NCBI GenBank assembly: GCA_947499255.1
Contig: CANMNF010000001.1
Coordinates: forward strand, 1,302,001 to 1,366,000
Length of the DNA: 64,000 nt
Direction of reading: 5' to 3'
Source: an uncultured Sphingomonadaceae bacterium
GTDB taxonomy: Bacteria > Pseudomonadota > Alphaproteobacteria > Sphingomonadales > Sphingomonadaceae
Below, in pieces: positions 1 through 64,000 of the stretch; the stretch's first letter is position 1; each line of letters starts with the position of its first letter. The notes under the pieces are model-generated. The model did not search any database. It was not told the origin of the DNA and saw nothing but the letters and a program-made list of their open reading frames with translations. Position numbers and translations under genes: made by a program.

Positions 1-1390
1 GCGCATCATTGGGAGCAAGCTCCACGTCTGGCCCATCGGCTGTGACATGGTGATCTCCATCCTTGGCATAGGGAAGCAATTCAGCGTCAATCACCGCACC
101 AACAGGTGTCGAGCCCCAATCTGATTGTGTAAGGAGGTCATGGGTCGCAGACAGCGCGCGGATGCGGCCATCAAGACCATCGGCAAACTCATCAAGGTCG
201 CTCGATCTGCGGCGGGTTAGCGCGATAATCGAAAGCACATTGGCAAGCGTGTTCTTTACCCGGTGGTTTAATTCTCTGGTGAGCGAATTGCGGATCGATG
301 CCTGTTCGGCAAACCAATTGATAGAGGCCTCATCCTCCTGCGCTTGTTGTGTTAACATTCGCACAACCAACATCAGCAAGCTTGCCACCAACAAGCCAAA
401 GATCAGCGTTGCCATAGAAAGGCCCGACAATCCCCTGTCCTGCGCCCTGCTTACCGTCAGCAACCATGGGTTTTCAGCCACGACCACAGTTTTGGTGACA
501 AGCGCACGATTAACTCTGTTGCCGTCATACGTGCTGGCAAGAAGGCTGTTCTCGCTCGCCTCTTCATCATACAGCCTTATGCCGTAAGCCCCGGCCTCTT
601 CCAGTTCGAGCGCGGAGTCGAGAAAATTTTGCGCGTTGAAAGGGCTGTAGATATAGCCCTTTAACGCTCGGCCTTGCGGTGTGCTTTTGAACACTGGCAT
701 GTAAATTAAAAAACCCGGTGCCTGCCCCGCCCCTTCCTGCGAAACTGCTCCCTCTTGCGAAAGAACCAACTTGTCGGTGGCTGTTGGTCGTTCAGTCCGC
801 TCCGCTTCGAGCATGGCTGAGCGGCGCACCTCTTCAGAAAACATGTCAAAACCCAACGCGCGGCGCGCACGTTCGGTATCCGGATTGAGATAGGTAACCG
901 GCACCGCGTAAGGCTGTGTCCCGCTAAGCGCAGGAAACATTGATACAGGTTGCCGGACGGAAGATGTCGCCTGCTCGGCAAAGGCGTCTTCTTCGCCGGG
1001 CCGCACAATGCGCGCCCAACCGATCCCTTCGGCCCCGCGCGAATCCACATCAAGTCGCAGCTCTGCAACAAAACGCCGGAAATCAGCCGCGGGCACAGCA
1101 TCCATCGTCGAGATCAAAGCCGCCCCTGCGCGCAAATAAGCGCTCGATGCGTTGGCACGGCGTTCAAGCGCAGAAGCAATCGCAGTTGCGCGCGCATTGA
1201 GCTGTGCCAAATCACGCTGCTGCTCCCCTCGCTCTACAGCCCACACGCTCACGATAGTGATCGCAGCGATCAACAAAAAGATGCCCAACGGAAGCGCGCG
1301 CGGAAACCGGATTAGCCACCGTTTCGCCCTGCTTCGGTTATGCGCTTTATGCTGCATATACTGCTGCAATGTATCTACCCGTTCAATCAC
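1..1390 (-). CDS. CHASE-domain sensor histidine kinase, HWE/HisKA_2 type (C-terminus outside window)
   Basis: Membrane sensor kinase read on the minus strand; the ATPase domain lies beyond base 1. Visible in order: an N-terminal membrane segment (about residues 30-50), a periplasmic CHASE-like sensor with the conserved YLNPDTERARRALGFDM region and the IYMPVF strand, a second membrane segment near residue 315, then an H-box reading LNHRVKNTLANVL near residue 374, typical of HWE kinases. The start is either GTG at 1390 or ATG at 1357; an in-frame TAG lies just upstream of the GTG and neither has a strong ribosome site. It is divergent from nepR-ecfG, the usual place for a general stress response kinase that acts on PhyR, but no phyR is visible. 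That role is inferred from position and family. Confidence 0.85.
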   Translation of the reverse strand, partial: MIERVDTLQQYMQHKAHNRSRAKRWLIRFPRALPLGIFLLIAAITIVSVWAVERGEQQRDLAQLNARATAIASALERRANASSAYLRAGAALISTMDAVPAADFRRFVAELRLDVDSRGAEGIGWARIVRPGEEDAFAEQATSSVRQPVSMFPALSGTQPYAVPVTYLNPDTERARRALGFDMFSEEVRRSAMLEAERTERPTATDKLVLSQEGAVSQEGAGQAPGFLIYMPVFKSTPQGRALKGYIYSPFNAQNFLDSALELEEAGAYGIRLYDEEASENSLLASTYDGNRVNRALVTKTVVVAENPWLLTVSRAQDRGLSGLSMATLIFGLLVASLLMLVVRMLTQQAQEDEASINWFAEQASIRNSLTRELNHRVKNTLANVLSIIALTRRRSSDLDEFADGLDGRIRALSATHDLLTQSDWGSTPVGAVIDAELLPYAKDGDHHVTADGPDVELAPNDA

Positions 1391-1450
1391 ATTTGGCCGC
1401 TAAAACAGTATCGCTTCTGCCCGTTGCCAATTTTCTCTTTGCTTGAGCAG

Positions 1451-1477
1451 GGAACCGGACGGCTCGCGTTTCGTTCC
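1451..1477. promoter_or_regulatory. Divergent EcfG-type promoter (GGAAC-N16-CGTT / GGAAC-N16-GGTT)
   Basis: On the plus strand GGAAC (1451-1455) is followed by 16 bases and CGTT (1472-1475), an exact match to the alphaproteobacterial EcfG consensus, and it points at nepR-ecfG. On the minus strand the same bases read GGAAC (1477-1473), 16 bases, GGTT (1456-1453), pointing at the kinase gene. The element is therefore nearly palindromic. The plus-strand call is strong; the minus-strand one keeps the GTT core but has G for C in the first -10 position. Confidence 0.85.
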
Positions 1478-1554
1478 AAATCCACGCAATTAAGCAATTC
1501 GCATGAGGCCATGGATAATAGCTTCACGCCACAGATTAAGGACGGTTTGATCGA

Positions 1555-1740
1555 ATGTCGGAGTCGGGATCCGAAAAGAAGCTTGCCAAGGACGCGGCAA
1601 AAGCCGAGGATAACAAGCAGATAGAGCCGCAATGGGCATCAGGCTTGAAACATCTGTATGATACAGTGGTTGATGAACCGCTGCCAGATAGCTTCAAGGA
1701 TCTGCTCGCTCAATTAGACGACGAAGCCGGCAAGAAATGA
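1555..1740 (+). CDS. nepR: Anti-sigma factor NepR
   Basis: A 61-residue anti-sigma factor of the general stress response. In this family NepR holds EcfG inactive until phosphorylated PhyR captures NepR. The NepR core is clear: LKHLYDTVVDEPLPDSFKDL at residues 31-50, after a charged N-terminus. Its TGA overlaps the ATG of the sigma factor by four bases (ATGA), so the two are translationally coupled, as expected for a stoichiometric inhibitor pair. It lies about 80 bases downstream of an EcfG promoter, which implies autoregulation. Confidence 0.93.
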   Translation: MSESGSEKKLAKDAAKAEDNKQIEPQWASGLKHLYDTVVDEPLPDSFKDLLAQLDDEAGKK

Positions 1741-2369
1741 GCAAAAACCGTAAAGACGGCGATAAGCCGACACGCAGCGCAGATGAGAAGCGCGCCTTCA
1801 AGCGGGAATTGACAGATGTCGTTCCGCATCTGCGCGCTTTTGCCCGCGGCTTGTGTGGGCGGCCCGATATGGCCGATGATCTTGTGCAGGAAACCATGCT
1901 CAAAGCTTGGGCTGCGCAAGACCGGTTTGAACCGGGCACCAGCATGCGCGCTTGGACTTTTGTGATCCTGCGCAATGCCTATCTCACCGATATGCGGCGC
2001 AATCGTTTCCGCGGCGAATATGATGAAGGCGTGGCCGAACGCATCCTGACAGCACCTGCCGGGCAGGAAGAACCTATCCACCTGTCCGATATGCACCGCG
2101 CGCTTTTGACTTTGCCACCAGAACGGCGCGAGGCGCTTTTGCTGGTGGGTGCTGGCGGCTTTTCGTATGAAGAAGCAGCTGAGATTTGCGGCTGTGCTGT
2201 GGGCACGATCAAAAGCCGCGTTGGACGGGCGCGCTCGGCATTGGCAGGTATGTTGCAGGATGGCGATATTCCGGATCGCAAGTTGGGCGATCCAACTGCC
2301 CACCGCGCCATTCTTGAAGAGCTGGACGAAGTCGCCGCAGGCCGCGGTGTTGCCGAACCCACCCGCTAA
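1737..2369 (+). CDS. ecfG: General stress response sigma factor EcfG (ECF15 type)
   Basis: A 210-residue ECF sigma factor. Region 2 includes the DDLVQETMLKAW helix (about residues 48-59) and the MRAWTFVILRNAYLTDMRR segment that binds the -10 element. Region 4 carries LPPERREALLLV and the helix-turn-helix around SYEEAAEICGCAVGTIKSRV. The length and the absence of a C-terminal extension fit EcfG. It overlaps nepR by four bases and should direct transcription from GGAAC-N16/17-CGTT promoters, one of which precedes nepR. A further EcfG paralogue elsewhere in the genome cannot be excluded. Confidence 0.93.
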   Translation: MSKNRKDGDKPTRSADEKRAFKRELTDVVPHLRAFARGLCGRPDMADDLVQETMLKAWAAQDRFEPGTSMRAWTFVILRNAYLTDMRRNRFRGEYDEGVAERILTAPAGQEEPIHLSDMHRALLTLPPERREALLLVGAGGFSYEEAAEICGCAVGTIKSRVGRARSALAGMLQDGDIPDRKLGDPTAHRAILEELDEVAAGRGVAEPTR

Positions 2370-2423
2370 GCTCGCGCACAATTGGCGGCTTGTGGCTTAT
2401 AACTTTGTGCTAGAAGCCATCTC

Positions 2424-3578
2424 ATGAGCATCGACCCTCAGCCCAATCAAAACCCGCCGACGCGCCGACGCTCAGCATTTGCCAGGCAGGAATTGCGCCT
2501 GATAAGCGCTCTGGTCATTTTGCTGGCTTTTGGTGTTTTTCTTGCGCTTCCTTTCGTCCTGTCGATTGGATCTGTGGTGTTTCTCCCGCTGGTCGCTGGT
2601 CTGATCGTCACTATTATTCTCTCTCCGCTGGCCGATAAGCTGGCCACTTGGGGTCTGCCCAATTTCCTGGCGTCCCTTCTGGCGCTGTTGGCGTTTCTTG
2701 GCATTCTGGCTTTGGCGTTAACCGCCGTCCTGACCCCGGCGGTTTCCCTGTTTGACCGGGTGCCGGCAATGATTGACCGGGTGGGTGAGCATTTTAGCGA
2801 GCTGAAAGGATCCTTCGCCTGGATCGCGGATATCAACGAGGAAATCGCTAAAATCTCTGGTGAGAGCAGCGAAGGCAGCAATCAGGTTGTGCTTGCCGGA
2901 CCCACTATGCTGGAACAGCTTGCCTTTGCGACGCCTACCGTTTTGCTGGAAGTCCTGATCACTTTCATGCTGGCTTTCTTCATGATCGAAGCGCGCATCC
3001 GCTTGCGCCGCCGCCTGTTGCTCGAACGTCAGCAAGTGGGCGCCAGCTTGAAAGCCGCGCGCGCCATTCGCGAAGTGCAGGACCGCGTGGCGGCATATAT
3101 ATTGACCGTGGGCCTTATCAATACCAGCGTCGGGGTGATCGTTGGCCTTGGCGCATGGGCGTTGGGAATGGATGCGCCGATTATGTGGGGCGGATTGGCT
3201 GCTCTACTCAATTTCCTGCCCTATATCGGCCCCATCATGATGGTTGCGCTGCTGGCTTTGTTTGGCCTTGGATCAGCAGATAGCCCGCTAATCGGTCTTA
3301 TTCCCGCAGCAGCATATATCGGCCTCAATACGATTGAAGCGAATGTGGTAACGCCCACTGTTTTGGGTGCGCGCTTTACGATGAACCCTGTGCTTATCTT
3401 GTTGGCGCTGAGTTACTTTGGCTGGATTTGGGGCGTGGCAGGCGCGCTGTTGTCCGTGCCCATATTGCTGACGCTGACCGCGCTGGTCGATCATTTGGGC
3501 AAGCCCAATATTGTAGGCTTTATTTTTGGTGAGCCATTGTTTGCCAATAATGTGCTCGACCTTGGCGAAGAAGATTGA
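2424..3578 (+). CDS. AI-2E family transporter (YdiK/PerM/TqsA-like)
   Basis: A 384-residue inner-membrane protein of the AI-2E transporter family. It has two N-terminal membrane segments (about residues 27-63), a third near 75-100, a soluble amphipathic stretch (about 105-160) and a C-terminal cluster of four to five membrane segments that includes the family's LNFLPYIGPI motif and the late LTALVDHLG segment. Substrates of this family vary (AI-2, Na+/H+ exchange, unknown), so the specific cargo is not assigned. It starts 54 bases after ecfG on the same strand and could be co-transcribed with it; no separate promoter was recognised. A strong hairpin ends the gene. Confidence 0.85.
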   Translation: MSIDPQPNQNPPTRRRSAFARQELRLISALVILLAFGVFLALPFVLSIGSVVFLPLVAGLIVTIILSPLADKLATWGLPNFLASLLALLAFLGILALALTAVLTPAVSLFDRVPAMIDRVGEHFSELKGSFAWIADINEEIAKISGESSEGSNQVVLAGPTMLEQLAFATPTVLLEVLITFMLAFFMIEARIRLRRRLLLERQQVGASLKAARAIREVQDRVAAYILTVGLINTSVGVIVGLGAWALGMDAPIMWGGLAALLNFLPYIGPIMMVALLALFGLGSADSPLIGLIPAAAYIGLNTIEANVVTPTVLGARFTMNPVLILLALSYFGWIWGVAGALLSVPILLTLTALVDHLGKPNIVGFIFGEPLFANNVLDLGEED

Positions 3579-3617
3579 AAAAGGCCCGCCACTCCCATTG
3601 GAGCAGCGGGCCTTTTT
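3578..3617. terminator. Bidirectional rho-independent terminator
   Basis: AAAAAGGCCCGC (3578-3589) pairs over 12 bases with GCGGGCCTTTTT (3606-3617) around a 16-base loop. A-run and T-run flank the GC stem, so it can terminate both the AI-2E transporter gene (plus) and sodB (minus). Confidence 0.9.
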
Positions 3618-3674
3618 CGCTTTTCAGTTCCGCCACGGGACCAGATGGCCCCGCAAGCGATTGAGCTTAAATCC

Positions 3675-4286
3675 TCAATTCGGGTAAGTCCAAGCCGTGC
3701 CACGTGCCAGATTGTCAGCTGCGAAATCCCAATTGAGATGACCTTCGATCACGGCCTTCAGATAACCGGGACGGGCATTTTGATGGTCGAGATAATAGGC
3801 ATGTTCCCACAGATCGATCGTGAGGAGCGGGTTAAAGCCCTGATCCACCAGCGTATCGGCATCATGCGTTTCTTCAACCGAAAGCTTGCCGCCTTTTTCT
3901 GCAAGCCAGACCCAGCCGCTTGCAAAGTGACCAGCGCCAGCCGAGGCCAGCTTTTCTTGCAGCGCATCGAGTGAACCGAAAGCTTCATCGATCTTCGCCG
4001 CCAGATCACCGGACGGACCAGATGTCGAAGGCGTTAGGGAATGCCAGTAAAAGCCGTGATTATAAACCTGCGCGGAATTGTTGAACAGCCCCTGGTTGCT
4101 GCCACGTGCCGCAGCGATAATCGCTTCGAGTGAAGCGTCAGCATGATCGGTGCCTTCAATCGCAGCGTTTGTCTTATCGACATAAGCTTGATGATGCTTG
4201 CCATGATGGTAGCTGAAAGTTTCCGCTGTGATTGCGGGCGCGATTGCTTCTGCGTCGTAAGGCAGGTCAATCAGAGTAAAAGCCAT
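3675..4286 (-). CDS. sodB: Superoxide dismutase, Fe type
   Basis: A 203-residue cytoplasmic superoxide dismutase converting superoxide to oxygen and hydrogen peroxide. Metal ligands are visible: the first His in SYHHGKHHQAY (about residue 27), the His of QVYNHGFYW, and the Asp and His of DLWEHAYYLDHQ. The Gln in NNSAQVYNH sits at the position typical of Fe rather than Mn enzymes. I chose the ATG at 4286 (MAFTLIDLPYDAEAI), which matches the family N-terminus; the frame stays open upstream to 4442 but that extension is unlike any SOD. No signal peptide. Confidence 0.95.
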   Translation of the reverse strand: MAFTLIDLPYDAEAIAPAITAETFSYHHGKHHQAYVDKTNAAIEGTDHADASLEAIIAAARGSNQGLFNNSAQVYNHGFYWHSLTPSTSGPSGDLAAKIDEAFGSLDALQEKLASAGAGHFASGWVWLAEKGGKLSVEETHDADTLVDQGFNPLLTIDLWEHAYYLDHQNARPGYLKAVIEGHLNWDFAADNLARGTAWTYPN

Positions 4287-4351
4287 GAGTAATGCGTCCT
4301 TCCTGTCATTGATCGGTATTCTGTTATGCAACGCGCGAAACCCCTGTTGGG

Positions 4352-4363
4352 TTGCAATTGCAA
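4352..4363. promoter_or_regulatory. Palindrome TTGCAATTGCAA upstream of sodB
   Basis: A perfect 12-bp palindrome 66 bases upstream of the sodB start, in the sodB/glmM divergent gap. Its TGCAA/TTGCA halves resemble those of alphaproteobacterial Fur/Mur-type sites but without their usual spacing. The regulator is not known; this is a weak operator candidate. Confidence 0.25.
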
Positions 4364-4470
4364 GTGATTTGTCTGCCATTTTGTCTGGCAAAGCTTTGTG
4401 TGACCGCGTGACATTGCTTGCGCAAGACGGCATTGCGGGCATGTCTGGCAGGTGGAAGTAAGGGAATTTG

Positions 4471-5808
4471 ATGGCACGTACCTATTTTGGCACCGATGGT
4501 ATTCGCGGGCGCGCCAATGGTGGCAAACTGAACGCAGCTGTGGCCATGAAAGTTGGTCAGGCCGCAGGGCAGTATTTCATGCGCGGTGCGCACAAACATC
4601 GCGTGGTAATCGGCAAGGATACGCGCCTGTCAGGCTATATGATGGAAAATGCGTTGGTAGCCGGTTTCACCAGCGTGGGGATGGACGTCATTATGACAGG
4701 CCCTCTTCCCACCCCCGCTGTTGCGCTGCTCACGCGCGAGATGCGTGCCGATATTGGCGTGATGATTTCGGCCAGCCACAATCCTTACGATGACAATGGT
4801 ATCAAACTGTTTGGCCCCGATGGCTTTAAGCTTTCTGATGAAGCGGAAGAGCAAATCGAGGCGGCTATGCATGCTGAACAAACATTGGCCGAAGGCGATG
4901 CCATTGGCCGTGCGCGGCGGATTGAAGATGCGCGCGGGCGCTATATCCACGCGGTCAAGCAGTCGCTGCCTGCCGATGTCCGGCTCGATGGATTAAAGAT
5001 CGTGGTCGATTGCGCCCATGGCGCTTGTTATAATTCCACGCCCACCGCAATATGGGAATTGGGTGCAGAAGTAATTGCGATGGGTGTTGAGCCTAATGGC
5101 CTTAATATCAATGATGGCGTTGGCTCCACCCACCTTGACGCGATCAAAGCGCGCGTTGTTGAAGAAGGCGCACATATCGGGATTGCGCTGGATGGTGATG
5201 CTGACAGGTTGATCGTGATCGATGAAAAAGGTCATGAGGTTGATGGGGATCAGATCATGGCCCTCATCGGTAGCCGCTGGGGCAAAGATGGCCGGTTGCA
5301 AGGCGGCGGCGTTGTCGCAACCGTGATGAGCAATTTAGGGCTTGAGCGGTTCTTGCATAGCGAAGGGCTGGAGCTAATCCGCACCAAAGTGGGCGATCGC
5401 TACGTGCTCGAAGCGATGAAAGCGGGTGGTTATAATGTGGGCGGGGAGCAATCGGGCCATATGATCCTACTCGATCATGCAACCACAGGCGATGGCACGA
5501 TTGCTGCGTTGCAAGTGCTGGCGGCTTTGGTGCGCACTGGCAAGCCGGCGAGCGAATTGTTGCATCTGTTCGACCCCGTGCCGCAATTGCTTAAAAATGT
5601 CCGTTACGAAACGGGTGATCCGCTCGAAGCTGCGAATGTCAAAGCCGCCATCGCACAAGGCGAATCTGAGCTTGAAGGCAAAGGCCGCCTGGTAATCCGC
5701 AAATCAGGCACAGAGCCACTTATCCGCGTGATGGCCGAAGGCGATGATGGCGCGCAGGTTGAACAGGTTGTAGACGCCATCTGCGCAGCTGTTTCTGAGG
5801 CTGTCTAA
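4471..5808 (+). CDS. glmM: Phosphoglucosamine mutase
   Basis: A 445-residue cytosolic enzyme interconverting glucosamine-6-phosphate and glucosamine-1-phosphate for UDP-GlcNAc, peptidoglycan and LPS synthesis. The N-terminus [12 protein letters not shown], the phosphoserine loop [15 protein letters not shown] (catalytic Ser102), the metal loop DGDADR and the C-terminal phosphate-binding [12 protein letters not shown] are all present. I use ATG 4471, preceded by TAAGGG, rather than the in-frame TTG three bases upstream. The stop overlaps the start of the DUF1272 gene, and thiD follows, suggesting a glmM-DUF1272-thiD operon. Confidence 0.96.
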
Positions 5809-6032
5809 TGCTGGAGATGCGCCCTGATTGTGAGCGGTGCGGGATCGATCTCCCCGCTGATGCCACCGGTGCACATATCTGCAGCTTTGAGTGTACCTTT
5901 TGCACGTCCTGCACTGATGCGATGGCGGCCATTTGCCCCAATTGCGGCGGCGCATTGATGGCGCGGCCTTTGCGCAGCGGCGCAGCCTTGCAACGATACC
6001 CGGCAAGCCTTGAGCGAAAGTTCCAAGCCTGA
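5808..6032 (+). CDS. DUF1272 small zinc-ribbon-like protein
   Basis: A 74-residue protein of the DUF1272 family. It opens [16 protein letters not shown] and has paired cysteines (CERC, CSFECTFCTSC, CPNC) that look like metal-binding knuckles, with the family's ICPNCGGALMARP near the C-terminus. Function is unknown for the family. Its ATG overlaps the last base of the glmM stop and its own TGA overlaps the thiD start, so it is embedded in a tightly coupled operon. Confidence 0.88.
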   Translation: MLEMRPDCERCGIDLPADATGAHICSFECTFCTSCTDAMAAICPNCGGALMARPLRSGAALQRYPASLERKFQA

Positions 6033-6796
6033 TGACGACGCGCCCACCCCGCATCCTGGCGATTGCCGGATCGGATAGCTCTGGCGGTGCAGGCATTCAG
6101 GCCGATATCAAAACCATCACTATGTTGGGCGGCTATGCGATGACCGCGATCACCGCGGTCACAGCGCAAAATACCCGCGGCGTGCGCAGTTTCGAAGTGC
6201 TCTCACCCGATTTTGTTGCAGCACAAATTGATGCCTGCATGGACGATATCGGCGTTGAAGCTGTGAAGATCGGCATGCTGGGCAGCGCAGATATTGCGGA
6301 GGTTGTGGCAGACCGCTTGGAAGATTTGGGTAAGCCGATAGTATTTGACCCGGTCATGGTCGCCACCAGTGGATCCGCGCTGGCCGATGATGCGACCATC
6401 GAAGTGTTTGAATGGCTGATGGAGTTAGCAACGCTTACCACGCCCAACGTGCCTGAACTGGCGGCTTTAGGAGGCGCGGACACTATGGCAAAGCGCGGCG
6501 TGACCTATCTTGCCAAAGGCGGCGATGCGGATGGGCCGATGGTCGAAGACATTCTGGTGCGCCCCGGTCATGAGGATCGCAAATGGAGCGCTGCACGGAT
6601 CATCACTCAGCACACTCATGGCACTGGTTGCACTCTATCCAGCGCAATTGCGACATATCTGGCGCAAGGCCTGTCGCTGGAAGATGCGGTCAGTAAGGCG
6701 CGCGAATTCGTCCGCGCCGCAATCATTGCTGCACCCGGTTTTGGCGGTGGATCAGGTCCGCTTGGCCATCAGGCAGTGCGCCGTTCAGCGCCTTAG
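6032..6796 (+). CDS. thiD: Hydroxymethylpyrimidine/phosphomethylpyrimidine kinase
   Basis: A 254-residue ribokinase-fold enzyme that phosphorylates HMP and then HMP-P in thiamine pyrophosphate synthesis. The N-terminal AIAGSDSSGGAGIQADIKT, the central KIGML and VFDPVMVATSG strands, and the anion hole/catalytic segment THGTGCTLSSAIAT are all typical. The start overlaps the DUF1272 stop. The 3' end overlaps that of the convergent LOG-family gene by three bases. No TPP riboswitch is visible upstream, as expected for an internal operon gene. Confidence 0.94.
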   Translation: MTTRPPRILAIAGSDSSGGAGIQADIKTITMLGGYAMTAITAVTAQNTRGVRSFEVLSPDFVAAQIDACMDDIGVEAVKIGMLGSADIAEVVADRLEDLGKPIVFDPVMVATSGSALADDATIEVFEWLMELATLTTPNVPELAALGGADTMAKRGVTYLAKGGDADGPMVEDILVRPGHEDRKWSAARIITQHTHGTGCTLSSAIATYLAQGLSLEDAVSKAREFVRAAIIAAPGFGGGSGPLGHQAVRRSAP

Positions 6797-7698
6797 CTGG
6801 CGGCCTTGCCGCTCGTATCAAGCTCGTAAAAGTCCTGGATCGCCTGCCAGCCATCTTCGGCCGTTTCACACCAAGTGATCAGATCGAGATCTTCGGGCGA
6901 AATTGTGCCTTCATCCGCAATCGCTTCAAAATTCACCACGCGGTTCCAAAAATCCTTGCCGAACAAAAGGATGGGAATCGGCTTCATTTTGCCTGTCTGG
7001 ATCAAAGTCAGCAGCTCAAAGAATTCATCAAACGTGCCAAAACCACCCGGGAAGACCGCAACAGCGCGCGCACGGATCAAGAAATGCATTTTGCGCAATG
7101 CGAAATAGTGAAAGTTGAGAGCCAGATACGGCGTCACATAGGCATTGGGCGCTTGTTCATGCGGCAATACAATGTTGAGGCCGATGCTCTCTGCCCCGGC
7201 ATCGCTCGCTCCGCGATTGGCCGCCTCCATAATCGACGGGCCGCCGCCTGAGCACACAACAAACTGCCGCTTTCCTTCCTCGATAACGGCCTTTTCACCA
7301 GCAATGCGCGCCAGTTTGTACGCCTCGGCATAATATTTCGACTTTTCGGCCAGATTGCGCGCAATGCTCTTTTCAGCATCAGTGCCATCTTTAGCGGCTG
7401 CAATCACTTTTTCAGCGTCTTCTGGCGCGGGTATGCGCGCCGAGCCATACATCACCAATGTGGAGCCGACCCGCGCTTCTTCCAGTACCATTTCCGGCTT
7501 CATTAATTCCAACTGAAACCGAATCGGTCGCAGCTCTTCGCGCAGCAGGAAATCACTGTCCTGAAAGGCCAGACGATAAGCGGGATGTTGGGTTTGAGGC
7601 GTGATCGTAGGATCGCTGACGGCGAAACCTGCTTCCATTTCTGCGGGGTAAAATTTTCGATCCGTCAGATCGCGCTCAGACTTGGTGTTTTTGCTCAT
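6793..7698 (-). CDS. LOG-family protein (TIGR00730-like, nucleotide-binding Rossmann fold)
   Basis: A 301-residue protein of the LOG/'lysine decarboxylase-like' family. Characterised members are phosphoribohydrolases releasing cytokinin-type bases or processing nucleotides. The two family motifs are present: GGGPSIMEAANRGA and PGGFGTFDEFFE. The N-terminal 90 residues before the Rossmann core are longer than in compact LOG proteins, as in the larger bacterial subgroup. I take ATG 7698 (MSKNTKSERDL); the only longer option begins with TTG at 7734 and has unlikely sequence. No strong ribosome site is visible. The substrate is not deducible here. Confidence 0.85.
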   Translation of the reverse strand: MSKNTKSERDLTDRKFYPAEMEAGFAVSDPTITPQTQHPAYRLAFQDSDFLLREELRPIRFQLELMKPEMVLEEARVGSTLVMYGSARIPAPEDAEKVIAAAKDGTDAEKSIARNLAEKSKYYAEAYKLARIAGEKAVIEEGKRQFVVCSGGGPSIMEAANRGASDAGAESIGLNIVLPHEQAPNAYVTPYLALNFHYFALRKMHFLIRARAVAVFPGGFGTFDEFFELLTLIQTGKMKPIPILLFGKDFWNRVVNFEAIADEGTISPEDLDLITWCETAEDGWQAIQDFYELDTSGKAAS

Positions 7699-8070
7699 GC
7701 AGACAGCGTTAGGAAGGAGTGTGGGGCGGGGCAAGGTTCAAAAGTGGTTTCATTCCGCTTACTCGCCTGCTTGGCAATTTTCCGCATCAACGATGACGCA
7801 TGGGCAAAGAACGCCCGGTTGATTAACCACAGCGATCAATCACTGTCTTTAATATGACGCAACTGCACCATAGATTGCTGCTTGTGCGAACAAACGAAGT
7901 GAGGTACTACCCATCACGGTTTATAAGAACGCAATTGATAAAAAGCCAAGTGACGGAACCGGTGGGGTTTGCGTTAACGCAACAATGGGTCGCAACGGTT
8001 ATAAAGGTTACCACTTAACGTTCGAGTGAGGACTCGCTTGGAACGCATCTAATTTTTTGGAGACATAGAC
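7699..8070. other. Intergenic region between LOG gene and RTX gene
   Basis: About 370 bases without a convincing gene. It holds the upstream regions of two divergent genes, a 14-bp palindrome (7969-7982) and, next to the RTX gene, a GGAG ribosome site at 8059-8062. Confidence 0.6.
7969..7982. promoter_or_regulatory. Perfect 14-bp palindrome TTGCGTTAACGCAA
   Basis: A perfect dyad about 90 bases upstream of the RTX protein start. Position and symmetry suggest an operator for a dimeric regulator; the regulator is unknown. Confidence 0.4.
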
Positions 8071-8655
8071 ATGGCAATTCTTCGTATTAATCTTACACCT
8101 GGTGGCGACACTTTCGACGACACCAATTCTAACACGTCCATCATTGCTGGTAATGACGGCGACGATACCATTGATGGTGGTGGCGGTTCAGATTTCATTC
8201 TCGGCAATGACGGCGATGACCTTATCGACGGCGGTACTGGACGCGACATCCTGTTCGGTGGACGCGGCGATGACACCATCTTCGGCGGTGCTGGTCGTGA
8301 CGTGCTGAACGGTGATTTCGGTGCCGATACGCTTCGCGGCGGCTCGGGCTTCGATGATTACATCTTCAGCAGCCGCACAGCTGGTTTTGATGAAAATGGC
8401 GCCGCTGCTTCTGACACGATCGTTGGTTTTGACGAAGCACGCGACACAATCTTCTTCGAAAAGTATGATGCCGCCGATGAACTGGTATACGTACAAGATG
8501 GTGCCGACGTAGAAATCTACGTTGATATCGACGGTGACAACCCAGTCACTGGTGATTATCTCGCCGCTACCGTCCTGAACTCGAATGTTGCAGCCGTTGC
8601 CGGCGTGACAACTATCAATGAAGAAGCGTTCTCGGACTTCCCATTCACGTTCTGA
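8071..8655 (+). CDS. Small RTX-type calcium-binding protein
   Basis: A 194-residue acidic protein. Residues 27-100 contain eight consecutive glycine/aspartate nonapeptides of the RTX type (for example GNDGDDTIDG, GGRGDDTIFG, GAGRDVLNG), which fold into a calcium-binding beta-roll. A C-terminal domain of about 90 residues lacks repeats, ends in SDFPFTF and could hold an uncleaved type I secretion signal. There is no N-terminal signal peptide. No type I secretion genes lie nearby. It is unusually short for an RTX protein; the function (adhesin, matrix protein or enzyme remnant) cannot be told. GGAG precedes ATG 8071 and a terminator follows. Confidence 0.82.
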   Translation: MAILRINLTPGGDTFDDTNSNTSIIAGNDGDDTIDGGGGSDFILGNDGDDLIDGGTGRDILFGGRGDDTIFGGAGRDVLNGDFGADTLRGGSGFDDYIFSSRTAGFDENGAAASDTIVGFDEARDTIFFEKYDAADELVYVQDGADVEIYVDIDGDNPVTGDYLAATVLNSNVAAVAGVTTINEEAFSDFPFTF

Positions 8656-8676
8656 TCTAACGCTGATCATACCTTT

Positions 8677-8715
8677 AAAAAAGGCCCCGTCGCGCAATGC
8701 GGCGGGGCCTTTTTG
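8677..8715 (+). terminator. Rho-independent terminator after RTX gene
   Basis: AAAAAAGGCCCCG pairs with CGGGGCCTTTTT across a short loop containing GCAATGC, followed by T residues. It ends just before the integrated element. Confidence 0.88.
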
Positions 8716-8761
8716 TTGGGGTGGCCGCATTGAGATTGCGGCCCGTAGCGATTGTGAAAGT

Positions 8762-8778
8762 ATGGATGCCCCGCAAGG
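8762..8778. repeat. attL core, 17-bp direct repeat
   Basis: ATGGATGCCCCGCAAGG, identical to 19239-19255. It is a remnant of the tRNA-Gln 3' end (including CCA) left at the far end of the element. Bases on either side differ between the copies, which sets the core limits. Confidence 0.9.
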
Positions 8779-8814
8779 GCATAAACAACCGAGATAATAC
8801 AAACCACTTACAGC

Positions 8815-8874
8815 GTCTAACCGGCACATTGTCGCCACGGTTTCCTGCGGGTTACAGGTTCCGGCTGTCTAACC
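8815..8874. repeat. Two GTCTAACC repeats next to attL (candidate integrase arm sites)
   Basis: GTCTAACC occurs at 8815-8822 and 8867-8874, and again next to attR at 19167-19174, with GTCTAAC inverted at 19185-19191. Clustering of the same short word just inside both ends is the pattern of arm-type sites for a tyrosine integrase. Binding is inferred. Confidence 0.55.
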
Positions 8875-8998
8875 TTTTGTGGCCGCCACCGCGCCGCAAA
8901 ATAAAAGCGCCCGATCTGGCGGCAACCGGATCGAGCGCGGGCAATACCATCACGGCGGAATTGCAAGAGCAGCTTACCGGCAACGGGAGGGCGGCGCA

Positions 8999-10969
8999 AT
9001 GACAGATATTCATGCAATGGCTCGCCGTTATGGCGGGGAGGTATCGGGCGGGCAGGCCCTTATCCCTTCGATTGGCCATAGCAAGGCGGACAGGGGCACG
9101 GCGGTCAAGCCTGATCCGAATGCGCCAGATGGCTGCCTAGTCCATTGCTTCAATGGCGGCGATCCGCTGGCAGAAAAGGACCGGCTACGCGCCGATGGTT
9201 TCCTGCCAGAGCGCGAACAGCGCAAGAGCGGGAATGACGGCAAGACCGCTTGGCGCTGCACCGGCACTTATGAATATGACGATGGCGACGGGACAGTGAT
9301 CTATCGCACGCGGCGGCTCGAACGTCCCGGCAGCAAGAAGCGCTTTTCTGCCGAGCGGTTGGACGGCAAAGATTGGGTATCCGGCTTGGGAGACGTGGAG
9401 CGCCTGCCTTACCGTTTCACTGAGATTTGCATTGCAGCGGAACGTGCCCGCGAGGCTGGCGAGCGCGCGCCAGTGGTCTATTTCGCTGAAGGCGAGCGCA
9501 AGGCCGATAAGTTGGCAAGCTGGGGCTTTCTGGCCACCGCAATCGCCTTTGGCTGCAATGGCTGGCGCGATAGCTATGGTGAGGCGTTTGCAGAATCCAC
9601 CGTGATTATCTTGCCTGACAATGATGCACCCGGTCACAAGTTCGCGCAAACCGTGAAAGCGGGAATAGAGCAGCACGGCGGCACTGCCCATCTGATCGAG
9701 CTTCCCGATTTACCGGGCGGCGGCGATATCATGGATTGGGCAGGCACAGCGGACGATCTGCGCGCGCTGACTGACAAGGCTATTGCAGGAAACCTCTTGC
9801 CTATCCCTACGCTCGATCTTGCCGATCTGGCAGGGCGGCAGGCGAAGGCAAAGCAGTTCGTGATGGAGCGATTGGCTCCCAAAGCCGAAGTGACCTTGTT
9901 CACCGGCCCAGGAGGCGCAGGCAAGAGCCTATGGGCGCAACAGGCGGCAACCGCCTGCGCAGCGGCAATAGGTCGCTGCGTGGGCTTGAGCGTGCAACCC
10001 GGCGCTGCGATCTATCTCACCTGTGAGGATGATGCCGAGCAGCTTCACTGGCGGCAACAGCACCTATGCGCCGCAATGGGCGTGTCTATGGCTGATCTTG
10101 TTGGCAAGCTGCACTTGATCAGTTTGCGGGGCGCGCTCGATAACGATCTTTGCACTTTCGATCAGGACGGCACCTTGACCGCAACAGCGGCGTATCATCG
10201 GCTTGTCGCCATGATCAAGGCAACCGGCGCACAACTGGTGTTTCTGGATAACGTGGCGCACCTGTTCACCGGCAACGAGAACGACCGGGGCGAAGTCACC
10301 CGTTTTATAAACCTGCTGAGCAGGCTGGCAGGCGAAACAGGTGCAGCCGTTGTTTTGATTGGCCACCCCAATAAGAGCGGCGATGACTATTCCGGTTCGA
10401 CCGCTTGGCTCAATGCGGTGCGCTCGCAATTCACCATAGACTACGTGCGCGACAATGACGGCCATATCCTTGATCCCGATGCGCGCGCTCTCTCCACGGG
10501 CAAAGCCAACTACACGCGCAAGGGCGAAACAGCTCGCTTTCGCTGGCACGATTGGGCCTTCATTCTTGAGGATGATCTGCCCGATGATATCCGGGCCGAG
10601 TTGGCAGAAACGATCAAGGTGAGCAGCGAGAATGAGGCTTTCCTCGCCTGTCTCCGGGAGCGTGAACAGCAAGGCGAAGGGCGGCTTGTCGGGCCTTCGA
10701 GCGGGCCGAATTATGCCCCGTCGCAATTTGAAGGAATGCCCAAGGCAAAGGGCTTGAAAAGGGCTGCGCTCAAGCGCGCCATGGACCGGCTCTATGACAC
10801 TGGCAGGATCGAATCCTACACCTATCGCAACACCGCAAAAGGACGTGATGTGACAGTCATTCGAGAGGTACAAAACACCACCCCGAACGCATCCCCGAAC
10901 GCTTCCCGAACACCCCCGAACAGTCCGCCCGAACACCCCCCCGAACACACCATATATCTAAAGATATAA
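8999..10969 (+). CDS. Primase-helicase replication protein (Toprim + RecA-like ATPase)
   Basis: A 656-residue replication protein. An N-terminal zinc-ribbon-like region (about residues 30-100) precedes a Toprim domain (VVYFAEGERKADKL near 159-172, ILPDNDAPG near 204-212). A RepA/DnaB-type ATPase follows with Walker A GPGGAGKS at 303-310, Walker B LVFLDNVAH, and a sensor strand VVLIGHPNKSGDDYSGS. The C-terminal quarter contains a winged-helix-like region and a Pro/Asn-rich tail. I chose ATG 8999, which has GGGAGG eight bases upstream; the frame is open from a GTG at 8879 without a ribosome site. The role, inferred from domains, is replication of the excised element. Confidence 0.85.
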   Translation: MTDIHAMARRYGGEVSGGQALIPSIGHSKADRGTAVKPDPNAPDGCLVHCFNGGDPLAEKDRLRADGFLPEREQRKSGNDGKTAWRCTGTYEYDDGDGTVIYRTRRLERPGSKKRFSAERLDGKDWVSGLGDVERLPYRFTEICIAAERAREAGERAPVVYFAEGERKADKLASWGFLATAIAFGCNGWRDSYGEAFAESTVIILPDNDAPGHKFAQTVKAGIEQHGGTAHLIELPDLPGGGDIMDWAGTADDLRALTDKAIAGNLLPIPTLDLADLAGRQAKAKQFVMERLAPKAEVTLFTGPGGAGKSLWAQQAATACAAAIGRCVGLSVQPGAAIYLTCEDDAEQLHWRQQHLCAAMGVSMADLVGKLHLISLRGALDNDLCTFDQDGTLTATAAYHRLVAMIKATGAQLVFLDNVAHLFTGNENDRGEVTRFINLLSRLAGETGAAVVLIGHPNKSGDDYSGSTAWLNAVRSQFTIDYVRDNDGHILDPDARALSTGKANYTRKGETARFRWHDWAFILEDDLPDDIRAELAETIKVSSENEAFLACLREREQQGEGRLVGPSSGPNYAPSQFEGMPKAKGLKRAALKRAMDRLYDTGRIESYTYRNTAKGRDVTVIREVQNTTPNASPNASRTPPNSPPEHPPEHTIYLKI

Positions 10970-11066
10970 CGGGCGCGGCTCCTTCAGGGCCGCCCACGCC
11001 CGATGAAGATGGCTGGCATGGCGAAAGTCCTGCTCAGACAGCAACGCGATTGGCAGGTGGCCAGCG

Positions 11067-11285
11067 ATGACAGACCTTGCCGCCTACATCGCAGCTATGC
11101 CGGAAGATCAGCGGGCTGTTGCAATCGGAGTGCTCGATGCTGTGAGCCGCCCCATGACTGTTCGCGAGATTGAGCGGGCATTGCGTGCCAACGGCGTAAC
11201 ACGATCAAGAGCCATCAAGTTGGCGGGAACACTGAAACACTTTCACATCATCGCAGTTGCTGGACCGGAGGTGGCAAATGGCTGA
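11067..11285 (+). CDS. Small helical protein, possible winged helix
   Basis: A 72-residue protein, not recognised by name. Residues 28-60 (TVREIERALRANGVTRSRAI and following) look like a helix-turn-helix with a short wing (HIIAVAG). Its end overlaps the HNH nuclease start by eight bases. Position before HNH and terminase matches where related elements carry a small terminase subunit or packaging regulator, but the sequence alone does not show that function. Confidence 0.65.
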   Translation: MTDLAAYIAAMPEDQRAVAIGVLDAVSRPMTVREIERALRANGVTRSRAIKLAGTLKHFHIIAVAGPEVANG

Positions 11286-11673
11286 TTGGCCTTACAACAC
11301 CGCCCGATGGCAACGCTTGCGCACTGCCAAGCTCAATGCCGAGCCGTTCTGCGAGGGCTGCGCAGCAATGGGCAATCCTCATGTCATCGCCAACACTGTC
11401 GATCACCGCACGCCTATTCGCGATGGCGGCCCTGCCTTCCCCGGACTCGATGGCCTCGCCAGCTATTGCCCCTCATGCCACGGTGCCAAGACCGCAAGAG
11501 GCAGTGAGGCTGGCGCGGTGAAGTCGAGCAAGCCCCGCCGAGGATGTGATGCCGATGGCAACCCGCTTGATCCAGCGCACCCGTGGCGAGAAAAATCGCT
11601 CAGGGCTGGCAGCATAAGACCGACACCCGTCCCGAAAAATCAATTAGTTTCTGAAAGCAACCGAAATGGGTAA
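11278..11673 (+). CDS. HNH endonuclease
   Basis: A 131-residue HNH nuclease. The core includes CEGCAAMGN, the catalytic VDHRTPIRDGG and the second metal knuckle YCPSCHGAK, with basic residues in the C-terminal third. HNH proteins beside the large terminase are needed for cos-type packaging in HK97-like phages and occur in the packaging module of cf-PICIs. ATG 11278 follows a strong GGAGGT site. It overlaps the previous gene by eight bases and the terminase start by eight. Confidence 0.88.
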   Translation: MADWPYNTARWQRLRTAKLNAEPFCEGCAAMGNPHVIANTVDHRTPIRDGGPAFPGLDGLASYCPSCHGAKTARGSEAGAVKSSKPRRGCDADGNPLDPAHPWREKSLRAGSIRPTPVPKNQLVSESNRNG

Positions 11674-13261
11674 GCGTGGCCCCGGTGCTGGCAAGCTGCG
11701 TGCAGCTGCGAAGGCTTATGACGAAGCCTCCTTTGTCGCGCACCCTTGGGACAAGGATGGGATGCCGGAAGCTGAGAAGGTTTTGGCATTCCTGGAGACA
11801 TTGCCAATCGTGTCAGGCTTGAAGGCTGGTGAGACGCTGGAGCTGCTGGAGTTTCAGCGGCAATTCGTCATGGGCGTATATGGCCCGCGTGATGATGCGG
11901 GCGGGCGTATGGTGCGATTGGCTGCGCTCAGTCTGGCGCGGGGCAACGGCAAGAGCTCCTTGCTGTCTGGCCTATCGTTGGCGCACCTGCTTGGCCCCTG
12001 TCTGGAGCCGTATGGGGAATGCTATGCGGCGGCGCTCGACCGGGAGCAGGCGGGCGTCCTGTATCACCAGACGCGGGCTTACATCGAAGCCACGCCTTGG
12101 ATGGCCGCGCGGGTGAATATCAAGGATTGGCACAAGGAAGTCATAGACGAGGAAAGCAATTCGCGATGGCGGGCGCTCACCAGTGATGCACGCAAGGCGC
12201 ACGGCCTCGCCCCTTCCTTCTGGGTTGCGGATGAAGTCGCGCAATGGCGCAGCCGGGAGCTGTGGGACAATCTGGCGACCGGCATGGGCAAGCGCGAAGC
12301 GGCGCTAGGCGTTACGATCAGCACGCAGGCCGCCGATGATCTGCACTTTTTCAGCGAGATGCTGGACGCAGAGCCGGTGCCCACCGTCTACACGCAGTTG
12401 CACGCGGCGGAGGATGATTGCGCGCTCGATGACTGCGAAGCATGGCAGGCGGCGAACCCGGCGCTGGGCACGTTCCTTAATGCCGAGCAATTTGCCGATG
12501 CAGCGGCACGGGCCATGCGTTCGCCTTCATTCGAGCCGAGCTTTCGCCTGTTGCAGCTCAATCAGCGGGTGGCGGCGGAGGGACGGTTCATCGAGCAAGC
12601 GGATTGGGATGCCAATGCTGAGCCGTTCGACGCAACCGAGCTGGAAGGCGAGAGATGCTTTGGCGGATTGGATCTGTCGAGCACGCGCGATCTAACCGCC
12701 CTCGCCCTATACTTTCCCGATCATGGCAAGGTGCTGGTGTGGCACTGGTTTCCTGCTGATACGATTGCGAAGCGGGTCGAGACAGACCGCGTGCCCTATG
12801 ACCGCTGGGCCGCCGATGGCTGGGCTGAGACAACCGTCGGCAATGCCCGCGATGATCTGGCCATTGCGCTCCAGCTTGCAGACATTCGCAGCCGGTATGA
12901 TGTGCAGGGGATAGCCTTCGACCGCTGGCAAATGGCACGCTTGAACAAGCTGCTGTCAGATGAGGGAATCGATTTGCCGATGCAGGATTTTGTCCCCGGC
13001 TTCAAAAGCTATGCGGCGGCAGTGGATGCCTTCGAGACGGCGCTGCTGGGCCGCAAGATGCGGCACAATGGCAACCCGCTGCTGCGCTGGCAGGCGGGCA
13101 ATGTGATCGTGGAAAGCGACCCTGCGGGCAACCGCAAGCCGACCAAGGCCAAGAGCCTTGACCGGGTTGACGGGATTATTTCCTGCATCATGGCCTGCGG
13201 TATCGCAGCGACCGAGCAAGGCCCGGAAGTCTATCGCGGCGAGGGGGTGATGTGGGTTTAA
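11666..13261 (+). CDS. Phage terminase large subunit (HK97-like, Terminase_1)
   Basis: A 531-residue DNA-packaging motor. The ATPase half has Walker A-like ARGNGKSS (91-98) and Walker B WVADE (186-190), with the coupling motif in TISTQAADD. The nuclease half shows GGLDLSSTRDLTAL and the late acidic RVDGIISCI. Length and motif spacing are those of full, active terminases. No small terminase gene is found immediately upstream, where it usually lies; HNH occupies that position. The 3' end overlaps the convergent 77-aa gene by four bases. Confidence 0.93.
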   Translation: MGKRGPGAGKLRAAAKAYDEASFVAHPWDKDGMPEAEKVLAFLETLPIVSGLKAGETLELLEFQRQFVMGVYGPRDDAGGRMVRLAALSLARGNGKSSLLSGLSLAHLLGPCLEPYGECYAAALDREQAGVLYHQTRAYIEATPWMAARVNIKDWHKEVIDEESNSRWRALTSDARKAHGLAPSFWVADEVAQWRSRELWDNLATGMGKREAALGVTISTQAADDLHFFSEMLDAEPVPTVYTQLHAAEDDCALDDCEAWQAANPALGTFLNAEQFADAAARAMRSPSFEPSFRLLQLNQRVAAEGRFIEQADWDANAEPFDATELEGERCFGGLDLSSTRDLTALALYFPDHGKVLVWHWFPADTIAKRVETDRVPYDRWAADGWAETTVGNARDDLAIALQLADIRSRYDVQGIAFDRWQMARLNKLLSDEGIDLPMQDFVPGFKSYAAAVDAFETALLGRKMRHNGNPLLRWQAGNVIVESDPAGNRKPTKAKSLDRVDGIISCIMACGIAATEQGPEVYRGEGVMWV

Positions 13262-13491
13262 GCGATAGGTGGGGCCTCGGCGTATGTCCGTTTGCCGCCC
13301 CCGTAGCTGCAGTGGACATTTACGCTGTGGAAACTTCCATCGGCATTTGCGTAAATCTCTACTTCTTCAACAATTTGCTTGTTCTCTCCACCGGCCAAAG
13401 TCATCACAATAAAGTCACCAGCACGAGGGATCATTGGCCAGTCTTGCGTAAGGCCACGCGGATAGTCTTCGCTGTATAGTGTTACTTGCAT
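13258..13491 (-). CDS. Opposite-strand orphan protein in the element
   Basis: A 77-residue protein with balanced composition (contains IPRAGDFIVMTLAGGENKQI and a Gly-rich tail), not recognised. It is the only minus-strand gene in the element. GGA lies about eight bases before ATG 13491. Such inverted single genes between structural modules are often accessory 'moron' genes (immunity, defence or helper interference), but nothing in the sequence shows which. Confidence 0.6.
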   Translation of the reverse strand: MQVTLYSEDYPRGLTQDWPMIPRAGDFIVMTLAGGENKQIVEEVEIYANADGSFHSVNVHCSYGGGKRTYAEAPPIA

Positions 13492-13590
13492 TGACCTAAT
13501 TCCTCTTCTGTGCCCATATGAGAGCGAGACGACCCGGCGCTACCAACGCCGAGCCGCCTCTGACCACAACCGATCCTTAGGAGATCAATC

Positions 13591-13977
13591 ATGGCTAAGC
13601 ACTTTCTACGGGGGGAATCCGTCCCCGTCATCCTTCCCGATAATCTTATCAACGCGGCGGCATTGCTGGCACAGGTCAATCGTGACCAGATTGCGCAGAC
13701 AATCGAATTGCTGGTTGCCTTCCTGGACGTGACAGACGCCGATCCCGAAGCCGAAGTCACGCGGGCCGAAGACGACTTTGTAACCCTTCCCCCCGGCATA
13801 GACTACGGCCCCGGCTGCGCTCTGAGCGATGCGGGCGGCGGCAACGATGCCGAAGACGATCACTGCCTGTCGCCAGCGGCCATGGAGAGCGCGTTACGCG
13901 GTGCAGGCTGCGCAGTGGCCGATCCGGGCGGCTGCGAGCATGATGGGCGCGAACCTGCATACCACGACGAAGCCTAA
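13591..13977 (+). CDS. Acidic hypothetical phage protein
   Basis: A 128-residue acidic protein. The N-terminal half is helical (LLAQVNRDQIAQTIELLVAF); the C-terminal half is rich in Asp, Gly and Ala, with short motifs such as DPGGCEHDGRE. AGGAG precedes the ATG at a good distance. Similar Asp/Glu-rich small proteins occur in alphaproteobacterial prophages, without known function. It could be a DNA-mimic-like protein, but that is speculation from charge alone. Confidence 0.65.
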   Translation: MAKHFLRGESVPVILPDNLINAAALLAQVNRDQIAQTIELLVAFLDVTDADPEAEVTRAEDDFVTLPPGIDYGPGCALSDAGGGNDAEDDHCLSPAAMESALRGAGCAVADPGGCEHDGREPAYHDEA

Positions 13978-14050
13978 CTCTCTCCCCGGCTTTGGCGGGC
14001 CGCTGGCCACGGCTTGCGACTTGGCCAAAGCGAGATGTTCACAGGGCACT

Positions 14051-14103
14051 TTCTTATTGCAAGAAAAGTGCTTGCGTTATCCTGTTTCTTATGCCAAGAA
14101 AAG
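14051..14103. promoter_or_regulatory. Two 18-bp dyad repeats at the regulator promoter
   Basis: TTCTTATTGCAAGAAAAG (14051-14068) and TTCTTATGCCAAGAAAAG (14086-14103) match at 16 of 18 bases, 35 bases apart, and each contains the inverted repeat TTCTT-N5-AAGAA. They flank the likely promoter and cover the 14091 start codon of the regulator, the arrangement of an autoregulated operator. Confidence 0.65.
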
Positions 14104-14618
14104 ATATGCCATCGACGCGCGACTTTGACAGATTCGACATGACCGCCGCTGAGCTGGTGAAAATGACCCGCGCAAGCGAAGGAATTAAGCTGGTGCATAA
14201 CCTGACTGACCGGGGAATCATCCCTTTCCGCAAGGATGGACGGTCGCGGCTGTATTCATTCGCAAGCGTGCTGGCGTTCGACACCATGCTTCGCGCTCGC
14301 GGCGTGGGCCTTGGCCTGCATGAAGGGGCAAAGCTCGCTGATCGAGTCATCGCCCGCGCCAAAGAGAGAGTTGCAGATCTCTACATCGATCTGCGGGTAA
14401 TAAAGGGGCATGAATGGTTGATCTATGCTTTCGACCGGGAGGTCGATCCGCCTCACCTGCAAGCCTTTATTGTAACCGGTGATCAGAAAATTGCCGATAT
14501 CCAGCTTACCACGGTATCTGGCTGGCCAAGCGACGTCACAAGCGTTTTCCCGATTGACCGTGTGATATGGGAATGTGCCGATTCGTATGATCGGCACCGG
14601 AAAGAAAAGGATTCATGA
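14091..14618 (+). CDS. MerR-like transcriptional regulator of the element
   Basis: A 175-residue protein with an N-terminal winged helix-turn-helix of MerR type: MTAAELVKMTRASEGIKLVH, then a basic hairpin around FRKDGRSRLYSF, then a helix with an aromatic-poor effector half. It is the only regulator seen in the element, so it probably controls the capsid genes that follow it. The start is ATG 14091 or ATG 14106. The second is attractive because the 14086-14103 dyad would then lie wholly upstream; neither has a clear ribosome site. Its TGA overlaps the next ATG. Confidence 0.75.
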   Translation: MPRKDMPSTRDFDRFDMTAAELVKMTRASEGIKLVHNLTDRGIIPFRKDGRSRLYSFASVLAFDTMLRARGVGLGLHEGAKLADRVIARAKERVADLYIDLRVIKGHEWLIYAFDREVDPPHLQAFIVTGDQKIADIQLTTVSGWPSDVTSVFPIDRVIWECADSYDRHRKEKDS

Positions 14619-14770
14619 AATCGCCTTCCCCCAAGGCGTTCCCTGCCAAGTCTGGCAACGGGATAGCAGTGCATCGCAAGGGGGGCAAACCCGCCAACGT
14701 CGCGAGACAGTCGGCAATCTCAGTGCTGGGGACCGTGACCCCGGCCAGACAGAAGGATATTTACCAATGA
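14615..14770 (+). CDS. 51-aa protein between regulator and capsid gene
   Basis: A small basic protein beginning MKSPSPKAFPAKSGNGIAV and ending in ARQKDIYQ. It is supported by gene fit: AAAAGG precedes the ATG, the ATG overlaps the regulator stop by four bases, and its own TGA overlaps the capsid ATG (ATGA), so it bridges two genes by translational coupling. It lies in the place of a scaffold or capsid-associated protein, but it is short and no family was recognised. Confidence 0.6.
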   Translation: MKSPSPKAFPAKSGNGIAVHRKGGKPANVARQSAISVLGTVTPARQKDIYQ

Positions 14771-15993
14771 AAACTGCGGACCTTATGGAACAGCGAGCGG
14801 CCATTGTGGACCGCATGAACGCTGCACACAAAGCCGACGACGATCAGGCATTTGGCACTGCTGAAACTGATCTGCGCGCGCTTGATGGCAAGATCGAGCG
14901 CCAGCGCAAGATCGATCAGGCCGAGCGCCAAGAGACTGGCAAGCCTATCAGCGGCGATACCAAGCTCGATACCGAGCTGCGCAGCAAGTTCAGCGTCACG
15001 CGGGCAATCGCTCACGCCGCCGGCCTTGATGTCGATGCAGGCTTTGAGCGCGAGATGCAGACCGAATTGGCCAAGCGTGCCGGGCGAAGCGCAGAAGGTG
15101 TTTTCATTCCGGCAGAAGTGTTTGAGAAACGCGCATTGACCACATCGGCAGGAGGCGAGCTGGTTCCTACCGATCACCGCCCCGATCAGTATATCTCGGC
15201 ACTGACAGCATCGTCTGTTGTGCGCGGCATGGGTGCCCGTGTGCTCAATGGCCTGACCGGCAACATCACCATCCCGCGTGAAACCGGCGCGCCCGCAATC
15301 GGCTGGGTGGCAGAGAACGCCGCCCTTTCGAGCGATGATGCCGACTTCGACAACGTGACCCTTTCCCCAAAGCACGCTGGTGCATTGTCGGAATGGTCAC
15401 GCAACATGCTCTTGCAGGCTTCGCCCGATGTTGAGCAGCTTTTGCGCGATATGCTTGCCCGCGATCTGGCAACCGCAATTGACCGCGCTGCGATCCAAGG
15501 TGGCGGCACAAATGAACCGGACGGCGTTCTGGCCACCACTGGCATTCAGACCGAAGCCTATGGCACATCGCTTTTCGCAACGAGCGCAGAAGCAATTGCA
15601 AAGGCCGATATTGCCAATGTTGGCACGGCACGGCGCAGCTTCCTGTCGAGCAATGATGTGAAGAAAATCGCCATGCTGGCGCAGGACGCGAACGACCTGC
15701 CTATCGGCGTTGGCACCATCTTCCACAATGAGGCGACCACCTTCACCAATCAGGTGCCTACAGACCTTGGCGGCGGCAATGACGAGCACGCTTTGATCTA
15801 CGGCGATTGGAGCGAGTTGATGATTGGCGTCTGGAGCGAGATCGACCTGCTGGTCAATCCGTTCGAAAGCACGGCCTATTCCAAAGGCAATGTCATGATC
15901 CGCGCAATGGCGACTGTCGATTGTGCGGTTCGTCATCCGGCGGCATTTGTTTCTGTAACTGGCGTTACTGCCAGCGCAGCGGGCATCGCCTAA
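14767..15993 (+). CDS. HK97-family major capsid protein
   Basis: A 408-residue major capsid protein. Residues 1-105 form a charged, helical delta/scaffold-like region starting MKTADLMEQRAAIVDRMNAA that a protease would remove. The HK97 fold follows with hallmark strands such as TIPRETGAPAIGWVAENA, the AIDRAAIQGGGTNEPDGVLA loop and a C-terminal HPAAFVSVTGVT. ATG 14767 has AAGGA upstream; the open frame before it belongs to the preceding small gene. The protease gene starts on the last base of the stop codon. Confidence 0.93.
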   Translation: MKTADLMEQRAAIVDRMNAAHKADDDQAFGTAETDLRALDGKIERQRKIDQAERQETGKPISGDTKLDTELRSKFSVTRAIAHAAGLDVDAGFEREMQTELAKRAGRSAEGVFIPAEVFEKRALTTSAGGELVPTDHRPDQYISALTASSVVRGMGARVLNGLTGNITIPRETGAPAIGWVAENAALSSDDADFDNVTLSPKHAGALSEWSRNMLLQASPDVEQLLRDMLARDLATAIDRAAIQGGGTNEPDGVLATTGIQTEAYGTSLFATSAEAIAKADIANVGTARRSFLSSNDVKKIAMLAQDANDLPIGVGTIFHNEATTFTNQVPTDLGGGNDEHALIYGDWSELMIGVWSEIDLLVNPFESTAYSKGNVMIRAMATVDCAVRHPAAFVSVTGVTASAAGIA

Positions 15994-16535
15994 TGGGCGC
16001 CGCGGCAACCCTTGAACGGCGTTTCGCAAGTCAATTGCGCAGCGCCGGGAGCCGTATCACGGGCTATGCCGCCACGTTCGCTACAGAAGCGGATTTGGGC
16101 GCGTTCCGGGAACGAATTTTGCCGGGTGCATTCCGGGGCGCGCTCAATAACGATATCCTTGCTTTGCTGGACCATGACACGGGCAAAGTGCTTGGGCGCA
16201 CGCGCACCGGCACGCTCCAGCTTCGCGAGGATGACAAAGGCTTGGCCTTTACGCTCGACGTGCCTGACACGGCTGCGGGGCGGGATGTTCTCGCCCTTGC
16301 CGCACGCGGCGATCTTGGCGGCATGAGCTTTGGCTTCAAGGTGCCCGCTGGTGGCGAGACTTGGGACGGCGACACGCGGACCCTGCAAACCATCGATCTG
16401 CGCGAAATCAGCGTTGTCAGTGCATGGCCAGCTTATGAGGGCACCGAGATTGCCTTGAGGGCCATGCAGCACCACACGGGCGCTCAGCGGCGTGCAAGGG
16501 CGATCAGGCTGGCGGAGGCGCGCGCATGGGCATGA
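15993..16535 (+). CDS. HK97-family prohead protease
   Basis: A 180-residue serine protease of the HK97 prohead (S78) family that trims the capsid N-terminus during maturation. The catalytic His lies in ILALLDHDTGKVLGRT and the Ser in GDLGGMSFGFKV, with the conserved ISVVSAWPAYEGTEIAL near the C-terminus. It begins at the overlapping base of the capsid stop and overlaps the portal start by ten bases. The order capsid then protease is the reverse of the usual HK97 module. Confidence 0.9.
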   Translation: MGAAATLERRFASQLRSAGSRITGYAATFATEADLGAFRERILPGAFRGALNNDILALLDHDTGKVLGRTRTGTLQLREDDKGLAFTLDVPDTAAGRDVLALAARGDLGGMSFGFKVPAGGETWDGDTRTLQTIDLREISVVSAWPAYEGTEIALRAMQHHTGAQRRARAIRLAEARAWA

Positions 16536-17677
16536 TAGACCGCCTTGCAGCCTTTGCGGGCTTTGAAAAGCGCAGCGATGCGAGCGAACCTTCCTGGGCA
16601 GCGCTTGCCCCCGGTATCGGCTACATGGCTGGCACATCGGCCCGCGTAGCAGAAAACCTGTCAGCGGTTCTGGCCTGCACAAATGTCATTGCCGAAGCCT
16701 TGGCCTATGTCCCTGCGATCACATATCGGCGCGAGGGCACAACCCGCATGGAAGACCCTGCACACCCGCTGCAACGGCTGGTGCGCGGCGGCGTCAATGA
16801 GCGCCAGACTTGGCCTGACTTTATCAGTCATCTGGTTGCTTCCACCCTTTTGACCGGCAACGGCCTCGCTGAAATCGAGCGCAGCGGCAATGGCCGGCTG
16901 AGCGGATTTACCTATCTGCCTTGGGGCAGTGTAACTGTTGCCGAGCTTTCGAGCGGGCGGCTGGCCTATGATTATGCAGACGGACGCGGCAAGACGCGGC
17001 GCTATCTTGAAGGCGAAGTCATCCACCTGCGCGACCGCACAGATGACGGCAAAATCGGGCGTTCGCGTCTGAGCCGTGCAGCCGATACCGTCGACGGCGT
17101 CACCCTCGCCCATGCCCATGCGCGCGCCTTCCTTGGCAATGGTGCATCACCATCGGGCGTGATCGAGCACCCGGGCACCATGACCGGCGATCAGCGCACG
17201 GCATTGCGGACACAATTTGCCGAGCGCCATGGCGGTGCCAGCAAGGCAGGCTCTACCCTCATTCTTGACGGCGGACTGACTTGGAAGGCGGCGCAGATAT
17301 CGCCTGAGGATGCAGAGCTGCTGGAAACCCGCAAGTTTGGCACTGAGGAAATCTGCCGCTTGTTTCAGGTGCCCCCGCCACTGGTGCAGGATTACTCAAA
17401 CAACACATTTACGAATAGCGAGATGGCAGGCCGCTGGTTTGCCATGTTCTGCCTTGCAAGCTGGGCACGCAAGATCGAAGCCGAGTTCGCGCGCAGCGTC
17501 TTTCCCGTCAATGGCCCGCATGAGCTTGAGCTGGATCTGTCAGGCTTCCTGCGCGGCGATCCCAAAACCCGCTGGGATGCCCACAAGATTGCCCTTGAGG
17601 CAGGCGTGCTGGACCCGGACGAAGTGCGCCAGCTCGAAGGCTGGAACCCGCGCAATCAGGAGATGAGCAATGGCTGA
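16526..17677 (+). CDS. HK97-family phage portal protein
   Basis: A 383-residue portal forming the dodecameric vertex through which DNA enters the head. Typical segments include SAVLACTNVIAEALA near the N-terminus, the TGNGLAEIER strand, GKIGRSRLSRA, and the FGTEEICRLFQVPPPLVQD region followed by NNTFTNSEMAGRWF. Length is standard. It overlaps the protease by ten bases and the connector by eight. Confidence 0.93.
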   Translation: MGMIDRLAAFAGFEKRSDASEPSWAALAPGIGYMAGTSARVAENLSAVLACTNVIAEALAYVPAITYRREGTTRMEDPAHPLQRLVRGGVNERQTWPDFISHLVASTLLTGNGLAEIERSGNGRLSGFTYLPWGSVTVAELSSGRLAYDYADGRGKTRRYLEGEVIHLRDRTDDGKIGRSRLSRAADTVDGVTLAHAHARAFLGNGASPSGVIEHPGTMTGDQRTALRTQFAERHGGASKAGSTLILDGGLTWKAAQISPEDAELLETRKFGTEEICRLFQVPPPLVQDYSNNTFTNSEMAGRWFAMFCLASWARKIEAEFARSVFPVNGPHELELDLSGFLRGDPKTRWDAHKIALEAGVLDPDEVRQLEGWNPRNQEMSNG

Positions 17678-17939
17678 TCTTGTATTGCTGAGCGAGGCGA
17701 AAGACTTTTTGCGTGTCGATCACACGGCAGACGATGCACTGATCAGCACACTGGTGGCGGCTGCGAGCGCTGCGGTGCTGGATATTGCCGACGCATGGGA
17801 TGGCACTGGAGACGCGCCTGCACGCCTGAAAATGGCGGTGCTGTCGCGTGTGGCAGTGACCTATGACGGGCGCGACCAACTGCACCCCGGCGATGGTGAG
17901 GACCGGCTGCTATCGCCGTTCCGGGAGCTTGGCTGCTGA
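17670..17939 (+). CDS. Head-tail connector (gp6-like)
   Basis: An 89-residue adaptor of the gp6-like head-tail connector family, which docks below the portal and prepares the head for a tail. The family features LSEAKDFLRVDHTADDALIS and the mid-helix VLSRVAVTYDGRDQ are present. It is the last structural gene: nothing resembling a tail stopper, tail tube or tape measure follows. In a tail-less element this is the piece that would have to fit a helper phage's tail. Confidence 0.85.
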   Translation: MADLVLLSEAKDFLRVDHTADDALISTLVAAASAAVLDIADAWDGTGDAPARLKMAVLSRVAVTYDGRDQLHPGDGEDRLLSPFRELGC

Positions 17940-18124
17940 TGACTGGACGGAAAAATTTTGTGCCGCGCAAAGTGATGCAAGAAGCGTCAGAAATTTGTGT
18001 TGCGACCAATTCGATTATAGAAATCGAGACGGCCACCTTCAAGGTCCGCGTCACACCGGCGATAGGGCTTAATCATCTTGCCCAAAATGACGATCTTGAT
18101 GAGCGATTGGACGGTTTCGCATGA
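17939..18124 (+). CDS. Hypothetical 61-aa protein
   Basis: A small protein starting MTGRKNFVPRKVMQEASEIC; not recognised. The start overlaps the connector stop by one base and the end overlaps the integrase ATG by four (ATGA), so it is likely translated. It could be a minor head-completion protein or an excisionase-like factor given its place before the integrase; the sequence does not decide. Confidence 0.55.
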   Translation: MTGRKNFVPRKVMQEASEICVATNSIIEIETATFKVRVTPAIGLNHLAQNDDLDERLDGFA

Positions 18125-19185
18125 AGCGCCGGTTTCAATATGTCTCAAGCTTCAATGACCGGCACGGCAAGCGGCGGTATCAATTCCGGCGCAAGGGATA
18201 CCCTCGCCACTATTTCAAATCGCCATACGGAACCAAGGCATTCGAGAAAGAATATGCCGCTTGTCTTGCCGCTGAAAAGCCCTCTATCGGCGCTGGCAGG
18301 ATTCGCCCTGGCAGCGTGTCAGACGTGATCATTCGCTATTACGCTGATACCAAGTTTCAAGACCTGAAACCCGCTACACAAGCCGTCTATCGCGGCGTGC
18401 TGGAACGTTTCCGCAAGACCTTTGGCGATGATCTGATCAGGCAATTCGATGCCAAGCGCATCCAACGCGTCATGAACAATATGCGCGAGAAGCCCTACGC
18501 CGCGATCCGGCTGCGCAAGTTGCTCGCACGGCTATTCGTAATAGCGCGCCGGGAACGGCTGGTGGCAATGTCCTTCGATCCCGTGAAGGATACCGATCCG
18601 CCCAAGGCAGGCGACTTCGCTGCCGACGGCAAAGAGCGCGGATATCATCGCTGGACCGACGCAGAGCTTGAGCAGTTTGAGGCAAAGCACCCGCTGGGCA
18701 CGAAACCCCGCCTTGCCTTTGCATTGCTATTGTATGGCGCTCAGCGCAGCGGTGATGTGCGCTTCCTGACGCACTCGGCATTGGCAGATGGCCGTATTCG
18801 GCTCAGGCAAAGCAAGACTTCCAATTCTGTCGATGTGCCGATTGTCGCACCTTTGCGCGAGGCGCTGGACGCTGGACCGGCTGGCGATCTGCTGGTGCTG
18901 GAAAACAATCGCGGCGCTGCCTTCACCGCCAAGGGCTTTTACAACATGGTCAAGCGCGCCTGCATTGCTGCTGATCTACCCCATTGCTCAGCACATGGCC
19001 TACGCAAAGCGGCTGCAAGACGCCTTCGCGAAGCCGGTTGCAGCGATGAAGAAGGCATGGCGATCACTGGCCATAAGACAGTTCGAGAGTTCCTGCGCTA
19101 TGCCGGAAATACAGGCGATAGTGCCCGCGCAGACAGTGCCATGGAAAAGGCATATGGTCTGAAAGTGTCTAACCACGACGAATAG
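18121..19185 (+). CDS. int: Tyrosine recombinase integrase
   Basis: A 354-residue site-specific recombinase. An N-terminal arm-binding region (1-60) and a SAM-like core-binding domain (about 62-150) precede the catalytic domain with Arg209 (GAQRSGDVR), Lys231-232, His292 and Arg295 (AHGLRKAA), His318 (TGHK) and the probable nucleophile Tyr327 (FLRYAGN). All catalytic positions are filled. It ends 53 bases before the attR core in the tRNA gene, the standard integrase-next-to-tRNA arrangement. It sits at the end of the structural operon rather than under an early promoter, which is unusual. Confidence 0.93.
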   Translation: MKRRFQYVSSFNDRHGKRRYQFRRKGYPRHYFKSPYGTKAFEKEYAACLAAEKPSIGAGRIRPGSVSDVIIRYYADTKFQDLKPATQAVYRGVLERFRKTFGDDLIRQFDAKRIQRVMNNMREKPYAAIRLRKLLARLFVIARRERLVAMSFDPVKDTDPPKAGDFAADGKERGYHRWTDAELEQFEAKHPLGTKPRLAFALLLYGAQRSGDVRFLTHSALADGRIRLRQSKTSNSVDVPIVAPLREALDAGPAGDLLVLENNRGAAFTAKGFYNMVKRACIAADLPHCSAHGLRKAAARRLREAGCSDEEGMAITGHKTVREFLRYAGNTGDSARADSAMEKAYGLKVSNHDE

Positions 19186-19191
19186 TTAGAC
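19167..19191. repeat. GTCTAACC and inverted GTCTAAC next to attR
   Basis: GTCTAACC at 19167-19174 and its inverted 7-base core at 19185-19191 match the pair beside attL. They overlap the last codons of int. Candidate arm-type integrase sites. Confidence 0.55.
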
Positions 19192-19238
19192 AATCATCCA
19201 CACTAACCCATAGGGATTATTGGAAAAATGACTGATAG

Positions 19239-19255
19239 ATGGATGCCCCGCAAGG
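19239..19255. repeat. attR core, 17-bp direct repeat
   Basis: Identical to 8762-8778. It covers the CCA, discriminator, acceptor strand and first T-stem bases of the intact tRNA-Gln, so the host tRNA was kept whole after integration. Confidence 0.9.
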
Positions 19256-19313
19256 ATTCGAACCTTGATTGACGGAGTCAGAGTCCGCTCTCTTACCGTT
19301 AGAGGACGGGGCA
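19240..19313 (-). tRNA. tRNA-Gln (anticodon CTG)
   Basis: Cloverleaf: acceptor TGCCCCG/CGGGGCA, D arm CTCT-AACGGTA-AGAG, anticodon stem GCGGA/TCCGT with loop CTCTGAC (anticodon CTG), T stem CAAGG/CCTTG with loop TTCGAAT, discriminator T, encoded CCA. All stems pair. Integration target of the element. Confidence 0.95.
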
Positions 19314-19368
19314 GGAGCGCGCGCATCTAGACTGCGCTGACAGGCGAATCAAGCCCTGTCAAAAATGC

Positions 19369-19800
19369 TTATCCAGCTGACGTCCACACCCGCGTACGGC
19401 AAAAGAATGCAAGGCACCCCTTCACTTCCAACTTGCCGCCAGCGGCCGGCTTCACATACACTTTATAAGTGTTGCCATCTTCGGGATTGTAGACTTCGCC
19501 CTTCCACTCATCGCCATCCCAACGCAGATCTGACAGCAATTGAATGCCAAGGATCGGGCGATCTCTTAGCGCCGGATCATCATTGTGGATGTCGTTATCC
19601 GGCTCACCCGGCTTGTCTTTCAATATCTTGGTGATCTTGCCGCAACGCGCATTTCCGCAGCGCGAAATGGTGATTTCTGTAAAGCCGCCGGAATCCACAT
19701 AGGTTCCGTCAATCGGGGCCATTGCGGCGGCGCCTGCAGGCAGCATGACAGATGCGCTCAATGCGCCAAACGCGGCCAAGGTTTTGGTCAGTTTTATCAT
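19369..19800 (-). CDS. DUF2147 secreted protein
   Basis: A 143-residue exported protein of the DUF2147 family. After ATG 19800 there is a signal peptide (LTKTLAAFGALSASVMLPAG, cleavage near an AxA). The mature part has the family layout: IDGTYVDSGGFTEITIS, a CGNARCGKI pair, PILGIQLLSDLRWDGDEWKG, and a C-terminal KGCLAFFCRTRVW with two more cysteines. Family function is unknown; members are small periplasmic or surface proteins. It is downstream of the radical SAM gene on the same strand, but co-function is not evident. Confidence 0.85.
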   Translation of the reverse strand: MIKLTKTLAAFGALSASVMLPAGAAAMAPIDGTYVDSGGFTEITISRCGNARCGKITKILKDKPGEPDNDIHNDDPALRDRPILGIQLLSDLRWDGDEWKGEVYNPEDGNTYKVYVKPAAGGKLEVKGCLAFFCRTRVWTSAG

Positions 19801-19830
19801 GATGTTATCGATAGCCTCTAAATGCTTCAC

Positions 19831-20835
19831 TCAAGCTGAACAGCTTGCGCCGCCAAGCACGCAAAAGCGCGCGCAATGCGGGTGGTTGAGCGCGATATCG
19901 CGGTCGGCCTCAGCCAGCGTTTCGCCAAGATCAAAACCCGCGTCATAGGGTAGCAAAGTGCAGGCAGCGACGCGCGCGGTTTCCTCACCCTTGCGATGCA
20001 CGACCATGCGGCTGGTGGCGCACATTTGCTGTGATGGCGTTTTGCCAAGAATGTCCCAGCATCCCTCGCTTATTTCAGGCACATCGGCGCTAGCATCCAT
20101 TTCTGGAAACAGCACCAGCCGCACAGGATCGCTCGCGTCGATGGAAATCCCTTCGCCTGCAAACAATGCGGCATAAGCCAGGCGCGCTTGTTCCTGCGTT
20201 TCTCCGGCAAGACTGCGTCCAGCTGCTGCGAGCGATATGCCATTGGCCGAAAGCCAGCGCAGCCCGTCTATCATGGGCGCCCAGCTATTCGCGCCGCGCT
20301 CTGCCTCATGCACATTTTGTGTGTGGTGATCGATGCTAACGCGGATGGTTAGCTTATCGCCATAGCCATCCTTCAAGCGCAGCAGATCGGCCTCGTGACG
20401 GCGCAAGGGAGCCATTGCGTTGGACAACACCAGCACTTCAAACCCGCGCGATAATGGTCCTTCGATCATCGCGATGATTTGCGGGTTCATAAATGGCTCA
20501 CCGCCGGTAAAGGCGATTTCGCGCGTTGTGCGGCCACTGACTGCGATTTCATCGAGATACCGCTCAACTTCCGCAGCGGTCATGTAAATCAGCGCATCGT
20601 TAGTGGGCGAGCTTTCAATATAGCAATTCGCGCAGGCCAAATTGCACAGCGTTCCGGTGGCAAACCACAAGGTATCGAGATTATCGAGCGTAACACTGGC
20701 GCGCTTTTCACCTTTGGCAGTGATCATTGGGTCGGTGAATTTCGCAGGAGCCAGCACATCGCCAGCCACTGCGAAAGGTGATGGTCCTTGCGGTGCGTTG
20801 CGGGATTTGGAACGGACTTGCGCGTTGGTCGCCAT
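19831..20835 (-). CDS. Radical SAM enzyme of a probable organoarsenical locus
   Basis: A 334-residue radical SAM enzyme. The [4Fe-4S] motif is CNLACANC (Cys64, Cys68, Cys71), followed by the SAM-binding AFTGGEPF. The C-terminus has five more cysteines (GCWDIL, QMCATS, AACTL, HCARFCVLGGASC), suggesting an auxiliary cluster of SPASM/twitch type. ATG 20835 overlaps the upstream flavoprotein TGA by one base, so the two are co-translated. It does not look like the classic ArsS (no obvious DUF3641 end), so its reaction in the pathway is open. Membership in an arsenic locus is inferred from neighbours. Confidence 0.75.
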   Translation of the reverse strand: MATNAQVRSKSRNAPQGPSPFAVAGDVLAPAKFTDPMITAKGEKRASVTLDNLDTLWFATGTLCNLACANCYIESSPTNDALIYMTAAEVERYLDEIAVSGRTTREIAFTGGEPFMNPQIIAMIEGPLSRGFEVLVLSNAMAPLRRHEADLLRLKDGYGDKLTIRVSIDHHTQNVHEAERGANSWAPMIDGLRWLSANGISLAAAGRSLAGETQEQARLAYAALFAGEGISIDASDPVRLVLFPEMDASADVPEISEGCWDILGKTPSQQMCATSRMVVHRKGEETARVAACTLLPYDAGFDLGETLAEADRDIALNHPHCARFCVLGGASCSA

Positions 20836-22253
20836 CAAAAAGCGCGCCGCATTTTTTGCACCAATCCAGCCCATTTCTTGGGTAGCGATCCAAAGACCGT
20901 TGGCTCCCATGCCGAGAAGGCGGAGGCTTTCACGATTTCAGCGCGGGTGGGATAAGATACGATGGCAGATCCCATCGCAAAACTTGATGCCTTGCCCGAA
21001 ATCATCTGTGAGAACGGCAATAACAGCTCGCCTGCCCCTTTGCCGCAAATGCTCGCGCCCACGACTTTCTTGCCTTTGAACATCACTTTGAGGTGACCTT
21101 TCACCGAATCCTCGGCAATGGCGCGTTCATTGTGGTCAAAGCCCTCTTTGACCACGCGGACACCATCGCCATATTTCTCTTTCGCTTCTGTTTCGGTGAG
21201 ACCGATTTGCGCGACTTCGGGCTCTGTAAAAGTGCACCAGGGCAGCGCTGACCAATCGACTTTGGTCGGTACGCCAAGCGCAATCTCCAAAGCGACATTG
21301 CCGCCTTCATAGCCCGAGACATGCGTCAAACGCGGACCTTCGCGGCAATCACCAATCGCATAGATGGATTTGATCGACGTGCGGCGGCGCGCATCCACCT
21401 TGATACCATTACGGCCCAGCTCAACGCCCAGCTCTTCAAGGCCATAGCCAGAAACACGCGCTTTGCGGCCCACAGCAATCAACAGATGCGAGCCTTCAAT
21501 CACTTCATCGCCCTGGCCGGTGTGCACACGAATAGCGCCCGCCTCACCTTCAACCTTCGCGGCTTTGCCATCAATAAAGCGCACGCCTTCCTGCCGCATA
21601 ACATCAGCCACCACGGCCACAGAATCGCGATCATCGCGGCCCATCAATTCACCCGGATTGATCACGGTGACTTTGCTGCCCAAACGGCAAAAGCTTTGCG
21701 CCATTTCCATGCCGATAACCCCGCCACCCACAATCACAAGGTGAACGGGCAGAACATCGAGATCGAATAGATTTTCATTGGTGAGGTAGGGCACACTATC
21801 CAGCCCCTCAATCGGAGGGACAGCGGGCGCAGAACCGGTTGCAATAACAATGCGCGGTGCGGACAGGGTGCGGCCTCCAACCTCAACCGTTTTGGGACCC
21901 GTGATCTTACCCCAATCGCGGATAACTTCGCAGCCCATTTCTTCAAAGGTTTCTTCGCTGTCATGCGGGGCGATATGCGCGATGGCATCGTGAACATGCT
22001 TGTGCACGCCGCTCCAATCCACCTTGGGCGGAGCCAGTTCGACCCCATGCCGCTTGCCTTCGCGCGCTTCGGCAGCGCGTTTTGCAGAGGTAATCAACGC
22101 CTTGGATGGGACGCAGCCATTATTGAGGCACTCGCCGCCCATTTTGTGACCTTCGATCAGCGCAGTCTTCAAACCGAACAGCGCACATCCGCCCGCAGCG
22201 GTCAGCCCGGCAGCTCCTCCGCCAATCACAATTGCATCATGTGTGTATGTCAT
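20835..22253 (-). CDS. FAD-dependent pyridine nucleotide-disulfide oxidoreductase (mercuric-reductase-like)
   Basis: A 472-residue class I flavoprotein disulfide reductase. FAD-binding IVIGGGAAGLTAA, redox pair Cys42/Cys47 in GGECLNNGCVPSKAL, NAD(P)-binding VIVGGGVIGMEMAQ and the second FAD motif YAIGDC are present. The C-terminal dimer domain lacks the HAHPTxxE motif of lipoamide dehydrogenase (it reads SYPTRAEIVKA instead) and lacks a vicinal C-terminal Cys pair, so it is neither lipoamide dehydrogenase nor a standard MerA. ATG 22253 fits the family N-terminus. Divergent from arsM and coupled to the radical SAM gene, it may handle a thiol or arsenic redox step (inference). Confidence 0.8.
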   Translation of the reverse strand: MTYTHDAIVIGGGAAGLTAAGGCALFGLKTALIEGHKMGGECLNNGCVPSKALITSAKRAAEAREGKRHGVELAPPKVDWSGVHKHVHDAIAHIAPHDSEETFEEMGCEVIRDWGKITGPKTVEVGGRTLSAPRIVIATGSAPAVPPIEGLDSVPYLTNENLFDLDVLPVHLVIVGGGVIGMEMAQSFCRLGSKVTVINPGELMGRDDRDSVAVVADVMRQEGVRFIDGKAAKVEGEAGAIRVHTGQGDEVIEGSHLLIAVGRKARVSGYGLEELGVELGRNGIKVDARRRTSIKSIYAIGDCREGPRLTHVSGYEGGNVALEIALGVPTKVDWSALPWCTFTEPEVAQIGLTETEAKEKYGDGVRVVKEGFDHNERAIAEDSVKGHLKVMFKGKKVVGASICGKGAGELLLPFSQMISGKASSFAMGSAIVSYPTRAEIVKASAFSAWEPTVFGSLPKKWAGLVQKMRRAF

Positions 22254-22347
22254 TGGGCTTCCGTGAGTAACTGAAAGAGGGCAGGTTGCGAATAACAAAA
22301 TATCACTGCATCGTGACCACATTCGAAGGCAAAGGACAAAAGGTTTC

Positions 22348-23397
22348 ATGAAACTCGACAACGCTCAAAATTATTATGGCAAAGTGCTGGAAAGCTCAGC
22401 CGATTTGCGCACGGATGCGTGTTGTACGATTGAAGCGCCTGCGCCTTCGATCCGGGCTGCCCTCGCTAATGTCCATGATGAAGTTAAGGCGCGCTATTAT
22501 GGCTGCGGTCTGGTTGTGCCTCAGGCGATTGAAGGTTGCAAAGTCCTCGATCTGGGTTCGGGCAGTGGGCAGGATGCTTATTTGCTCGCGCAGCTTGTTG
22601 GCGCGAAAGGTTCTGTCATCGGTGTCGATGCGACGGACGAACAGCTTGCCGTGGCGGAAAAGCATCGCGGCTGGCATGCCGAACGCTTTGGCTATGACAA
22701 TGTGCGTTTCTTGAAAGGCGATATTGAAAAGCTGGGTGAACTTGATCTGGAACCGGGCAGTTTTGATGTCATCGTCTCCAATTGCGTGATCAATCTGGTG
22801 GCGGACAAAGATGCGGTGTTCCGCGCCGCGCACAGATTGCTGAAACCGGGTGGAGAGCTCTATTTCTCCGATGTGTATGCTGATCGCCGGGTGCCTGAGC
22901 ATTTGCTCGATGATCCGGTGCTGCATGGTGAATGCCTGTCCGGTGCGCTGTATTGGGGCGATTTTGATATGCTGGCGAAGAACGCTGGCTTTGCCGATCC
23001 GCGATTGGTGACAGACCGTCCTTTGGGCATCAATGATGCCAAGGTTTCTGCAAAGCTTGAAGGGATCGGTTTCGTGTCTGCAACCTATCGCCTGTTCAAG
23101 CTCGCTGGGCTTGAGCCGCAATGCGAGGATTACGGGCAGGCTGTGCGTTATCGCGGTAGCGTGCCGGGTGAAGAACACTCCTTCCATCTCGATGCACATC
23201 ACGCGATTGAAAAAGGGCGGATTTTCCCGGTATGCGGGAATAGCTGGCTGATGCTGGCAGAAACGCGCTTTGCCAAACATTTCGAATTCGTTGGCGATTT
23301 TGGCACGCATTATGGCGTGTTTCCCGGCTGCGGCACGGCGGTGCCTTTTGGGCAATCCGATGCCAATCCGGGCAAAAGCGAAGCGCCTTGTTGCTAA
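22348..23397 (+). CDS. arsM: ArsM-like arsenite S-adenosylmethionine methyltransferase
   Basis: A 349-residue class I methyltransferase of the ArsM type, which methylates As(III). The SAM motif is LDLGSGSGQD (67-76) with acidic loop VIGVDATD. Four cysteines match the ArsM pattern: Cys25 (DACC), Cys53 (YYGCG), Cys146 (VSNCVINL) and Cys196 (HGECLSGA); the 28 and 50 residue spacings agree with the four conserved Cys of algal ArsM. A C-terminal CC tail ends the protein. The C-terminal third (residues 240-349) follows the longer arsenosugar-cluster form. AAGGAC/AAAGG precedes the ATG; it is divergent from the flavoprotein gene. Confidence 0.85.
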   Translation: MKLDNAQNYYGKVLESSADLRTDACCTIEAPAPSIRAALANVHDEVKARYYGCGLVVPQAIEGCKVLDLGSGSGQDAYLLAQLVGAKGSVIGVDATDEQLAVAEKHRGWHAERFGYDNVRFLKGDIEKLGELDLEPGSFDVIVSNCVINLVADKDAVFRAAHRLLKPGGELYFSDVYADRRVPEHLLDDPVLHGECLSGALYWGDFDMLAKNAGFADPRLVTDRPLGINDAKVSAKLEGIGFVSATYRLFKLAGLEPQCEDYGQAVRYRGSVPGEEHSFHLDAHHAIEKGRIFPVCGNSWLMLAETRFAKHFEFVGDFGTHYGVFPGCGTAVPFGQSDANPGKSEAPCC

Positions 23398-24464
23398 GCA
23401 TTTTGGTAACAGGTGCTGCCGGGCTGATCGGCGGTGAGGTTTGCGCGCGTCTGGCCAGTGCCGGGCACCGCGTCTATGCGCTCACCCATCGCGCACCTGA
23501 CATTTTTGCCAATGATGGCAGCCGCGTTCCCGTCGCCGCTGCGTTGAATGGCGATATCTGTGCCGCTGGCCTTGGGCTGCACGAAGCGCCGCAAGTCGAT
23601 GTTGTTATTCATTGTGCGGCATCGCTCACTTTCGATGCGCCTTATGATGCGCTCGAAGCGATCAATGTCGGCGGCACGCGCAATGTGATCGCTTTTGCAA
23701 AGGCGCACAATGCCGCGCTGATCCATGTCAGCACAGCTTATGTTTGCGGGCTTCAAGATGGCCCGATTGCTGAAAAACCTGTTGCCGATGGCACAGTGTT
23801 TGCCAATGGCTATGAACGTAGCAAAGCGCAGGCTGAAAAGCAGGTCCATGGAAGCGGCCTCACCCATTGCATCGTGCGCCCCGCGATTGTTTTGGGCGAT
23901 AGCAAGACAGGCGCGATCCGCAAATTTGACGCAATGTATCAAACCTTTGCGATGATTACGCGCGGTTGGGTGGATCAGCTTCCGACTACACCAGAGGCGA
24001 GCTTGGATTTTGTGCCAGTTGATTATGTGGCACAGGCAATCGCGCAATTGGCACAGCGCATGGACGCGGCAAATGGCAGCATCTGCCATCTGACGAGCGG
24101 CAATCCGCTTGCCCTTGAAAGCTTTGCACAAGCCATTAGTGCCTATCCCCAGTTTAGCACGCCCAACCTTGTTTCCGCAGCCAGCTTCGACACAGCATCC
24201 TTGTCATCATCACAGCGCCGCGTGTGGCACAAAGTCGCCAGCGCCTATGCCAGCTATTTCCAACGCAATCCGCGTTTTGTGAACGCCAATTTGCGCACAC
24301 TAACTGGGTTGGAGACGCCAGAGACGGGCGCGCAATGGTTTCATCGGCTGATAGAATTTGCAATCGATGGTGGATTGTTGGCAGGCGCAGCGCCTAACGC
24401 ACATCCGGATACAGATCGGCAAGCCGCTTGCGCGCACCAAGAGCCCACAGCATCCCTACCTTGA
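23388..24464 (+). CDS. NAD-dependent epimerase/dehydratase-like SDR
   Basis: A 358-residue extended short-chain dehydrogenase. The Rossmann motif LVTGAAGLIGGEVC is at the very N-terminus, followed by VVIHCAASLTF, STAYVCG and the catalytic YERSK. There is no ATG: the frame overlaps the arsM stop and can only begin at TTG 23388, 23391 or 23403, which suggests strong dependence on arsM translation. Its role may be reduction or oxidation of a sugar/nucleoside intermediate in organoarsenical synthesis (inference). The last 71 bases overlap the 3' end of the convergent glycosyltransferase gene. Confidence 0.8.
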   Translation: MLLSILVTGAAGLIGGEVCARLASAGHRVYALTHRAPDIFANDGSRVPVAAALNGDICAAGLGLHEAPQVDVVIHCAASLTFDAPYDALEAINVGGTRNVIAFAKAHNAALIHVSTAYVCGLQDGPIAEKPVADGTVFANGYERSKAQAEKQVHGSGLTHCIVRPAIVLGDSKTGAIRKFDAMYQTFAMITRGWVDQLPTTPEASLDFVPVDYVAQAIAQLAQRMDAANGSICHLTSGNPLALESFAQAISAYPQFSTPNLVSAASFDTASLSSSQRRVWHKVASAYASYFQRNPRFVNANLRTLTGLETPETGAQWFHRLIEFAIDGGLLAGAAPNAHPDTDRQAACAHQEPTASLP

Positions 24465-25119
24465 AATAAATCCAATTGGCTTTGATCGGTCCCCATTCAA
24501 CAATCCGTCGATCAGATGTGCGCACAGTTTCGCGGATCAATTTCACCCGGCCATATTGCGCAAGCCGGATGCACAAATCTGCCTCCTCCATCACCACGGC
24601 CGCAGGATCACAGCCGCCACTTTCCAAAAATTGCTGGCGGCGGAAAAACATCGCGTGATCCCCGAAAAGCAACCGCACACCGCGCGCAAACAAATGCGGG
24701 CGACACAAAAGCGGCGCGTACCAGGTTTTCGCCCAATTGTGTGCAGTGGTGCCCCAGCGGATCTTTTCGTGCCCGGCAATAATCGGTGTAAAGCCAGCGA
24801 GCGCTATCGTGGGATCGCTTAGCGTTTCTTCGATTACGGCGATGAAATTGCTGGGCGGGTGCGTATCTGCATGCAGCACCACGATAAGATCGCCTGTTGC
24901 CGCTTTAACGCCTGCATTGATCTGGCTGCCCCGCCCCCGCCCCGCAGTGATCACGCGCCACTGCGCAGCGCGTGCAATCGCAACGCTATCGTCATCACTG
25001 CCGCCATCAACGCACAATACCTCGGCAGGTTGCGGATCAAGTACCGCGATGTGCTCGGCCAATTCAGGCAAAGCGCGCGCTTCATCGAGCATCGGTATTA
25101 CGATTGTGGTGCGGCTCAC
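24394..25119 (-). CDS. Glycosyltransferase of the TIGR04283 arsenosugar-associated family
   Basis: A 241-residue GT-A family 2 glycosyltransferase. VIPMLDEARAL, CVDGGSDDDS, the GRGRGSQINAGVKAATGD loop, VLHADTHPP with the DxD-like HAD, and FGDHAMFFRR are the landmarks of the family associated with arsenosugar clusters. The start is GTG 25119, overlapping the upstream gene's TGA (GTGA). Donor and acceptor are unproven; family association and the neighbouring arsM support an arsenosugar-type product. Confidence 0.85.
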   Translation of the reverse strand: MSRTTIVIPMLDEARALPELAEHIAVLDPQPAEVLCVDGGSDDDSVAIARAAQWRVITAGRGRGSQINAGVKAATGDLIVVLHADTHPPSNFIAVIEETLSDPTIALAGFTPIIAGHEKIRWGTTAHNWAKTWYAPLLCRPHLFARGVRLLFGDHAMFFRRQQFLESGGCDPAAVVMEEADLCIRLAQYGRVKLIRETVRTSDRRIVEWGPIKANWIYFKVGMLWALGARKRLADLYPDVR

Positions 25120-25700
25120 TCGCTAAGCTCTGGCCATTTGGCGAGATCTTCTGGACGATCACAATCGGCCAATTCTCCAAGCAAACGATAAGGCACATTA
25201 TGCGCGTCAAGCCTGCGCTGTGTCTCGCGCAAAACCGTATGCGTGCCCCACTCCATATCAGTGAACAAAAATGGCGCAGGATCGCGCAGCGCCAACAGAT
25301 AATACCCGCCATCCAGCGCTGGACCGATAACAGCTGGCGCATTACGCAATAGTGCTGCTGCATCGCGCAAATGATCTGCCGAAAGGTCTGGAATATCTGC
25401 ACCCAGCAAAATGGCGGGGGTCAAAGCGCACGCAAGCCGCTCCCCCAGATCGCCTTCACTTTGCGCCATCAATGGAACATCACTGCCAAGCCATGCGGCA
25501 AAATCAGAATGCGGTGCACCCGTCGTCCAAACAGTAAAAGGTAGGCCGCTTTCCCGAATCACTCGCAATGTCCGTTCAACCAATCGGCGATGCACCATAG
25601 CTGCACCTTCCGCGCCAAGAGCCGGGATCAGGCGTGTTTTGGCAAGACCAGGCACCGGATATTTGGCAAACAGGGCCACTGTTGGAAGATTCGAAACCAT
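25116..25700 (-). CDS. TIGR04282-type arsenosugar-associated glycosyltransferase
   Basis: A 194-residue nucleotidyl/glycosyltransferase-fold protein. FAKYPVPGLAKTRLIPALG at the N-terminus, ILLGADIPDLSADHL, GPALDGGYYLLAL and the MEWGTHTVLRET segment are diagnostic of TIGR04282. I use ATG 25700 (MVSNLPTVALF). The pair TIGR04282-TIGR04283, overlapping by four bases, is the usual signature of arsenosugar loci. At 194 residues it is close to full length for the family. Confidence 0.85.
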   Translation of the reverse strand: MVSNLPTVALFAKYPVPGLAKTRLIPALGAEGAAMVHRRLVERTLRVIRESGLPFTVWTTGAPHSDFAAWLGSDVPLMAQSEGDLGERLACALTPAILLGADIPDLSADHLRDAAALLRNAPAVIGPALDGGYYLLALRDPAPFLFTDMEWGTHTVLRETQRRLDAHNVPYRLLGELADCDRPEDLAKWPELSE

Positions 25701-25755
25701 TCTTTGCGCCTTACCCTGTAGACGCTGGCTTGGCGATTGCGCATAACAGCTCACC

Positions 25756-26580
25756 ATGACTTCCAAGGTTTTGAAAATAGCGGGACTGGCTCTGGGTGCA
25801 GCGGCATTGGGCGGGCTGCTTTATGCAGAACGCGCGCGACCTTTGCGCAAACGAACCACAGAGCAATTGCCACGCATTGCCGGAAATGTCGCGATGGGCA
25901 TTGCGTGTCAGGCTGTTGTTATGGCTGCAGAGTCCCCGATTACCGGGGCGATGGCCAAACGCAACGTTAAGGAACGGCGCGGTATTCAACATGCCATTGG
26001 CGGATTGCCCGGTCGTATCCTTGCCTTTCTGGCGATGGATTACAGCTATTATATCTGGCATGCAGCAACGCACAAACTGCCGTTCTTATGGCGGTTCCAC
26101 CGTGTGCATCACATCGATCCTGATTGCGACACGTCAACGGCCATGCGGTTCCACTTTGTCGATATGCTGCTTTCGATCCCGTGGCGCATGATCCAAATTC
26201 GCGTGTCCGGGGCCAGCCCTGGTGTGATGCATACATGGCAGACCTTTTTCCTCGCCTCGGTTTTTTTCCATCATACCAATTGGCGATTGCCCAAAGGCTG
26301 GGACAAAGCGCTTAGTACCGTCATCACAACGCCTGAAATGCACGGCATACATCACAGCAAAGATCTGGCCGAAATGGACAGCAACTGGACCAGCGGGCTA
26401 TCATGGTGGGATCGGCTGCATGGCAGTTTTCGCCATGGCGCGGATCAGGATGCGATCGATATTGGCGTCGATGATCCAATGGCCGAACATGATACCGATC
26501 TGGTCCAAGGACTGCTTTCTCCATTGGATGCAAGCGGCGGGCGCGCCAAGGCCGCACAACCCGTGCAAGCGCAAGGTTGA
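25756..26580 (+). CDS. Sterol desaturase / fatty acid hydroxylase family protein
   Basis: A 274-residue integral-membrane di-iron oxygenase. Histidine clusters HAATH, HRVHH and HGIHH, with a further FHHTNW, give the family's eight-His iron site, spread over about four membrane segments. Substrates in the family include sterols, carotenoids and fatty acids. It is divergent from the TIGR04282 gene with a 55-base gap. That closeness could mean a shared regulon, for example a lipid step, or mere adjacency. Confidence 0.85.
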   Translation: MTSKVLKIAGLALGAAALGGLLYAERARPLRKRTTEQLPRIAGNVAMGIACQAVVMAAESPITGAMAKRNVKERRGIQHAIGGLPGRILAFLAMDYSYYIWHAATHKLPFLWRFHRVHHIDPDCDTSTAMRFHFVDMLLSIPWRMIQIRVSGASPGVMHTWQTFFLASVFFHHTNWRLPKGWDKALSTVITTPEMHGIHHSKDLAEMDSNWTSGLSWWDRLHGSFRHGADQDAIDIGVDDPMAEHDTDLVQGLLSPLDASGGRAKAAQPVQAQG

Positions 26581-26672
26581 ACGTGAAACTTGTCTCCAAG
26601 GCCACCTTACTCTAGGTTGAATACAGGTTCCGTCTATTTTGGCGGGTCATGATTTGTTGAGAGTATATTACG

Positions 26673-27851
26673 ATGGCGGACATGGTTCCGCCGGGGACAA
26701 GCGAAAGTGACGATAGCAAGGCGCACCAAAGGGGGGAAGCGCCCGAGCATAGCGAAGCAAAGCACGATCGCCCGCCCGGTGAAGCAACAGGGAAGAACGC
26801 GCGCGATCCGCGCAGTTGGAGACGCCCTCCCCATTCATCATTCAAGCAGGCTTATGCTGCAATCGATCTCGGCACGAACAATTGCCGGCTTCTGATCGCG
26901 CGCCCGTCTGACGAGAATTTCGTGGTGATCGATGCGTTCAGCCGTGTCGTGCGCCTTGGTGAAGGTTTGGCGCAATCGGGCCGTTTGTCCGATGCGGCAA
27001 TGGACCGTGCTGTTGGCGCGCTAAAAATCTGTTCGAACAAGTTGAAAAAACGCAAAGTTCATCTGGCGCGATCTGTCGCCACAGAAGCTTGTCGCCGCGC
27101 GAGCAATGGCGAAGCTTTCATTGATCGTGTGCGCGATGAAACCGGCATTCATCTTGATATCATCAGCGCAGGCGAGGAAGCGCGCCTTGCCGTTTTGGGG
27201 TGTCATATTCTGCTCGAGGACGGAATTGGTCCTGCGGTAATTTTCGATATTGGCGGCGGATCAACCGAGCTTGTGCTGATAGAACCGGGCGCACCGGTTC
27301 CGCGCATTCTGGATTGGCAAAGCGTTCCGTGGGGCGTTGTGTCATTGTCCGAAACCGTCGGGCCGGAAGTCGGCGATCAGGAAACCCGATTATCGCGCTA
27401 TGCTGAAATGAAGCAGCATGTCACTGACAGCTTTGCCGAATTTGCTGAGCGCATAAAACAGTATCGCACGCCTGATCTGCGCCTTTTGGGGACCAGCGGC
27501 ACCGTGACCACATTGGCCAGCGTCCACCTTGGGCTATCGCATTATGATCGCAATGCCGTGGACGGTTTGATTGTGCCATCGGATGAGATGCGCGACATCT
27601 CAACTCGCCTTTCTGCGCTGTCTCCTGATGAGCGGCGCGAGCTGGATTGTATTGGTAATGAGCGCGCTGATCTGGTTGTTGCTGGATGTGCGATCCTTGA
27701 AGCGATACTGGATATTTGGCCTGCACCGCGCCTTGGCGTGGCGGATCGGGGCATTCGCGAAGGGATATTGCGTTCTATGATGGCCGCCGATGCAGAGGGA
27801 AGCGAGGCACAAGCTGCTTTGCGCAAACTAAAACAGGGCGGAGGCGTCTGA
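26673..27851 (+). CDS. Ppx/GppA exopolyphosphatase family protein
   Basis: A 392-residue ASKHA-fold phosphatase acting on polyphosphate and/or pppGpp. A disordered charged N-terminus (1-58) precedes [17 protein letters not shown], then [11 protein letters not shown], the catalytic-site [11 protein letters not shown], and [14 protein letters not shown]. The core ends with [12 protein letters not shown]. It lacks the C-terminal HD-like extension of E. coli Ppx, as usual in alphaproteobacteria. The stop overlaps the rlmE ATG, a common ppx-rlmE pairing. Confidence 0.9.
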
Positions 27852-28513
27852 TGGCGCGTGCTGGACGCGATTCGGTGCGCCGACCCAACAAGAACCGCAA
27901 ACGTACGGCTAGCTCGCAGCGCTGGCTGGAACGGCAATTGAACGATCCATATGTGAAGCGAGCACAGGACGAAGGCTGGCGCAGCCGCGCCGCCTTCAAG
28001 CTGATCGAATTGGATGATCGGTTTGCCATGATCAAAGGATCCAAACGCGTGGTCGATCTGGGCATTGCGCCGGGCGGGTGGGCGCAGGTGGTGCGCAAAC
28101 GCGCGCCCAAGGCGTCTATCGTCGGGATCGATATTTTGGAAGTTGAGCCGATCGAAGGCGTCACCATCCTGCAAATGGATTTCATGGATGATGGCGCGCC
28201 TGCTGCTTTGGAGGCGCAATTGGATGGACAGCCTGATCTCGTCCTGTCTGATATGGCTGCCAATACGGTGGGCCACAAACAAACCGATCACCTGCGCACG
28301 ATGGCACTGACCGAAGCGGCTGCATGGTTTGCAGTGGAAGTGCTGAGCAAAGGCGGCAATTTCATCGCCAAAGGTTTTGCAGGAGGCAGCGATAAGGACT
28401 TGCTCAACCTGCTGAAAAAGCATTTCCAGATCGTGAAACACGCCAAACCACCTGCGAGCCGCAAGGGTTCAAGCGAATGGTTCGTGATCGCGCAGGATTT
28501 TAAAGGGCGTTAA
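27851..28513 (+). CDS. rlmE: 23S rRNA 2'-O-methyltransferase RlmE (FtsJ)
   Basis: A 220-residue FtsJ-type methyltransferase that modifies 23S rRNA (U2552 in E. coli). After a basic N-terminus come [16 protein letters not shown] (catalytic Lys), SAM motif [14 protein letters not shown], the catalytic Asp in [13 protein letters not shown], and IAKGFAGG with the second Lys, then [11 protein letters not shown] 27851 overlaps the ppx stop (TGATG). The frame is open further upstream but that stretch lies in ppx. Confidence 0.95.
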
Positions 28514-28547
28514 GCCCAAAACACCGCCGCAACCAACTCAGACAAGA

Positions 28548-29174
28548 TTATGCAGCGGCAGCTTCTTCTTCAACAGCTGTATCTTCGCCCGCAGCTTCTT
28601 CACCTTCTGGAGCCTCGCCTTCGGCCATTTCGCCATCTTCAGCTGCCTCTTCGACGACAACTTCGGGCAAAGGCAGATCGCTGCCATTGGCATTGAGATA
28701 CAACATCAGATCAGCACGATCCTGGCCATCACCAAGACCGGCAAAGCTCATCGTGGTACCATTGGCAAAGGCGCGCGGGCTTTTCAGCCAAGCGTCCATA
28801 TTTTCCCACGTCCAATCTCCACCCTTGCTCGATAGCGCAGATGAATAGGCGAACCCAGGAGCATGATTGCCAATTTCCAACCCCATAATCCCGTACAGAT
28901 TGGGTCCGATGTTATTCGCGCCGCCATTCTCGATCGAGTGACACGCCATGCACTTGGCAAATACCGTCTGGCCAGATTCGGCAGAGCCACCGGCAAGCAG
29001 TTCAGCAAGTGAGGGACCAGCATCAACTTCGCCTGCTTCGGCGGCTTCGATGATATAACCAGGTGTTTCGGGCGATTGCAGGTCAAACACGCGCGAACTG
29101 ATCGCGCTCAGACCCAGAGCAATAACGCCTGCAAACAGGACCCAACCGAAAAAGGTATTTGTGCTGTCATTCAT
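28548..29174 (-). CDS. Membrane-anchored class I cytochrome c (CycM/c552-like)
   Basis: A 208-residue cytochrome c. An uncleaved N-terminal anchor (about residues 9-25) is followed by a linker and the heme motif CMACH (75-79), a Pro-containing NIGPNLYGIMGLEIG stretch and the distal Met in TTMSFAGL. The last 45 residues are almost all Glu, Ala, Asp and Gly, an acidic tail not needed for heme binding. In alphaproteobacteria such CycM proteins shuttle electrons from the bc1 complex to cytochrome c oxidase. Divergent from pheA. Confidence 0.9.
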   Translation of the reverse strand: MNDSTNTFFGWVLFAGVIALGLSAISSRVFDLQSPETPGYIIEAAEAGEVDAGPSLAELLAGGSAESGQTVFAKCMACHSIENGGANNIGPNLYGIMGLEIGNHAPGFAYSSALSSKGGDWTWENMDAWLKSPRAFANGTTMSFAGLGDGQDRADLMLYLNANGSDLPLPEVVVEEAAEDGEMAEGEAPEGEEAAGEDTAVEEEAAAA

Positions 29175-29299
29175 GATTGTGAACTGCTTCCGCTCGTCTT
29201 GGATTGGTTTCGTGCGCGCTCTAGTGCTGACAGGCCTTTAGCGCAAGTGTCGATCAAAGCTTGGCAGCGCTTCATCGGCTCGCTACCCGGCAGGTGACT

Positions 29300-30208
29300 A
29301 TGAAAAGCTTTCCCGCTCCCGCCCTCGCCCTGGTCGAGACTATGCAGGCTACCGCCGCCCAGGATCCCGCCCGCACTATCTCTTTTCAAGGCGCTCCGGG
29401 TGCCAATTCGCACCGTGCCGCGATTGAATTTGCGCCTGAATGCCTGCCTTTGCCGTGCTTTGCCTTTGAAGATGCGCTGGATGCGGTTTCTGCCGGAAAA
29501 GCTGGCGCGGCGATCATTCCTATTGAAAATTCGCAACATGGCCGGGTGGCCGATATCCACTTCTTGCTGCCCGAAAGTGGGCTGAAGATCGTTGCTGAAT
29601 ATTTCTTGCCGATCCATCACGCATTGATGGCGCCAGCCGGGCCTGATGGGGCGTTCGGCCCATTTGAGGCGGTGTACAGCCATCCTCAAGCTTTGGGGCA
29701 GAGCCGCATTTTCCTGCGTGAGCGCGGCCTTGTCCCGCTTGCCTATGCCGATACCGCAGGTGCGGCTGCTTTTGTGGCGCAAGGCGGTGATCCCAAACTT
29801 GCCGCCATCGCCCCTGCACTGGCGGCGGATTTGTACGGCCTGAAAATCGTTGAAGAGCACGTGGAAGATGCCCCTGACAATATGACGCGCTTCGTCGTGT
29901 TGGCACCTAAAGCGAATGATCCGGCCACTTTGGTAGCTCAGGACGCGGTGACCACTTTCGTTTTTGAAGTGAAGAACATTCCGGCCGCTTTGTATAAAGC
30001 CATGGGCGGTTTTGCCACCAATGGCGTCAATATGACGAAGCTGGAAAGTTATCAAAAGGGCGCAAGTTTTTCCGCAACAACATTCTACGCCGATATTAAA
30101 GGCGCACCGGGCGATCCGGCGGTGGATCGGGCGTTGGAAGAACTGGCATTTCATTGCAATAAAGTGCTGATGCTGGGCACATATCGTTGTGCAAGGCAAC
30201 GCGGTTAA
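29300..30208 (+). CDS. pheA: Prephenate dehydratase
   Basis: A 302-residue stand-alone prephenate dehydratase converting prephenate to phenylpyruvate. The PDT domain shows SFQGAPGANSHRAA, IIPIENSQHGRVAD, the YSHPQALGQ strand and the catalytic DTAGAAAFVA. A C-terminal ACT domain begins near TTFVFEVKNIPAALYKAMGG with the phenylalanine-binding TKLESYQ, so feedback inhibition by Phe is expected. ATG 29300 follows AGGTG. No chorismate mutase domain is fused. Confidence 0.95.
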   Translation: MKSFPAPALALVETMQATAAQDPARTISFQGAPGANSHRAAIEFAPECLPLPCFAFEDALDAVSAGKAGAAIIPIENSQHGRVADIHFLLPESGLKIVAEYFLPIHHALMAPAGPDGAFGPFEAVYSHPQALGQSRIFLRERGLVPLAYADTAGAAAFVAQGGDPKLAAIAPALAADLYGLKIVEEHVEDAPDNMTRFVVLAPKANDPATLVAQDAVTTFVFEVKNIPAALYKAMGGFATNGVNMTKLESYQKGASFSATTFYADIKGAPGDPAVDRALEELAFHCNKVLMLGTYRCARQRG

Positions 30209-30493
30209 GCGCATATGGGTGAAGCTGCCGGGGATTGTCGTATTCTCGGTGCGGCGCCATCGCGCTTCATACCTGCAACCTGTCCCTGACCACGTTTTAC
30301 CCCGCAGTGTTCAACGAATTTGCGTAAATTCGGCGAACAGAACGATGTATGAAAATGATACCTCGACGAATATCGGCATTTTATCCAATGCCGATCTTGG
30401 CCAATTGGCTGCTCATCCAAAGCAATTACTGTCCATCGCGCGATGATTGCCCACGATTGTGCGCGAGTGTAATACAGTCATTGCGTCATATCC

Positions 30494-31186
30494 TTGCCCG
30501 TGTCAGTGCTGTTCATTGTGACAAGCGGTACGGGGTCCATTCCACCAGCCGAAGAGGCAAAAGAATTCGCGCAAAGCTGGGACGAGCTGCGCGGGGATGA
30601 AGATATTCAATTTGCCCCAGTTGAGATTGAAGAAGTTGCGCAGCGCGAACCGCCCGATTGGTTGGTGCGATTTTTCAGATGGCTTTCTGAAGTATTGTCT
30701 CCGATCGGCGAAGGCGCGGTGTCCATATGGCCTATTGGCAAATGGGTGCTTTTGGGGCTTGCGGTTGCCCTCATAATGTTTGCCGTATTCCGGGCTGTGC
30801 AAGGGCGCGATTGGAAGACCGGACGACCAAAAGAAGCAAGCGCTGCGGATTGGGTGCCGGAACAAAAGGCCGCTTTGGCTTTGCTGAAAGAGGCGGACTA
30901 TCTTGCCAATGAAGGCCGCTATGATGAGGCAACGCATCTGCTTTTGCAGCGCTCCGTAGCGCAAATTGCCGATGCCCGACCCGATCTTGTGGAGCCATCC
31001 AGCACTGCCCGAGAATTGGCATCCGAACCTTCTATCCCCGATGGCGCACGCCGAGCTTTTGCCGCAATTGCAGAGCGGGTTGAACGCAGCCTGTTCGCTT
31101 TGCGCAGTCTATCCTCCGATGATTGGCAAGTCGCTCGTGATGCCTATGCCGAGTTCGCGCTTGAGCAGAAGAGCCTGTCGGTATGA
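30494..31186 (+). CDS. DUF4129-like membrane protein, first gene of MoxR operon
   Basis: A 230-residue protein: hydrophobic N-terminus (possible signal), a periplasmic-looking acidic segment, one membrane span (about 84-103, WVLLGLAVALIMFAVF), and a cytoplasmic C-terminal domain with LLKEADYLANEGRYDEATHL and LLQRSVAQ, as in DUF4129 proteins of MoxR clusters. No ATG is available near the start; TTG 30494 or GTG 30500 is likely. It overlaps the next gene by four bases. Its exact role is unknown. Confidence 0.7.
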   Translation: MPVSVLFIVTSGTGSIPPAEEAKEFAQSWDELRGDEDIQFAPVEIEEVAQREPPDWLVRFFRWLSEVLSPIGEGAVSIWPIGKWVLLGLAVALIMFAVFRAVQGRDWKTGRPKEASAADWVPEQKAALALLKEADYLANEGRYDEATHLLLQRSVAQIADARPDLVEPSSTARELASEPSIPDGARRAFAAIAERVERSLFALRSLSSDDWQVARDAYAEFALEQKSLSV

Positions 31187-32418
31187 GCCGGGCGGGCAAT
31201 CCCTTTCGGATCGGCGTTGTGCTGGGCATTGTTCTGTTGGGAGCCGCAGCCTTCTTGTTGATGCTTTATGCTTTGGGCCAAGGCTGGACAGGGCAAGAAG
31301 AACGCAATGGCGGTGCGCATGCCCGGTCCAATTCTCTCAATGGATTTTCGGCCCTTGTGTCTCTTGCAGAGGCAGGCGGCTTTGGGACCGCCATTGGTTA
31401 CAGTGCGGCCGAGTTTGACGATTACCCTTTGCTGGTACTTACACCGCAGCACTTCGCAAATGCGCAAGCGCTCGATGATATCATCCAGCAGCGCACATAT
31501 CAGGGACCAACCTTGATCATCTTGCCAAAATGGACAGCATTTAAGGTACCAGAAAACACAAAGGCTGAGCACGAGCCGGGCTGGGTCGTGCTCGGCGGCA
31601 CACGGGAGCCGGGGTGGTTTGGCGATATCGAATTTATCGATGGGGTCGAGTTGGCCAGCGGCGCGACAGAGCGATGGGATGGCTTTGGCCGGAGCGGCGT
31701 CTTGCCCGACCCACAGCAAGTGCAAGCGATCCCGAAAAATTCGCGACACTGGATCACGCCCTTGGTTGTGGATTCGCAAGGCGATATTCTTGCCGCCCGT
31801 CTGGACCGTAGAAGTGATAACGACGCATGGCCGGTCACCTTCGTTTTTGAACCGGATCTGATGAATAATTACGGCATGGCCGATTTTGATCGCGCCCAGA
31901 TTGCCATGGAAATTCTCTATGATGCTGCGTGGGATGGCGATGAGATCACTTTCGATGTTTCACTGGTAGGCCTGGGCCGGAATGAAAACCTGCTCACCCT
32001 TGCTTTCTCACCGCCATTTCTGGCGGCAACGCTCAGCCTTCTTCTCGCAGCGTTTGTGATTGGCTGGCGCGCATTCCGCCGCTTTGGTCCGCCGGGCCTT
32101 GCCGCGCCCACTTACTCACAAGGCAAACGCGCGTTGGCGCATAATGGTGCAGCTTTGATCAAGCGCGTGCGCCGCTGGCATTTGCTTGCAGAACCCTATG
32201 CCAATCTGGTGACCATGCGCCTCGCCAAATCGCTCAATATCCGCTCTCCCGATCCGGCTGCGCGCGCTGCTGCTATCGATGCAGCGTTGCAACGCGCAGG
32301 TTATGCCGGACCCACATTTGGGCAAACCGTGCACGAATTGCGCGATGCCACCCACCCCCGCGATATTTTGCGCGGGGCAAACCTTTTGCGTGACATGGAA
32401 AGGACGCTGAAACGATGA
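31183..32418 (+). CDS. DUF4350 domain membrane protein
   Basis: A 411-residue protein. A membrane anchor at residues 10-32, then a DUF4350 domain in which [20 protein letters not shown] and [11 protein letters not shown] suggest a GATase-like or solute-binding fold, then a second membrane span near 285-305 and a cytoplasmic tail. It is always found with MoxR and DUF58 in this type of operon; biochemical function is unknown. It overlaps genes on both sides by four bases. Confidence 0.8.
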
Positions 32419-33377
32419 GCATGACTCTCGAAGATACCGCCGCACTTGCCGGAGCCATTCGAGGCGAAATCGGCAAGGCCATTGTCGGTCAGGAGGACGT
32501 GGTCGAACATATGCTGATCGCGCTGATTGCGCGCGGTCATGTGTTGCTTGAAGGACCGCCGGGGACCGCCAAAACCTTCCTCGCGCAATGTTTCGCAGCT
32601 GCGACAGGTCTGGGTTATGGGCGGATTCAGTTCACCCCTGATTTGCTGCCCGGCGATATCCTCGGCTCCAATCTGTTCAACTTTCAGACGAGCGAATTCA
32701 CGCTGACCCGCGGGCCGATATTCTGTGAGCTTTTGCTGGCCGATGAAATCAATCGGACCCCGCCAAAAACGCAGGCCGCCTTGCTCGAAGCGATGCAGGA
32801 ACGCCGGGTCACGCTGGATGGCGAAGGCCATGATTTGAGCAGCAATTTCATGGTGGTGGCAACGCAAAACCCGATTGAGAACCAAGGCGTCTATCCGCTT
32901 CCCGAAGCACAGCTTGATCGCTTCGCCTTCAAATTGCTGGTGGATTATCCCAGCACTGAGGAAGAAAGGAAGATCGTGGCGCGATTTGGCATGGCCACAG
33001 GCGCCCCAAAGCCAGCCGATTATGGCATCGCGCAAGTCGCCGGTGCGAGCAAAATCAGCGCCGCGCAAGAGGCGGTGAAGTCCGTAACTTTGGCCGACGA
33101 CATCATTGGTTACACCGTCGCTTTGGTCCGGGCGACACGCGAAAGCCCCGATCTCGCCAGCGGAGCTTCACCGCGCGCCGCCGTACTGATGGCCAATGCC
33201 GCCCGCGCGCGGGCGGCATTGCAGGGGCGTGATTATGTTATTCCTGACGATGTGAAAGCTTTGGCAACAGGCATATTGCGTCATCGACTTATACTTTCCC
33301 CCGCCGCCGAAATTGAAGGCAAACAGGTGGAAGACCTTGTCGCCGGTTTGATCGAAGAAACCGAGGCACCGCGATAA
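32415..33377 (+). CDS. MoxR-family AAA+ ATPase
   Basis: A 320-residue AAA+ chaperone. [12 protein letters not shown], Walker [10 protein letters not shown], Walker [15 protein letters not shown], sensor-1 [10 protein letters not shown] and the C-terminal lid with SPRAAV are present. MoxR proteins work with VWA/DUF58 partners in maturation or envelope stress. The next gene starts two bases after the stop, supporting a functional pair. Confidence 0.93.
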
Positions 33378-33378
33378 G

Positions 33379-34719
33379 GTGACGCGCTTACCCGCCTTTC
33401 CCATTGTGCCAACCGGCATGCTTTTGGTGCTGCTTGGTGTGCTTGCGCCAGTGTCAGTGGTGATCGCCGCCACAGCGCCTAGCGCGTGGCTGATAGCGCC
33501 TGCCGCTGGATTGACGCTGATCGGGCTATGCTTGGTGGATGGAGCATTGGCCGGGGCGAAGAAAGACGTCACCGTCTCGGTCAACAATGATGGAGAAGTG
33601 GGGCAACCGCTGGCCATTAAAGTGAATGCCATTTTGCTGCGTGACAGCGATGCGGCAGCGCCCGAAGTCGCCCTCGCCTTTGATCCGCGCCTTGGCGAAG
33701 GTGGCGCGGCGAATTTCACCCTTTCAGGAACGGGCAAGCCGAACGAATTTGCAGGCAGCGTCACCATCCTTCCCGAACGTCGCGGGCCAGGTACTATCAC
33801 CGATCTGTGGCTGCGTTGGCGCGGACCTTTGGGATTAGCCGTGCGGCAAACCTATCGCCCGCTTGATATCGACATACGCATCTGGCCCGATCTGTCGCCC
33901 GTCCGCTCCAACACCTTGCAAACATTCCTGCGCGATAGCCAGTTCGGCCTGATTGCGCGGCGTATTCGCGGTGAAGGCACCCAGTTCGAAGCGCTTTCTG
34001 AATATCAGGCGGGGATGGATCGCCGCCGGATCGATTGGAAAGCCTCGGCGCGCCACACCGCTTTGTACGCCCGCGAAAATGAAGCGGAGCGCGACAATCA
34101 GATCGTCTTCGCATTTGATTGCGGGCAATCCATGTGTGAGCCTGTTGGCGGCCTTCCACGTATTGACCGGGCGGTTTCTGCCGCGCTCACCAGCGCTTAT
34201 GTCGCGTTGAAAGGCGGCGACAAGGTCGCGCTGTTTGGCTTTGCCGATCAACCGCAATTGTTCACGCCGTTTGTGGCCGATGCGCGCGGCTTTCACCGGT
34301 TGCAAACTGCAGCGGGGGAGCTGGATTATGCTCCGCGTGAACCCAATTTCACACTTGCTCTGGCAACTTTGGCGAGCAAGCTGAAACGCCGTTCTCTCAT
34401 CGTGCTGTTCTCCGATTTCGCTGACCCTACATCGGCCCAATTGATGATCGAAAGCGTGGAGCGACTGATGCGCCATCATCTGGTGATCTTCGTCACGATG
34501 ATCGATGATGAGCTGGACGAATTGACCGATATTGAGCCGGACAGCATGGATGCAATTGCGGTCGCTGTGGGTGCTGATGCAATGGCGCGGCAGCGCGCGC
34601 TCGTCTTGTCCAAATTGCGCCGTTTGGGCGTTGATGTGATCGAAGCACCGCACGATGCCATCACCTATCGCTTGATCGATGCCTATCTGGAAACAAAACG
34701 GGCGGAGGCAATCGGCTGA
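33379..34719 (+). CDS. DUF58 domain protein (VWA-like MoxR partner)
   Basis: A 446-residue protein with two N-terminal membrane segments (about 10-50), a beta-rich extracytoplasmic part, the DUF58 signature YQAGMDRRRIDWKASARH near residue 210 and a VWA-like domain with VFAFDCGQSMCE (degenerate MIDAS DxGxS) and LIVLFSDFADPTS. The start is GTG 33379, two bases after moxR. Its stop overlaps the next ATG by one base. Confidence 0.88.
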   Translation: MTRLPAFPIVPTGMLLVLLGVLAPVSVVIAATAPSAWLIAPAAGLTLIGLCLVDGALAGAKKDVTVSVNNDGEVGQPLAIKVNAILLRDSDAAAPEVALAFDPRLGEGGAANFTLSGTGKPNEFAGSVTILPERRGPGTITDLWLRWRGPLGLAVRQTYRPLDIDIRIWPDLSPVRSNTLQTFLRDSQFGLIARRIRGEGTQFEALSEYQAGMDRRRIDWKASARHTALYARENEAERDNQIVFAFDCGQSMCEPVGGLPRIDRAVSAALTSAYVALKGGDKVALFGFADQPQLFTPFVADARGFHRLQTAAGELDYAPREPNFTLALATLASKLKRRSLIVLFSDFADPTSAQLMIESVERLMRHHLVIFVTMIDDELDELTDIEPDSMDAIAVAVGADAMARQRALVLSKLRRLGVDVIEAPHDAITYRLIDAYLETKRAEAIG

Positions 34720-35783
34720 TGGCTGTGTTCGGTCGCTCCTCTCCCGAAATCGAAGCACCTGCCGATATTGAGGCGGCCAGCCTTCGTTCGGATCAGTTCC
34801 GGTTGGAAAGGCAGGTGGATTGGCAGCGCCTTGATGCGATTGTGACCGCGCTTGAAAAGGGACGGCCCAAGCGGATCTCGGACGATGATCTGCTCGATAT
34901 GCCGGTCCTTTATCGCAAGGCTGCATCAAGCCTTGCGGTGGCGCGGGAAACAACGCTGGATGCTGGTACGCTGGCCTATCTTGAATCGCTGGTCCGACGT
35001 GCCTGGTCGCAGGTTTATGGGCCGCAAACCTCGTTTTGGGCTTGGCTTAAACGCTTTTTTGGCGGGGGGTGGAGCCAAGCGGTGCGTTCTGTCTGGCTGG
35101 ACATGTGTATCGCTTTGTTTGTGATGGTTGCTGGTGCTGTTGTCGGGTGGTTGCTGGTCGCCCGCGATCAGGATTGGTATTTCTCACTGGTGTCGAGCGA
35201 TATGGCGGGTGGCCGCGTTCCCGGCGCCGATCCTGAAATATTGCGCGAATCCTTAAACACGCACGAAACAAGCGAAGGCCTTTCGATATTTGCCGCCTCT
35301 CTGTTTTCGAACAATGCCGGTGTGACAATCCTCGCTTTTGCGCTGGGCTTTGCCTTTGGTATCCCGACCATGATCTTGCTGGTTTACAATATGGCATTGC
35401 TTGGCGCGATGCTGTGGGTGTTTTTCAACGCTGGATTGGGCTGGGAATTTGCCGCTTGGCTAAGCGTTCATGGGACAACTGAACTGCTCGCGATCTTGCT
35501 TGGCGGGGCAGCGGGAATGCATGTGGGCCGTGCTATGGCCTTTCCCGGACAGCGCGCTATCCTGACTGCGATATCTGATGCCGGGATACGTGGCGCACGC
35601 GTTCTTGTGGGCTGTACCATCATGTTGATTATCGCAGGCCTGCTTGAAGGTTATGCGCGCCAATTGGTGGGCGATATGGTATCGCGCTTTGCCATTGGCG
35701 GCATCATGCTGGCGTTTTGGGCGCTGTATTTCGGACTTGCTGGCCTGCGTAAAGCTGGTCTGCGTAAAGGACGCAAGGCATGA
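34719..35783 (+). CDS. SpoIIM/DUF95 family membrane protein
   Basis: A 354-residue protein. A cytoplasmic helical N-terminus (about 1-105) is followed by five to six membrane spans of the SpoIIM/DUF95 family, including the FSNNAGVTILAFALGFAFG segment, the SVHGTTELLAILLGGAAG motif and a final span near 325-345. The organism shows no sporulation genes here; the family name is historical. It overlaps the RDD gene by four bases. Confidence 0.85.
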   Translation: MAVFGRSSPEIEAPADIEAASLRSDQFRLERQVDWQRLDAIVTALEKGRPKRISDDDLLDMPVLYRKAASSLAVARETTLDAGTLAYLESLVRRAWSQVYGPQTSFWAWLKRFFGGGWSQAVRSVWLDMCIALFVMVAGAVVGWLLVARDQDWYFSLVSSDMAGGRVPGADPEILRESLNTHETSEGLSIFAASLFSNNAGVTILAFALGFAFGIPTMILLVYNMALLGAMLWVFFNAGLGWEFAAWLSVHGTTELLAILLGGAAGMHVGRAMAFPGQRAILTAISDAGIRGARVLVGCTIMLIIAGLLEGYARQLVGDMVSRFAIGGIMLAFWALYFGLAGLRKAGLRKGRKA

Positions 35784-36667
35784 GCGCTGCAATCTATAGC
35801 CCCAAAGTCACCAAACGCGATCGTAAGCTGATCACGCCAGAGGGCCTCTCGCTCCCTCTTACGGTGGCCAGCCGCGGTGCTCGCGCAGGGGCATTGCTGC
35901 TCGATCTGACCTTCATTTGTTTAGGCGTTGTCGTGTTCTTCTTCGTCATGGGGCTAACCGGAATTGGCCTTTTTTCTGCTAACGATGTGCCCAATGCGCT
36001 CGGTGAGCTGCTGGTGGTTATCATCATCATATTCATGTTTTTTGCGCGCTATGGCTATTTTCTAAGTTTTGAACTGGGTGCAAAAGGAGCAACGCCGGGC
36101 AAGAGATTGCTGGGCATCCGCGTGGCGGCACGCGATGGTGGGAAGCTGACAGCTGATATGGTCATCGCCCGAAATCTGGTGCGCGATATTGAGCTGATTT
36201 TGCCGGGCGCTTTTTTGCTGCAGATCGCCTTTGGCGGCGGTACAGGCCTTGGTGTTTATGGCTGGGCGCTAGTGGTTTGGCTGCTGATTTTCGCGTTTTT
36301 TCCCTTTATCAACAAAGATGCTTTGCGCGCCGGTGATCTGGTGGCGGGCACTTGGGTGGTCGAAGCGCGGCAGGCCAAATTGCCCGACGCAATGTCGCTG
36401 GCCCCCAGCCATGCGGCGACATATCGCTTCGGCGTGGAAGAGCTGTCCATTTATGGCGAGCAAGAATTACAGGTGCTTGAAAACGTGTTGCGGACCGATA
36501 ATCCCAAAGCCATGGCCGAAGTGGCCGAGGCCATATGCCGCAAAATTGGCTGGCAGGTAGGGTCAGGAGATGATCGCGAATTTCTCGAAAGCTTTTATCA
36601 GGCGCTGCGTGGCCATCTGGAAGGCGGAATGCGTTTTGGCAGGCGCAAAGCGAACAAGTTTTCGTAA
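35780..36667 (+). CDS. RDD family membrane protein, last gene of MoxR operon
   Basis: A 295-residue protein. The RDD signature appears as RGARAGALLLDLTFI followed by three to four membrane spans and the GKRLLGIRVAARDG loop (about residues 20-185). A soluble helical tail of about 100 residues follows. RDD proteins are proposed transporters or accessory membrane proteins; it regularly accompanies SpoIIM and DUF58 in this operon. No terminator was recognised after it. Confidence 0.88.
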   Translation: MSAAIYSPKVTKRDRKLITPEGLSLPLTVASRGARAGALLLDLTFICLGVVVFFFVMGLTGIGLFSANDVPNALGELLVVIIIIFMFFARYGYFLSFELGAKGATPGKRLLGIRVAARDGGKLTADMVIARNLVRDIELILPGAFLLQIAFGGGTGLGVYGWALVVWLLIFAFFPFINKDALRAGDLVAGTWVVEARQAKLPDAMSLAPSHAATYRFGVEELSIYGEQELQVLENVLRTDNPKAMAEVAEAICRKIGWQVGSGDDREFLESFYQALRGHLEGGMRFGRRKANKFS

Positions 36668-36754
36668 CACGAAACGCGCGGCGCGGCCCATCACGCTCTT
36701 GATCCACGCCTGTTCGCTCTAGATCATGCGGCGAAGGGGCAGTTCGCCGTTACC

Positions 36755-36802
36755 ATTTGTCGGTGTAGCCATTTGTCGCCGTTATCAGTTGTCGCTGTAG
36801 CT
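36755..36802. repeat. Three imperfect 16-bp tandem units
   Basis: ATTTGTCGGTGTAGCC, ATTTGTCGCCGTTATC and AGTTGTCGCTGTAGCT run head to tail in the gap before the acetyltransferase gene. They share the TTGTCGNNGT core at a fixed 16-base period. Could be regulator sites or a decayed repeat. Confidence 0.5.
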
Positions 36803-36843
36803 AGGCTTTTCACATGGCGTCCGCTTAGCTAGGCCTCGCGGGC

Positions 36844-37362
36844 ATGATTATGCGTTCTGCCTTGCCCGAAGACGCCGCCGCTCTTGCCGCCTTGGGCCGC
36901 GAAAGCTTTTGTGCAGCGTTTGAGCATCTTTATGATCCCAAAGACCTCAGCGCCTTTCTTCAAACGGCCTATGCACCAAGCGTGATTGCCAGTGATATCA
37001 ATAACCCTGCGATAACGTATTGCGTCACCGAGGATACTCCCCGCAGCGGCCTCACTGCGTACATAAAACTTTGCAATCCAAGCGAATATGCTGAGCACTC
37101 TGATGCAAATTCGCCCTTAGGCCTGGGTCAGCTTTATACCGCCCCTGACCGCACCGGTGAGGGGCTTGGCGCGGCACTTATGCATTGGGCCGTGGAACAG
37201 GCGCGTACCGGTCAACACGATGCCATTCAGCTATCTGTTTGGAGCGAGAATACCGGCGCACAAAGGTTTTATCAGCGATATGGATTTGCCAAAATCGCCG
37301 ATGTCAGCTTTTGGGTTGGAAATCACCGCGATGACGAATTTCTTTACGAGATGCGCCTTTAA
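36844..37362 (+). CDS. GNAT family N-acetyltransferase
   Basis: A 172-residue GNAT enzyme. The acetyl-CoA site is visible as QLYTAPDRTGEGLGAALMHW (motif A Q/RxxGxG/A) and the C-terminal LSVWSENTGAQRFYQRYGF (motif B). Substrate unknown. ATG 36844 is close behind the tandem repeat region, so its promoter probably overlaps or lies within those repeats. Confidence 0.88.
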   Translation: MIMRSALPEDAAALAALGRESFCAAFEHLYDPKDLSAFLQTAYAPSVIASDINNPAITYCVTEDTPRSGLTAYIKLCNPSEYAEHSDANSPLGLGQLYTAPDRTGEGLGAALMHWAVEQARTGQHDAIQLSVWSENTGAQRFYQRYGFAKIADVSFWVGNHRDDEFLYEMRL

Positions 37363-37413
37363 GCTATTATCAGGTTAATCAAAAATTTGGGCCTTTAGTG
37401 GCAGTGTTTGGCC

Positions 37414-38661
37414 ATGGAAAACGCTGCGATAAAACTGCCTGATTTCGACGCGACTGTCGAACCCCTCAACGATGAACTGATCGATGATCCCGCGATTGCG
37501 CGCATTTTGAAGACAGTGCGCGGCCATCTCGGCTTGGAAATCGCCTTCGTCTCGCGCTATGTAGAAGGCGAACAGCGTGAGTTGACGCATGTCAGCACTG
37601 ATCTTGAATTGCCGATGGGTCCGGGCTTTCGTGAAGATCGCGAAAACAGCTATTGCTGGCATATTCTGCAAGGCAAATTGCCAGAATTGATCCAGGATCC
37701 AGCCGACCATCCTTTTACCGCTGAGCTGGGCATCACCGATTTTTTGCCCATTGGCTGCCATGTCAACACGCCTTTGCGCTTGGCCGATGGTACCGTTTGG
37801 GGCAGTTTTTGCGCGCTTGGTCGTGAACCCGACCGGTCGATGAACCCGCGCGATCTAGCTATTTTGAAAAGTTTCGCTGGCCTTGCCGGTGAACGGATCG
37901 AAACCGTGCTGGAACGGCGTATTTGCGATATTGAGGTCCGTCGGCGCGTGGAAAGCATGCTTGATGGGCACGCGGTATCGATTTTTCAGCAGCCGATCCA
38001 TGATCTGGCGACAGGCAAGCCCATTGGAGTTGAGTGCCTCTCGCGCTTTCCTGATATTAACAAACGCGGCCCTGATGCATGGTTTGAAGATGGCGAACGC
38101 GTTGGCCTTGGCACGCAATTGGAGCTGACAGCTGTGCGCTGCGCGCTGGAGACGCTAGGCGGTATGCCCGAGGGCGTTTACGCCGCGATCAACGCCTCAC
38201 CCAAGACCATCCTGTCCGGTGATCTCAGGCGCGTGCTGGAAGAAACCGATGCTGCCAATCTGGTGATCGAAGTGACCGAGCATGAACACGTTGCTGACTT
38301 CACCGCTCTGGCGCGCGAATTGGATGCCTTGCGCCCCTATGCCAAGATCGCGATTGACGATGTGGGGGCTGGCTATGCCGGACTTCGTCATATTGTCGAT
38401 CTGCAACCCGACATCCTCAAAATGGATATGATCCTGACCCGCGGGATTGAAAAGGATCCCGCTCGCCGTGCAATTACTGCAGCGATGGTAAGCTTCGGGC
38501 ATGAGATCGGCGCAAAAATTGTTGGTGAAGGTATCGAAACCCAAGCCGAGCGAGATGTGATGGCAGAACTGGGCGTGAATTATGGCCAAGGTTATCTGTT
38601 TGCGCGCCCGCTTCCTGTTGTGGCCGCGCGGCAGCATCTGTTGGGCAATATCAGCGCTTAA
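37414..38661 (+). CDS. GAF-EAL cyclic-di-GMP phosphodiesterase
   Basis: A 415-residue protein with a GAF sensor (about 25-170; YCWHILQGKLPELIQDP and FLPIGCHVNTPLRL are typical) joined to an EAL domain (about 183-410). Catalytic positions are kept: Glu207 in the variant EAL motif GVECLSRF, Asn260, Glu286, Asp315-Asp316 in the IDDVGAGYAGL loop, Lys336, Glu372 and Gln392. So c-di-GMP hydrolysis is likely despite ECL for EAL and DDVGAG for DDFGTG. There is no GGDEF domain or membrane span, so the GAF ligand probably controls a cytosolic enzyme. I use ATG 37414. Confidence 0.88.
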   Translation: MENAAIKLPDFDATVEPLNDELIDDPAIARILKTVRGHLGLEIAFVSRYVEGEQRELTHVSTDLELPMGPGFREDRENSYCWHILQGKLPELIQDPADHPFTAELGITDFLPIGCHVNTPLRLADGTVWGSFCALGREPDRSMNPRDLAILKSFAGLAGERIETVLERRICDIEVRRRVESMLDGHAVSIFQQPIHDLATGKPIGVECLSRFPDINKRGPDAWFEDGERVGLGTQLELTAVRCALETLGGMPEGVYAAINASPKTILSGDLRRVLEETDAANLVIEVTEHEHVADFTALARELDALRPYAKIAIDDVGAGYAGLRHIVDLQPDILKMDMILTRGIEKDPARRAITAAMVSFGHEIGAKIVGEGIETQAERDVMAELGVNYGQGYLFARPLPVVAARQHLLGNISA

Positions 38662-40481
38662 TCCTCGCCGCGCTCTTCGCGCATCTGGGCTTGGTGATTT
38701 AAGCTGATTTGGCGAGCAGCCATGATGTCTCCGCCTTTGATCTGCACCGCCATGCGTTCTTCATCATGACGGCGAAACCGCCTTTCGGCTTTGTCGATTT
38801 CGGTTTCGCTCAAGCCCACACGTTGCAACCCCATGCGGGCCATCACAACCGCGCTTTCAAAGACTTCGCGCACCAAACCTTGTGCCGGAGCATCGGCAAG
38901 CTCGATAACACTGCGCCGATCAAAGCAGCGCACATAGACCATCGCTTTGGGAAAAGCCTCGCGGACAGCATCGAGCAGGTCGCGTTCTACAGGCTCATCA
39001 ATGCAGAACATGATCAATTGCGCTTCAGCCGCACCTGCCTGCAATAACATATCGAGCCGTTTGCCATCGCCGTAATAGACCAAAGAGCCAAACTGTGCAG
39101 CGATATCGATCTGATCGATTTTGCGGTCAATCAACGTTACCGAAAGCCCGCCTGCCAGCAAGGTTTGCGCAACGCCTTGGCCAAAGCGGCCAAAACCTAT
39201 GACAATCGCGCTCGCTCCATCGTTTACTGGGCCTTGTCGTTCTTCTTCTTGTTCATCGGCGGGCGGTGTGCGGATGCGCGATATTGCCATCATCAAAAAC
39301 GGCGTGGCGGCCATGGACAAGGTGACAACAGCGCCAAACAGGCTGGCCGTGGTGTCATCGATCAACATTCCAGCTTGCGCCTGATTATACAGGACAAAAG
39401 CAAATTCACCGCCCTGGCTAAGCAGCAGGCCAAGTGCCAAGGCGCTGCGCCATGCCATCTTCATAAGCAGGCCAAGCCCGGTGATGATGCTGGCTTTCAC
39501 AATGATCAACAGCGCAGCAAAGCCCACCACGAAAAATGGCTGCTGCGCAATCGCTCCAAGGTCCAGCATCATGCCAACAGCGACGAAAAACAGGCCCAAC
39601 AAGATCGAACGAAACGGCTCAATATCGGCCTCAATCGCATGGCGATATGGCGTATCGGCCAGCATTACTCCGGCGATAAATGCGCCCAAGGCGGCAGAAA
39701 GTCCCAAAGCGTGCATCAGTGCCGCGCTGCCCACCACGGTGAAAAGCGCTGCGACGATAAACATCTCGCGCTCCCCGATGCTGGCAATAAGGCGAAAGAA
39801 CGGGCGCAGCACGAACCGGCCTGCTGCAATCAAGCCGACAATCGCGCCCACCGTCACCAGGGCCAACAGCCAGCCCGACATGCCGCCTTCATCTGCAGGA
39901 TTTTGGCTCAATGCGGCAACAATCGTGATTAGCGGAATGATAGAGAGATCCTGAAACAACAGGATCGAAAAGGCCCGCTCACCAAAAGGCGTGCGCAAAC
40001 GCCCGGCACTTTGCAGCATGGGCAGAACTTGCGCGGTGGATGACAGGCCAAGCGGCAAGCCAAGCGCGAGTGCAGCTGCCAGCGGATAGCCGGTGAGCGC
40101 CAGCATCATCGCTGTCACAGCCAGCCCGCAAGCGATCACTTGCGCAGCGCCCAGACCGAAAATTGCGCCTTTTAGTCGCCACAGCCTTGACGGGCTAAGC
40201 TCCAAACCAACTACGAAAAGCAGCATCACAATGCCCAGCTCTGCGAAAGCAGCTAAGCTTTGTGCATTGCCAACAAGGCCCAGCACATGCGGGCCGATAA
40301 CGGCGCCCGCCACCAGATACCCCAGCACCGCGCCCAGCCCCAACCTGCGAAACAGCAGCACGGCAGCCAAAGCAAAGCCCAGCATGATCGCGCCTTCTGT
40401 CAGCGGCAATGCGCCATGCGCGTCGCCTGCTTCGGATGCTCCACCTGCAAGCAATGCGACAAGGCTGTCGATCATAACCAT
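38658..40481 (-). CDS. CPA2 family cation:proton antiporter with TrkA-N domain (KefB/C-like)
   Basis: A 607-residue monovalent cation antiporter. About 12 membrane helices span residues 10-385 with VLGYLVAGAVIGPHVLG, LLFVVGLELSPSRLW and the SQGGEFAFVL segment of Kef proteins. A TrkA-N/RCK domain follows with the NAD-binding IVIGFGRFGQGVAQTL. Potassium efflux controlled by nucleotides or glutathione adducts is usual for the family. Start ATG 40481 or 40475; either overlaps the end of the upstream ZntB-like gene, suggesting coupling. The last four bases overlap the convergent EAL gene end. Confidence 0.9.
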   Translation of the reverse strand: MVMIDSLVALLAGGASEAGDAHGALPLTEGAIMLGFALAAVLLFRRLGLGAVLGYLVAGAVIGPHVLGLVGNAQSLAAFAELGIVMLLFVVGLELSPSRLWRLKGAIFGLGAAQVIACGLAVTAMMLALTGYPLAAALALGLPLGLSSTAQVLPMLQSAGRLRTPFGERAFSILLFQDLSIIPLITIVAALSQNPADEGGMSGWLLALVTVGAIVGLIAAGRFVLRPFFRLIASIGEREMFIVAALFTVVGSAALMHALGLSAALGAFIAGVMLADTPYRHAIEADIEPFRSILLGLFFVAVGMMLDLGAIAQQPFFVVGFAALLIIVKASIITGLGLLMKMAWRSALALGLLLSQGGEFAFVLYNQAQAGMLIDDTTASLFGAVVTLSMAATPFLMMAISRIRTPPADEQEEERQGPVNDGASAIVIGFGRFGQGVAQTLLAGGLSVTLIDRKIDQIDIAAQFGSLVYYGDGKRLDMLLQAGAAEAQLIMFCIDEPVERDLLDAVREAFPKAMVYVRCFDRRSVIELADAPAQGLVREVFESAVVMARMGLQRVGLSETEIDKAERRFRRHDEERMAVQIKGGDIMAARQISLNHQAQMREERGED

Positions 40482-41509
40482 CGCCAATTGCGAAACAGGA
40501 CGATCTGAGCAGCCAGAATAGCAACACAAAGCCACACTACGATCCAGAACGCGTCGCCATCTTCAACACCCGGCATCCCGCCGACATTGATGCCAAGCAG
40601 ACCAGTGATAAAGCCAAGCGGCAGGAAAATCGCCGCCACAATAGTGAGCAAATAACTGGTGCGTTCGGACCGGGAGAGCGCCCGGGCGCGGATATCATCT
40701 TGCAGCACAAGCGCGCTTTCCTTGGAGATATTGATATCTTCCAGATACCGCCGCAGCCGGTCGATACTCTCTTTGATTTCGCGGCGATCATCAGTTTCAA
40801 ACCACGCAGGCGCATCGCGTGAAATCGTCTCCAACGCCTCATGCTGCGGTGCCATATGGCGTTGCAGCGCAAGCCCGTTGCGGCGAATTTGCGCAATTTT
40901 GGCGAGCATTTTTTCGGTATCGCCGCTCTCGCCGGTCTTTTCCATCACATCGATCATATCGTTCATGGTGACAATGGCGATGCTCATCCGGGTGAACAGC
41001 ATCTCGGCCAGCAGCGTGATCAGCTGTCCTGCATCATTTGGCCCGCGACCTGCATCCATCGCAGCCAGAACATCGCGCGGTGTATGCAGGCGGCGACGGC
41101 GCAGGGTGATAACGCGCTTGCCATCGCTCCAGATCTGGAAAGCGATCATGTCTTCCAGTTCTTCACCCGGATTGGTGTTCACACCGCGCAAAGTTGCAGC
41201 AATCGCATCCCCTTCGGCAAAAGCGCGTGGCCGTGTTTCATTGCTGACCAGCATTTCAGCGGTAGGTTCAGAAATGCCTGTGCTTTCAAGCCATTCCTGC
41301 ACCCCTGTTACCGTGCGGTCGAGATGGATCCACAAGACTTCGCCGGTTGTGCCCACCTGCCAATTGCGCGCCTGATCCCATCCAATGGCACGGCAACCAC
41401 CTTTGCCATCCAACACACGCGCAAACAGCGCCGGGCCATCGAGCTGCACATCATCGGTTTGTTGCCCTACCATAGCGACGGTCATGGCCCATTTTGCCCG
41501 CATTGTCAT
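40472..41509 (-). CDS. CorA/ZntB family divalent metal transporter
   Basis: A 345-residue CIM-A family protein: a large cytoplasmic N-terminal domain with a long coiled-coil helix (about 170-270), then two C-terminal membrane spans with the pore motif GINVGG between them. The GxNVGG form points to the ZntB branch (zinc) rather than the GMN magnesium channel. Followed by the CPA2 antiporter with a ten-base overlap. ATG at 41509 or a few codons on; divergent from ispG. Confidence 0.88.
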
Positions 41510-41571
41510 GCGCGCAAAATCCGTGTCAGACTGTCATTGCCCGGTCGCGCTTCACCGACTATATCGGATGC

Positions 41572-42723
41572 ATGTCTTCTGTACGTCCATGGCGCGATAT
41601 TGAACGCCGCGAATGCCGCCAGATCATGGTTGGCGATGTCCCTGTTGGCGGAAGCGCCCCGATCACGGTGCAAACCATGACCAACACGCCCACCGAAGAT
41701 GTTGGCGCAACGATCGATCAGATCCGCCGGTGTGAAGATGTGGGCGCAGATATTATCCGCGTCTCCTGCCCTACCAAAGAAGCGACGGAAAATTTCCACA
41801 AGATCACAGCAGCGGCCAATATTCCTATCGTGGCTGACATCCATTTCCATTATAAACGCGCGCTCGAAGCGGCGGATAAAGGCGCGGCCTGCCTGCGCAT
41901 CAATCCGGGCAATATCGGCTCATCAGAACGTGTGGCCGAAGTGGTGCGCGCAGCAAAGGCCAATGGCTGCGCAATCCGTATCGGTGTGAATGCCGGTTCG
42001 CTCGAAAAAGATCTGCTTGAAAAATATGGTGAACCTTGCCCCGAAGCGCTGATTGAAAGCGCGCTGGATCATATCAAGCTGTTGCAAGATCACGATTTTC
42101 ACGAGTTTAAAGTCGCGGTAAAAGCCAGCGACGTGTTCCTTGCGGTCGCAGCCTATCATGGCCTTGCCGAAACGGTCGATTGCCCGCTGCATCTGGGCAT
42201 TACCGAGGCTGGCGGCTTGATTGGCGGCACGGTGAAAAGCTCCATCGGCATGGGCTCGCTCCTATGGGCAGGCATTGGCGATACGATCCGCGTTTCCTTG
42301 TCGGCGGAACCTGAGGAAGAGATCAAAGTCGGCTACCATATGCTCAAAGCCCTTGGCCTGCGCACACGCGGTGTTCGCGTGGTGTCCTGCCCCAGCTGCT
42401 CACGCCAAGGTTTTGACGTGATCCGCACAGTAGAAGCTTTGGAAAAACGCCTCGAACATATCAAAACCCCGATGAGCCTTTCGGTCCTTGGCTGTGTGGT
42501 CAACGGCCCGGGAGAAGCGCGCGAAACCGATATCGGCCTTACCGGCGGCGGCGCGGGCAAGCATATGGTGTATCTGTCAGGCGTTACCGATCACGTTGTC
42601 GAAAGCGACGATATGCTCGATCACATTGTGAAACTGGTTGAGGACAAGGCCGCAGCAATTGAAGCAGGCGATGCAGCGGCGTTTGATCCGCATGCAGAAG
42701 CGCAGAAAGTACCGGCGCAGTAG
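41572..42723 (+). CDS. ispG: 4-hydroxy-3-methylbut-2-enyl diphosphate synthase (flavodoxin)
   Basis: A 383-residue [4Fe-4S] enzyme of the MEP isoprenoid pathway, making HMBPP from MEcPP. The TIM-barrel N-terminus begins [17 protein letters not shown], with [12 protein letters not shown] and [10 protein letters not shown]. The cluster cysteines are in [11 protein letters not shown] and [11 protein letters not shown]. Standard length for the bacterial form without an insert domain. ATG 41572 matches the family start. mntP follows after 18 bases. Confidence 0.95.
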
Positions 42724-42741
42724 CCCTCCCATCTCCAACGC

Positions 42742-43296
42742 ATGACAATCTCGCTGCCGATCATTGCGCTTGCCTTCGCATTGGCGGCGGATGCTTTTGC
42801 CGTCGCGCTGATCCAAGGAGCACGGTTTCAGCCCAGCTGGCAGCAAGTCTGCGCCCTAGCCTTGGTGTTTGGCGTATTACAGGGACTAATGCCGCTTATC
42901 GGATTGGCTTTAGGAAGTGTGGCATTTGGTTACGCGACACAAGCTGCGCCATGGATCGCCTTTGGCCTGTTGGTTTGGATTGGGTTGCAGATGATCTTGG
43001 CAGCCAGCGCCCATGATGGACCCGTGGCACGATTGAACGGTGCTACGCTGCTGATGGCAGGTCTTGCCACCAGCATTGATGCACTTGCGGCGGGGATCTC
43101 ATTGCCCTCCCTCACCTCGGCACCAGCAGTGGCATGCGCGGTAATCGCGTTCGTCACATTTTTGTTAAGTGCGTTGGGCGTTAAGCTGGGCGCGATCGTG
43201 GGAGATCGCTTTGGGAATGTTGCCGAGATTTGCGGCGGCATCATCCTGATCGTTTTGGGCACAAAGATCCTTGCCGATCATTTGGGATTCCTGTGA
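42742..43296 (+). CDS. mntP: Manganese efflux pump MntP
   Basis: A 184-residue, six-helix membrane protein. The family's two repeated acidic motifs are present: [14 protein letters not shown] in helix 1 and [13 protein letters not shown] in the fourth, both supplying the Mn-binding aspartates. It exports Mn(II). No yybP-ykoY manganese riboswitch can fit in the 18-base gap after ispG, so it probably relies on read-through. Confidence 0.92.
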
Positions 43297-43300
43297 TTCT

Positions 43301-44224
43301 ATGCTCCACGTTGTCCATCACGCTGATTACATGGCCCCGCGCCCCACGCGCGGGACGTTCAAGTTTGACAAATATTATCTCGTGATGGAGGCGCTGCGTG
43401 CATCGGGACAGCCGATCACCGAACATGCGCCAGAGCCATGCCCGCGTGAATGGCTCGAAGCGGTACATGATCCGGAATATGTTGAGCAGGTTTTCACCAG
43501 CACCGTGCCACCCGACAAAGAACGCCGCATCGGCTTTCCCGTGACACCGCACATTGCCGCCCGTGTACGGCACACCAATGGCGGGACATGGCTTGCAGCC
43601 AAACTGGCGCAGCGGCACGGCTATGCCGCCAATTCTGCGGCGGGAAGCCACCATGCCTTGGCGGATACGGGCGCGGGATATTGCGTGTTCAATGATCTGG
43701 CAGTGGCGGCCAATCGTCTCATCGCACAAGGCGATGCACACCGCATTTTAATCGTCGATCTTGATGTCCATCAAGGCGATGGCACGGCCAGCCTGACTGC
43801 GGGGCGTACAGATATCTTCACCCTCTCCCTGCATGCCGAGAAAAACTTTCCGGCACGCAAGGCGCGTTCCAGCCGCGATGTTGGCTTGCCCGATGGTACG
43901 GATGATGATGGCTTTATGGCCGAATTGGATCGCCATTTGCCCGAATTGCTCGACACTTTTGCGCCTGACATGGTGCTGTATCAGGCAGGCGTTGATCCGC
44001 ATGTTGATGACAAGCTTGGGCGGCTTGCCTTGAGCGATGCCGGGTTAATCGCCAGAGATCGCTTTGTTATAAGCCAAGTACGCCGCCGGGGACTGCCCGT
44101 CGCCAGCGCTTTGGGTGGCGGATATGGCGCGGATCAGCGCCAAGTTGCGGATCGTCATGCGGCCTCCATGCTGGCAATGGCGGCTGAAAATTCCCTTTAC
44201 TCCTCGGAAAGCCTTAGCCTGTAA
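43301..44224 (+). CDS. Histone deacetylase superfamily amidohydrolase
   Basis: A 307-residue arginase/deacetylase-fold zinc hydrolase. [18 protein letters not shown] (catalytic His pair), [11 protein letters not shown] and the [11 protein letters not shown] strand provide the metal ligands, and LGGGYG the C-terminal loop. Bacterial members act on acetylated small molecules such as acetylpolyamines or acetoin-related compounds; the substrate here is unknown. ATG 43301 lies four bases after mntP. Confidence 0.9.
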
Positions 44225-44237
44225 TATCACAAGCGTG

Positions 44238-44786
44238 ATGAAAACCACCATCCTTGCTCACCTCCTGATCGCCGGCAGCGCGATCGGTCTTGCATGGCCC
44301 ATGTTGAGCGATGAAGGCGAGCAGGCAGCGCTGGCAAGCGATGCGCCTACCGCCAAGCAGCAGAGCGCCAACCAGCAAAGCGGGCTGCAAGCACAAGCAA
44401 TGCCGCAAGTCACATGGGCGCAGCACGTTGCCCTGCCTCGCGCAATTGACGGCCATTTTTATGCCGATGTCTATATCAATGGCTCGTCTTCGCGCATGTT
44501 GGTCGATACCGGTGCCACCACTATCGCGCTAACCGGCGAAGACGCCTCAGCGATGGGCGTTTATTGGGATTACAGCGCTTTGGGCGTTGTTGCTCAAGGC
44601 GCCAATGGCCCTGTCGAAGGCGTCCATGTGCGTCTGCCCCAAGTTGAACTGGGCGGCTTTGTTGCGCAGAATGTGTCCGCCATTGTCGTGCCAGAGGGGT
44701 TATCTGTCTCTTTGCTGGGACAATCCTTTCTTTCCACGGTCGACAAGGTAGAAATTGCCGATGGCCAAATGGTATTGAGCAATTGA
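44238..44786 (+). CDS. Retropepsin-like aspartic protease (TIGR02281-type)
   Basis: A 182-residue protein with an N-terminal membrane/signal segment (about 5-22), a Gln/Ser-rich linker and a single retropepsin domain. The catalytic motif is LVDTGATTIALT, with the flap region and the hydrophobic VSLLGQSFLS near the end that usually follows the second psi-loop. It would act as a dimer in the periplasm. Its target is unknown. Starts 13 bases after the deacetylase-like gene. Confidence 0.88.
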   Translation: MKTTILAHLLIAGSAIGLAWPMLSDEGEQAALASDAPTAKQQSANQQSGLQAQAMPQVTWAQHVALPRAIDGHFYADVYINGSSSRMLVDTGATTIALTGEDASAMGVYWDYSALGVVAQGANGPVEGVHVRLPQVELGGFVAQNVSAIVVPEGLSVSLLGQSFLSTVDKVEIADGQMVLSN

Positions 44787-44790
44787 TCCG

Positions 44791-45720
44791 ATGAGCAAAT
44801 GGTCCCTCCTCCCGCAACGCTGGCGCACCAAGAAGGAAGCTTCGCACCATGCTGAGGCGATTGTCGACATTCTCGAAACGCCGCCCATTGTGCCTGCGCA
44901 AGATGGCGTGGTGCTGTTTTCGATGATGGGGACAGCGGTGCTGCTGCCTTATCTGGTGGCGGTGAAATCGCTATGGGCGCAATTGCAGCGCGGGCGCGTG
45001 GTGTTGATGGATGATGGCACATTGACAGCGCAGGATCGTGCAATCCTTGCCCATCATTGCGGGGATCCCGAAATCATTCCCATCGATAGCGTGAAAATGG
45101 GGCCTTTCCCCAGCGGCGGGACATGGGAGCGCTTTCTCACCATCCTTGATCGGCGCAATAGCGATTATTGGATCCAACTTGATAGTGACACGGTGACCAT
45201 CGGCCCCGTGCCCGAAATTGCCGAAGCGATCAGCCGCAATCGCAGTTTTGGCCTGTTAGGCGGCCATGATGCTGAGATCGGCGCGCTGCCTGTTGCCGAA
45301 ATCGCACGCCAGCTTTACCCCGATGGCCCCGCAGAAGGACATATCCAGACACGCGTGGAATCGCGCCTTGATCAATGTCCGCCGCAACGCGGTTGGCGCT
45401 ATATGCGCGGGTGTTCTGGCTTTGCCGGGTTTGCCGCAATGGGCGAAGGGCGCGCACTTGCAGCTGCTTTCCTCGATCAGATGAAGGAATTTGTCGGCGA
45501 GGAGGACATTTCAATCTGGGGCACAGAGCAAATCGCCTCCAATTTCCAGATCGCCAATGATCGTGATCCTGTGCTGCTGCCCTATGATCGTTATCTCAAT
45601 TACTGGAACGAAGATTGGCGCGATGATGCTGCCTTTGTCCATTTTGTTGGCACGCACCGCTATGACAACGGCGCTTATGAACGCTCAAGCCGGTTGGCGA
45701 TAGAGACGCTCAATAGCTGA
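44791..45720 (+). CDS. Glycosyltransferase-like protein (GT-A fold, DxD)
   Basis: A 309-residue soluble protein, not recognised by name. A GT-A layout is suggested by VVLFSMMGTAV at the N-terminal strand, VVLMDDGTLTAQD, and the metal-binding DSD (residues 131-133) in YWIQLDSDTVTIGP. The second half has GCSGFAGFAAMG and a late FVHFVGTHRYDNGAYE that could contribute the acceptor site. No membrane span. It begins four bases after the protease gene. Polysaccharide or glycan assembly is a guess from fold only. Confidence 0.65.
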   Translation: MSKWSLLPQRWRTKKEASHHAEAIVDILETPPIVPAQDGVVLFSMMGTAVLLPYLVAVKSLWAQLQRGRVVLMDDGTLTAQDRAILAHHCGDPEIIPIDSVKMGPFPSGGTWERFLTILDRRNSDYWIQLDSDTVTIGPVPEIAEAISRNRSFGLLGGHDAEIGALPVAEIARQLYPDGPAEGHIQTRVESRLDQCPPQRGWRYMRGCSGFAGFAAMGEGRALAAAFLDQMKEFVGEEDISIWGTEQIASNFQIANDRDPVLLPYDRYLNYWNEDWRDDAAFVHFVGTHRYDNGAYERSSRLAIETLNS

Positions 45721-45753
45721 CTGGACGGCGACGGTTGATTGGCGCAATATCAC

Positions 45754-46371
45754 ATGATGGAACGCCGCCAAATCCTCACCGGGACGCTTGCTGCTGCTGC
45801 CTGCGTGGCTGCGCCTAGGCGCATTTTCGCGCAAGCCGCAGCCCCGCCATGGCAACGCAAGATCCTCACCGTGGCACAGCGCGAGGTTGAGCGTTTGCGC
45901 GAGGATCTTTGGCGACATGACCTTGTTGGCATTGCCGATTTCGGCCTGCATTCGGCCCAGCGCCGCTTCCATATCGTCAATCTCGAAGATGGCACAATCC
46001 GCAGCTTGCATGTCACGCATGGTCTGGGATCGGATCGCAACAACAATGGCTATCTTGACAAATTCTCCAATGTCGAAGGCTCTTTGGCGACCAGCCGAGG
46101 GGCTTATATCTCGCAGGAATGGTATACCGGGCGCTATGGCCGATCAATGCGGCTTGGCGGGCTTGATCCCAGCAACCACAATGCTTTTGACCGCGCGATT
46201 GTGGTGCATGGCGCGGCCTATGCAACGCCTGCCCATGTTCAGCGATATGGTCAGCTTGGCCGCTCACATGGTTGCCTTGCTTTTGGGCCAGAAGCTTTGC
46301 GAGAGGCAATGGGGCAGTTGTGGGGCGGCAGGCTGATCTTTGCTGATGCCTTGCGCATTGCCACCAATTAG
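45754..46371 (+). CDS. Murein L,D-transpeptidase catalytic domain protein (YkuD_2-like)
   Basis: A 205-residue exported protein. The N-terminus MERRQILTG followed by an alanine-rich stretch and AxA looks like a Tat signal. The catalytic domain has IVVHGAAYATP, then GRSHGCLAFGPEAL, matching the His...SxGC motif with the catalytic Cys of YkuD-type L,D-transpeptidases, and NNNGYLDKFSN upstream as in the YkuD_2 subgroup. Expected to form or hydrolyse 3-3 peptidoglycan links. Two adjacent ATGs (45754, 45757) are possible. Confidence 0.87.
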   Translation: MMERRQILTGTLAAAACVAAPRRIFAQAAAPPWQRKILTVAQREVERLREDLWRHDLVGIADFGLHSAQRRFHIVNLEDGTIRSLHVTHGLGSDRNNNGYLDKFSNVEGSLATSRGAYISQEWYTGRYGRSMRLGGLDPSNHNAFDRAIVVHGAAYATPAHVQRYGQLGRSHGCLAFGPEALREAMGQLWGGRLIFADALRIATN

Positions 46372-46408
46372 CGTGACCTTGTGATCGGCGAAGGCTAAGT
46401 CGCCGGCA

Positions 46409-47293
46409 ATGGCTCCCAATCACCGCCTTTTGCCTCTGCTGGCCGCTTTTGTTGGTGTTGGCTGCCTGTCGCTGATGGATGCCTTTATGAAAAGCGCCTC
46501 GTTGGCTGCGGGCGCTTATACTGCATCGCTGTTGCGCTCTGTCTTTGGACTGGCGATCATTGCGCCCATCTGGCTGCTGACCAAGCCAAGTTGGCCGCGT
46601 GGCCGGGTAATGTGGCTCCATATCGAACGCGGCGTGATCTCGGCCTTTATGGCACTGAGCTGGTTCTTCGCGCTCACCCGCTTGCCGATTGCCGAAGCCA
46701 TCGCATTATCGTTCATCGCCCCTATTTTGGCGCTGTATTTCGCCAGCATCATGTTGGGCGAAGACATCCGCAAGGAAGCGATCTGGGCATCGGTGCTGAG
46801 TCTTATCGGCACCGTGATTATCGTTTCAGGCCGTCTTGGCAAAACCGAATTTACCGCTGATCTTGGCTGGGGTCTGGCCGCTCTTACCTTTTCCGCTGTT
46901 CTGTATGCTTACACCTTCGTGGTGATCCGCAAGCAATCGCAGCTCGCCGGGCCAGTAGAGATTGCGACCTTTCATTCTGGCATTAGCGGCGCTGTGCATT
47001 TGCTCGCGGCGCCATTCTTGTTTTTGCTGCCTGCGCCCGAAGTGCTGGGCACTATCGGCATTTCAGCGCTGCTAACCGTGGGCGGCGCGATGGCAATTGC
47101 ATGGGCCTATGCCCGCGCGGAGACGCAGGTTCTGGTGCCGATTGAATATACCGGCTTTTTATGGGCAGCGGCTTTTGGCTGGATTATGTTTCGTGAAGCG
47201 GTGACGGTGGAAACGCTGATCGGTGTTGCGTTGATCGTCACCGGGTGCTGGATCGCTGCGCGGCGGCAGCGAACAGAGCAAACCGCGATCTGA
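46409..47293 (+). CDS. DMT superfamily permease (EamA)
   Basis: A 294-residue, ten-helix transporter with two EamA repeats: the first runs from GCLSLMDAFMKSASL to about residue 140, the second ends with IEYTGFLWAAAFGWIMFRE. Substrates in the family are metabolites such as amino acids or nucleosides; none can be assigned. Starts 37 bases after the transpeptidase-like gene. Its stop abuts the convergent 55-aa gene. Confidence 0.88.
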   Translation: MAPNHRLLPLLAAFVGVGCLSLMDAFMKSASLAAGAYTASLLRSVFGLAIIAPIWLLTKPSWPRGRVMWLHIERGVISAFMALSWFFALTRLPIAEAIALSFIAPILALYFASIMLGEDIRKEAIWASVLSLIGTVIIVSGRLGKTEFTADLGWGLAALTFSAVLYAYTFVVIRKQSQLAGPVEIATFHSGISGAVHLLAAPFLFLLPAPEVLGTIGISALLTVGGAMAIAWAYARAETQVLVPIEYTGFLWAAAFGWIMFREAVTVETLIGVALIVTGCWIAARRQRTEQTAI

Positions 47294-47461
47294 TCAGCCG
47301 CCTGTTAGCACTTGTTCTTGATCCGCTTCGGCATCGCCAAGCCCATCATCTTGCCAAACCAAACCAATCGCCGCGCCCAAAAACGCTGCGACCACCAGCG
47401 CCAAGGCCATAGGCAAAACCCCCAAGGGGGCGCTCTTTCGGGTGGGTGGTCCCAAGGGCAT
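47294..47461 (-). CDS. 55-aa single-span membrane protein
   Basis: A small protein starting MPLGPPTRKSAPLGVLPMAL, with one membrane span (about residues 16-36, LPMALALVVAAFLGAAIGLV) and an acidic tail DGLGDAEADQEQV. GGAG lies 11 bases before ATG 47461. The gene occupies the gap between the DMT permease and acnA. The open frame extends far upstream through acnA, but only this 3' part has real-protein composition. Function unknown; probably a conserved small membrane protein in related genomes. Confidence 0.6.
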   Translation of the reverse strand: MPLGPPTRKSAPLGVLPMALALVVAAFLGAAIGLVWQDDGLGDAEADQEQVLTGG

Positions 47462-47632
47462 TTGTGCAAAATCTCCTATGCTTTTTGCATCTGGTAACCA
47501 GAACAGGCCAAAGTGACCTTGACGAGGGCCAGCGTAACGTTCAACTCGGCACCAAATTCTGGCCTGTATACGCGATATGCCATTATTCGGGATATACGGA
47601 CCGGTTTCGCAACAGCAAAGGAATTCGCACCC

Positions 47633-50305
<2,673 letters not shown>

Positions 50306-50307
50306 AT

Positions 50308-50739
50308 TTGGGTAGGAAAGCCTTTCTTGTGATAGCGGGCGCGGCTTTGGCTGCGTCCGCTTGTCAGGGTGAGGTGAGAGAAGCTGACACCGACATGGCT
50401 GAGCCGAGCGGCCCGGTCATCAACCTCACGCTCGATGATCTCCTCGCCGCGCAGGATGCTGGCGATATCCGCCTGATCGATGTGCGCACCGACGAGGAAG
50501 TCGCGCAAGGTATGATCCCGGGCGCGCAGCACATTGCTTTGAACGATTTAGCGCCTTCATCCATGGACCTTAGCGATGGCCGTGAAGTCGTGTTCTACTG
50601 CCACTCTGGTTTCCGTTCCGCCAATGCTGCCACGCGCCTGAGCATGGTAACCGGTGAACCTGTGCGACATTTTGAAGGCGGTATTGTCGCCTGGCAGGAA
50701 GCGGGCCAACCGTTGAGTGTGCCTGCAGCACCCCGGTAG
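50308..50739 (+). CDS. Rhodanese-like periplasmic protein
   Basis: A 143-residue single rhodanese domain with an exported N-terminus ending in LAASACQG, a possible lipoprotein or cleaved signal. The active-site loop is FYCHSGFRSAN, with the catalytic Cys, preceded by IRLIDVRTDEEVAQG. Sulfur transfer or redox signalling in the periplasm is likely. It begins two bases after acnA with a TTG (50308); GTG 50329 is an alternative that would shorten the signal. Confidence 0.82.
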   Translation: MGRKAFLVIAGAALAASACQGEVREADTDMAEPSGPVINLTLDDLLAAQDAGDIRLIDVRTDEEVAQGMIPGAQHIALNDLAPSSMDLSDGREVVFYCHSGFRSANAATRLSMVTGEPVRHFEGGIVAWQEAGQPLSVPAAPR

Positions 50740-50818
50740 GACAAATTTCCTGACAGAAAAGCGAGAAAGGCGACCGGTCAGGCCGCCCTTCCCTCCGAAT
50801 ATTCAGTATATCGCAGGC

Positions 50819-52213
50819 TTAGGCCGCTTGCGCAGCATCGTCCTCTTCATCCTTGCGGCGGCGGCGCAGAAACACCGCGGCTGCACCCGCTCCAAACAGC
50901 AAGAGCATGCCCGGTGCCGGAATTTGCGTGCCCGAAGTCGTACTGCTTGAGGACGATGACGATGTGCTGGTTGAGCTGGATGATGACGTGCTGGTAGAGC
51001 TACCTGTGGTGCTGGACGTTGACGTGCTGGTGCCGCCGCTCGTGCTGGTCGTGGTCATGCCGGACGTGCTGGCACCCGAAGATGAGCTGGACGTCGAAGA
51101 CGAAGAACTGCCCGAGCTGGAGGAAGACCCTGAAGACCCGCCGCTCGAACCGCTAGATCCGCTGCTGCTCGAAGAACCGCTTGAGCCACTAGACCCGCTT
51201 GAACCACTCGACGAGCCGCCGTCACCGCCCGAGCTCGAAGAGCTGGAGGAGGAAGACGAGCTGGAGCTGGATGAAGACGAGGAGCTGGAAGACGAGCTGG
51301 ACGAGACATTGCCCGAGCTGCTCGATACGCTGCCCGTGGACGTTGAAACGTTGCCCGATGAACTTGAGACATTGCCCGATGAACTGGACACGTTGCCCGA
51401 GGAACTGGAAACGCTGCCGGTGGACGTCGACACATTGCCCGAGGAGCTTGATACGCTGCCCGTTGATGTTGAAACATTGCCCGACGTCGTGGAAGTCGTC
51501 GATGTCACGCCGCCCGTGCTGGTTGATACCCCGCCCGTGCTGGTGGACACGCCGCCTGTCGAAGTGGTTGAGCTGGAAGCTACCGCGCCTGTGCTCGTGC
51601 TGACACCGCCGGTTGTGGTGGAAGTCGAACCGCCCGAAGTCGATGTCGAACCGCCCGAAGTCGAGGTCGAACCACCCGAGGTCGAAGTCGAAGAACCTGT
51701 GGTGCTGTTATCAATGTCGATAATGATATCGCCGCCGGTCGAAGACGTACCTTCGCCGCCCGATGTCGTCGTCGTGGTGCTGACAACCGCGCTGCCGCCG
51801 CCACCTGAACCGCCGAAAAAGCCACCAAAGAAGCCGCCGCCAAAGCCGCCACCGCCACCAAAGCCGCCCGAACCGCCAACGATGATCGGTTGTCCGCCAC
51901 TACCGCCAGCAACGCCGCGCTGCGGCAAAGGAGGCAATGGCATGGGCACTGGTGCGAGGACGAATTCCTCTTCCTCGCAGCATTCACGCTCAATCGTGCG
52001 GCGAGCGCGCAATTGCTCGCGCTCTGGCTCGCGCTCGATGATGCGGCGTGCGGTTGTCTTTATCGGCTTGAGTTCTTGCGGTGCTGCATCCTTATCGGAT
52101 TTGTACGACACCTGATCGGCCTGCGGTTCAGCGACATGCACTGCGCCGCCACCAACAACCGCGCCGCCTGCTGCAGCAGCGGTCAATTTCGCAAGGGCCA
52201 TGCGTACCGACAT
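50819..52213 (-). CDS. Ser/Gly/Thr-rich PEP-CTERM surface protein
   Basis: A 464-residue exported low-complexity protein. Residues 1-30 are a signal-like segment, 35-95 a charged stretch with a CCEEEE motif, 95-145 Gly-rich, and 145-425 almost only Ser, Thr, Gly and Asn in degenerate repeats (STSGG, GNVSSSS, STSTGSV) plus a run of about 28 consecutive Ser. The C-terminus is a PEP-CTERM anchor: QIPAPGMLLLFGAGAAAVFL then RRRRKDEE. It should be processed by exosortase and placed in the outer envelope or matrix. The plus strand is also open over most of the length, a codon-bias effect. GAGA precedes ATG 52213. Confidence 0.85.
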   Translation of the reverse strand: MSVRMALAKLTAAAAGGAVVGGGAVHVAEPQADQVSYKSDKDAAPQELKPIKTTARRIIEREPEREQLRARRTIERECCEEEEFVLAPVPMPLPPLPQRGVAGGSGGQPIIVGGSGGFGGGGGFGGGFFGGFFGGSGGGGSAVVSTTTTTSGGEGTSSTGGDIIIDIDNSTTGSSTSTSGGSTSTSGGSTSTSGGSTSTTTGGVSTSTGAVASSSTTSTGGVSTSTGGVSTSTGGVTSTTSTTSGNVSTSTGSVSSSSGNVSTSTGSVSSSSGNVSSSSGNVSSSSGNVSTSTGSVSSSSGNVSSSSSSSSSSSSSSSSSSSSSSSSSGGDGGSSSGSSGSSGSSGSSSSSGSSGSSGGSSGSSSSSGSSSSSTSSSSSGASTSGMTTTSTSGGTSTSTSSTTGSSTSTSSSSSTSTSSSSSSSTTSGTQIPAPGMLLLFGAGAAAVFLRRRRKDEEDDAAQAA

Positions 52214-52452
52214 AAGCTATTCTCTCATTCTCAATGGGGCAGGCGTGATGTGGGAGTCCGTATAACTCCTCTCTTCTGCCTTTCCCGAACGCTCTTCAAA
52301 AGCCTCATTCGCCGCCATAGGGCAATGGGATTAACCATCAATATATGCCCAACCAGCCCATTTTCTGAATGGCAAACCGGCGCAAAAGCCGGTCTGTCCC
52401 GATCTGGAACCGAAATAAGGGCAATTGCGAAGAAACCGTTAGGGAATTTCGC
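52214..52452. other. Gap between PEP-CTERM gene and ruvB
   Basis: About 240 bases. It contains the upstream region of the PEP-CTERM gene and a hairpin ACCGGC-GCAAAA-GCCGGT (52376-52393) without a T run. No gene recognised. Confidence 0.5.
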
Positions 52453-53481
52453 TCACCCTGCTTCCCCGAACAGGCCGGATTGCGTGCCTTTTGGGGGATT
52501 GAGCCCCAGATGCTCCCACCCGCCATCATTGAGGCAGCGCCCCCTTGCTGTGCGCGCAAGCAAGCCCAATTGGATGAGATAAGGCTCCACCACATCTTCC
52601 ACCGTGTCACGCGGTTCCGCGAGGCCGGCAGCCAGCGTTTCCACGCCGACAGGACCACCCTTATAGGTCGTTGCGATCATGGTGAGATAGCGGCGATCCA
52701 TGGCATCCAAACCCAGCGAATCGATCTCCAACCGGGTGAGCGCATCATCCGCGATGGCTTTGGTGATGGTGGCTTGGCGCGCAACATGGGCAAAATCGCG
52801 CACACGCCGCAGCAGCCTTCCGGCAACGCGCGGCGTGCCCCGGCTACGCTGCGCAATCTCACGCGCGCCATCGGCGGCGATATCAAGGCCCAGCAGCCGC
52901 GCACCGCGCGTCACCACCTGCTCCAGCTCGGCATGTGAGTAGAAATTGAGGCGCACCGGAATGCCAAAACGATCGCGCAACGGCGTGGTGAGCAGCCCCT
53001 GCCGCGTGGTCGCCCCCACCAGTGTGAAAGGCGGCAGATCGATGCGGACAGAGCGGGCAGAAGGCCCCTCGCCTATGATGATGTCGAGCGCGCGATCCTC
53101 CATCGCAGGATAGAGCACCTCTTCGACCACAGGGTTCAGCCGGTGGATCTCGTCAATGAACAGCACATCATGCGGCTCAAGGTTGGTGAGCAGCGCTGCG
53201 AGATCGCCCGCTTTGGCGATGACAGGGCCGGACGTGGCGCGAAAGCCCACGCCCAATTCCCCGGCGATGATCTGTGCCAGCGTTGTCTTGCCAAGGCCGG
53301 GAGGCCCGAAGAACAACGTATGATCCATCGCCTCCTTGCGCGATTTGGCGGACTGGATGAAGACCCGCAGATTGTCCCGCGCCGCCTCCTGCCCGATAAA
53401 CTCGCGCAGGGTTTTGGGACGCAAGGCAGCGTCGGGGTCGTTCGGCTGGCGATCAGGGGAGAGGGGGGAGTCTTGGGTCAT
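52453..53481 (-). CDS. ruvB: Holliday junction branch migration ATPase RuvB
   Basis: A 342-residue AAA+ motor for Holliday junction migration. [18 protein letters not shown], Walker [13 protein letters not shown], Walker [11 protein letters not shown], sensor 1 FTLVGATTR and the arginine finger region PLRDRFGI are intact, with the winged-helix C-terminus ending in GLNPPKG. It is separated from ruvA by a 440-base insertion carrying a GIY-YIG gene, where the two are normally adjacent. Confidence 0.96.
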
Positions 53482-53496
53482 GAAAACTCCGCAATA

Positions 53497-53526
53497 CCGT
53501 CATGCTGAACTTGTTTCAGCATCCAT
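53497..53526. repeat. REP-like palindromic repeat, left copy
   Basis: A 30-bp element with an internal hairpin (TGCTGAA-CTTG-TTCAGCA). It matches the reverse complement of 53872-53901 at 27 of 30 bases. Two of the three differences are compensatory changes in the stem, so the hairpin is preserved. Confidence 0.8.
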
Positions 53527-53546
53527 GTCGCCGCAGTCTCCGCCCC

Positions 53547-53882
53547 ATGCAGTTCGAACGCAACCCCTGCGTCTACATCCTCGCCAGCAAACCCCATGGC
53601 ACGCTCTACATTGGCGTTACCAGCGACCTCACCGCAAGGCTCTGGCAGCATCGCAAAGGGACCGGTCCCAGCTTCACAAGCCGCTACAACGTCCACACCC
53701 TCGTCCGCTTTGAGATGTTCGCCGACATGCCCACCGCCATCGCGCGCGAGAAGCAGCTGAAGCGCTGGCATAGGGCTTGGAAGATCAACCTCATCGAGAG
53801 CGAGAATGTGGACTGGCATGACCTTGCGGCTGGCTTGGGCCTGCCGCCTTTGGGCCGGAGTGGGACGCGCGATGGATCCTGA
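53547..53882 (+). CDS. GIY-YIG nuclease domain protein
   Basis: A 111-residue GIY-YIG domain protein (UPF0213/COG2827-like). The domain opens NPCVYILASKPHGTLYIGVT, with the catalytic Arg in LTARLWQHRKG, Tyr and Glu in EKQLKRWHRAWK. The domain is complete. It is transcribed against ruvAB and is bracketed by REP-like inverted repeats, the right one overlapping the last codons. Such nucleases commonly travel with these repeats in sphingomonads (established association for related genomes, inferred here). Confidence 0.85.
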   Translation: MQFERNPCVYILASKPHGTLYIGVTSDLTARLWQHRKGTGPSFTSRYNVHTLVRFEMFADMPTAIAREKQLKRWHRAWKINLIESENVDWHDLAAGLGLPPLGRSGTRDGS

Positions 53883-53901
53883 AACGAGTTCAGGATGACG
53901 G
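53872..53901. repeat. REP-like palindromic repeat, right copy
   Basis: Inverted partner of 53497-53526, with internal stem TCCTGAA-ACGAG-TTCAGGA. It spans the stop codon of the GIY-YIG gene. Confidence 0.8.
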
Positions 53902-53920
53902 GGAGGCGAATTGTGCATCA

Positions 53921-54526
53921 TCACCCGCTCGCCTTCTTCAACGCCACGCGGATCAGTTCGCTTTCGCCTGCATCTTCGCCCAATTCCGCCTGTGCGCGCG
54001 CCACGGCTTGCGCGGCCACCGCTGGCTTGAAGCCCAGGTTTTCCAGCGCCGACACCGCATCTGCGCTCGCGCTGCCAGCGGGCGTTATCGGAGCATCGCC
54101 GTCCATAGAGCCGCCACCCGGTGCAGCGCCTGCTTTGTCCTTTAACTCGTTCACAATCCGATCGGCCAGCTTCTTGCCGACGCCTTTCGCCTGCTCCACT
54201 GCGGCTGCATCCACCCGGCCACACGCATCGCGCAACTCGCCCGGTGACAGCGCGGACAGGATCGCCAACGCCACTTTGCTGCCAACACCCTGCACGCCTG
54301 TCAGCAACCGGAACCAGTCACGCTCTGCCGCTTCGGCAAAGCCCAGCAGGCGCATATCGTTCTCGCTCACTTGCAGGTCGGTATAGAGCGTCGCCACCTC
54401 GCCGCCCGCGCCCAAAGCGCTCAAAGTCTTGGCCGAGCAGTGCACCAGATAGCCCACCCCGCCCACATCGAGCACGGCCCAATCGGCCCCTGTTTCGTCG
54501 AGCGTTCCGGTAAGCTTGGCAATCAT
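53921..54526 (-). CDS. ruvA: Holliday junction DNA helicase subunit RuvA
   Basis: A 201-residue junction-binding protein. Domain I starts MIAKLTGTLDETGADWAVLD with GVGYLVHC; domain II has two helix-hairpin-helix motifs (LTGVQGVGSKVALAIL and AKGVGKKLADRIVNELK); a Gly/Ala/Pro-rich linker leads to the C-terminal RuvB-binding domain (AVSALENLGFKPAVAAQAV). No ruvC is found next to it in this window. Confidence 0.95.
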   Translation of the reverse strand: MIAKLTGTLDETGADWAVLDVGGVGYLVHCSAKTLSALGAGGEVATLYTDLQVSENDMRLLGFAEAAERDWFRLLTGVQGVGSKVALAILSALSPGELRDACGRVDAAAVEQAKGVGKKLADRIVNELKDKAGAAPGGGSMDGDAPITPAGSASADAVSALENLGFKPAVAAQAVARAQAELGEDAGESELIRVALKKASG

Positions 54527-54914
54527 GGTTTGTTCTTTGCCTGTCCTTGGCTGGCTTGGCCAGTGGTGCGGCGCGGTTTCCTACAAAATAGACACATTGG
54601 ACACTGTCCTGGAGTGAAAAAGTGCAGCTCCTTTATCGGTGATGGCAGGCGTGTTGGATAGGGTGGCGGGGTTGGTCATCGCCCTTGGCGTTTGCGCGTT
54701 CTCATGGATGTAGGAAAGTGGGTTTCACGCAAAGGCGCAAAGGCGCGAAGAAGGGCTGCTTGCAGCGCGACTGCGCTTTTGCTGCATGTTTGCGCTTGGA
54801 GGCAAGGTTTGCGGTTTAATTGCCTGCGGCGCGTCTCGAAATTCTTTGCGCCTTTGCGCCTTTGCGTGATCCAAAATGGACAACCCTGCAAACTTGCGCC
54901 AAAGACTGCGCCCC
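54527..54914. other. Gap between ruvA and aroC
   Basis: Nearly 390 bases with no supported gene. Its main content is a pair of 29-bp inverted repeats (54724-54752, 54842-54870). Confidence 0.6.
54724..54870. repeat. Long inverted repeat (two 29-bp arms, 89-bp spacer)
   Basis: The left arm (54724-54752) carries GCAAAGGCGCAAAGGCGC; the right arm (54842-54870) is its reverse complement, matching at 27 of 29 bases. Each arm contains two AAAGGCGC units. The spacer encodes nothing obvious. This looks like a small non-autonomous repeat element. Confidence 0.75.
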
Positions 54915-56006
54915 ATGAGCTGGAACACTTTTGGACGTATGCTGCGCTTCACCACATGGGGCGAAAGCCATGGCCCTGCGCTGGGCGCGGTGCTGGATGG
55001 GTGCCCGCCGCGCATTGCGTTGAGTGAGGCGGATATTCAGCCTTTCCTTGACGCGCGCCGTCCGGGCCAAAGCCGTTTTACCACGCAGCGGCAGGAGGCC
55101 GATCAGGTCCGCATCCTTTCTGGCACTTTTGCCAATGAAGACGGAACAACTCAGACCACCGGCACACCGATCAGCCTGATGATCGAGAACACCGATCAAC
55201 GCTCCAAAGATTACGGCGAGATCGCCAAAACCTATCGCCCCGGCCATGCCGATTATAGCTATGACGCGAAATACGGCATTCGCGATTATCGCGGCGGCGG
55301 GCGTTCCTCTGCGCGCGAGACGGCCGCACGGGTGGCCGCAGGCGCGATTGCACGGCTGGTGATTCCGGAAGTCACAGTGACGGCCTATGTTTGCGAGATT
55401 GGCGGCGATGCGATTGATCCGGCCAATGTCGACTTTAACGAAATCGGCAATAACGCGTTCTTTTGTCCCGATCCTGTCGCCGCAAAGCGCTGGGAAGGCG
55501 TGGTCGATGAGGCGCGCAAGGCAGGCTCATCGCTGGGTGCGGTTGTGGAATGTGTGGCCACTGGCGTTCCAGCGGGATGGGGCGCGCCTGTTTATGCCAA
55601 GCTGGATGGCGAAATTGCCGCTGCGATGATGAGCATCAACGCGACAAAGGCAGTGGAAATCGGCGATGGCTTTGCCGCCGCGCGCCTTTCCGGCGAACAA
55701 AACGCAGATGAAATGCGCCCCGGCAGCGCGGATGGCGAAGGTCCTGAATTCCTCGCCAATCATGCTGGCGGGATCGCTGGCGGCATCTCAACCGGCCAAC
55801 CGGTCACCTGCCGCGTCGCTTTCAAACCAACCAGCTCCATCCTGACCCCGCGCAAATCGGTAACGTCAGATGGCGAGGCGGTGGATGTGCGCACCAAAGG
55901 CCGCCATGATCCGTGCGTAGGCATTCGCGGCGCGCCGGTGGTCGAGGCGATGATGGCACTGGTGCTGGCGGATCAAAAGCTGATGCATCGCGGGCAGGTT
56001 TTATGA
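54915..56006 (+). CDS. aroC: Chorismate synthase (3' end duplicated downstream)
   Basis: A 363-residue shikimate-pathway enzyme making chorismate from EPSP with reduced FMN. The family signatures [17 protein letters not shown], the [14 protein letters not shown] loop, [18 protein letters not shown] and the C-terminal [19 protein letters not shown] are intact. ATG 54915 gives the family N-terminus [16 protein letters not shown]. The last 108 bases before the terminal codons (55882-55989) recur at 56548-56655, 94% identical, beyond an AT-rich insert, so the present C-terminus (MHRGQVL) may not be the original one. Confidence 0.95.
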
Positions 56007-56547
56007 CTGTGAATCGAACGAGTAATGCCAGATCAATTAGGGATGGCATCAATAGTGCGCGAGACAACGGCGGCAATTAAATGAGCGAAGAATCAAAGGG
56101 TTGGATTTCGCGCCATGTCTTTTTATCGTCATTGATAGCCCTTTTATCTAATTTAATATATTTATTTGTCTTAGACTCTTTATTTATTCTTTTTCTTCCC
56201 TCTATCCTATTCATTATTTTTTGTTTGGCGAAGAAAAATAATAGAGAAATTCATTTTTTTGCGAGGCTATCATTCGGTGTTTTTGCGATCATCGCATTTT
56301 CGATGATTTCGTCTGGTTTCTATGCTGCCGGTCTTCCAGATGATTGTGTCGCCGACGAAATTTATGGAGGGTGCATTGAGCGTTTCCACAACACGATTCC
56401 TTACATCAATCCTCGCCGACCAATGTATGACTCCTACCCATAGCTCCAATATTCATCGCTCTGGATACGGCTATACACTGAGTCCTTTTTACTTCTCTGA
56501 GGGACGTAACTCGATTAGCGTATTTGCAATGCTTTTTTTAAGGATAT
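56007..56547. mobile_element. AT-rich islet between two copies of the aroC 3' end
   Basis: About 540 bases, strikingly AT-rich against both flanks, lying between direct copies of the aroC end (55882-55989 and 56548-56655). It holds one small membrane-protein gene (56081-56443). A 3'-end duplication around foreign DNA is what remains when an element inserts and restores the target gene's end. No integrase survives, so the mechanism is inferred. Confidence 0.6.
56081..56443 (+). CDS. AT-rich small membrane protein, islet cargo
   Basis: A 120-residue protein, not recognised. After [14 protein letters not shown] come two strongly hydrophobic spans (about 14-34 and 36-50), a basic loop KKNNREIHF, a third span (about 61-82) and a periplasmic tail with two cysteines (DDC, GGC). 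Codon use is AT-rich and unlike the rest of the window, which points to transfer. The ribosome site is weak. The plus-3 region after the stop is also open for a while, so C-terminal truncation is possible. Confidence 0.6.
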
Positions 56548-56672
56548 TGGATGTGCGCACCAAAGGCCGCCACGACCCCTGCGTAGGCATTCGCGGCGCA
56601 CCGGTTGTCGAGGCGATGATGGCACTGGTGCTGGCGGATCAGAAGCTGATGCATCAGGCGCAGTGTGGGTAA
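56548..56672 (+). pseudogene. Displaced 3' fragment of aroC
   Basis: It encodes the last 40 or so residues of chorismate synthase ([20 protein letters not shown] ... LMHQAQCG, stop at 56670). It matches 55882-55989 at 102 of 108 bases; most differences are synonymous-type changes. Either this is the native end cut off by the islet, or a second end brought by the islet. Weak similarity continues past the stop in both copies. Confidence 0.8.
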
Positions 56673-56827
56673 GCGATAACGCGAGAGATAACGCGGGCAT
56701 GGCGCGGCTTGTCCTATCCAGGCTTTGTGGCCGCGGGCATCGCGAAGGCCGTTTCGCGCTGCTGCGGCCTTGGGTAAAGGTCGTTAGCGGCTTCTCACCT
56801 GGCCAGATGAGCGTTGATTCCGGGCGA

Positions 56828-57799
56828 TTACGGCGCGGATGCCTCACTGCGCGCTGGCGTGGCAGATGCGCGCCACTGCGGTCCGGCAATTACAAAACCT
56901 CGCGCTTCCAATTGATCGAGCACGCCATCGCGTTCAGCCAGCACGCGCAGAGGCACCACCGCGAGCGTTACCCCGCTATCGCGCGCGACATCGGCGATCA
57001 TGCCGGTCCATTGGCCACGGATTTCTTCACCCAACTCGTCATCGGCCCATGGCCAGCATGTGCCCAACGCAATCTCCAGCGGATTGGCCATAACCGCAGG
57101 CACATCGAAGCGCCGCCAATCATCGCCGCGCTGGGCGATAATCTCCTGCCCCGCCTCGGTCGCGGTCATCGCAGCTTCAAGGCAAGGAATGTGGCTCACC
57201 GGATCTGCCTGAGCCAGATCATCAAGCAAATCTTCGCCGCGAAACCGTTTAGGCCGGGTGATCGGGACATCGGCACGGTCGGCGGCCTTGCGCACGATCT
57301 CGCTTGCATCCTCGGTGGTATCATCATCGAAATCCAGCCTCCGGGCAAGCAAGTCGAAGGATGACATGAGGAAACTGCGGCGATCGTAGTCCATATCATA
57401 TGCAATTTCGAGCGCTGCGAGCCGCGCGCGCTGCTCGGCCGAGAGCAAATCCGCCGCGACTTGCCCATCGGGCAGTTTGGTAAAACGCCCACCGCGAAAG
57501 ATCAGCCGTAACACATCGCCAGGAGAGAATTTGGGCGCGGCGCGCAGGATTACCCGGTTTGCTTGCGCTGTTGCATCCTCCAGCCTGTCCGGCAGCCACG
57601 GCGTGGCTTTGGGCACTTCGCGAATTTCGCCGACAAGGATGATGGTGCCTCGATCTGTATCAATCGTCCACATCGGCGCACCTGAGCGCTGCGCGATGAC
57701 AACGATCTGGTCTTGCGTAGGCAGGTTTTGCGCATAAGCGGGCGCTGCAAGAAGCGCGAAGGCGGCGCAGGAAGCCGCGAGACCGTGTCGGAATGTCAT
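56828..57799 (-). CDS. TraB/GumN family protein
   Basis: A 323-residue exported protein. The signal peptide (LAASCAAFALLAAPAYAQ) is clear. The TraB/PrgY/GumN fold is suggested by the short WTIDTDRGTIILVGEI at the start, where the family normally has GT..HLG-type motifs, and the closing MIADVARDSGVTLAVVPLRV. Some family members are proposed metalloproteases; the usual conserved GxxH pair is not evident here, so activity is doubtful. Convergent with the aroC remnant. Confidence 0.7.
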   Translation of the reverse strand: MTFRHGLAASCAAFALLAAPAYAQNLPTQDQIVVIAQRSGAPMWTIDTDRGTIILVGEIREVPKATPWLPDRLEDATAQANRVILRAAPKFSPGDVLRLIFRGGRFTKLPDGQVAADLLSAEQRARLAALEIAYDMDYDRRSFLMSSFDLLARRLDFDDDTTEDASEIVRKAADRADVPITRPKRFRGEDLLDDLAQADPVSHIPCLEAAMTATEAGQEIIAQRGDDWRRFDVPAVMANPLEIALGTCWPWADDELGEEIRGQWTGMIADVARDSGVTLAVVPLRVLAERDGVLDQLEARGFVIAGPQWRASATPARSEASAP

Positions 57800-57982
57800 C
57801 TGGGAGCGTGTATCAGTGGGTGCTTAGACGCTGGGTGAACAGGCACACAGCATCGGCCAAATTGGCCGTGAAGGTCGCATAGGCGACCGCGTGTTTGCAG
57901 CGGGTGAAGCGTGCTGCCCGAGCAACAGGGATGCTCTCACACATGTGGAAGCTGCAAACCGAAAGAGTTCCCGCATCACTGA

Positions 57983-58027
57983 TCGATTTTTTTGCACTGC
58001 ACAATCGGTTTAATCAACTTTTATAAT
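57983..58027 (+). promoter_or_regulatory. ahpC promoter with candidate peroxide-regulator dyad
   Basis: ATCGAT (57983-57988), 15 bases, AATCG (58004-58008), giving a CGAT-N16-ATCG dyad. A perfect TATAAT follows at 58022-58027 with only a poor -35 at the right distance (overlapped by the dyad), as in activator-dependent promoters. The same dyad precedes katG. OxyR is the likely binder in this context, but it is not encoded in the window. Confidence 0.6.
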
Positions 58028-58091
58028 CAGTGCTGATCCCTATTTAGAGCGTCGAGTTACACCGAAACACCAATCCTAAAGGGGAAAATTC

Positions 58092-58658
58092 ATGGGTATT
58101 ATTGGCAGCACGATCAAACCGTTCAAAGCCACCGCGTTTCAGGCCGGCAAAGACTTCTTTGACGTCACAGACGAAGACATCAAAGGCAAATGGGCGGTAT
58201 TCTTCTTCTATCCGGCTGACTTCACCTTTGTGTGTCCCACCGAACTTGAAGACCTTGGCGAGAAGTATGACATGCTTCAGGACATGGGCGTTGAAGTGTT
58301 CGGCGTTTCGACCGACACCCATTTCAGCCACAAGGCATGGCACGACACCTCTGAAAAGATCGGCAAGCTGAAATATGCTTTCCTTGGTGATCAGCTGCAC
58401 ACGCTGTCCAACAATTTTGGCGTTCTGCGTGAAGAAGCTGGCCTTGCTGATCGTGCGACCTTTGTGGTTGATCCCGATGGCGTGATCCAGATCATGGAAA
58501 TCACCTGTGAAGGTGTTGGCCGCAATGCCAATGAACTGACCCGCAAGATTAAAGCTGCACAATATGTACGCGACAATCCAGGTCAGGTTTGCCCCGCAGC
58601 CTGGGAAGAAGGCAGCGACACGCTGGCGCCTTCGCTTGACCTTGTTGGCAAGATCTAA
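58092..58658 (+). CDS. ahpC: Alkyl hydroperoxide reductase subunit C (peroxiredoxin)
   Basis: A 188-residue 2-Cys peroxiredoxin reducing H2O2 and organic peroxides. The peroxidatic Cys48 is in [13 protein letters not shown], the resolving Cys167 in [11 protein letters not shown]. The [14 protein letters not shown] segment and C-terminal tail are standard. It precedes ahpF, its dedicated reductase, with a hairpin in between. AAAGGGGA lies upstream of the ATG. Confidence 0.97.
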
Positions 58659-58703
58659 ACGCGACATTCGCAATAGCTCCTGAGTTTTTTAAACTCGGGT
58701 CGC

Positions 58704-58753
58704 TGGAAGGCTCGGGGGGCTCCCCCCAACGCGCTCCTCGGGCCTTCTTTTTC
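58704..58753 (+). terminator. Hairpin between ahpC and ahpF
   Basis: GAAGGC (58706-58711) pairs with GCCTTC (58742-58747), enclosing an inner GGGGGG/CCCCCC stem, followed by TTTTTC. It can terminate or attenuate, giving more ahpC than ahpF mRNA, which fits their protein ratio. Confidence 0.7.
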
Positions 58754-58813
58754 ATCCATTTTTCATTCAACCCTCGCCAGTCCTTTGGGACTGATGGCGA
58801 CAGGAGACGATCC

Positions 58814-60424
58814 ATGCTTGATGCCAATATGCAGCAGCAATTAAAGACCTATCTCGCCAATCTGCGTGAGCCGATTGAGCTCGTCGCCAGCCTCAATGAA
58901 AATGCGGGCGAGGACGATAAGTCAGCACAAACGCGGCAGCTGATCGAAGAGATCGCTGAACTGCACGATATGGTCAGCGCCAGCTTTGACGGCGATGATG
59001 CAAGGCGGCCCAGCTTTTCCATTACGCGCGCTTCTGATCCCACGCGTTCGGTGCGGTTTGCTGGCCTGCCAATGGGCCATGAATTCACCTCGCTCGTGCT
59101 TGCCCTTCTGTGGGCCGGTGGTCATCCGCCCAAAGTGGATGCCGATGAGCTGGAAGCCGTGCGCGCTTTGGATGGCGATTTCGAATTCGAAATGTTCTTC
59201 TCGCTTTCATGCCACAATTGCCCCGATGTGGTGCAGGCGTTGACGCTGATGGCGCTCGAAAACCCGCGCATTTCGGCAACGCTGATCGAAGGCGGCGCGT
59301 ATAAGGATGAAGTTGAAGAGCGCGGCGTTCTGGCTGTGCCGGCAACCTTCCTGAACGGCAAAAGCTTTTACAATGGCAAGATGGAGCTGGCTGAAATCCT
59401 CTCGCGTCTTGATAGCAATGCTGATGCCAAGGCAGCAGAGAAGCTTTCTGCCAAGGAGCCGTTCGAAGTGTTGATCGTGGGCGGTGGCCCTGCTGGCGCA
59501 GCCGCGGCGGTTTATACCGCGCGCAAAGGCTATCGCACCGGCATTGCCGCAGAGCGTTTCGGCGGACAATTGCACGATACACTCGGCATAGAGAACCTGC
59601 CGGGCACGACTTACACAGAAGGCCCCAAACTGGCCGCCAATCTGGAAGAGCATGTCGGCGATTATGATATCGACCTTATGAACCTTGCCACAGCGAGCAA
59701 GCTGATCCCAGCCAAGCAAGCAGGCGGTATGCACACGCTGGAACTGGCCAATGGCGGCGTGTTGAAAGCGCGTTCCCTGATCCTGTCCACCGGGGCGCGC
59801 TGGCGCAATCTGGGTGTTCCGGGTGAAGCGGAATATAAGAATAAGGGCGTTGCCTATTGCCCGCACTGCGATGGTCCATTGTTCAAAGGCAAGCGTGTTG
59901 CGGTGATCGGCGGCGGCAATTCCGGCGTTGAGGCAGCGATCGATCTGGCCAACATTGTGGGCCATGTGACGGTGATCGAATATGACACCCAATTGCGCGC
60001 TGATGAAGTGTTGCAACGCAAGCTTCGCAGCCTTGGCAATGTCGATATCGTAACCTCTGCTGAGACGACCGAAATCACCGGCGATGGCAGCCGCGTGAAC
60101 GGTTTGAACTATAAAGATCGTGACAGCGGCGAGGCGCATGAAGTCGCACTTGAAGGTGTGTTCGTGCAGATCGGTCTTGTGCCCAATACCGAATGGCTGG
60201 AAGATTCAGGCCTTGAACGCAGCCGCTTTGGTGAGATCATCATCGATGATCATGGCGCAACCAATCTGCCTGGCGTCTTTGCCGCAGGGGATGCGACCAA
60301 CGTGCCGTATAAGCAGATCGTTGTGGCGATGGGTGAAGGTTCCAAATCCGGTCTGTCCGCATTCGATTATCTAATCCGCAATGAAGCGGTGGATGAAGAG
60401 GAGACAGTGGCCGAGGCCGCTTAA
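58814..60424 (+). CDS. ahpF: Alkyl hydroperoxide reductase subunit F
   Basis: A 536-residue flavoprotein passing electrons from NAD(P)H to AhpC. The N-terminal double thioredoxin-fold domain holds Cys133-HN-Cys136; the thioredoxin-reductase-like part has [20 protein letters not shown] (FAD), redox pair Cys349-PH-Cys352 in [13 protein letters not shown], the NAD motif [14 protein letters not shown] and [14 protein letters not shown]. Full length. GGAG precedes ATG 58814. A strong terminator follows. Confidence 0.97.
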
Positions 60425-60449
60425 CTCCTTCCCTCTATTACACAATATC

Positions 60450-60484
60450 GGCCCTCGCAGCGTTCAAGCCGCGAGGGCCTTTTT
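60450..60484 (+). terminator. Rho-independent terminator after ahpF
   Basis: GGCCCTCGC (60450-60458) pairs with GCGAGGGCC (60471-60479), then TTTTT. Confidence 0.9.
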
Positions 60485-60567
60485 GTCCGTCCCGCACTGT
60501 TCTTACGCACGCCCCGATACCGGCTATGATATTGGTGCGACCTCTATTGCGCTGCGTCATTTGCAAA

Positions 60568-60593
60568 ATCGATCATAATACACGCTTTAATCG
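60568..60593 (+). promoter_or_regulatory. Candidate peroxide-regulator dyad upstream of katG
   Basis: ATCGAT (60568-60573), 15 bases, AATCG (60589-60593), identical in layout to the ahpC site. It ends 85 bases before the katG ATG; the ahpC copy ends 83 bases before its ATG. The core -10 is less clear than for ahpC. Confidence 0.6.
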
Positions 60594-60603
60594 TTTGGAC
60601 TAA

Positions 60604-62880
<2,277 letters not shown>

Positions 62881-62905
62881 TGTGAAATCCAGCTTTTGCA
62901 AGATC

Positions 62906-62934
62906 AAGCCCCGGCAGCGATGTCGGGGCTTTTT
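62906..62934 (+). terminator. Rho-independent terminator after katG
   Basis: AAGCCCCG (62906-62913) pairs with CGGGGCTT (62924-62931) around a 10-base loop, followed by a T run. Confidence 0.9.
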
Positions 62935-63047
62935 CTATATGCGGCAACTGCGTGCCCACATGCTTTGGCCGGCACGCTTTTGCACTTGCTCTTTGCCCGC
63001 GTGATGGCAATGGCTGGGCGCAAACAAGTTGCAAGAGAAAACGAACT

Positions 63048-63653
63048 ATGGTCGCCTCCAACCGCGCGCGTCTGTTTGCTGCTCTGATCGCTATGATCGC
63101 GGCATACAGTATGGGCTTGCAGCTTTATCTCAACACGCTGAACCTTGGATCGGTGACGGCGGGTGCGTTGCAAATGTCGCGCTATTTCACGATCCTTACC
63201 AATATCGCGGTGATGGTGATGATGGCGGGGATTGCGATGGGGTGGCGCGCGCCGCGTATGCTGATCCTATCGATGGTGACCGCGATTATTGGTGTGGGCA
63301 TTATCTATCACGTAGCGCTGTCGCATTTGCTCAATCAACAAGGGTGGGAGATTGTGTCGGATCAAGGCGTGCACACCGTTGTGCCTGTGCTCAGCGCGCT
63401 GTGGTGGGTGCTTTATGCGACCAGTGACAAGCGTGCTTTGCGGCAGATGCATTGGGTGACCTTGTGGCCGCTTTTGTATGCCGGTTATGCGCTTGTGCGC
63501 GGCAGTGTGGACGGGCTTTATCCCTATCCTTTTATGGATTTAAACGCGATTAGCCCCGGCATTTTGTCGCGCAATTTTGTGATCCTTCTGGTGATATTCT
63601 GGATCATCGGGGCAATCATGCATGGCGCAGCGCAATTGCGGCGCGGGCGATAG
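63048..63653 (+). CDS. Pr6Pr family membrane protein
   Basis: A 201-residue membrane protein with six predicted spans, of the Pr6Pr family. Landmarks are SRYFTILTNIAVMVMM, IYHVALSHLLNQQGW, the VHTVVPVLSALWWVLYA span and YPYPFMDLN near the C-terminal third. Family function is unknown. I chose ATG 63048 (MVASNRARLF), which puts the first span at residues 8-28; the frame extends to 62952 without family-like sequence. Confidence 0.82.
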   Translation: MVASNRARLFAALIAMIAAYSMGLQLYLNTLNLGSVTAGALQMSRYFTILTNIAVMVMMAGIAMGWRAPRMLILSMVTAIIGVGIIYHVALSHLLNQQGWEIVSDQGVHTVVPVLSALWWVLYATSDKRALRQMHWVTLWPLLYAGYALVRGSVDGLYPYPFMDLNAISPGILSRNFVILLVIFWIIGAIMHGAAQLRRGR

Positions 63654-63656
63654 CTC

Positions 63657-64000
63657 TCACCGCCGCCGCAGCACGATATACAGCGCGCCCTCACCCCCGT
63701 GGCGGCGATGGGCTTTGCGGATGGCCGCGATATCAGAACCATGTGGCCCGGCCGCCAGCCAATCGAGGATTTTGGCACGAATTGCGCCGCGACGATGCGC
63801 TCTATCCGCAGCTTCAACCGGACGCGGCTTGCCCGTAATTACCAGCACCAGCCGCGCCCCCATCGCTTTGGCTTGCATCAGCCCGCTATCAAGCCGCCGA
63901 TGCGCAGAATCGAGTGTATGACCATGCAGATCGAGCGTGAAATCAGGCGCAGTCGAAGCGCGGCCCAAGCGCCGCTCCCAATGCGAATCAAGGCCATTTG
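63657..64000 (-). CDS. Smr-domain protein (5' end outside window)
   Basis: The visible 114 C-terminal residues form a complete Smr domain: the DLHGHTLDSAHRRLD entry motif, LVLVITGKPRP (family TGKG-like turn) and the final GGEGALYIVLRRR. Smr domains nick or bind branched DNA or RNA (MutS2 C-terminus). The frame continues past base 64000 with HWERRL upstream, so this is the end of a stand-alone Smr protein typical of alphaproteobacteria rather than MutS2. Confidence 0.88.
   Translation of the reverse strand, partial: NGLDSHWERRLGRASTAPDFTLDLHGHTLDSAHRRLDSGLMQAKAMGARLVLVITGKPRPVEAADRAHRRGAIRAKILDWLAAGPHGSDIAAIRKAHRRHGGEGALYIVLRRR

Follow-up and report, generated by a model that had tools for sequence, protein, structure and literature searches.

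What kind of element is the 10.48 kb island that sits in a tRNA-Gln gene of this sphingomonad genome: a prophage in decay, a small virus that needs no tail, or a phage satellite that builds its own heads? We considered this question in the window, that is, the whole 64,000-nt stretch of DNA that was analysed, and in the relatives of the island. The evidence set out below makes an integrative capsid-forming phage satellite the very probable answer.

The island is flanked at either end by a 17-bp core, ATGGATGCCCCGCAAGG. The left copy (8762..8778) reproduces the 3′ end of the tRNA-Gln, and the right copy (19239..19255) lies inside the tRNA-Gln (CTG) gene itself (19240..19313, minus strand; ARAGORN and Rfam), which is kept intact; these positions agree with the preliminary description, which had claimed two defined ends and an insertion at tRNA-Gln. 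For comparison, a given 16-mer is expected by chance in about 3e-5 exact copies in 64 kb. A sister element in a congener (G558) occupies the same tRNA-Gln with the same core, the 16-mer TGGATGCCCCGCAAGG being present twice with a spacing of 10,625 bp, and another congener (G550) has an unoccupied site, where sequence matching the gene of the left flank stops 45 bp from the tRNA-Gln. Other insertions at the same tRNA were observed in G537, G544 and G103.

We counted 13 ORFs in the island, all on the plus strand, as are both cores, with the exception of one. The first is a primase-helicase (8999..10969) with an AAA_25 domain and a very weak Toprim match (Pfam PF13481, E 1.2e-32; PHROG 239, E 1.1e-31). 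A 72-aa helical, winged-helix-like protein (11067..11285) immediately precedes an HNH endonuclease (11257..11673; PF01844, PHROG 2323), which overlaps the large terminase (TerL) with its ATPase and nuclease domains (11666..13261; PF20441, PF03354, PHROG 9, E 4.8e-114). Then come the only minus-strand ORF, small and with no family match (13258..13491), an acidic protein of 128 aa, which has counterparts in the relatives (alignment A2, n = 10) but no Pfam or PHROG family (13591..13977), and, between TerL and capsid, an HTH-like protein which is a probable regulator (14091..14618; HTH_17, E 0.03); among the unlabelled ORFs of the relatives, MerR_1 matches were found in 2 of 82 and 5 of 66 in two sets. 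The head module consists of an HK97-type major capsid protein (14767..15993; PF05065, PHROG 617), an S78 prohead protease (15990..16535; PF04586, E 3.1e-41), a portal protein (16526..17677; PF04860, E 2.6e-90) and a gp6-like, Ad1 head-tail connector (17670..17939; PF05135, PHROG 40). It is followed by a 61-aa protein with no family and weak kin in alignment A3 (17939..18124) and, immediately downstream, by a tyrosine integrase (18121..19185; PF00589, PHROG 1).

Pfam and PHROGs thus bear out the eight functions first read from the ORFs, namely integrase, primase-helicase, HNH, TerL, capsid, protease, portal and connector. The starts of the capsid and primase genes were mended to ATG 14767 and ATG 8999, respectively. 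Two other statements had to be corrected: "nearly all genes overlap" was too strong, since 8 of the 12 adjacent pairs overlap and the remaining 4 are separated by gaps of 97-145 bp, and the "regulator" placed at 11067-11285 matches neither a Pfam family nor, below E 0.06, any PHROG, the HTH-like protein being located elsewhere. Structures matched by the capsid profile include the RcGTA capsids 6tba and 6tb9 and, with a stronger match, 8gta, taken to be Dinoroseobacter phage R4C. Precisely, profile positions 129-392 match 8gta_A 1-261, and the N-terminal ~128 aa have no counterpart in this nearest solved capsid chain.

As previously described, neither a tail nor a lysis family was recognised among the 13 ORFs with Pfam and PHROGs. 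The same searches returned no small-terminase family for these ORFs, save for the HNH protein, which has an additional match to PHROG 4581 (annotated as small terminase, E 8.4e-6). The 72-aa protein gave no decisive fold match and may be either the missing small terminase or a regulator. Because the island has its own head and packaging motor and no recognisable tail, its tails are probably borrowed from other virus-like particles.

The island is one of many relatives, which form a recurrent, compact and easily recognised lineage. Of 125 matching viral contigs 80 were kept, and the relative set comprised 100 loci, 81 of them from IMG/VR and 71 with at least 9 kb of sequence. In these 71 longer loci we found the portal in 71, the protease in 71, the capsid in 69, TerL in 65 and HNH in 64, and an extra head-closure protein (PF05521) in 18. 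The capsid-protease-portal order is kept in 93 of the 94 loci possessing all three genes and the HNH-TerL-capsid order in 64 of 65. The largest size class among the 81 IMG/VR loci is 9.5-11 kb (33 loci) and the next is 4-6 kb (19 loci, which are short contigs); the length of the relatives is no proof of packaged DNA, because many ends are due to IMG/VR trimming or contig breaks. One metagenome relative (L032) shows a 24-bp self-overlap with the portal gene split across its ends, as in a circle; a terminal overlap was seen in 1 of 22 relative sequences in one set and in none in another.

In the portal tree (quick method), 94 family rows were split from 17 portals of resident prophages with an SH-aLRT of 100, so that the island, as judged from its portal sequence, is a member of a distinct clade. 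Among isolated phages (50,697 records), every record matched by TerL, portal or capsid was below 60% identity, with 36-38% as the best TerL values among the matches listed. The flanks of 13 loci (62 of 89 ORFs scanned) did not reveal the same island inside a longer prophage with tail genes; beyond the tRNA of one of these loci (L053) a P2-like head cluster is present. A single tape-measure-like gene was found in each of five relative loci, in a tail-family scan that covered, for L079-L138, parts of 12. The lack of recognised tail genes, which holds for the island of the window, thus does not extend to every member of the family. Where this gene occurs, in few relatives, it occupies the former HNH/TerL place.

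Directly 5′ of the capsid gene lies a conserved two-hairpin leader RNA (14691..14763, plus strand), which scores 75.5 bits with model R1, built from 18 sequences including the window's own leader, and which is preceded by an upstream RNA-like module (14619..14690, plus strand; type 1 arrangement). Counting the two-hairpin RNA in this position, 64 loci have it and 19 others lack it. Pair counts show strong covariation, with G-U pairs and almost no A-C pairs when read on the capsid sense strand, and a GNRA loop occurs in every distinct strong row. No Rfam family matches it, and among the titles and abstract starts listed there was no paper on it, which does not imply absence from print.

Strong matches are so far confined to elements of the island's kind. 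Weak ones were set aside: 32.7 and 27.6 bits in the tailed-phage-like L071/L150 of G004, 5′ of a probable scaffold gene and of its capsid gene; 26.3 bits 5′ of a P22-like coat gene (L078); 23.8 bits for the second copy in L121 and in L133; and 31.7 bits in G103, probably by chance, in a 3-kb locus without the family capsid. The names scaffold, P22-like and tailed come here from reading rather than from a family search. The leader, which ends at the ribosome-binding site, probably controls the capsid gene post-transcriptionally; it is a separate result, which suggests RNA-level control of capsid making. A bolder proposal, which we consider unlikely, is that it acts in cis as an RNA switch of a new class, tying head synthesis to the tail donor, maybe the host gene transfer agent (GTA) rather than a phage, through binding of a donor protein or signal.

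Taken as a capsid-forming satellite, the island would work as follows. Its integrase would insert it at tRNA-Gln; upon a helper signal it would be excised as a 10.5-kb circle and be replicated by its own primase-helicase. Capsid, protease, portal and connector would build an HK97-type head, with the leader RNA acting on capsid synthesis; HNH and TerL would package the island DNA, and tails and lysis would be supplied by another tailed particle.

We weighed three other readings. A prophage stripped of tail and lysis genes and now decaying would account for head genes of the ordinary HK97 type, and one relative is visibly broken (L058, in which the TerL match covers only residues 1-181 of 531). 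In the island, however, all frames are open, with neither terminase nor capsid pseudogenised, in line with the preliminary description, and pN/pS values of 0.15-0.34 (13 comparisons, 6 genes) indicate purifying selection. These values, together with the sister element that shares this tRNA and core and with the empty site in another congener, argue that this is probably not a decayed prophage; the recurrence of the same tail-less plan across divergent elements and a portal clade separate from resident prophages also make decay very unlikely. An autonomous small virus with no need of a tail, suggested by the self-contained replication, head and packaging genes, is the least credible reading of all: the island encodes both a portal and a connector of the gp6-like type, the head-closure protein of the longer relatives would serve tail joining, and genes for entry or lysis were not recognised.

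The third reading accepts the satellite and changes the donor, which raises the question of tail origin. With two Pfam models, the host's only other PF04860 portal and its only PF03237 terminase were found together, at C2 ~657.6-659.9 kb, in a cluster with proteins resembling an RcGTA distal tail protein and a further protein of the GTA tail end, hence GTA tails are a possible source. Moreover, the gene of this further tail-end protein is present in 14 of the 15 genomes with a strong leader-RNA match vs 229 of 396 overall (p 0.003, a value that ignores relatedness, includes the window's own genome and takes the two 396-genome samples of the order as the same draw). Nevertheless, the connectors show no likeness beyond chance, the matches of the portal (30%) and of the protease (35%) to the GTA reflect ordinary HK97-type kinship, and satellite and GTA may simply be at home in the same clades; in addition, a helper phage would not have to reside in the host, and the host search consisted of a few tail or head models. 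We regard the host's GTA, in place of a phage, as an improbable tail donor, and return to a satellite served by a helper.

Among known systems, RcGTA-like agents share HK97-type head genes with the island, but a GTA is a head-tail cluster that has no integrase and does not replicate itself, whereas the island has an integrase, a primase, att sites and no tail. PLE satellites, which form chimeric tails, are described as carrying a tape-measure-like gene, as some relatives of the island do, and PLE11 virions as using the helper's capsid proteins (PMC12987554); the island of the window differs in both respects. Classical Gram-negative PICIs are presented as small, integrated and transcribed in one direction (PMC6092414), as is the island save for one small ORF, and it shares their integrase with a defined attachment site. 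PICIs are, however, described as helper-dependent for encapsidation (PMC10690885), whereas the island encodes its own head. The Streptomyces satellites MulchRoom and MiniFlayer are reported to encode packaging and capsid genes of their own (PMC10690885), as the island does, but with virulent helpers, direct terminal repeats and no obvious replicases, while the island has a primase-helicase and is tRNA-integrated.

The closest plan is that of the cf-PICIs, described as having their own capsid, protease, portal, connector, TerL and HNH and as using a helper's tails (PMC10690885, PMC11389934), with putative tmp genes reported in some of them (PMC12987554), which recall the tape-measure-like gene of the five relatives. 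The island likewise carries its own capsid, prohead protease, portal and head-tail connector and its own TerL and HNH, and no tail genes. Its gene plan, which is what we likened here rather than the founding cf-PICI sequences, supports a cf-PICI mode of working, with own head, own motor and borrowed tail. Of the initial cf-PICI assignment, the tail-less, integrase-bearing head-and-packaging plan stands and membership of the named family is not proven, the small terminase being unrecognised. The founding cf-PICI paper is reportedly that of Alqurainy et al. (2023) and may list relatives; the titles and abstract starts listed included no paper on such an element in sphingomonads, which does not imply absence from print. 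To our knowledge, there are few experimental systems for capsid-forming satellites, and this lineage supplies testable elements in alphaproteobacteria. Compared with cf-PICIs of the EcCIEDL933 type, with which it shares own head genes, TerL and HNH, the island differs in the lack of a recognised small terminase, in the order HNH-TerL followed by capsid-protease-portal, in its structured leader RNA and in its alphaproteobacterial lineage.

The 10.48-kb island (8762..19255) lies in tRNA-Gln(CTG) (19240-19313, minus strand), and the borders of the preliminary description, 8762 and 19255, were exact to the base: a 17-bp core at 8762-8778 is repeated at 19239-19255, within the 3' end of the tRNA gene. 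The gene content described there (primase-helicase, HNH, TerL, capsid, protease, portal, connector and integrase) was upheld by profile searches, which identified HNH, TerL with both domains, an HK97 capsid, an S78 protease and a tyrosine integrase, and which gave no match to a tail or lysis family among the 13 ORFs scanned. The statement that nearly all genes overlap held for 8 of the 12 gene junctions and failed for the other 4. To the left of the island, an RTX-repeat gene (8071-8655) separates the flanking host gene from the att core.

A single capsid search led to 22 viral contigs and a search with an alignment of 21 portals to 125, of which 80 were kept. Genes were counted in 100 loci, excluding L053, and the counts refer to loci, not elements, some elements appearing twice (e.g. 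L069 and L127; L068 and L199). Among the 71 loci with at least 9 kb of sequence, portal and protease were present in all 71, capsid in 69, TerL in 65, HNH in 64, an integrase resembling the window's in 44, connector in 37, a primase resembling the window's in 36, a head-closure protein in 18 and a tape-measure-like gene in 5. The order capsid-protease-portal was kept in 93 of 94 loci (the sole exception, L032, is a permuted contig) and the order HNH-TerL-capsid in 64 of 65 (exception, L096), and the sequence lengths of the 81 IMG/VR loci peaked at 9.5-11 kb (33 loci). The excluded L053 is a satellite remnant (capsid, protease, cut integrase) adjoining tRNA-Arg, on whose far side lie P2-like terminase and capsid genes; L058, in genome G035, is a decayed member with a shortened TerL and a large insert, and the same genome holds the intact-looking L059.

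Records with capsid or portal relatives carried the names Rhizobium, Sinorhizobium, Novosphingobium, Sphingobium, Porphyrobacter, Xanthobacter, Hirschia and Sphingomonadales, and one 48% portal relative came from a Desulfovibrio MAG record. In 149 genomes of the GTDB family, a portal at 67% or more was found in 6 besides the window's own, with a 51% portal in G101 and an 82% portal fragment in G056. Counting the window's own, 11 of 197 genomes passed E 1e-60 in a portal search, 4 of them with distant prophage-type portals; in a class-level sample the count was 3 of 385, again with the window's own.

A prophage relic, already considered less likely in the preliminary description since no gene is broken, is improbable in view of the open reading frames, the pN/pS values and the position of the portal. 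The pN/pS values were 0.15-0.34 in 13 comparisons over six genes (TerL, portal, capsid, protease, integrase and HNH), with synonymous sites near saturation. A portal tree of 111 rows, made with a quick method, set 94 family rows apart from 17 resident-prophage portals (SH-aLRT 100, stem 1.66, with long-branch warnings), the latter labelled as tailed on the basis of four neighbourhoods. As a control, 46 of the 98 ORFs of these neighbourhoods gave 2 tape-measure matches amid many head genes, therefore the same PHROGs search is able to detect tails. Against 50,697 records of isolated phages, taking the best match per record, every best match was below 60% identity for portal (1489 records matched; top listed row 34%), capsid (138; 34%) and TerL (1376; 38%).

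In G558, of the same genus, a sister element occupies the same tRNA-Gln, with a 16-mer of the core found twice, 10,625 bp apart, and with integrase, TerL and protease 77%, 86% and 82% identical to those of the island. In the congener G550 the left-flank gene is matched from its residue 7 on, up to a point 45 bp short of tRNA-Gln, hence the site is unoccupied there; the window's RTX protein has no match in that stretch. Other family members adjoin a tRNA gene for Gln, Tyr, Lys, Arg, Glu, Cys, Phe, Ser or Gly (adjacency only). The ends of L032, a metagenome contig of 10,191 bp, overlap by 24 bp and divide the portal gene between them, as a circle would; such self-overlap was seen in L032 alone in one set of 22 pieces and in none of a second set. 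Other insertions, roughly 8 to 14 kb, lie at the same tRNA-Gln in the congeners G537, G544 and G103 (L167, L168 and L169), with a 49-nt duplicated tRNA piece in G537 and G544.

The most surprising part of the finding is a leader RNA, 73 nt (14691-14763) preceding the capsid gene, with two predicted hairpins, the first GNRA-capped and often bulged, the second with an outer 3-bp helix ending at the ribosome-binding site. A model built on 18 sequences gave 69 matches in 99 sources, 64 of them at ≥49.7 bits, whose 3' ends fall from 3 nt past to 8 nt before the homology-estimated start of the capsid gene. Of 93 family loci, window counted, 64 have the leader, 19 are without it despite a capsid start and >150 nt upstream, 6 are cut or unclear and 4 are without a capsid match. 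Over the 69 matches (63 distinct, five weak ones counted in), 99.5% of cells were paired and double changes occurred at 11 of 16 pairs, in 145 cells versus 44 in shuffles (0 of 500 reached 145), the alignment being fitted to the structure, so that these counts lean in its favour; pairing fell to 36-52% when the partner was shifted by 1-3 columns. In the 59 distinct strong rows the GNRA loop always fits, and there are 25 G-U or U-G pairs, one C-A and no A-C, therefore it is the RNA in capsid sense that is structured.

The leader matched in 10 of the 149 genomes of the GTDB family (8 strong, all before a family capsid) and in 17 of 396 genomes of the order (15 strong, ≥41.5 bits, 14 before a family capsid). 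The 15th, in G870, lies about 80 nt before a capsid whose likeness to the window's is just 25%, and its element has a 65% integrase; between portal and integrase this element (L195) has ORFs at 12243-14547 that resemble, on reading, an IS21-type transposase pair. Rfam had no family for the leader, either in the window (E up to 5) or in six relatives (gathering score). Upstream of it, relatives have further modules, alternating or in tandem; one, drawn as a pseudoknot-like three-helix set, had 99.7% of cells paired and 27 double-change cells versus 6.7 in shuffles, over 17 of the 18 sequences found. The simplest reading would be that the leader controls capsid translation. In unrelated phages (L071 and L150 (G004), L078), weak hairpins resembling the leader precede a probable scaffold gene and capsid genes, a hint that the first hairpin may be in wider use beyond the family.

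The island would make its own head and motor and, having no tail, would need another particle to supply tails and lysis. From the capsid profile match to 8gta_A (phage R4C), which starts at position 129, we infer that the S78 protease would remove roughly the first 128 aa of the capsid. TerL has PAJU2 and HK97-group phages as its top listed matches, a kinship that would fit HNH-assisted cos packaging. Profile searches recognised no small terminase among the ORFs of the island; the 72-aa protein that precedes HNH, for which sequences of the window and 17 relatives were aligned, is no more than a candidate.

When the host was searched with PF04860 and PF03237, the only other portal matching the former and the only terminase matching the latter were found together on contig 2, in an RcGTA-like head-tail cluster (about 646.6-660.5 kb) that PF10145 and PF13547 did not pick up. 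One cluster protein resembles the distal tail protein of RcGTA (6tba_6B, E 3.5e-42); a second resembles both 6tba_8A (E 1.1e-48), likewise of RcGTA, and the Megatron protein of 8gtc. The gene for the 6tba_8A-like protein is present in 229 of 396 genomes of the order, and 14 of the 15 genomes with a strong leader are among the matches listed (G694 is not; p 0.003, ignoring relatedness and assuming that both 396-genome samples are the same genomes). Island and host gene transfer agent (GTA) are 30% identical in portal and 35% in protease, with no match between connectors. We regard the GTA as a possible tail donor as a lead, not as evidence of use.

For tail families in relatives, 146 of 185 unlabelled ORFs from 30 loci were scanned, one PHROGs table giving the best 25 of 32 families. 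The matches listed included replication initiators, MerR regulators and a head-closure protein (PF05521). One listed family bore a tail name, 'tail fiber'; its 88-aa member is encoded between the capsid and protease genes of L048 and L049 and, judged by position, may be a head protein. A long ORF outside that scan, in L069/L127 (5270-7285; Rhizobium sp. Root274) and L097 (4357-6336), 60% identical and partially matched in L101, occupies the usual place of HNH and TerL and reads as a putative tape measure; PHROG 8892 (tape measure) matched one member of protein alignment A14, taken to be the L097 ORF. Another long ORF in that place, in L197 of G754 (10727-12505), has no match to these and is tape-measure-like on reading alone. 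TerL is absent from all five loci with a tape-measure-like gene; a sixth TerL-less locus, L057, is cut by the contig end.

Judging from gene content and kinship, we consider the island to be a capsid-forming satellite of phages, belonging to a lineage that recurs mainly in alphaproteobacteria, and the cf-PICI-like reading proposed earlier is supported by its own head and packaging genes, its integrase, its defined ends and the lack of a recognised tail gene. It would be a variant of the known cf-PICI kind, in which putative tmp genes have already been reported (PMC12987554), a likeness to the tape-measure-like gene of five relative loci here.
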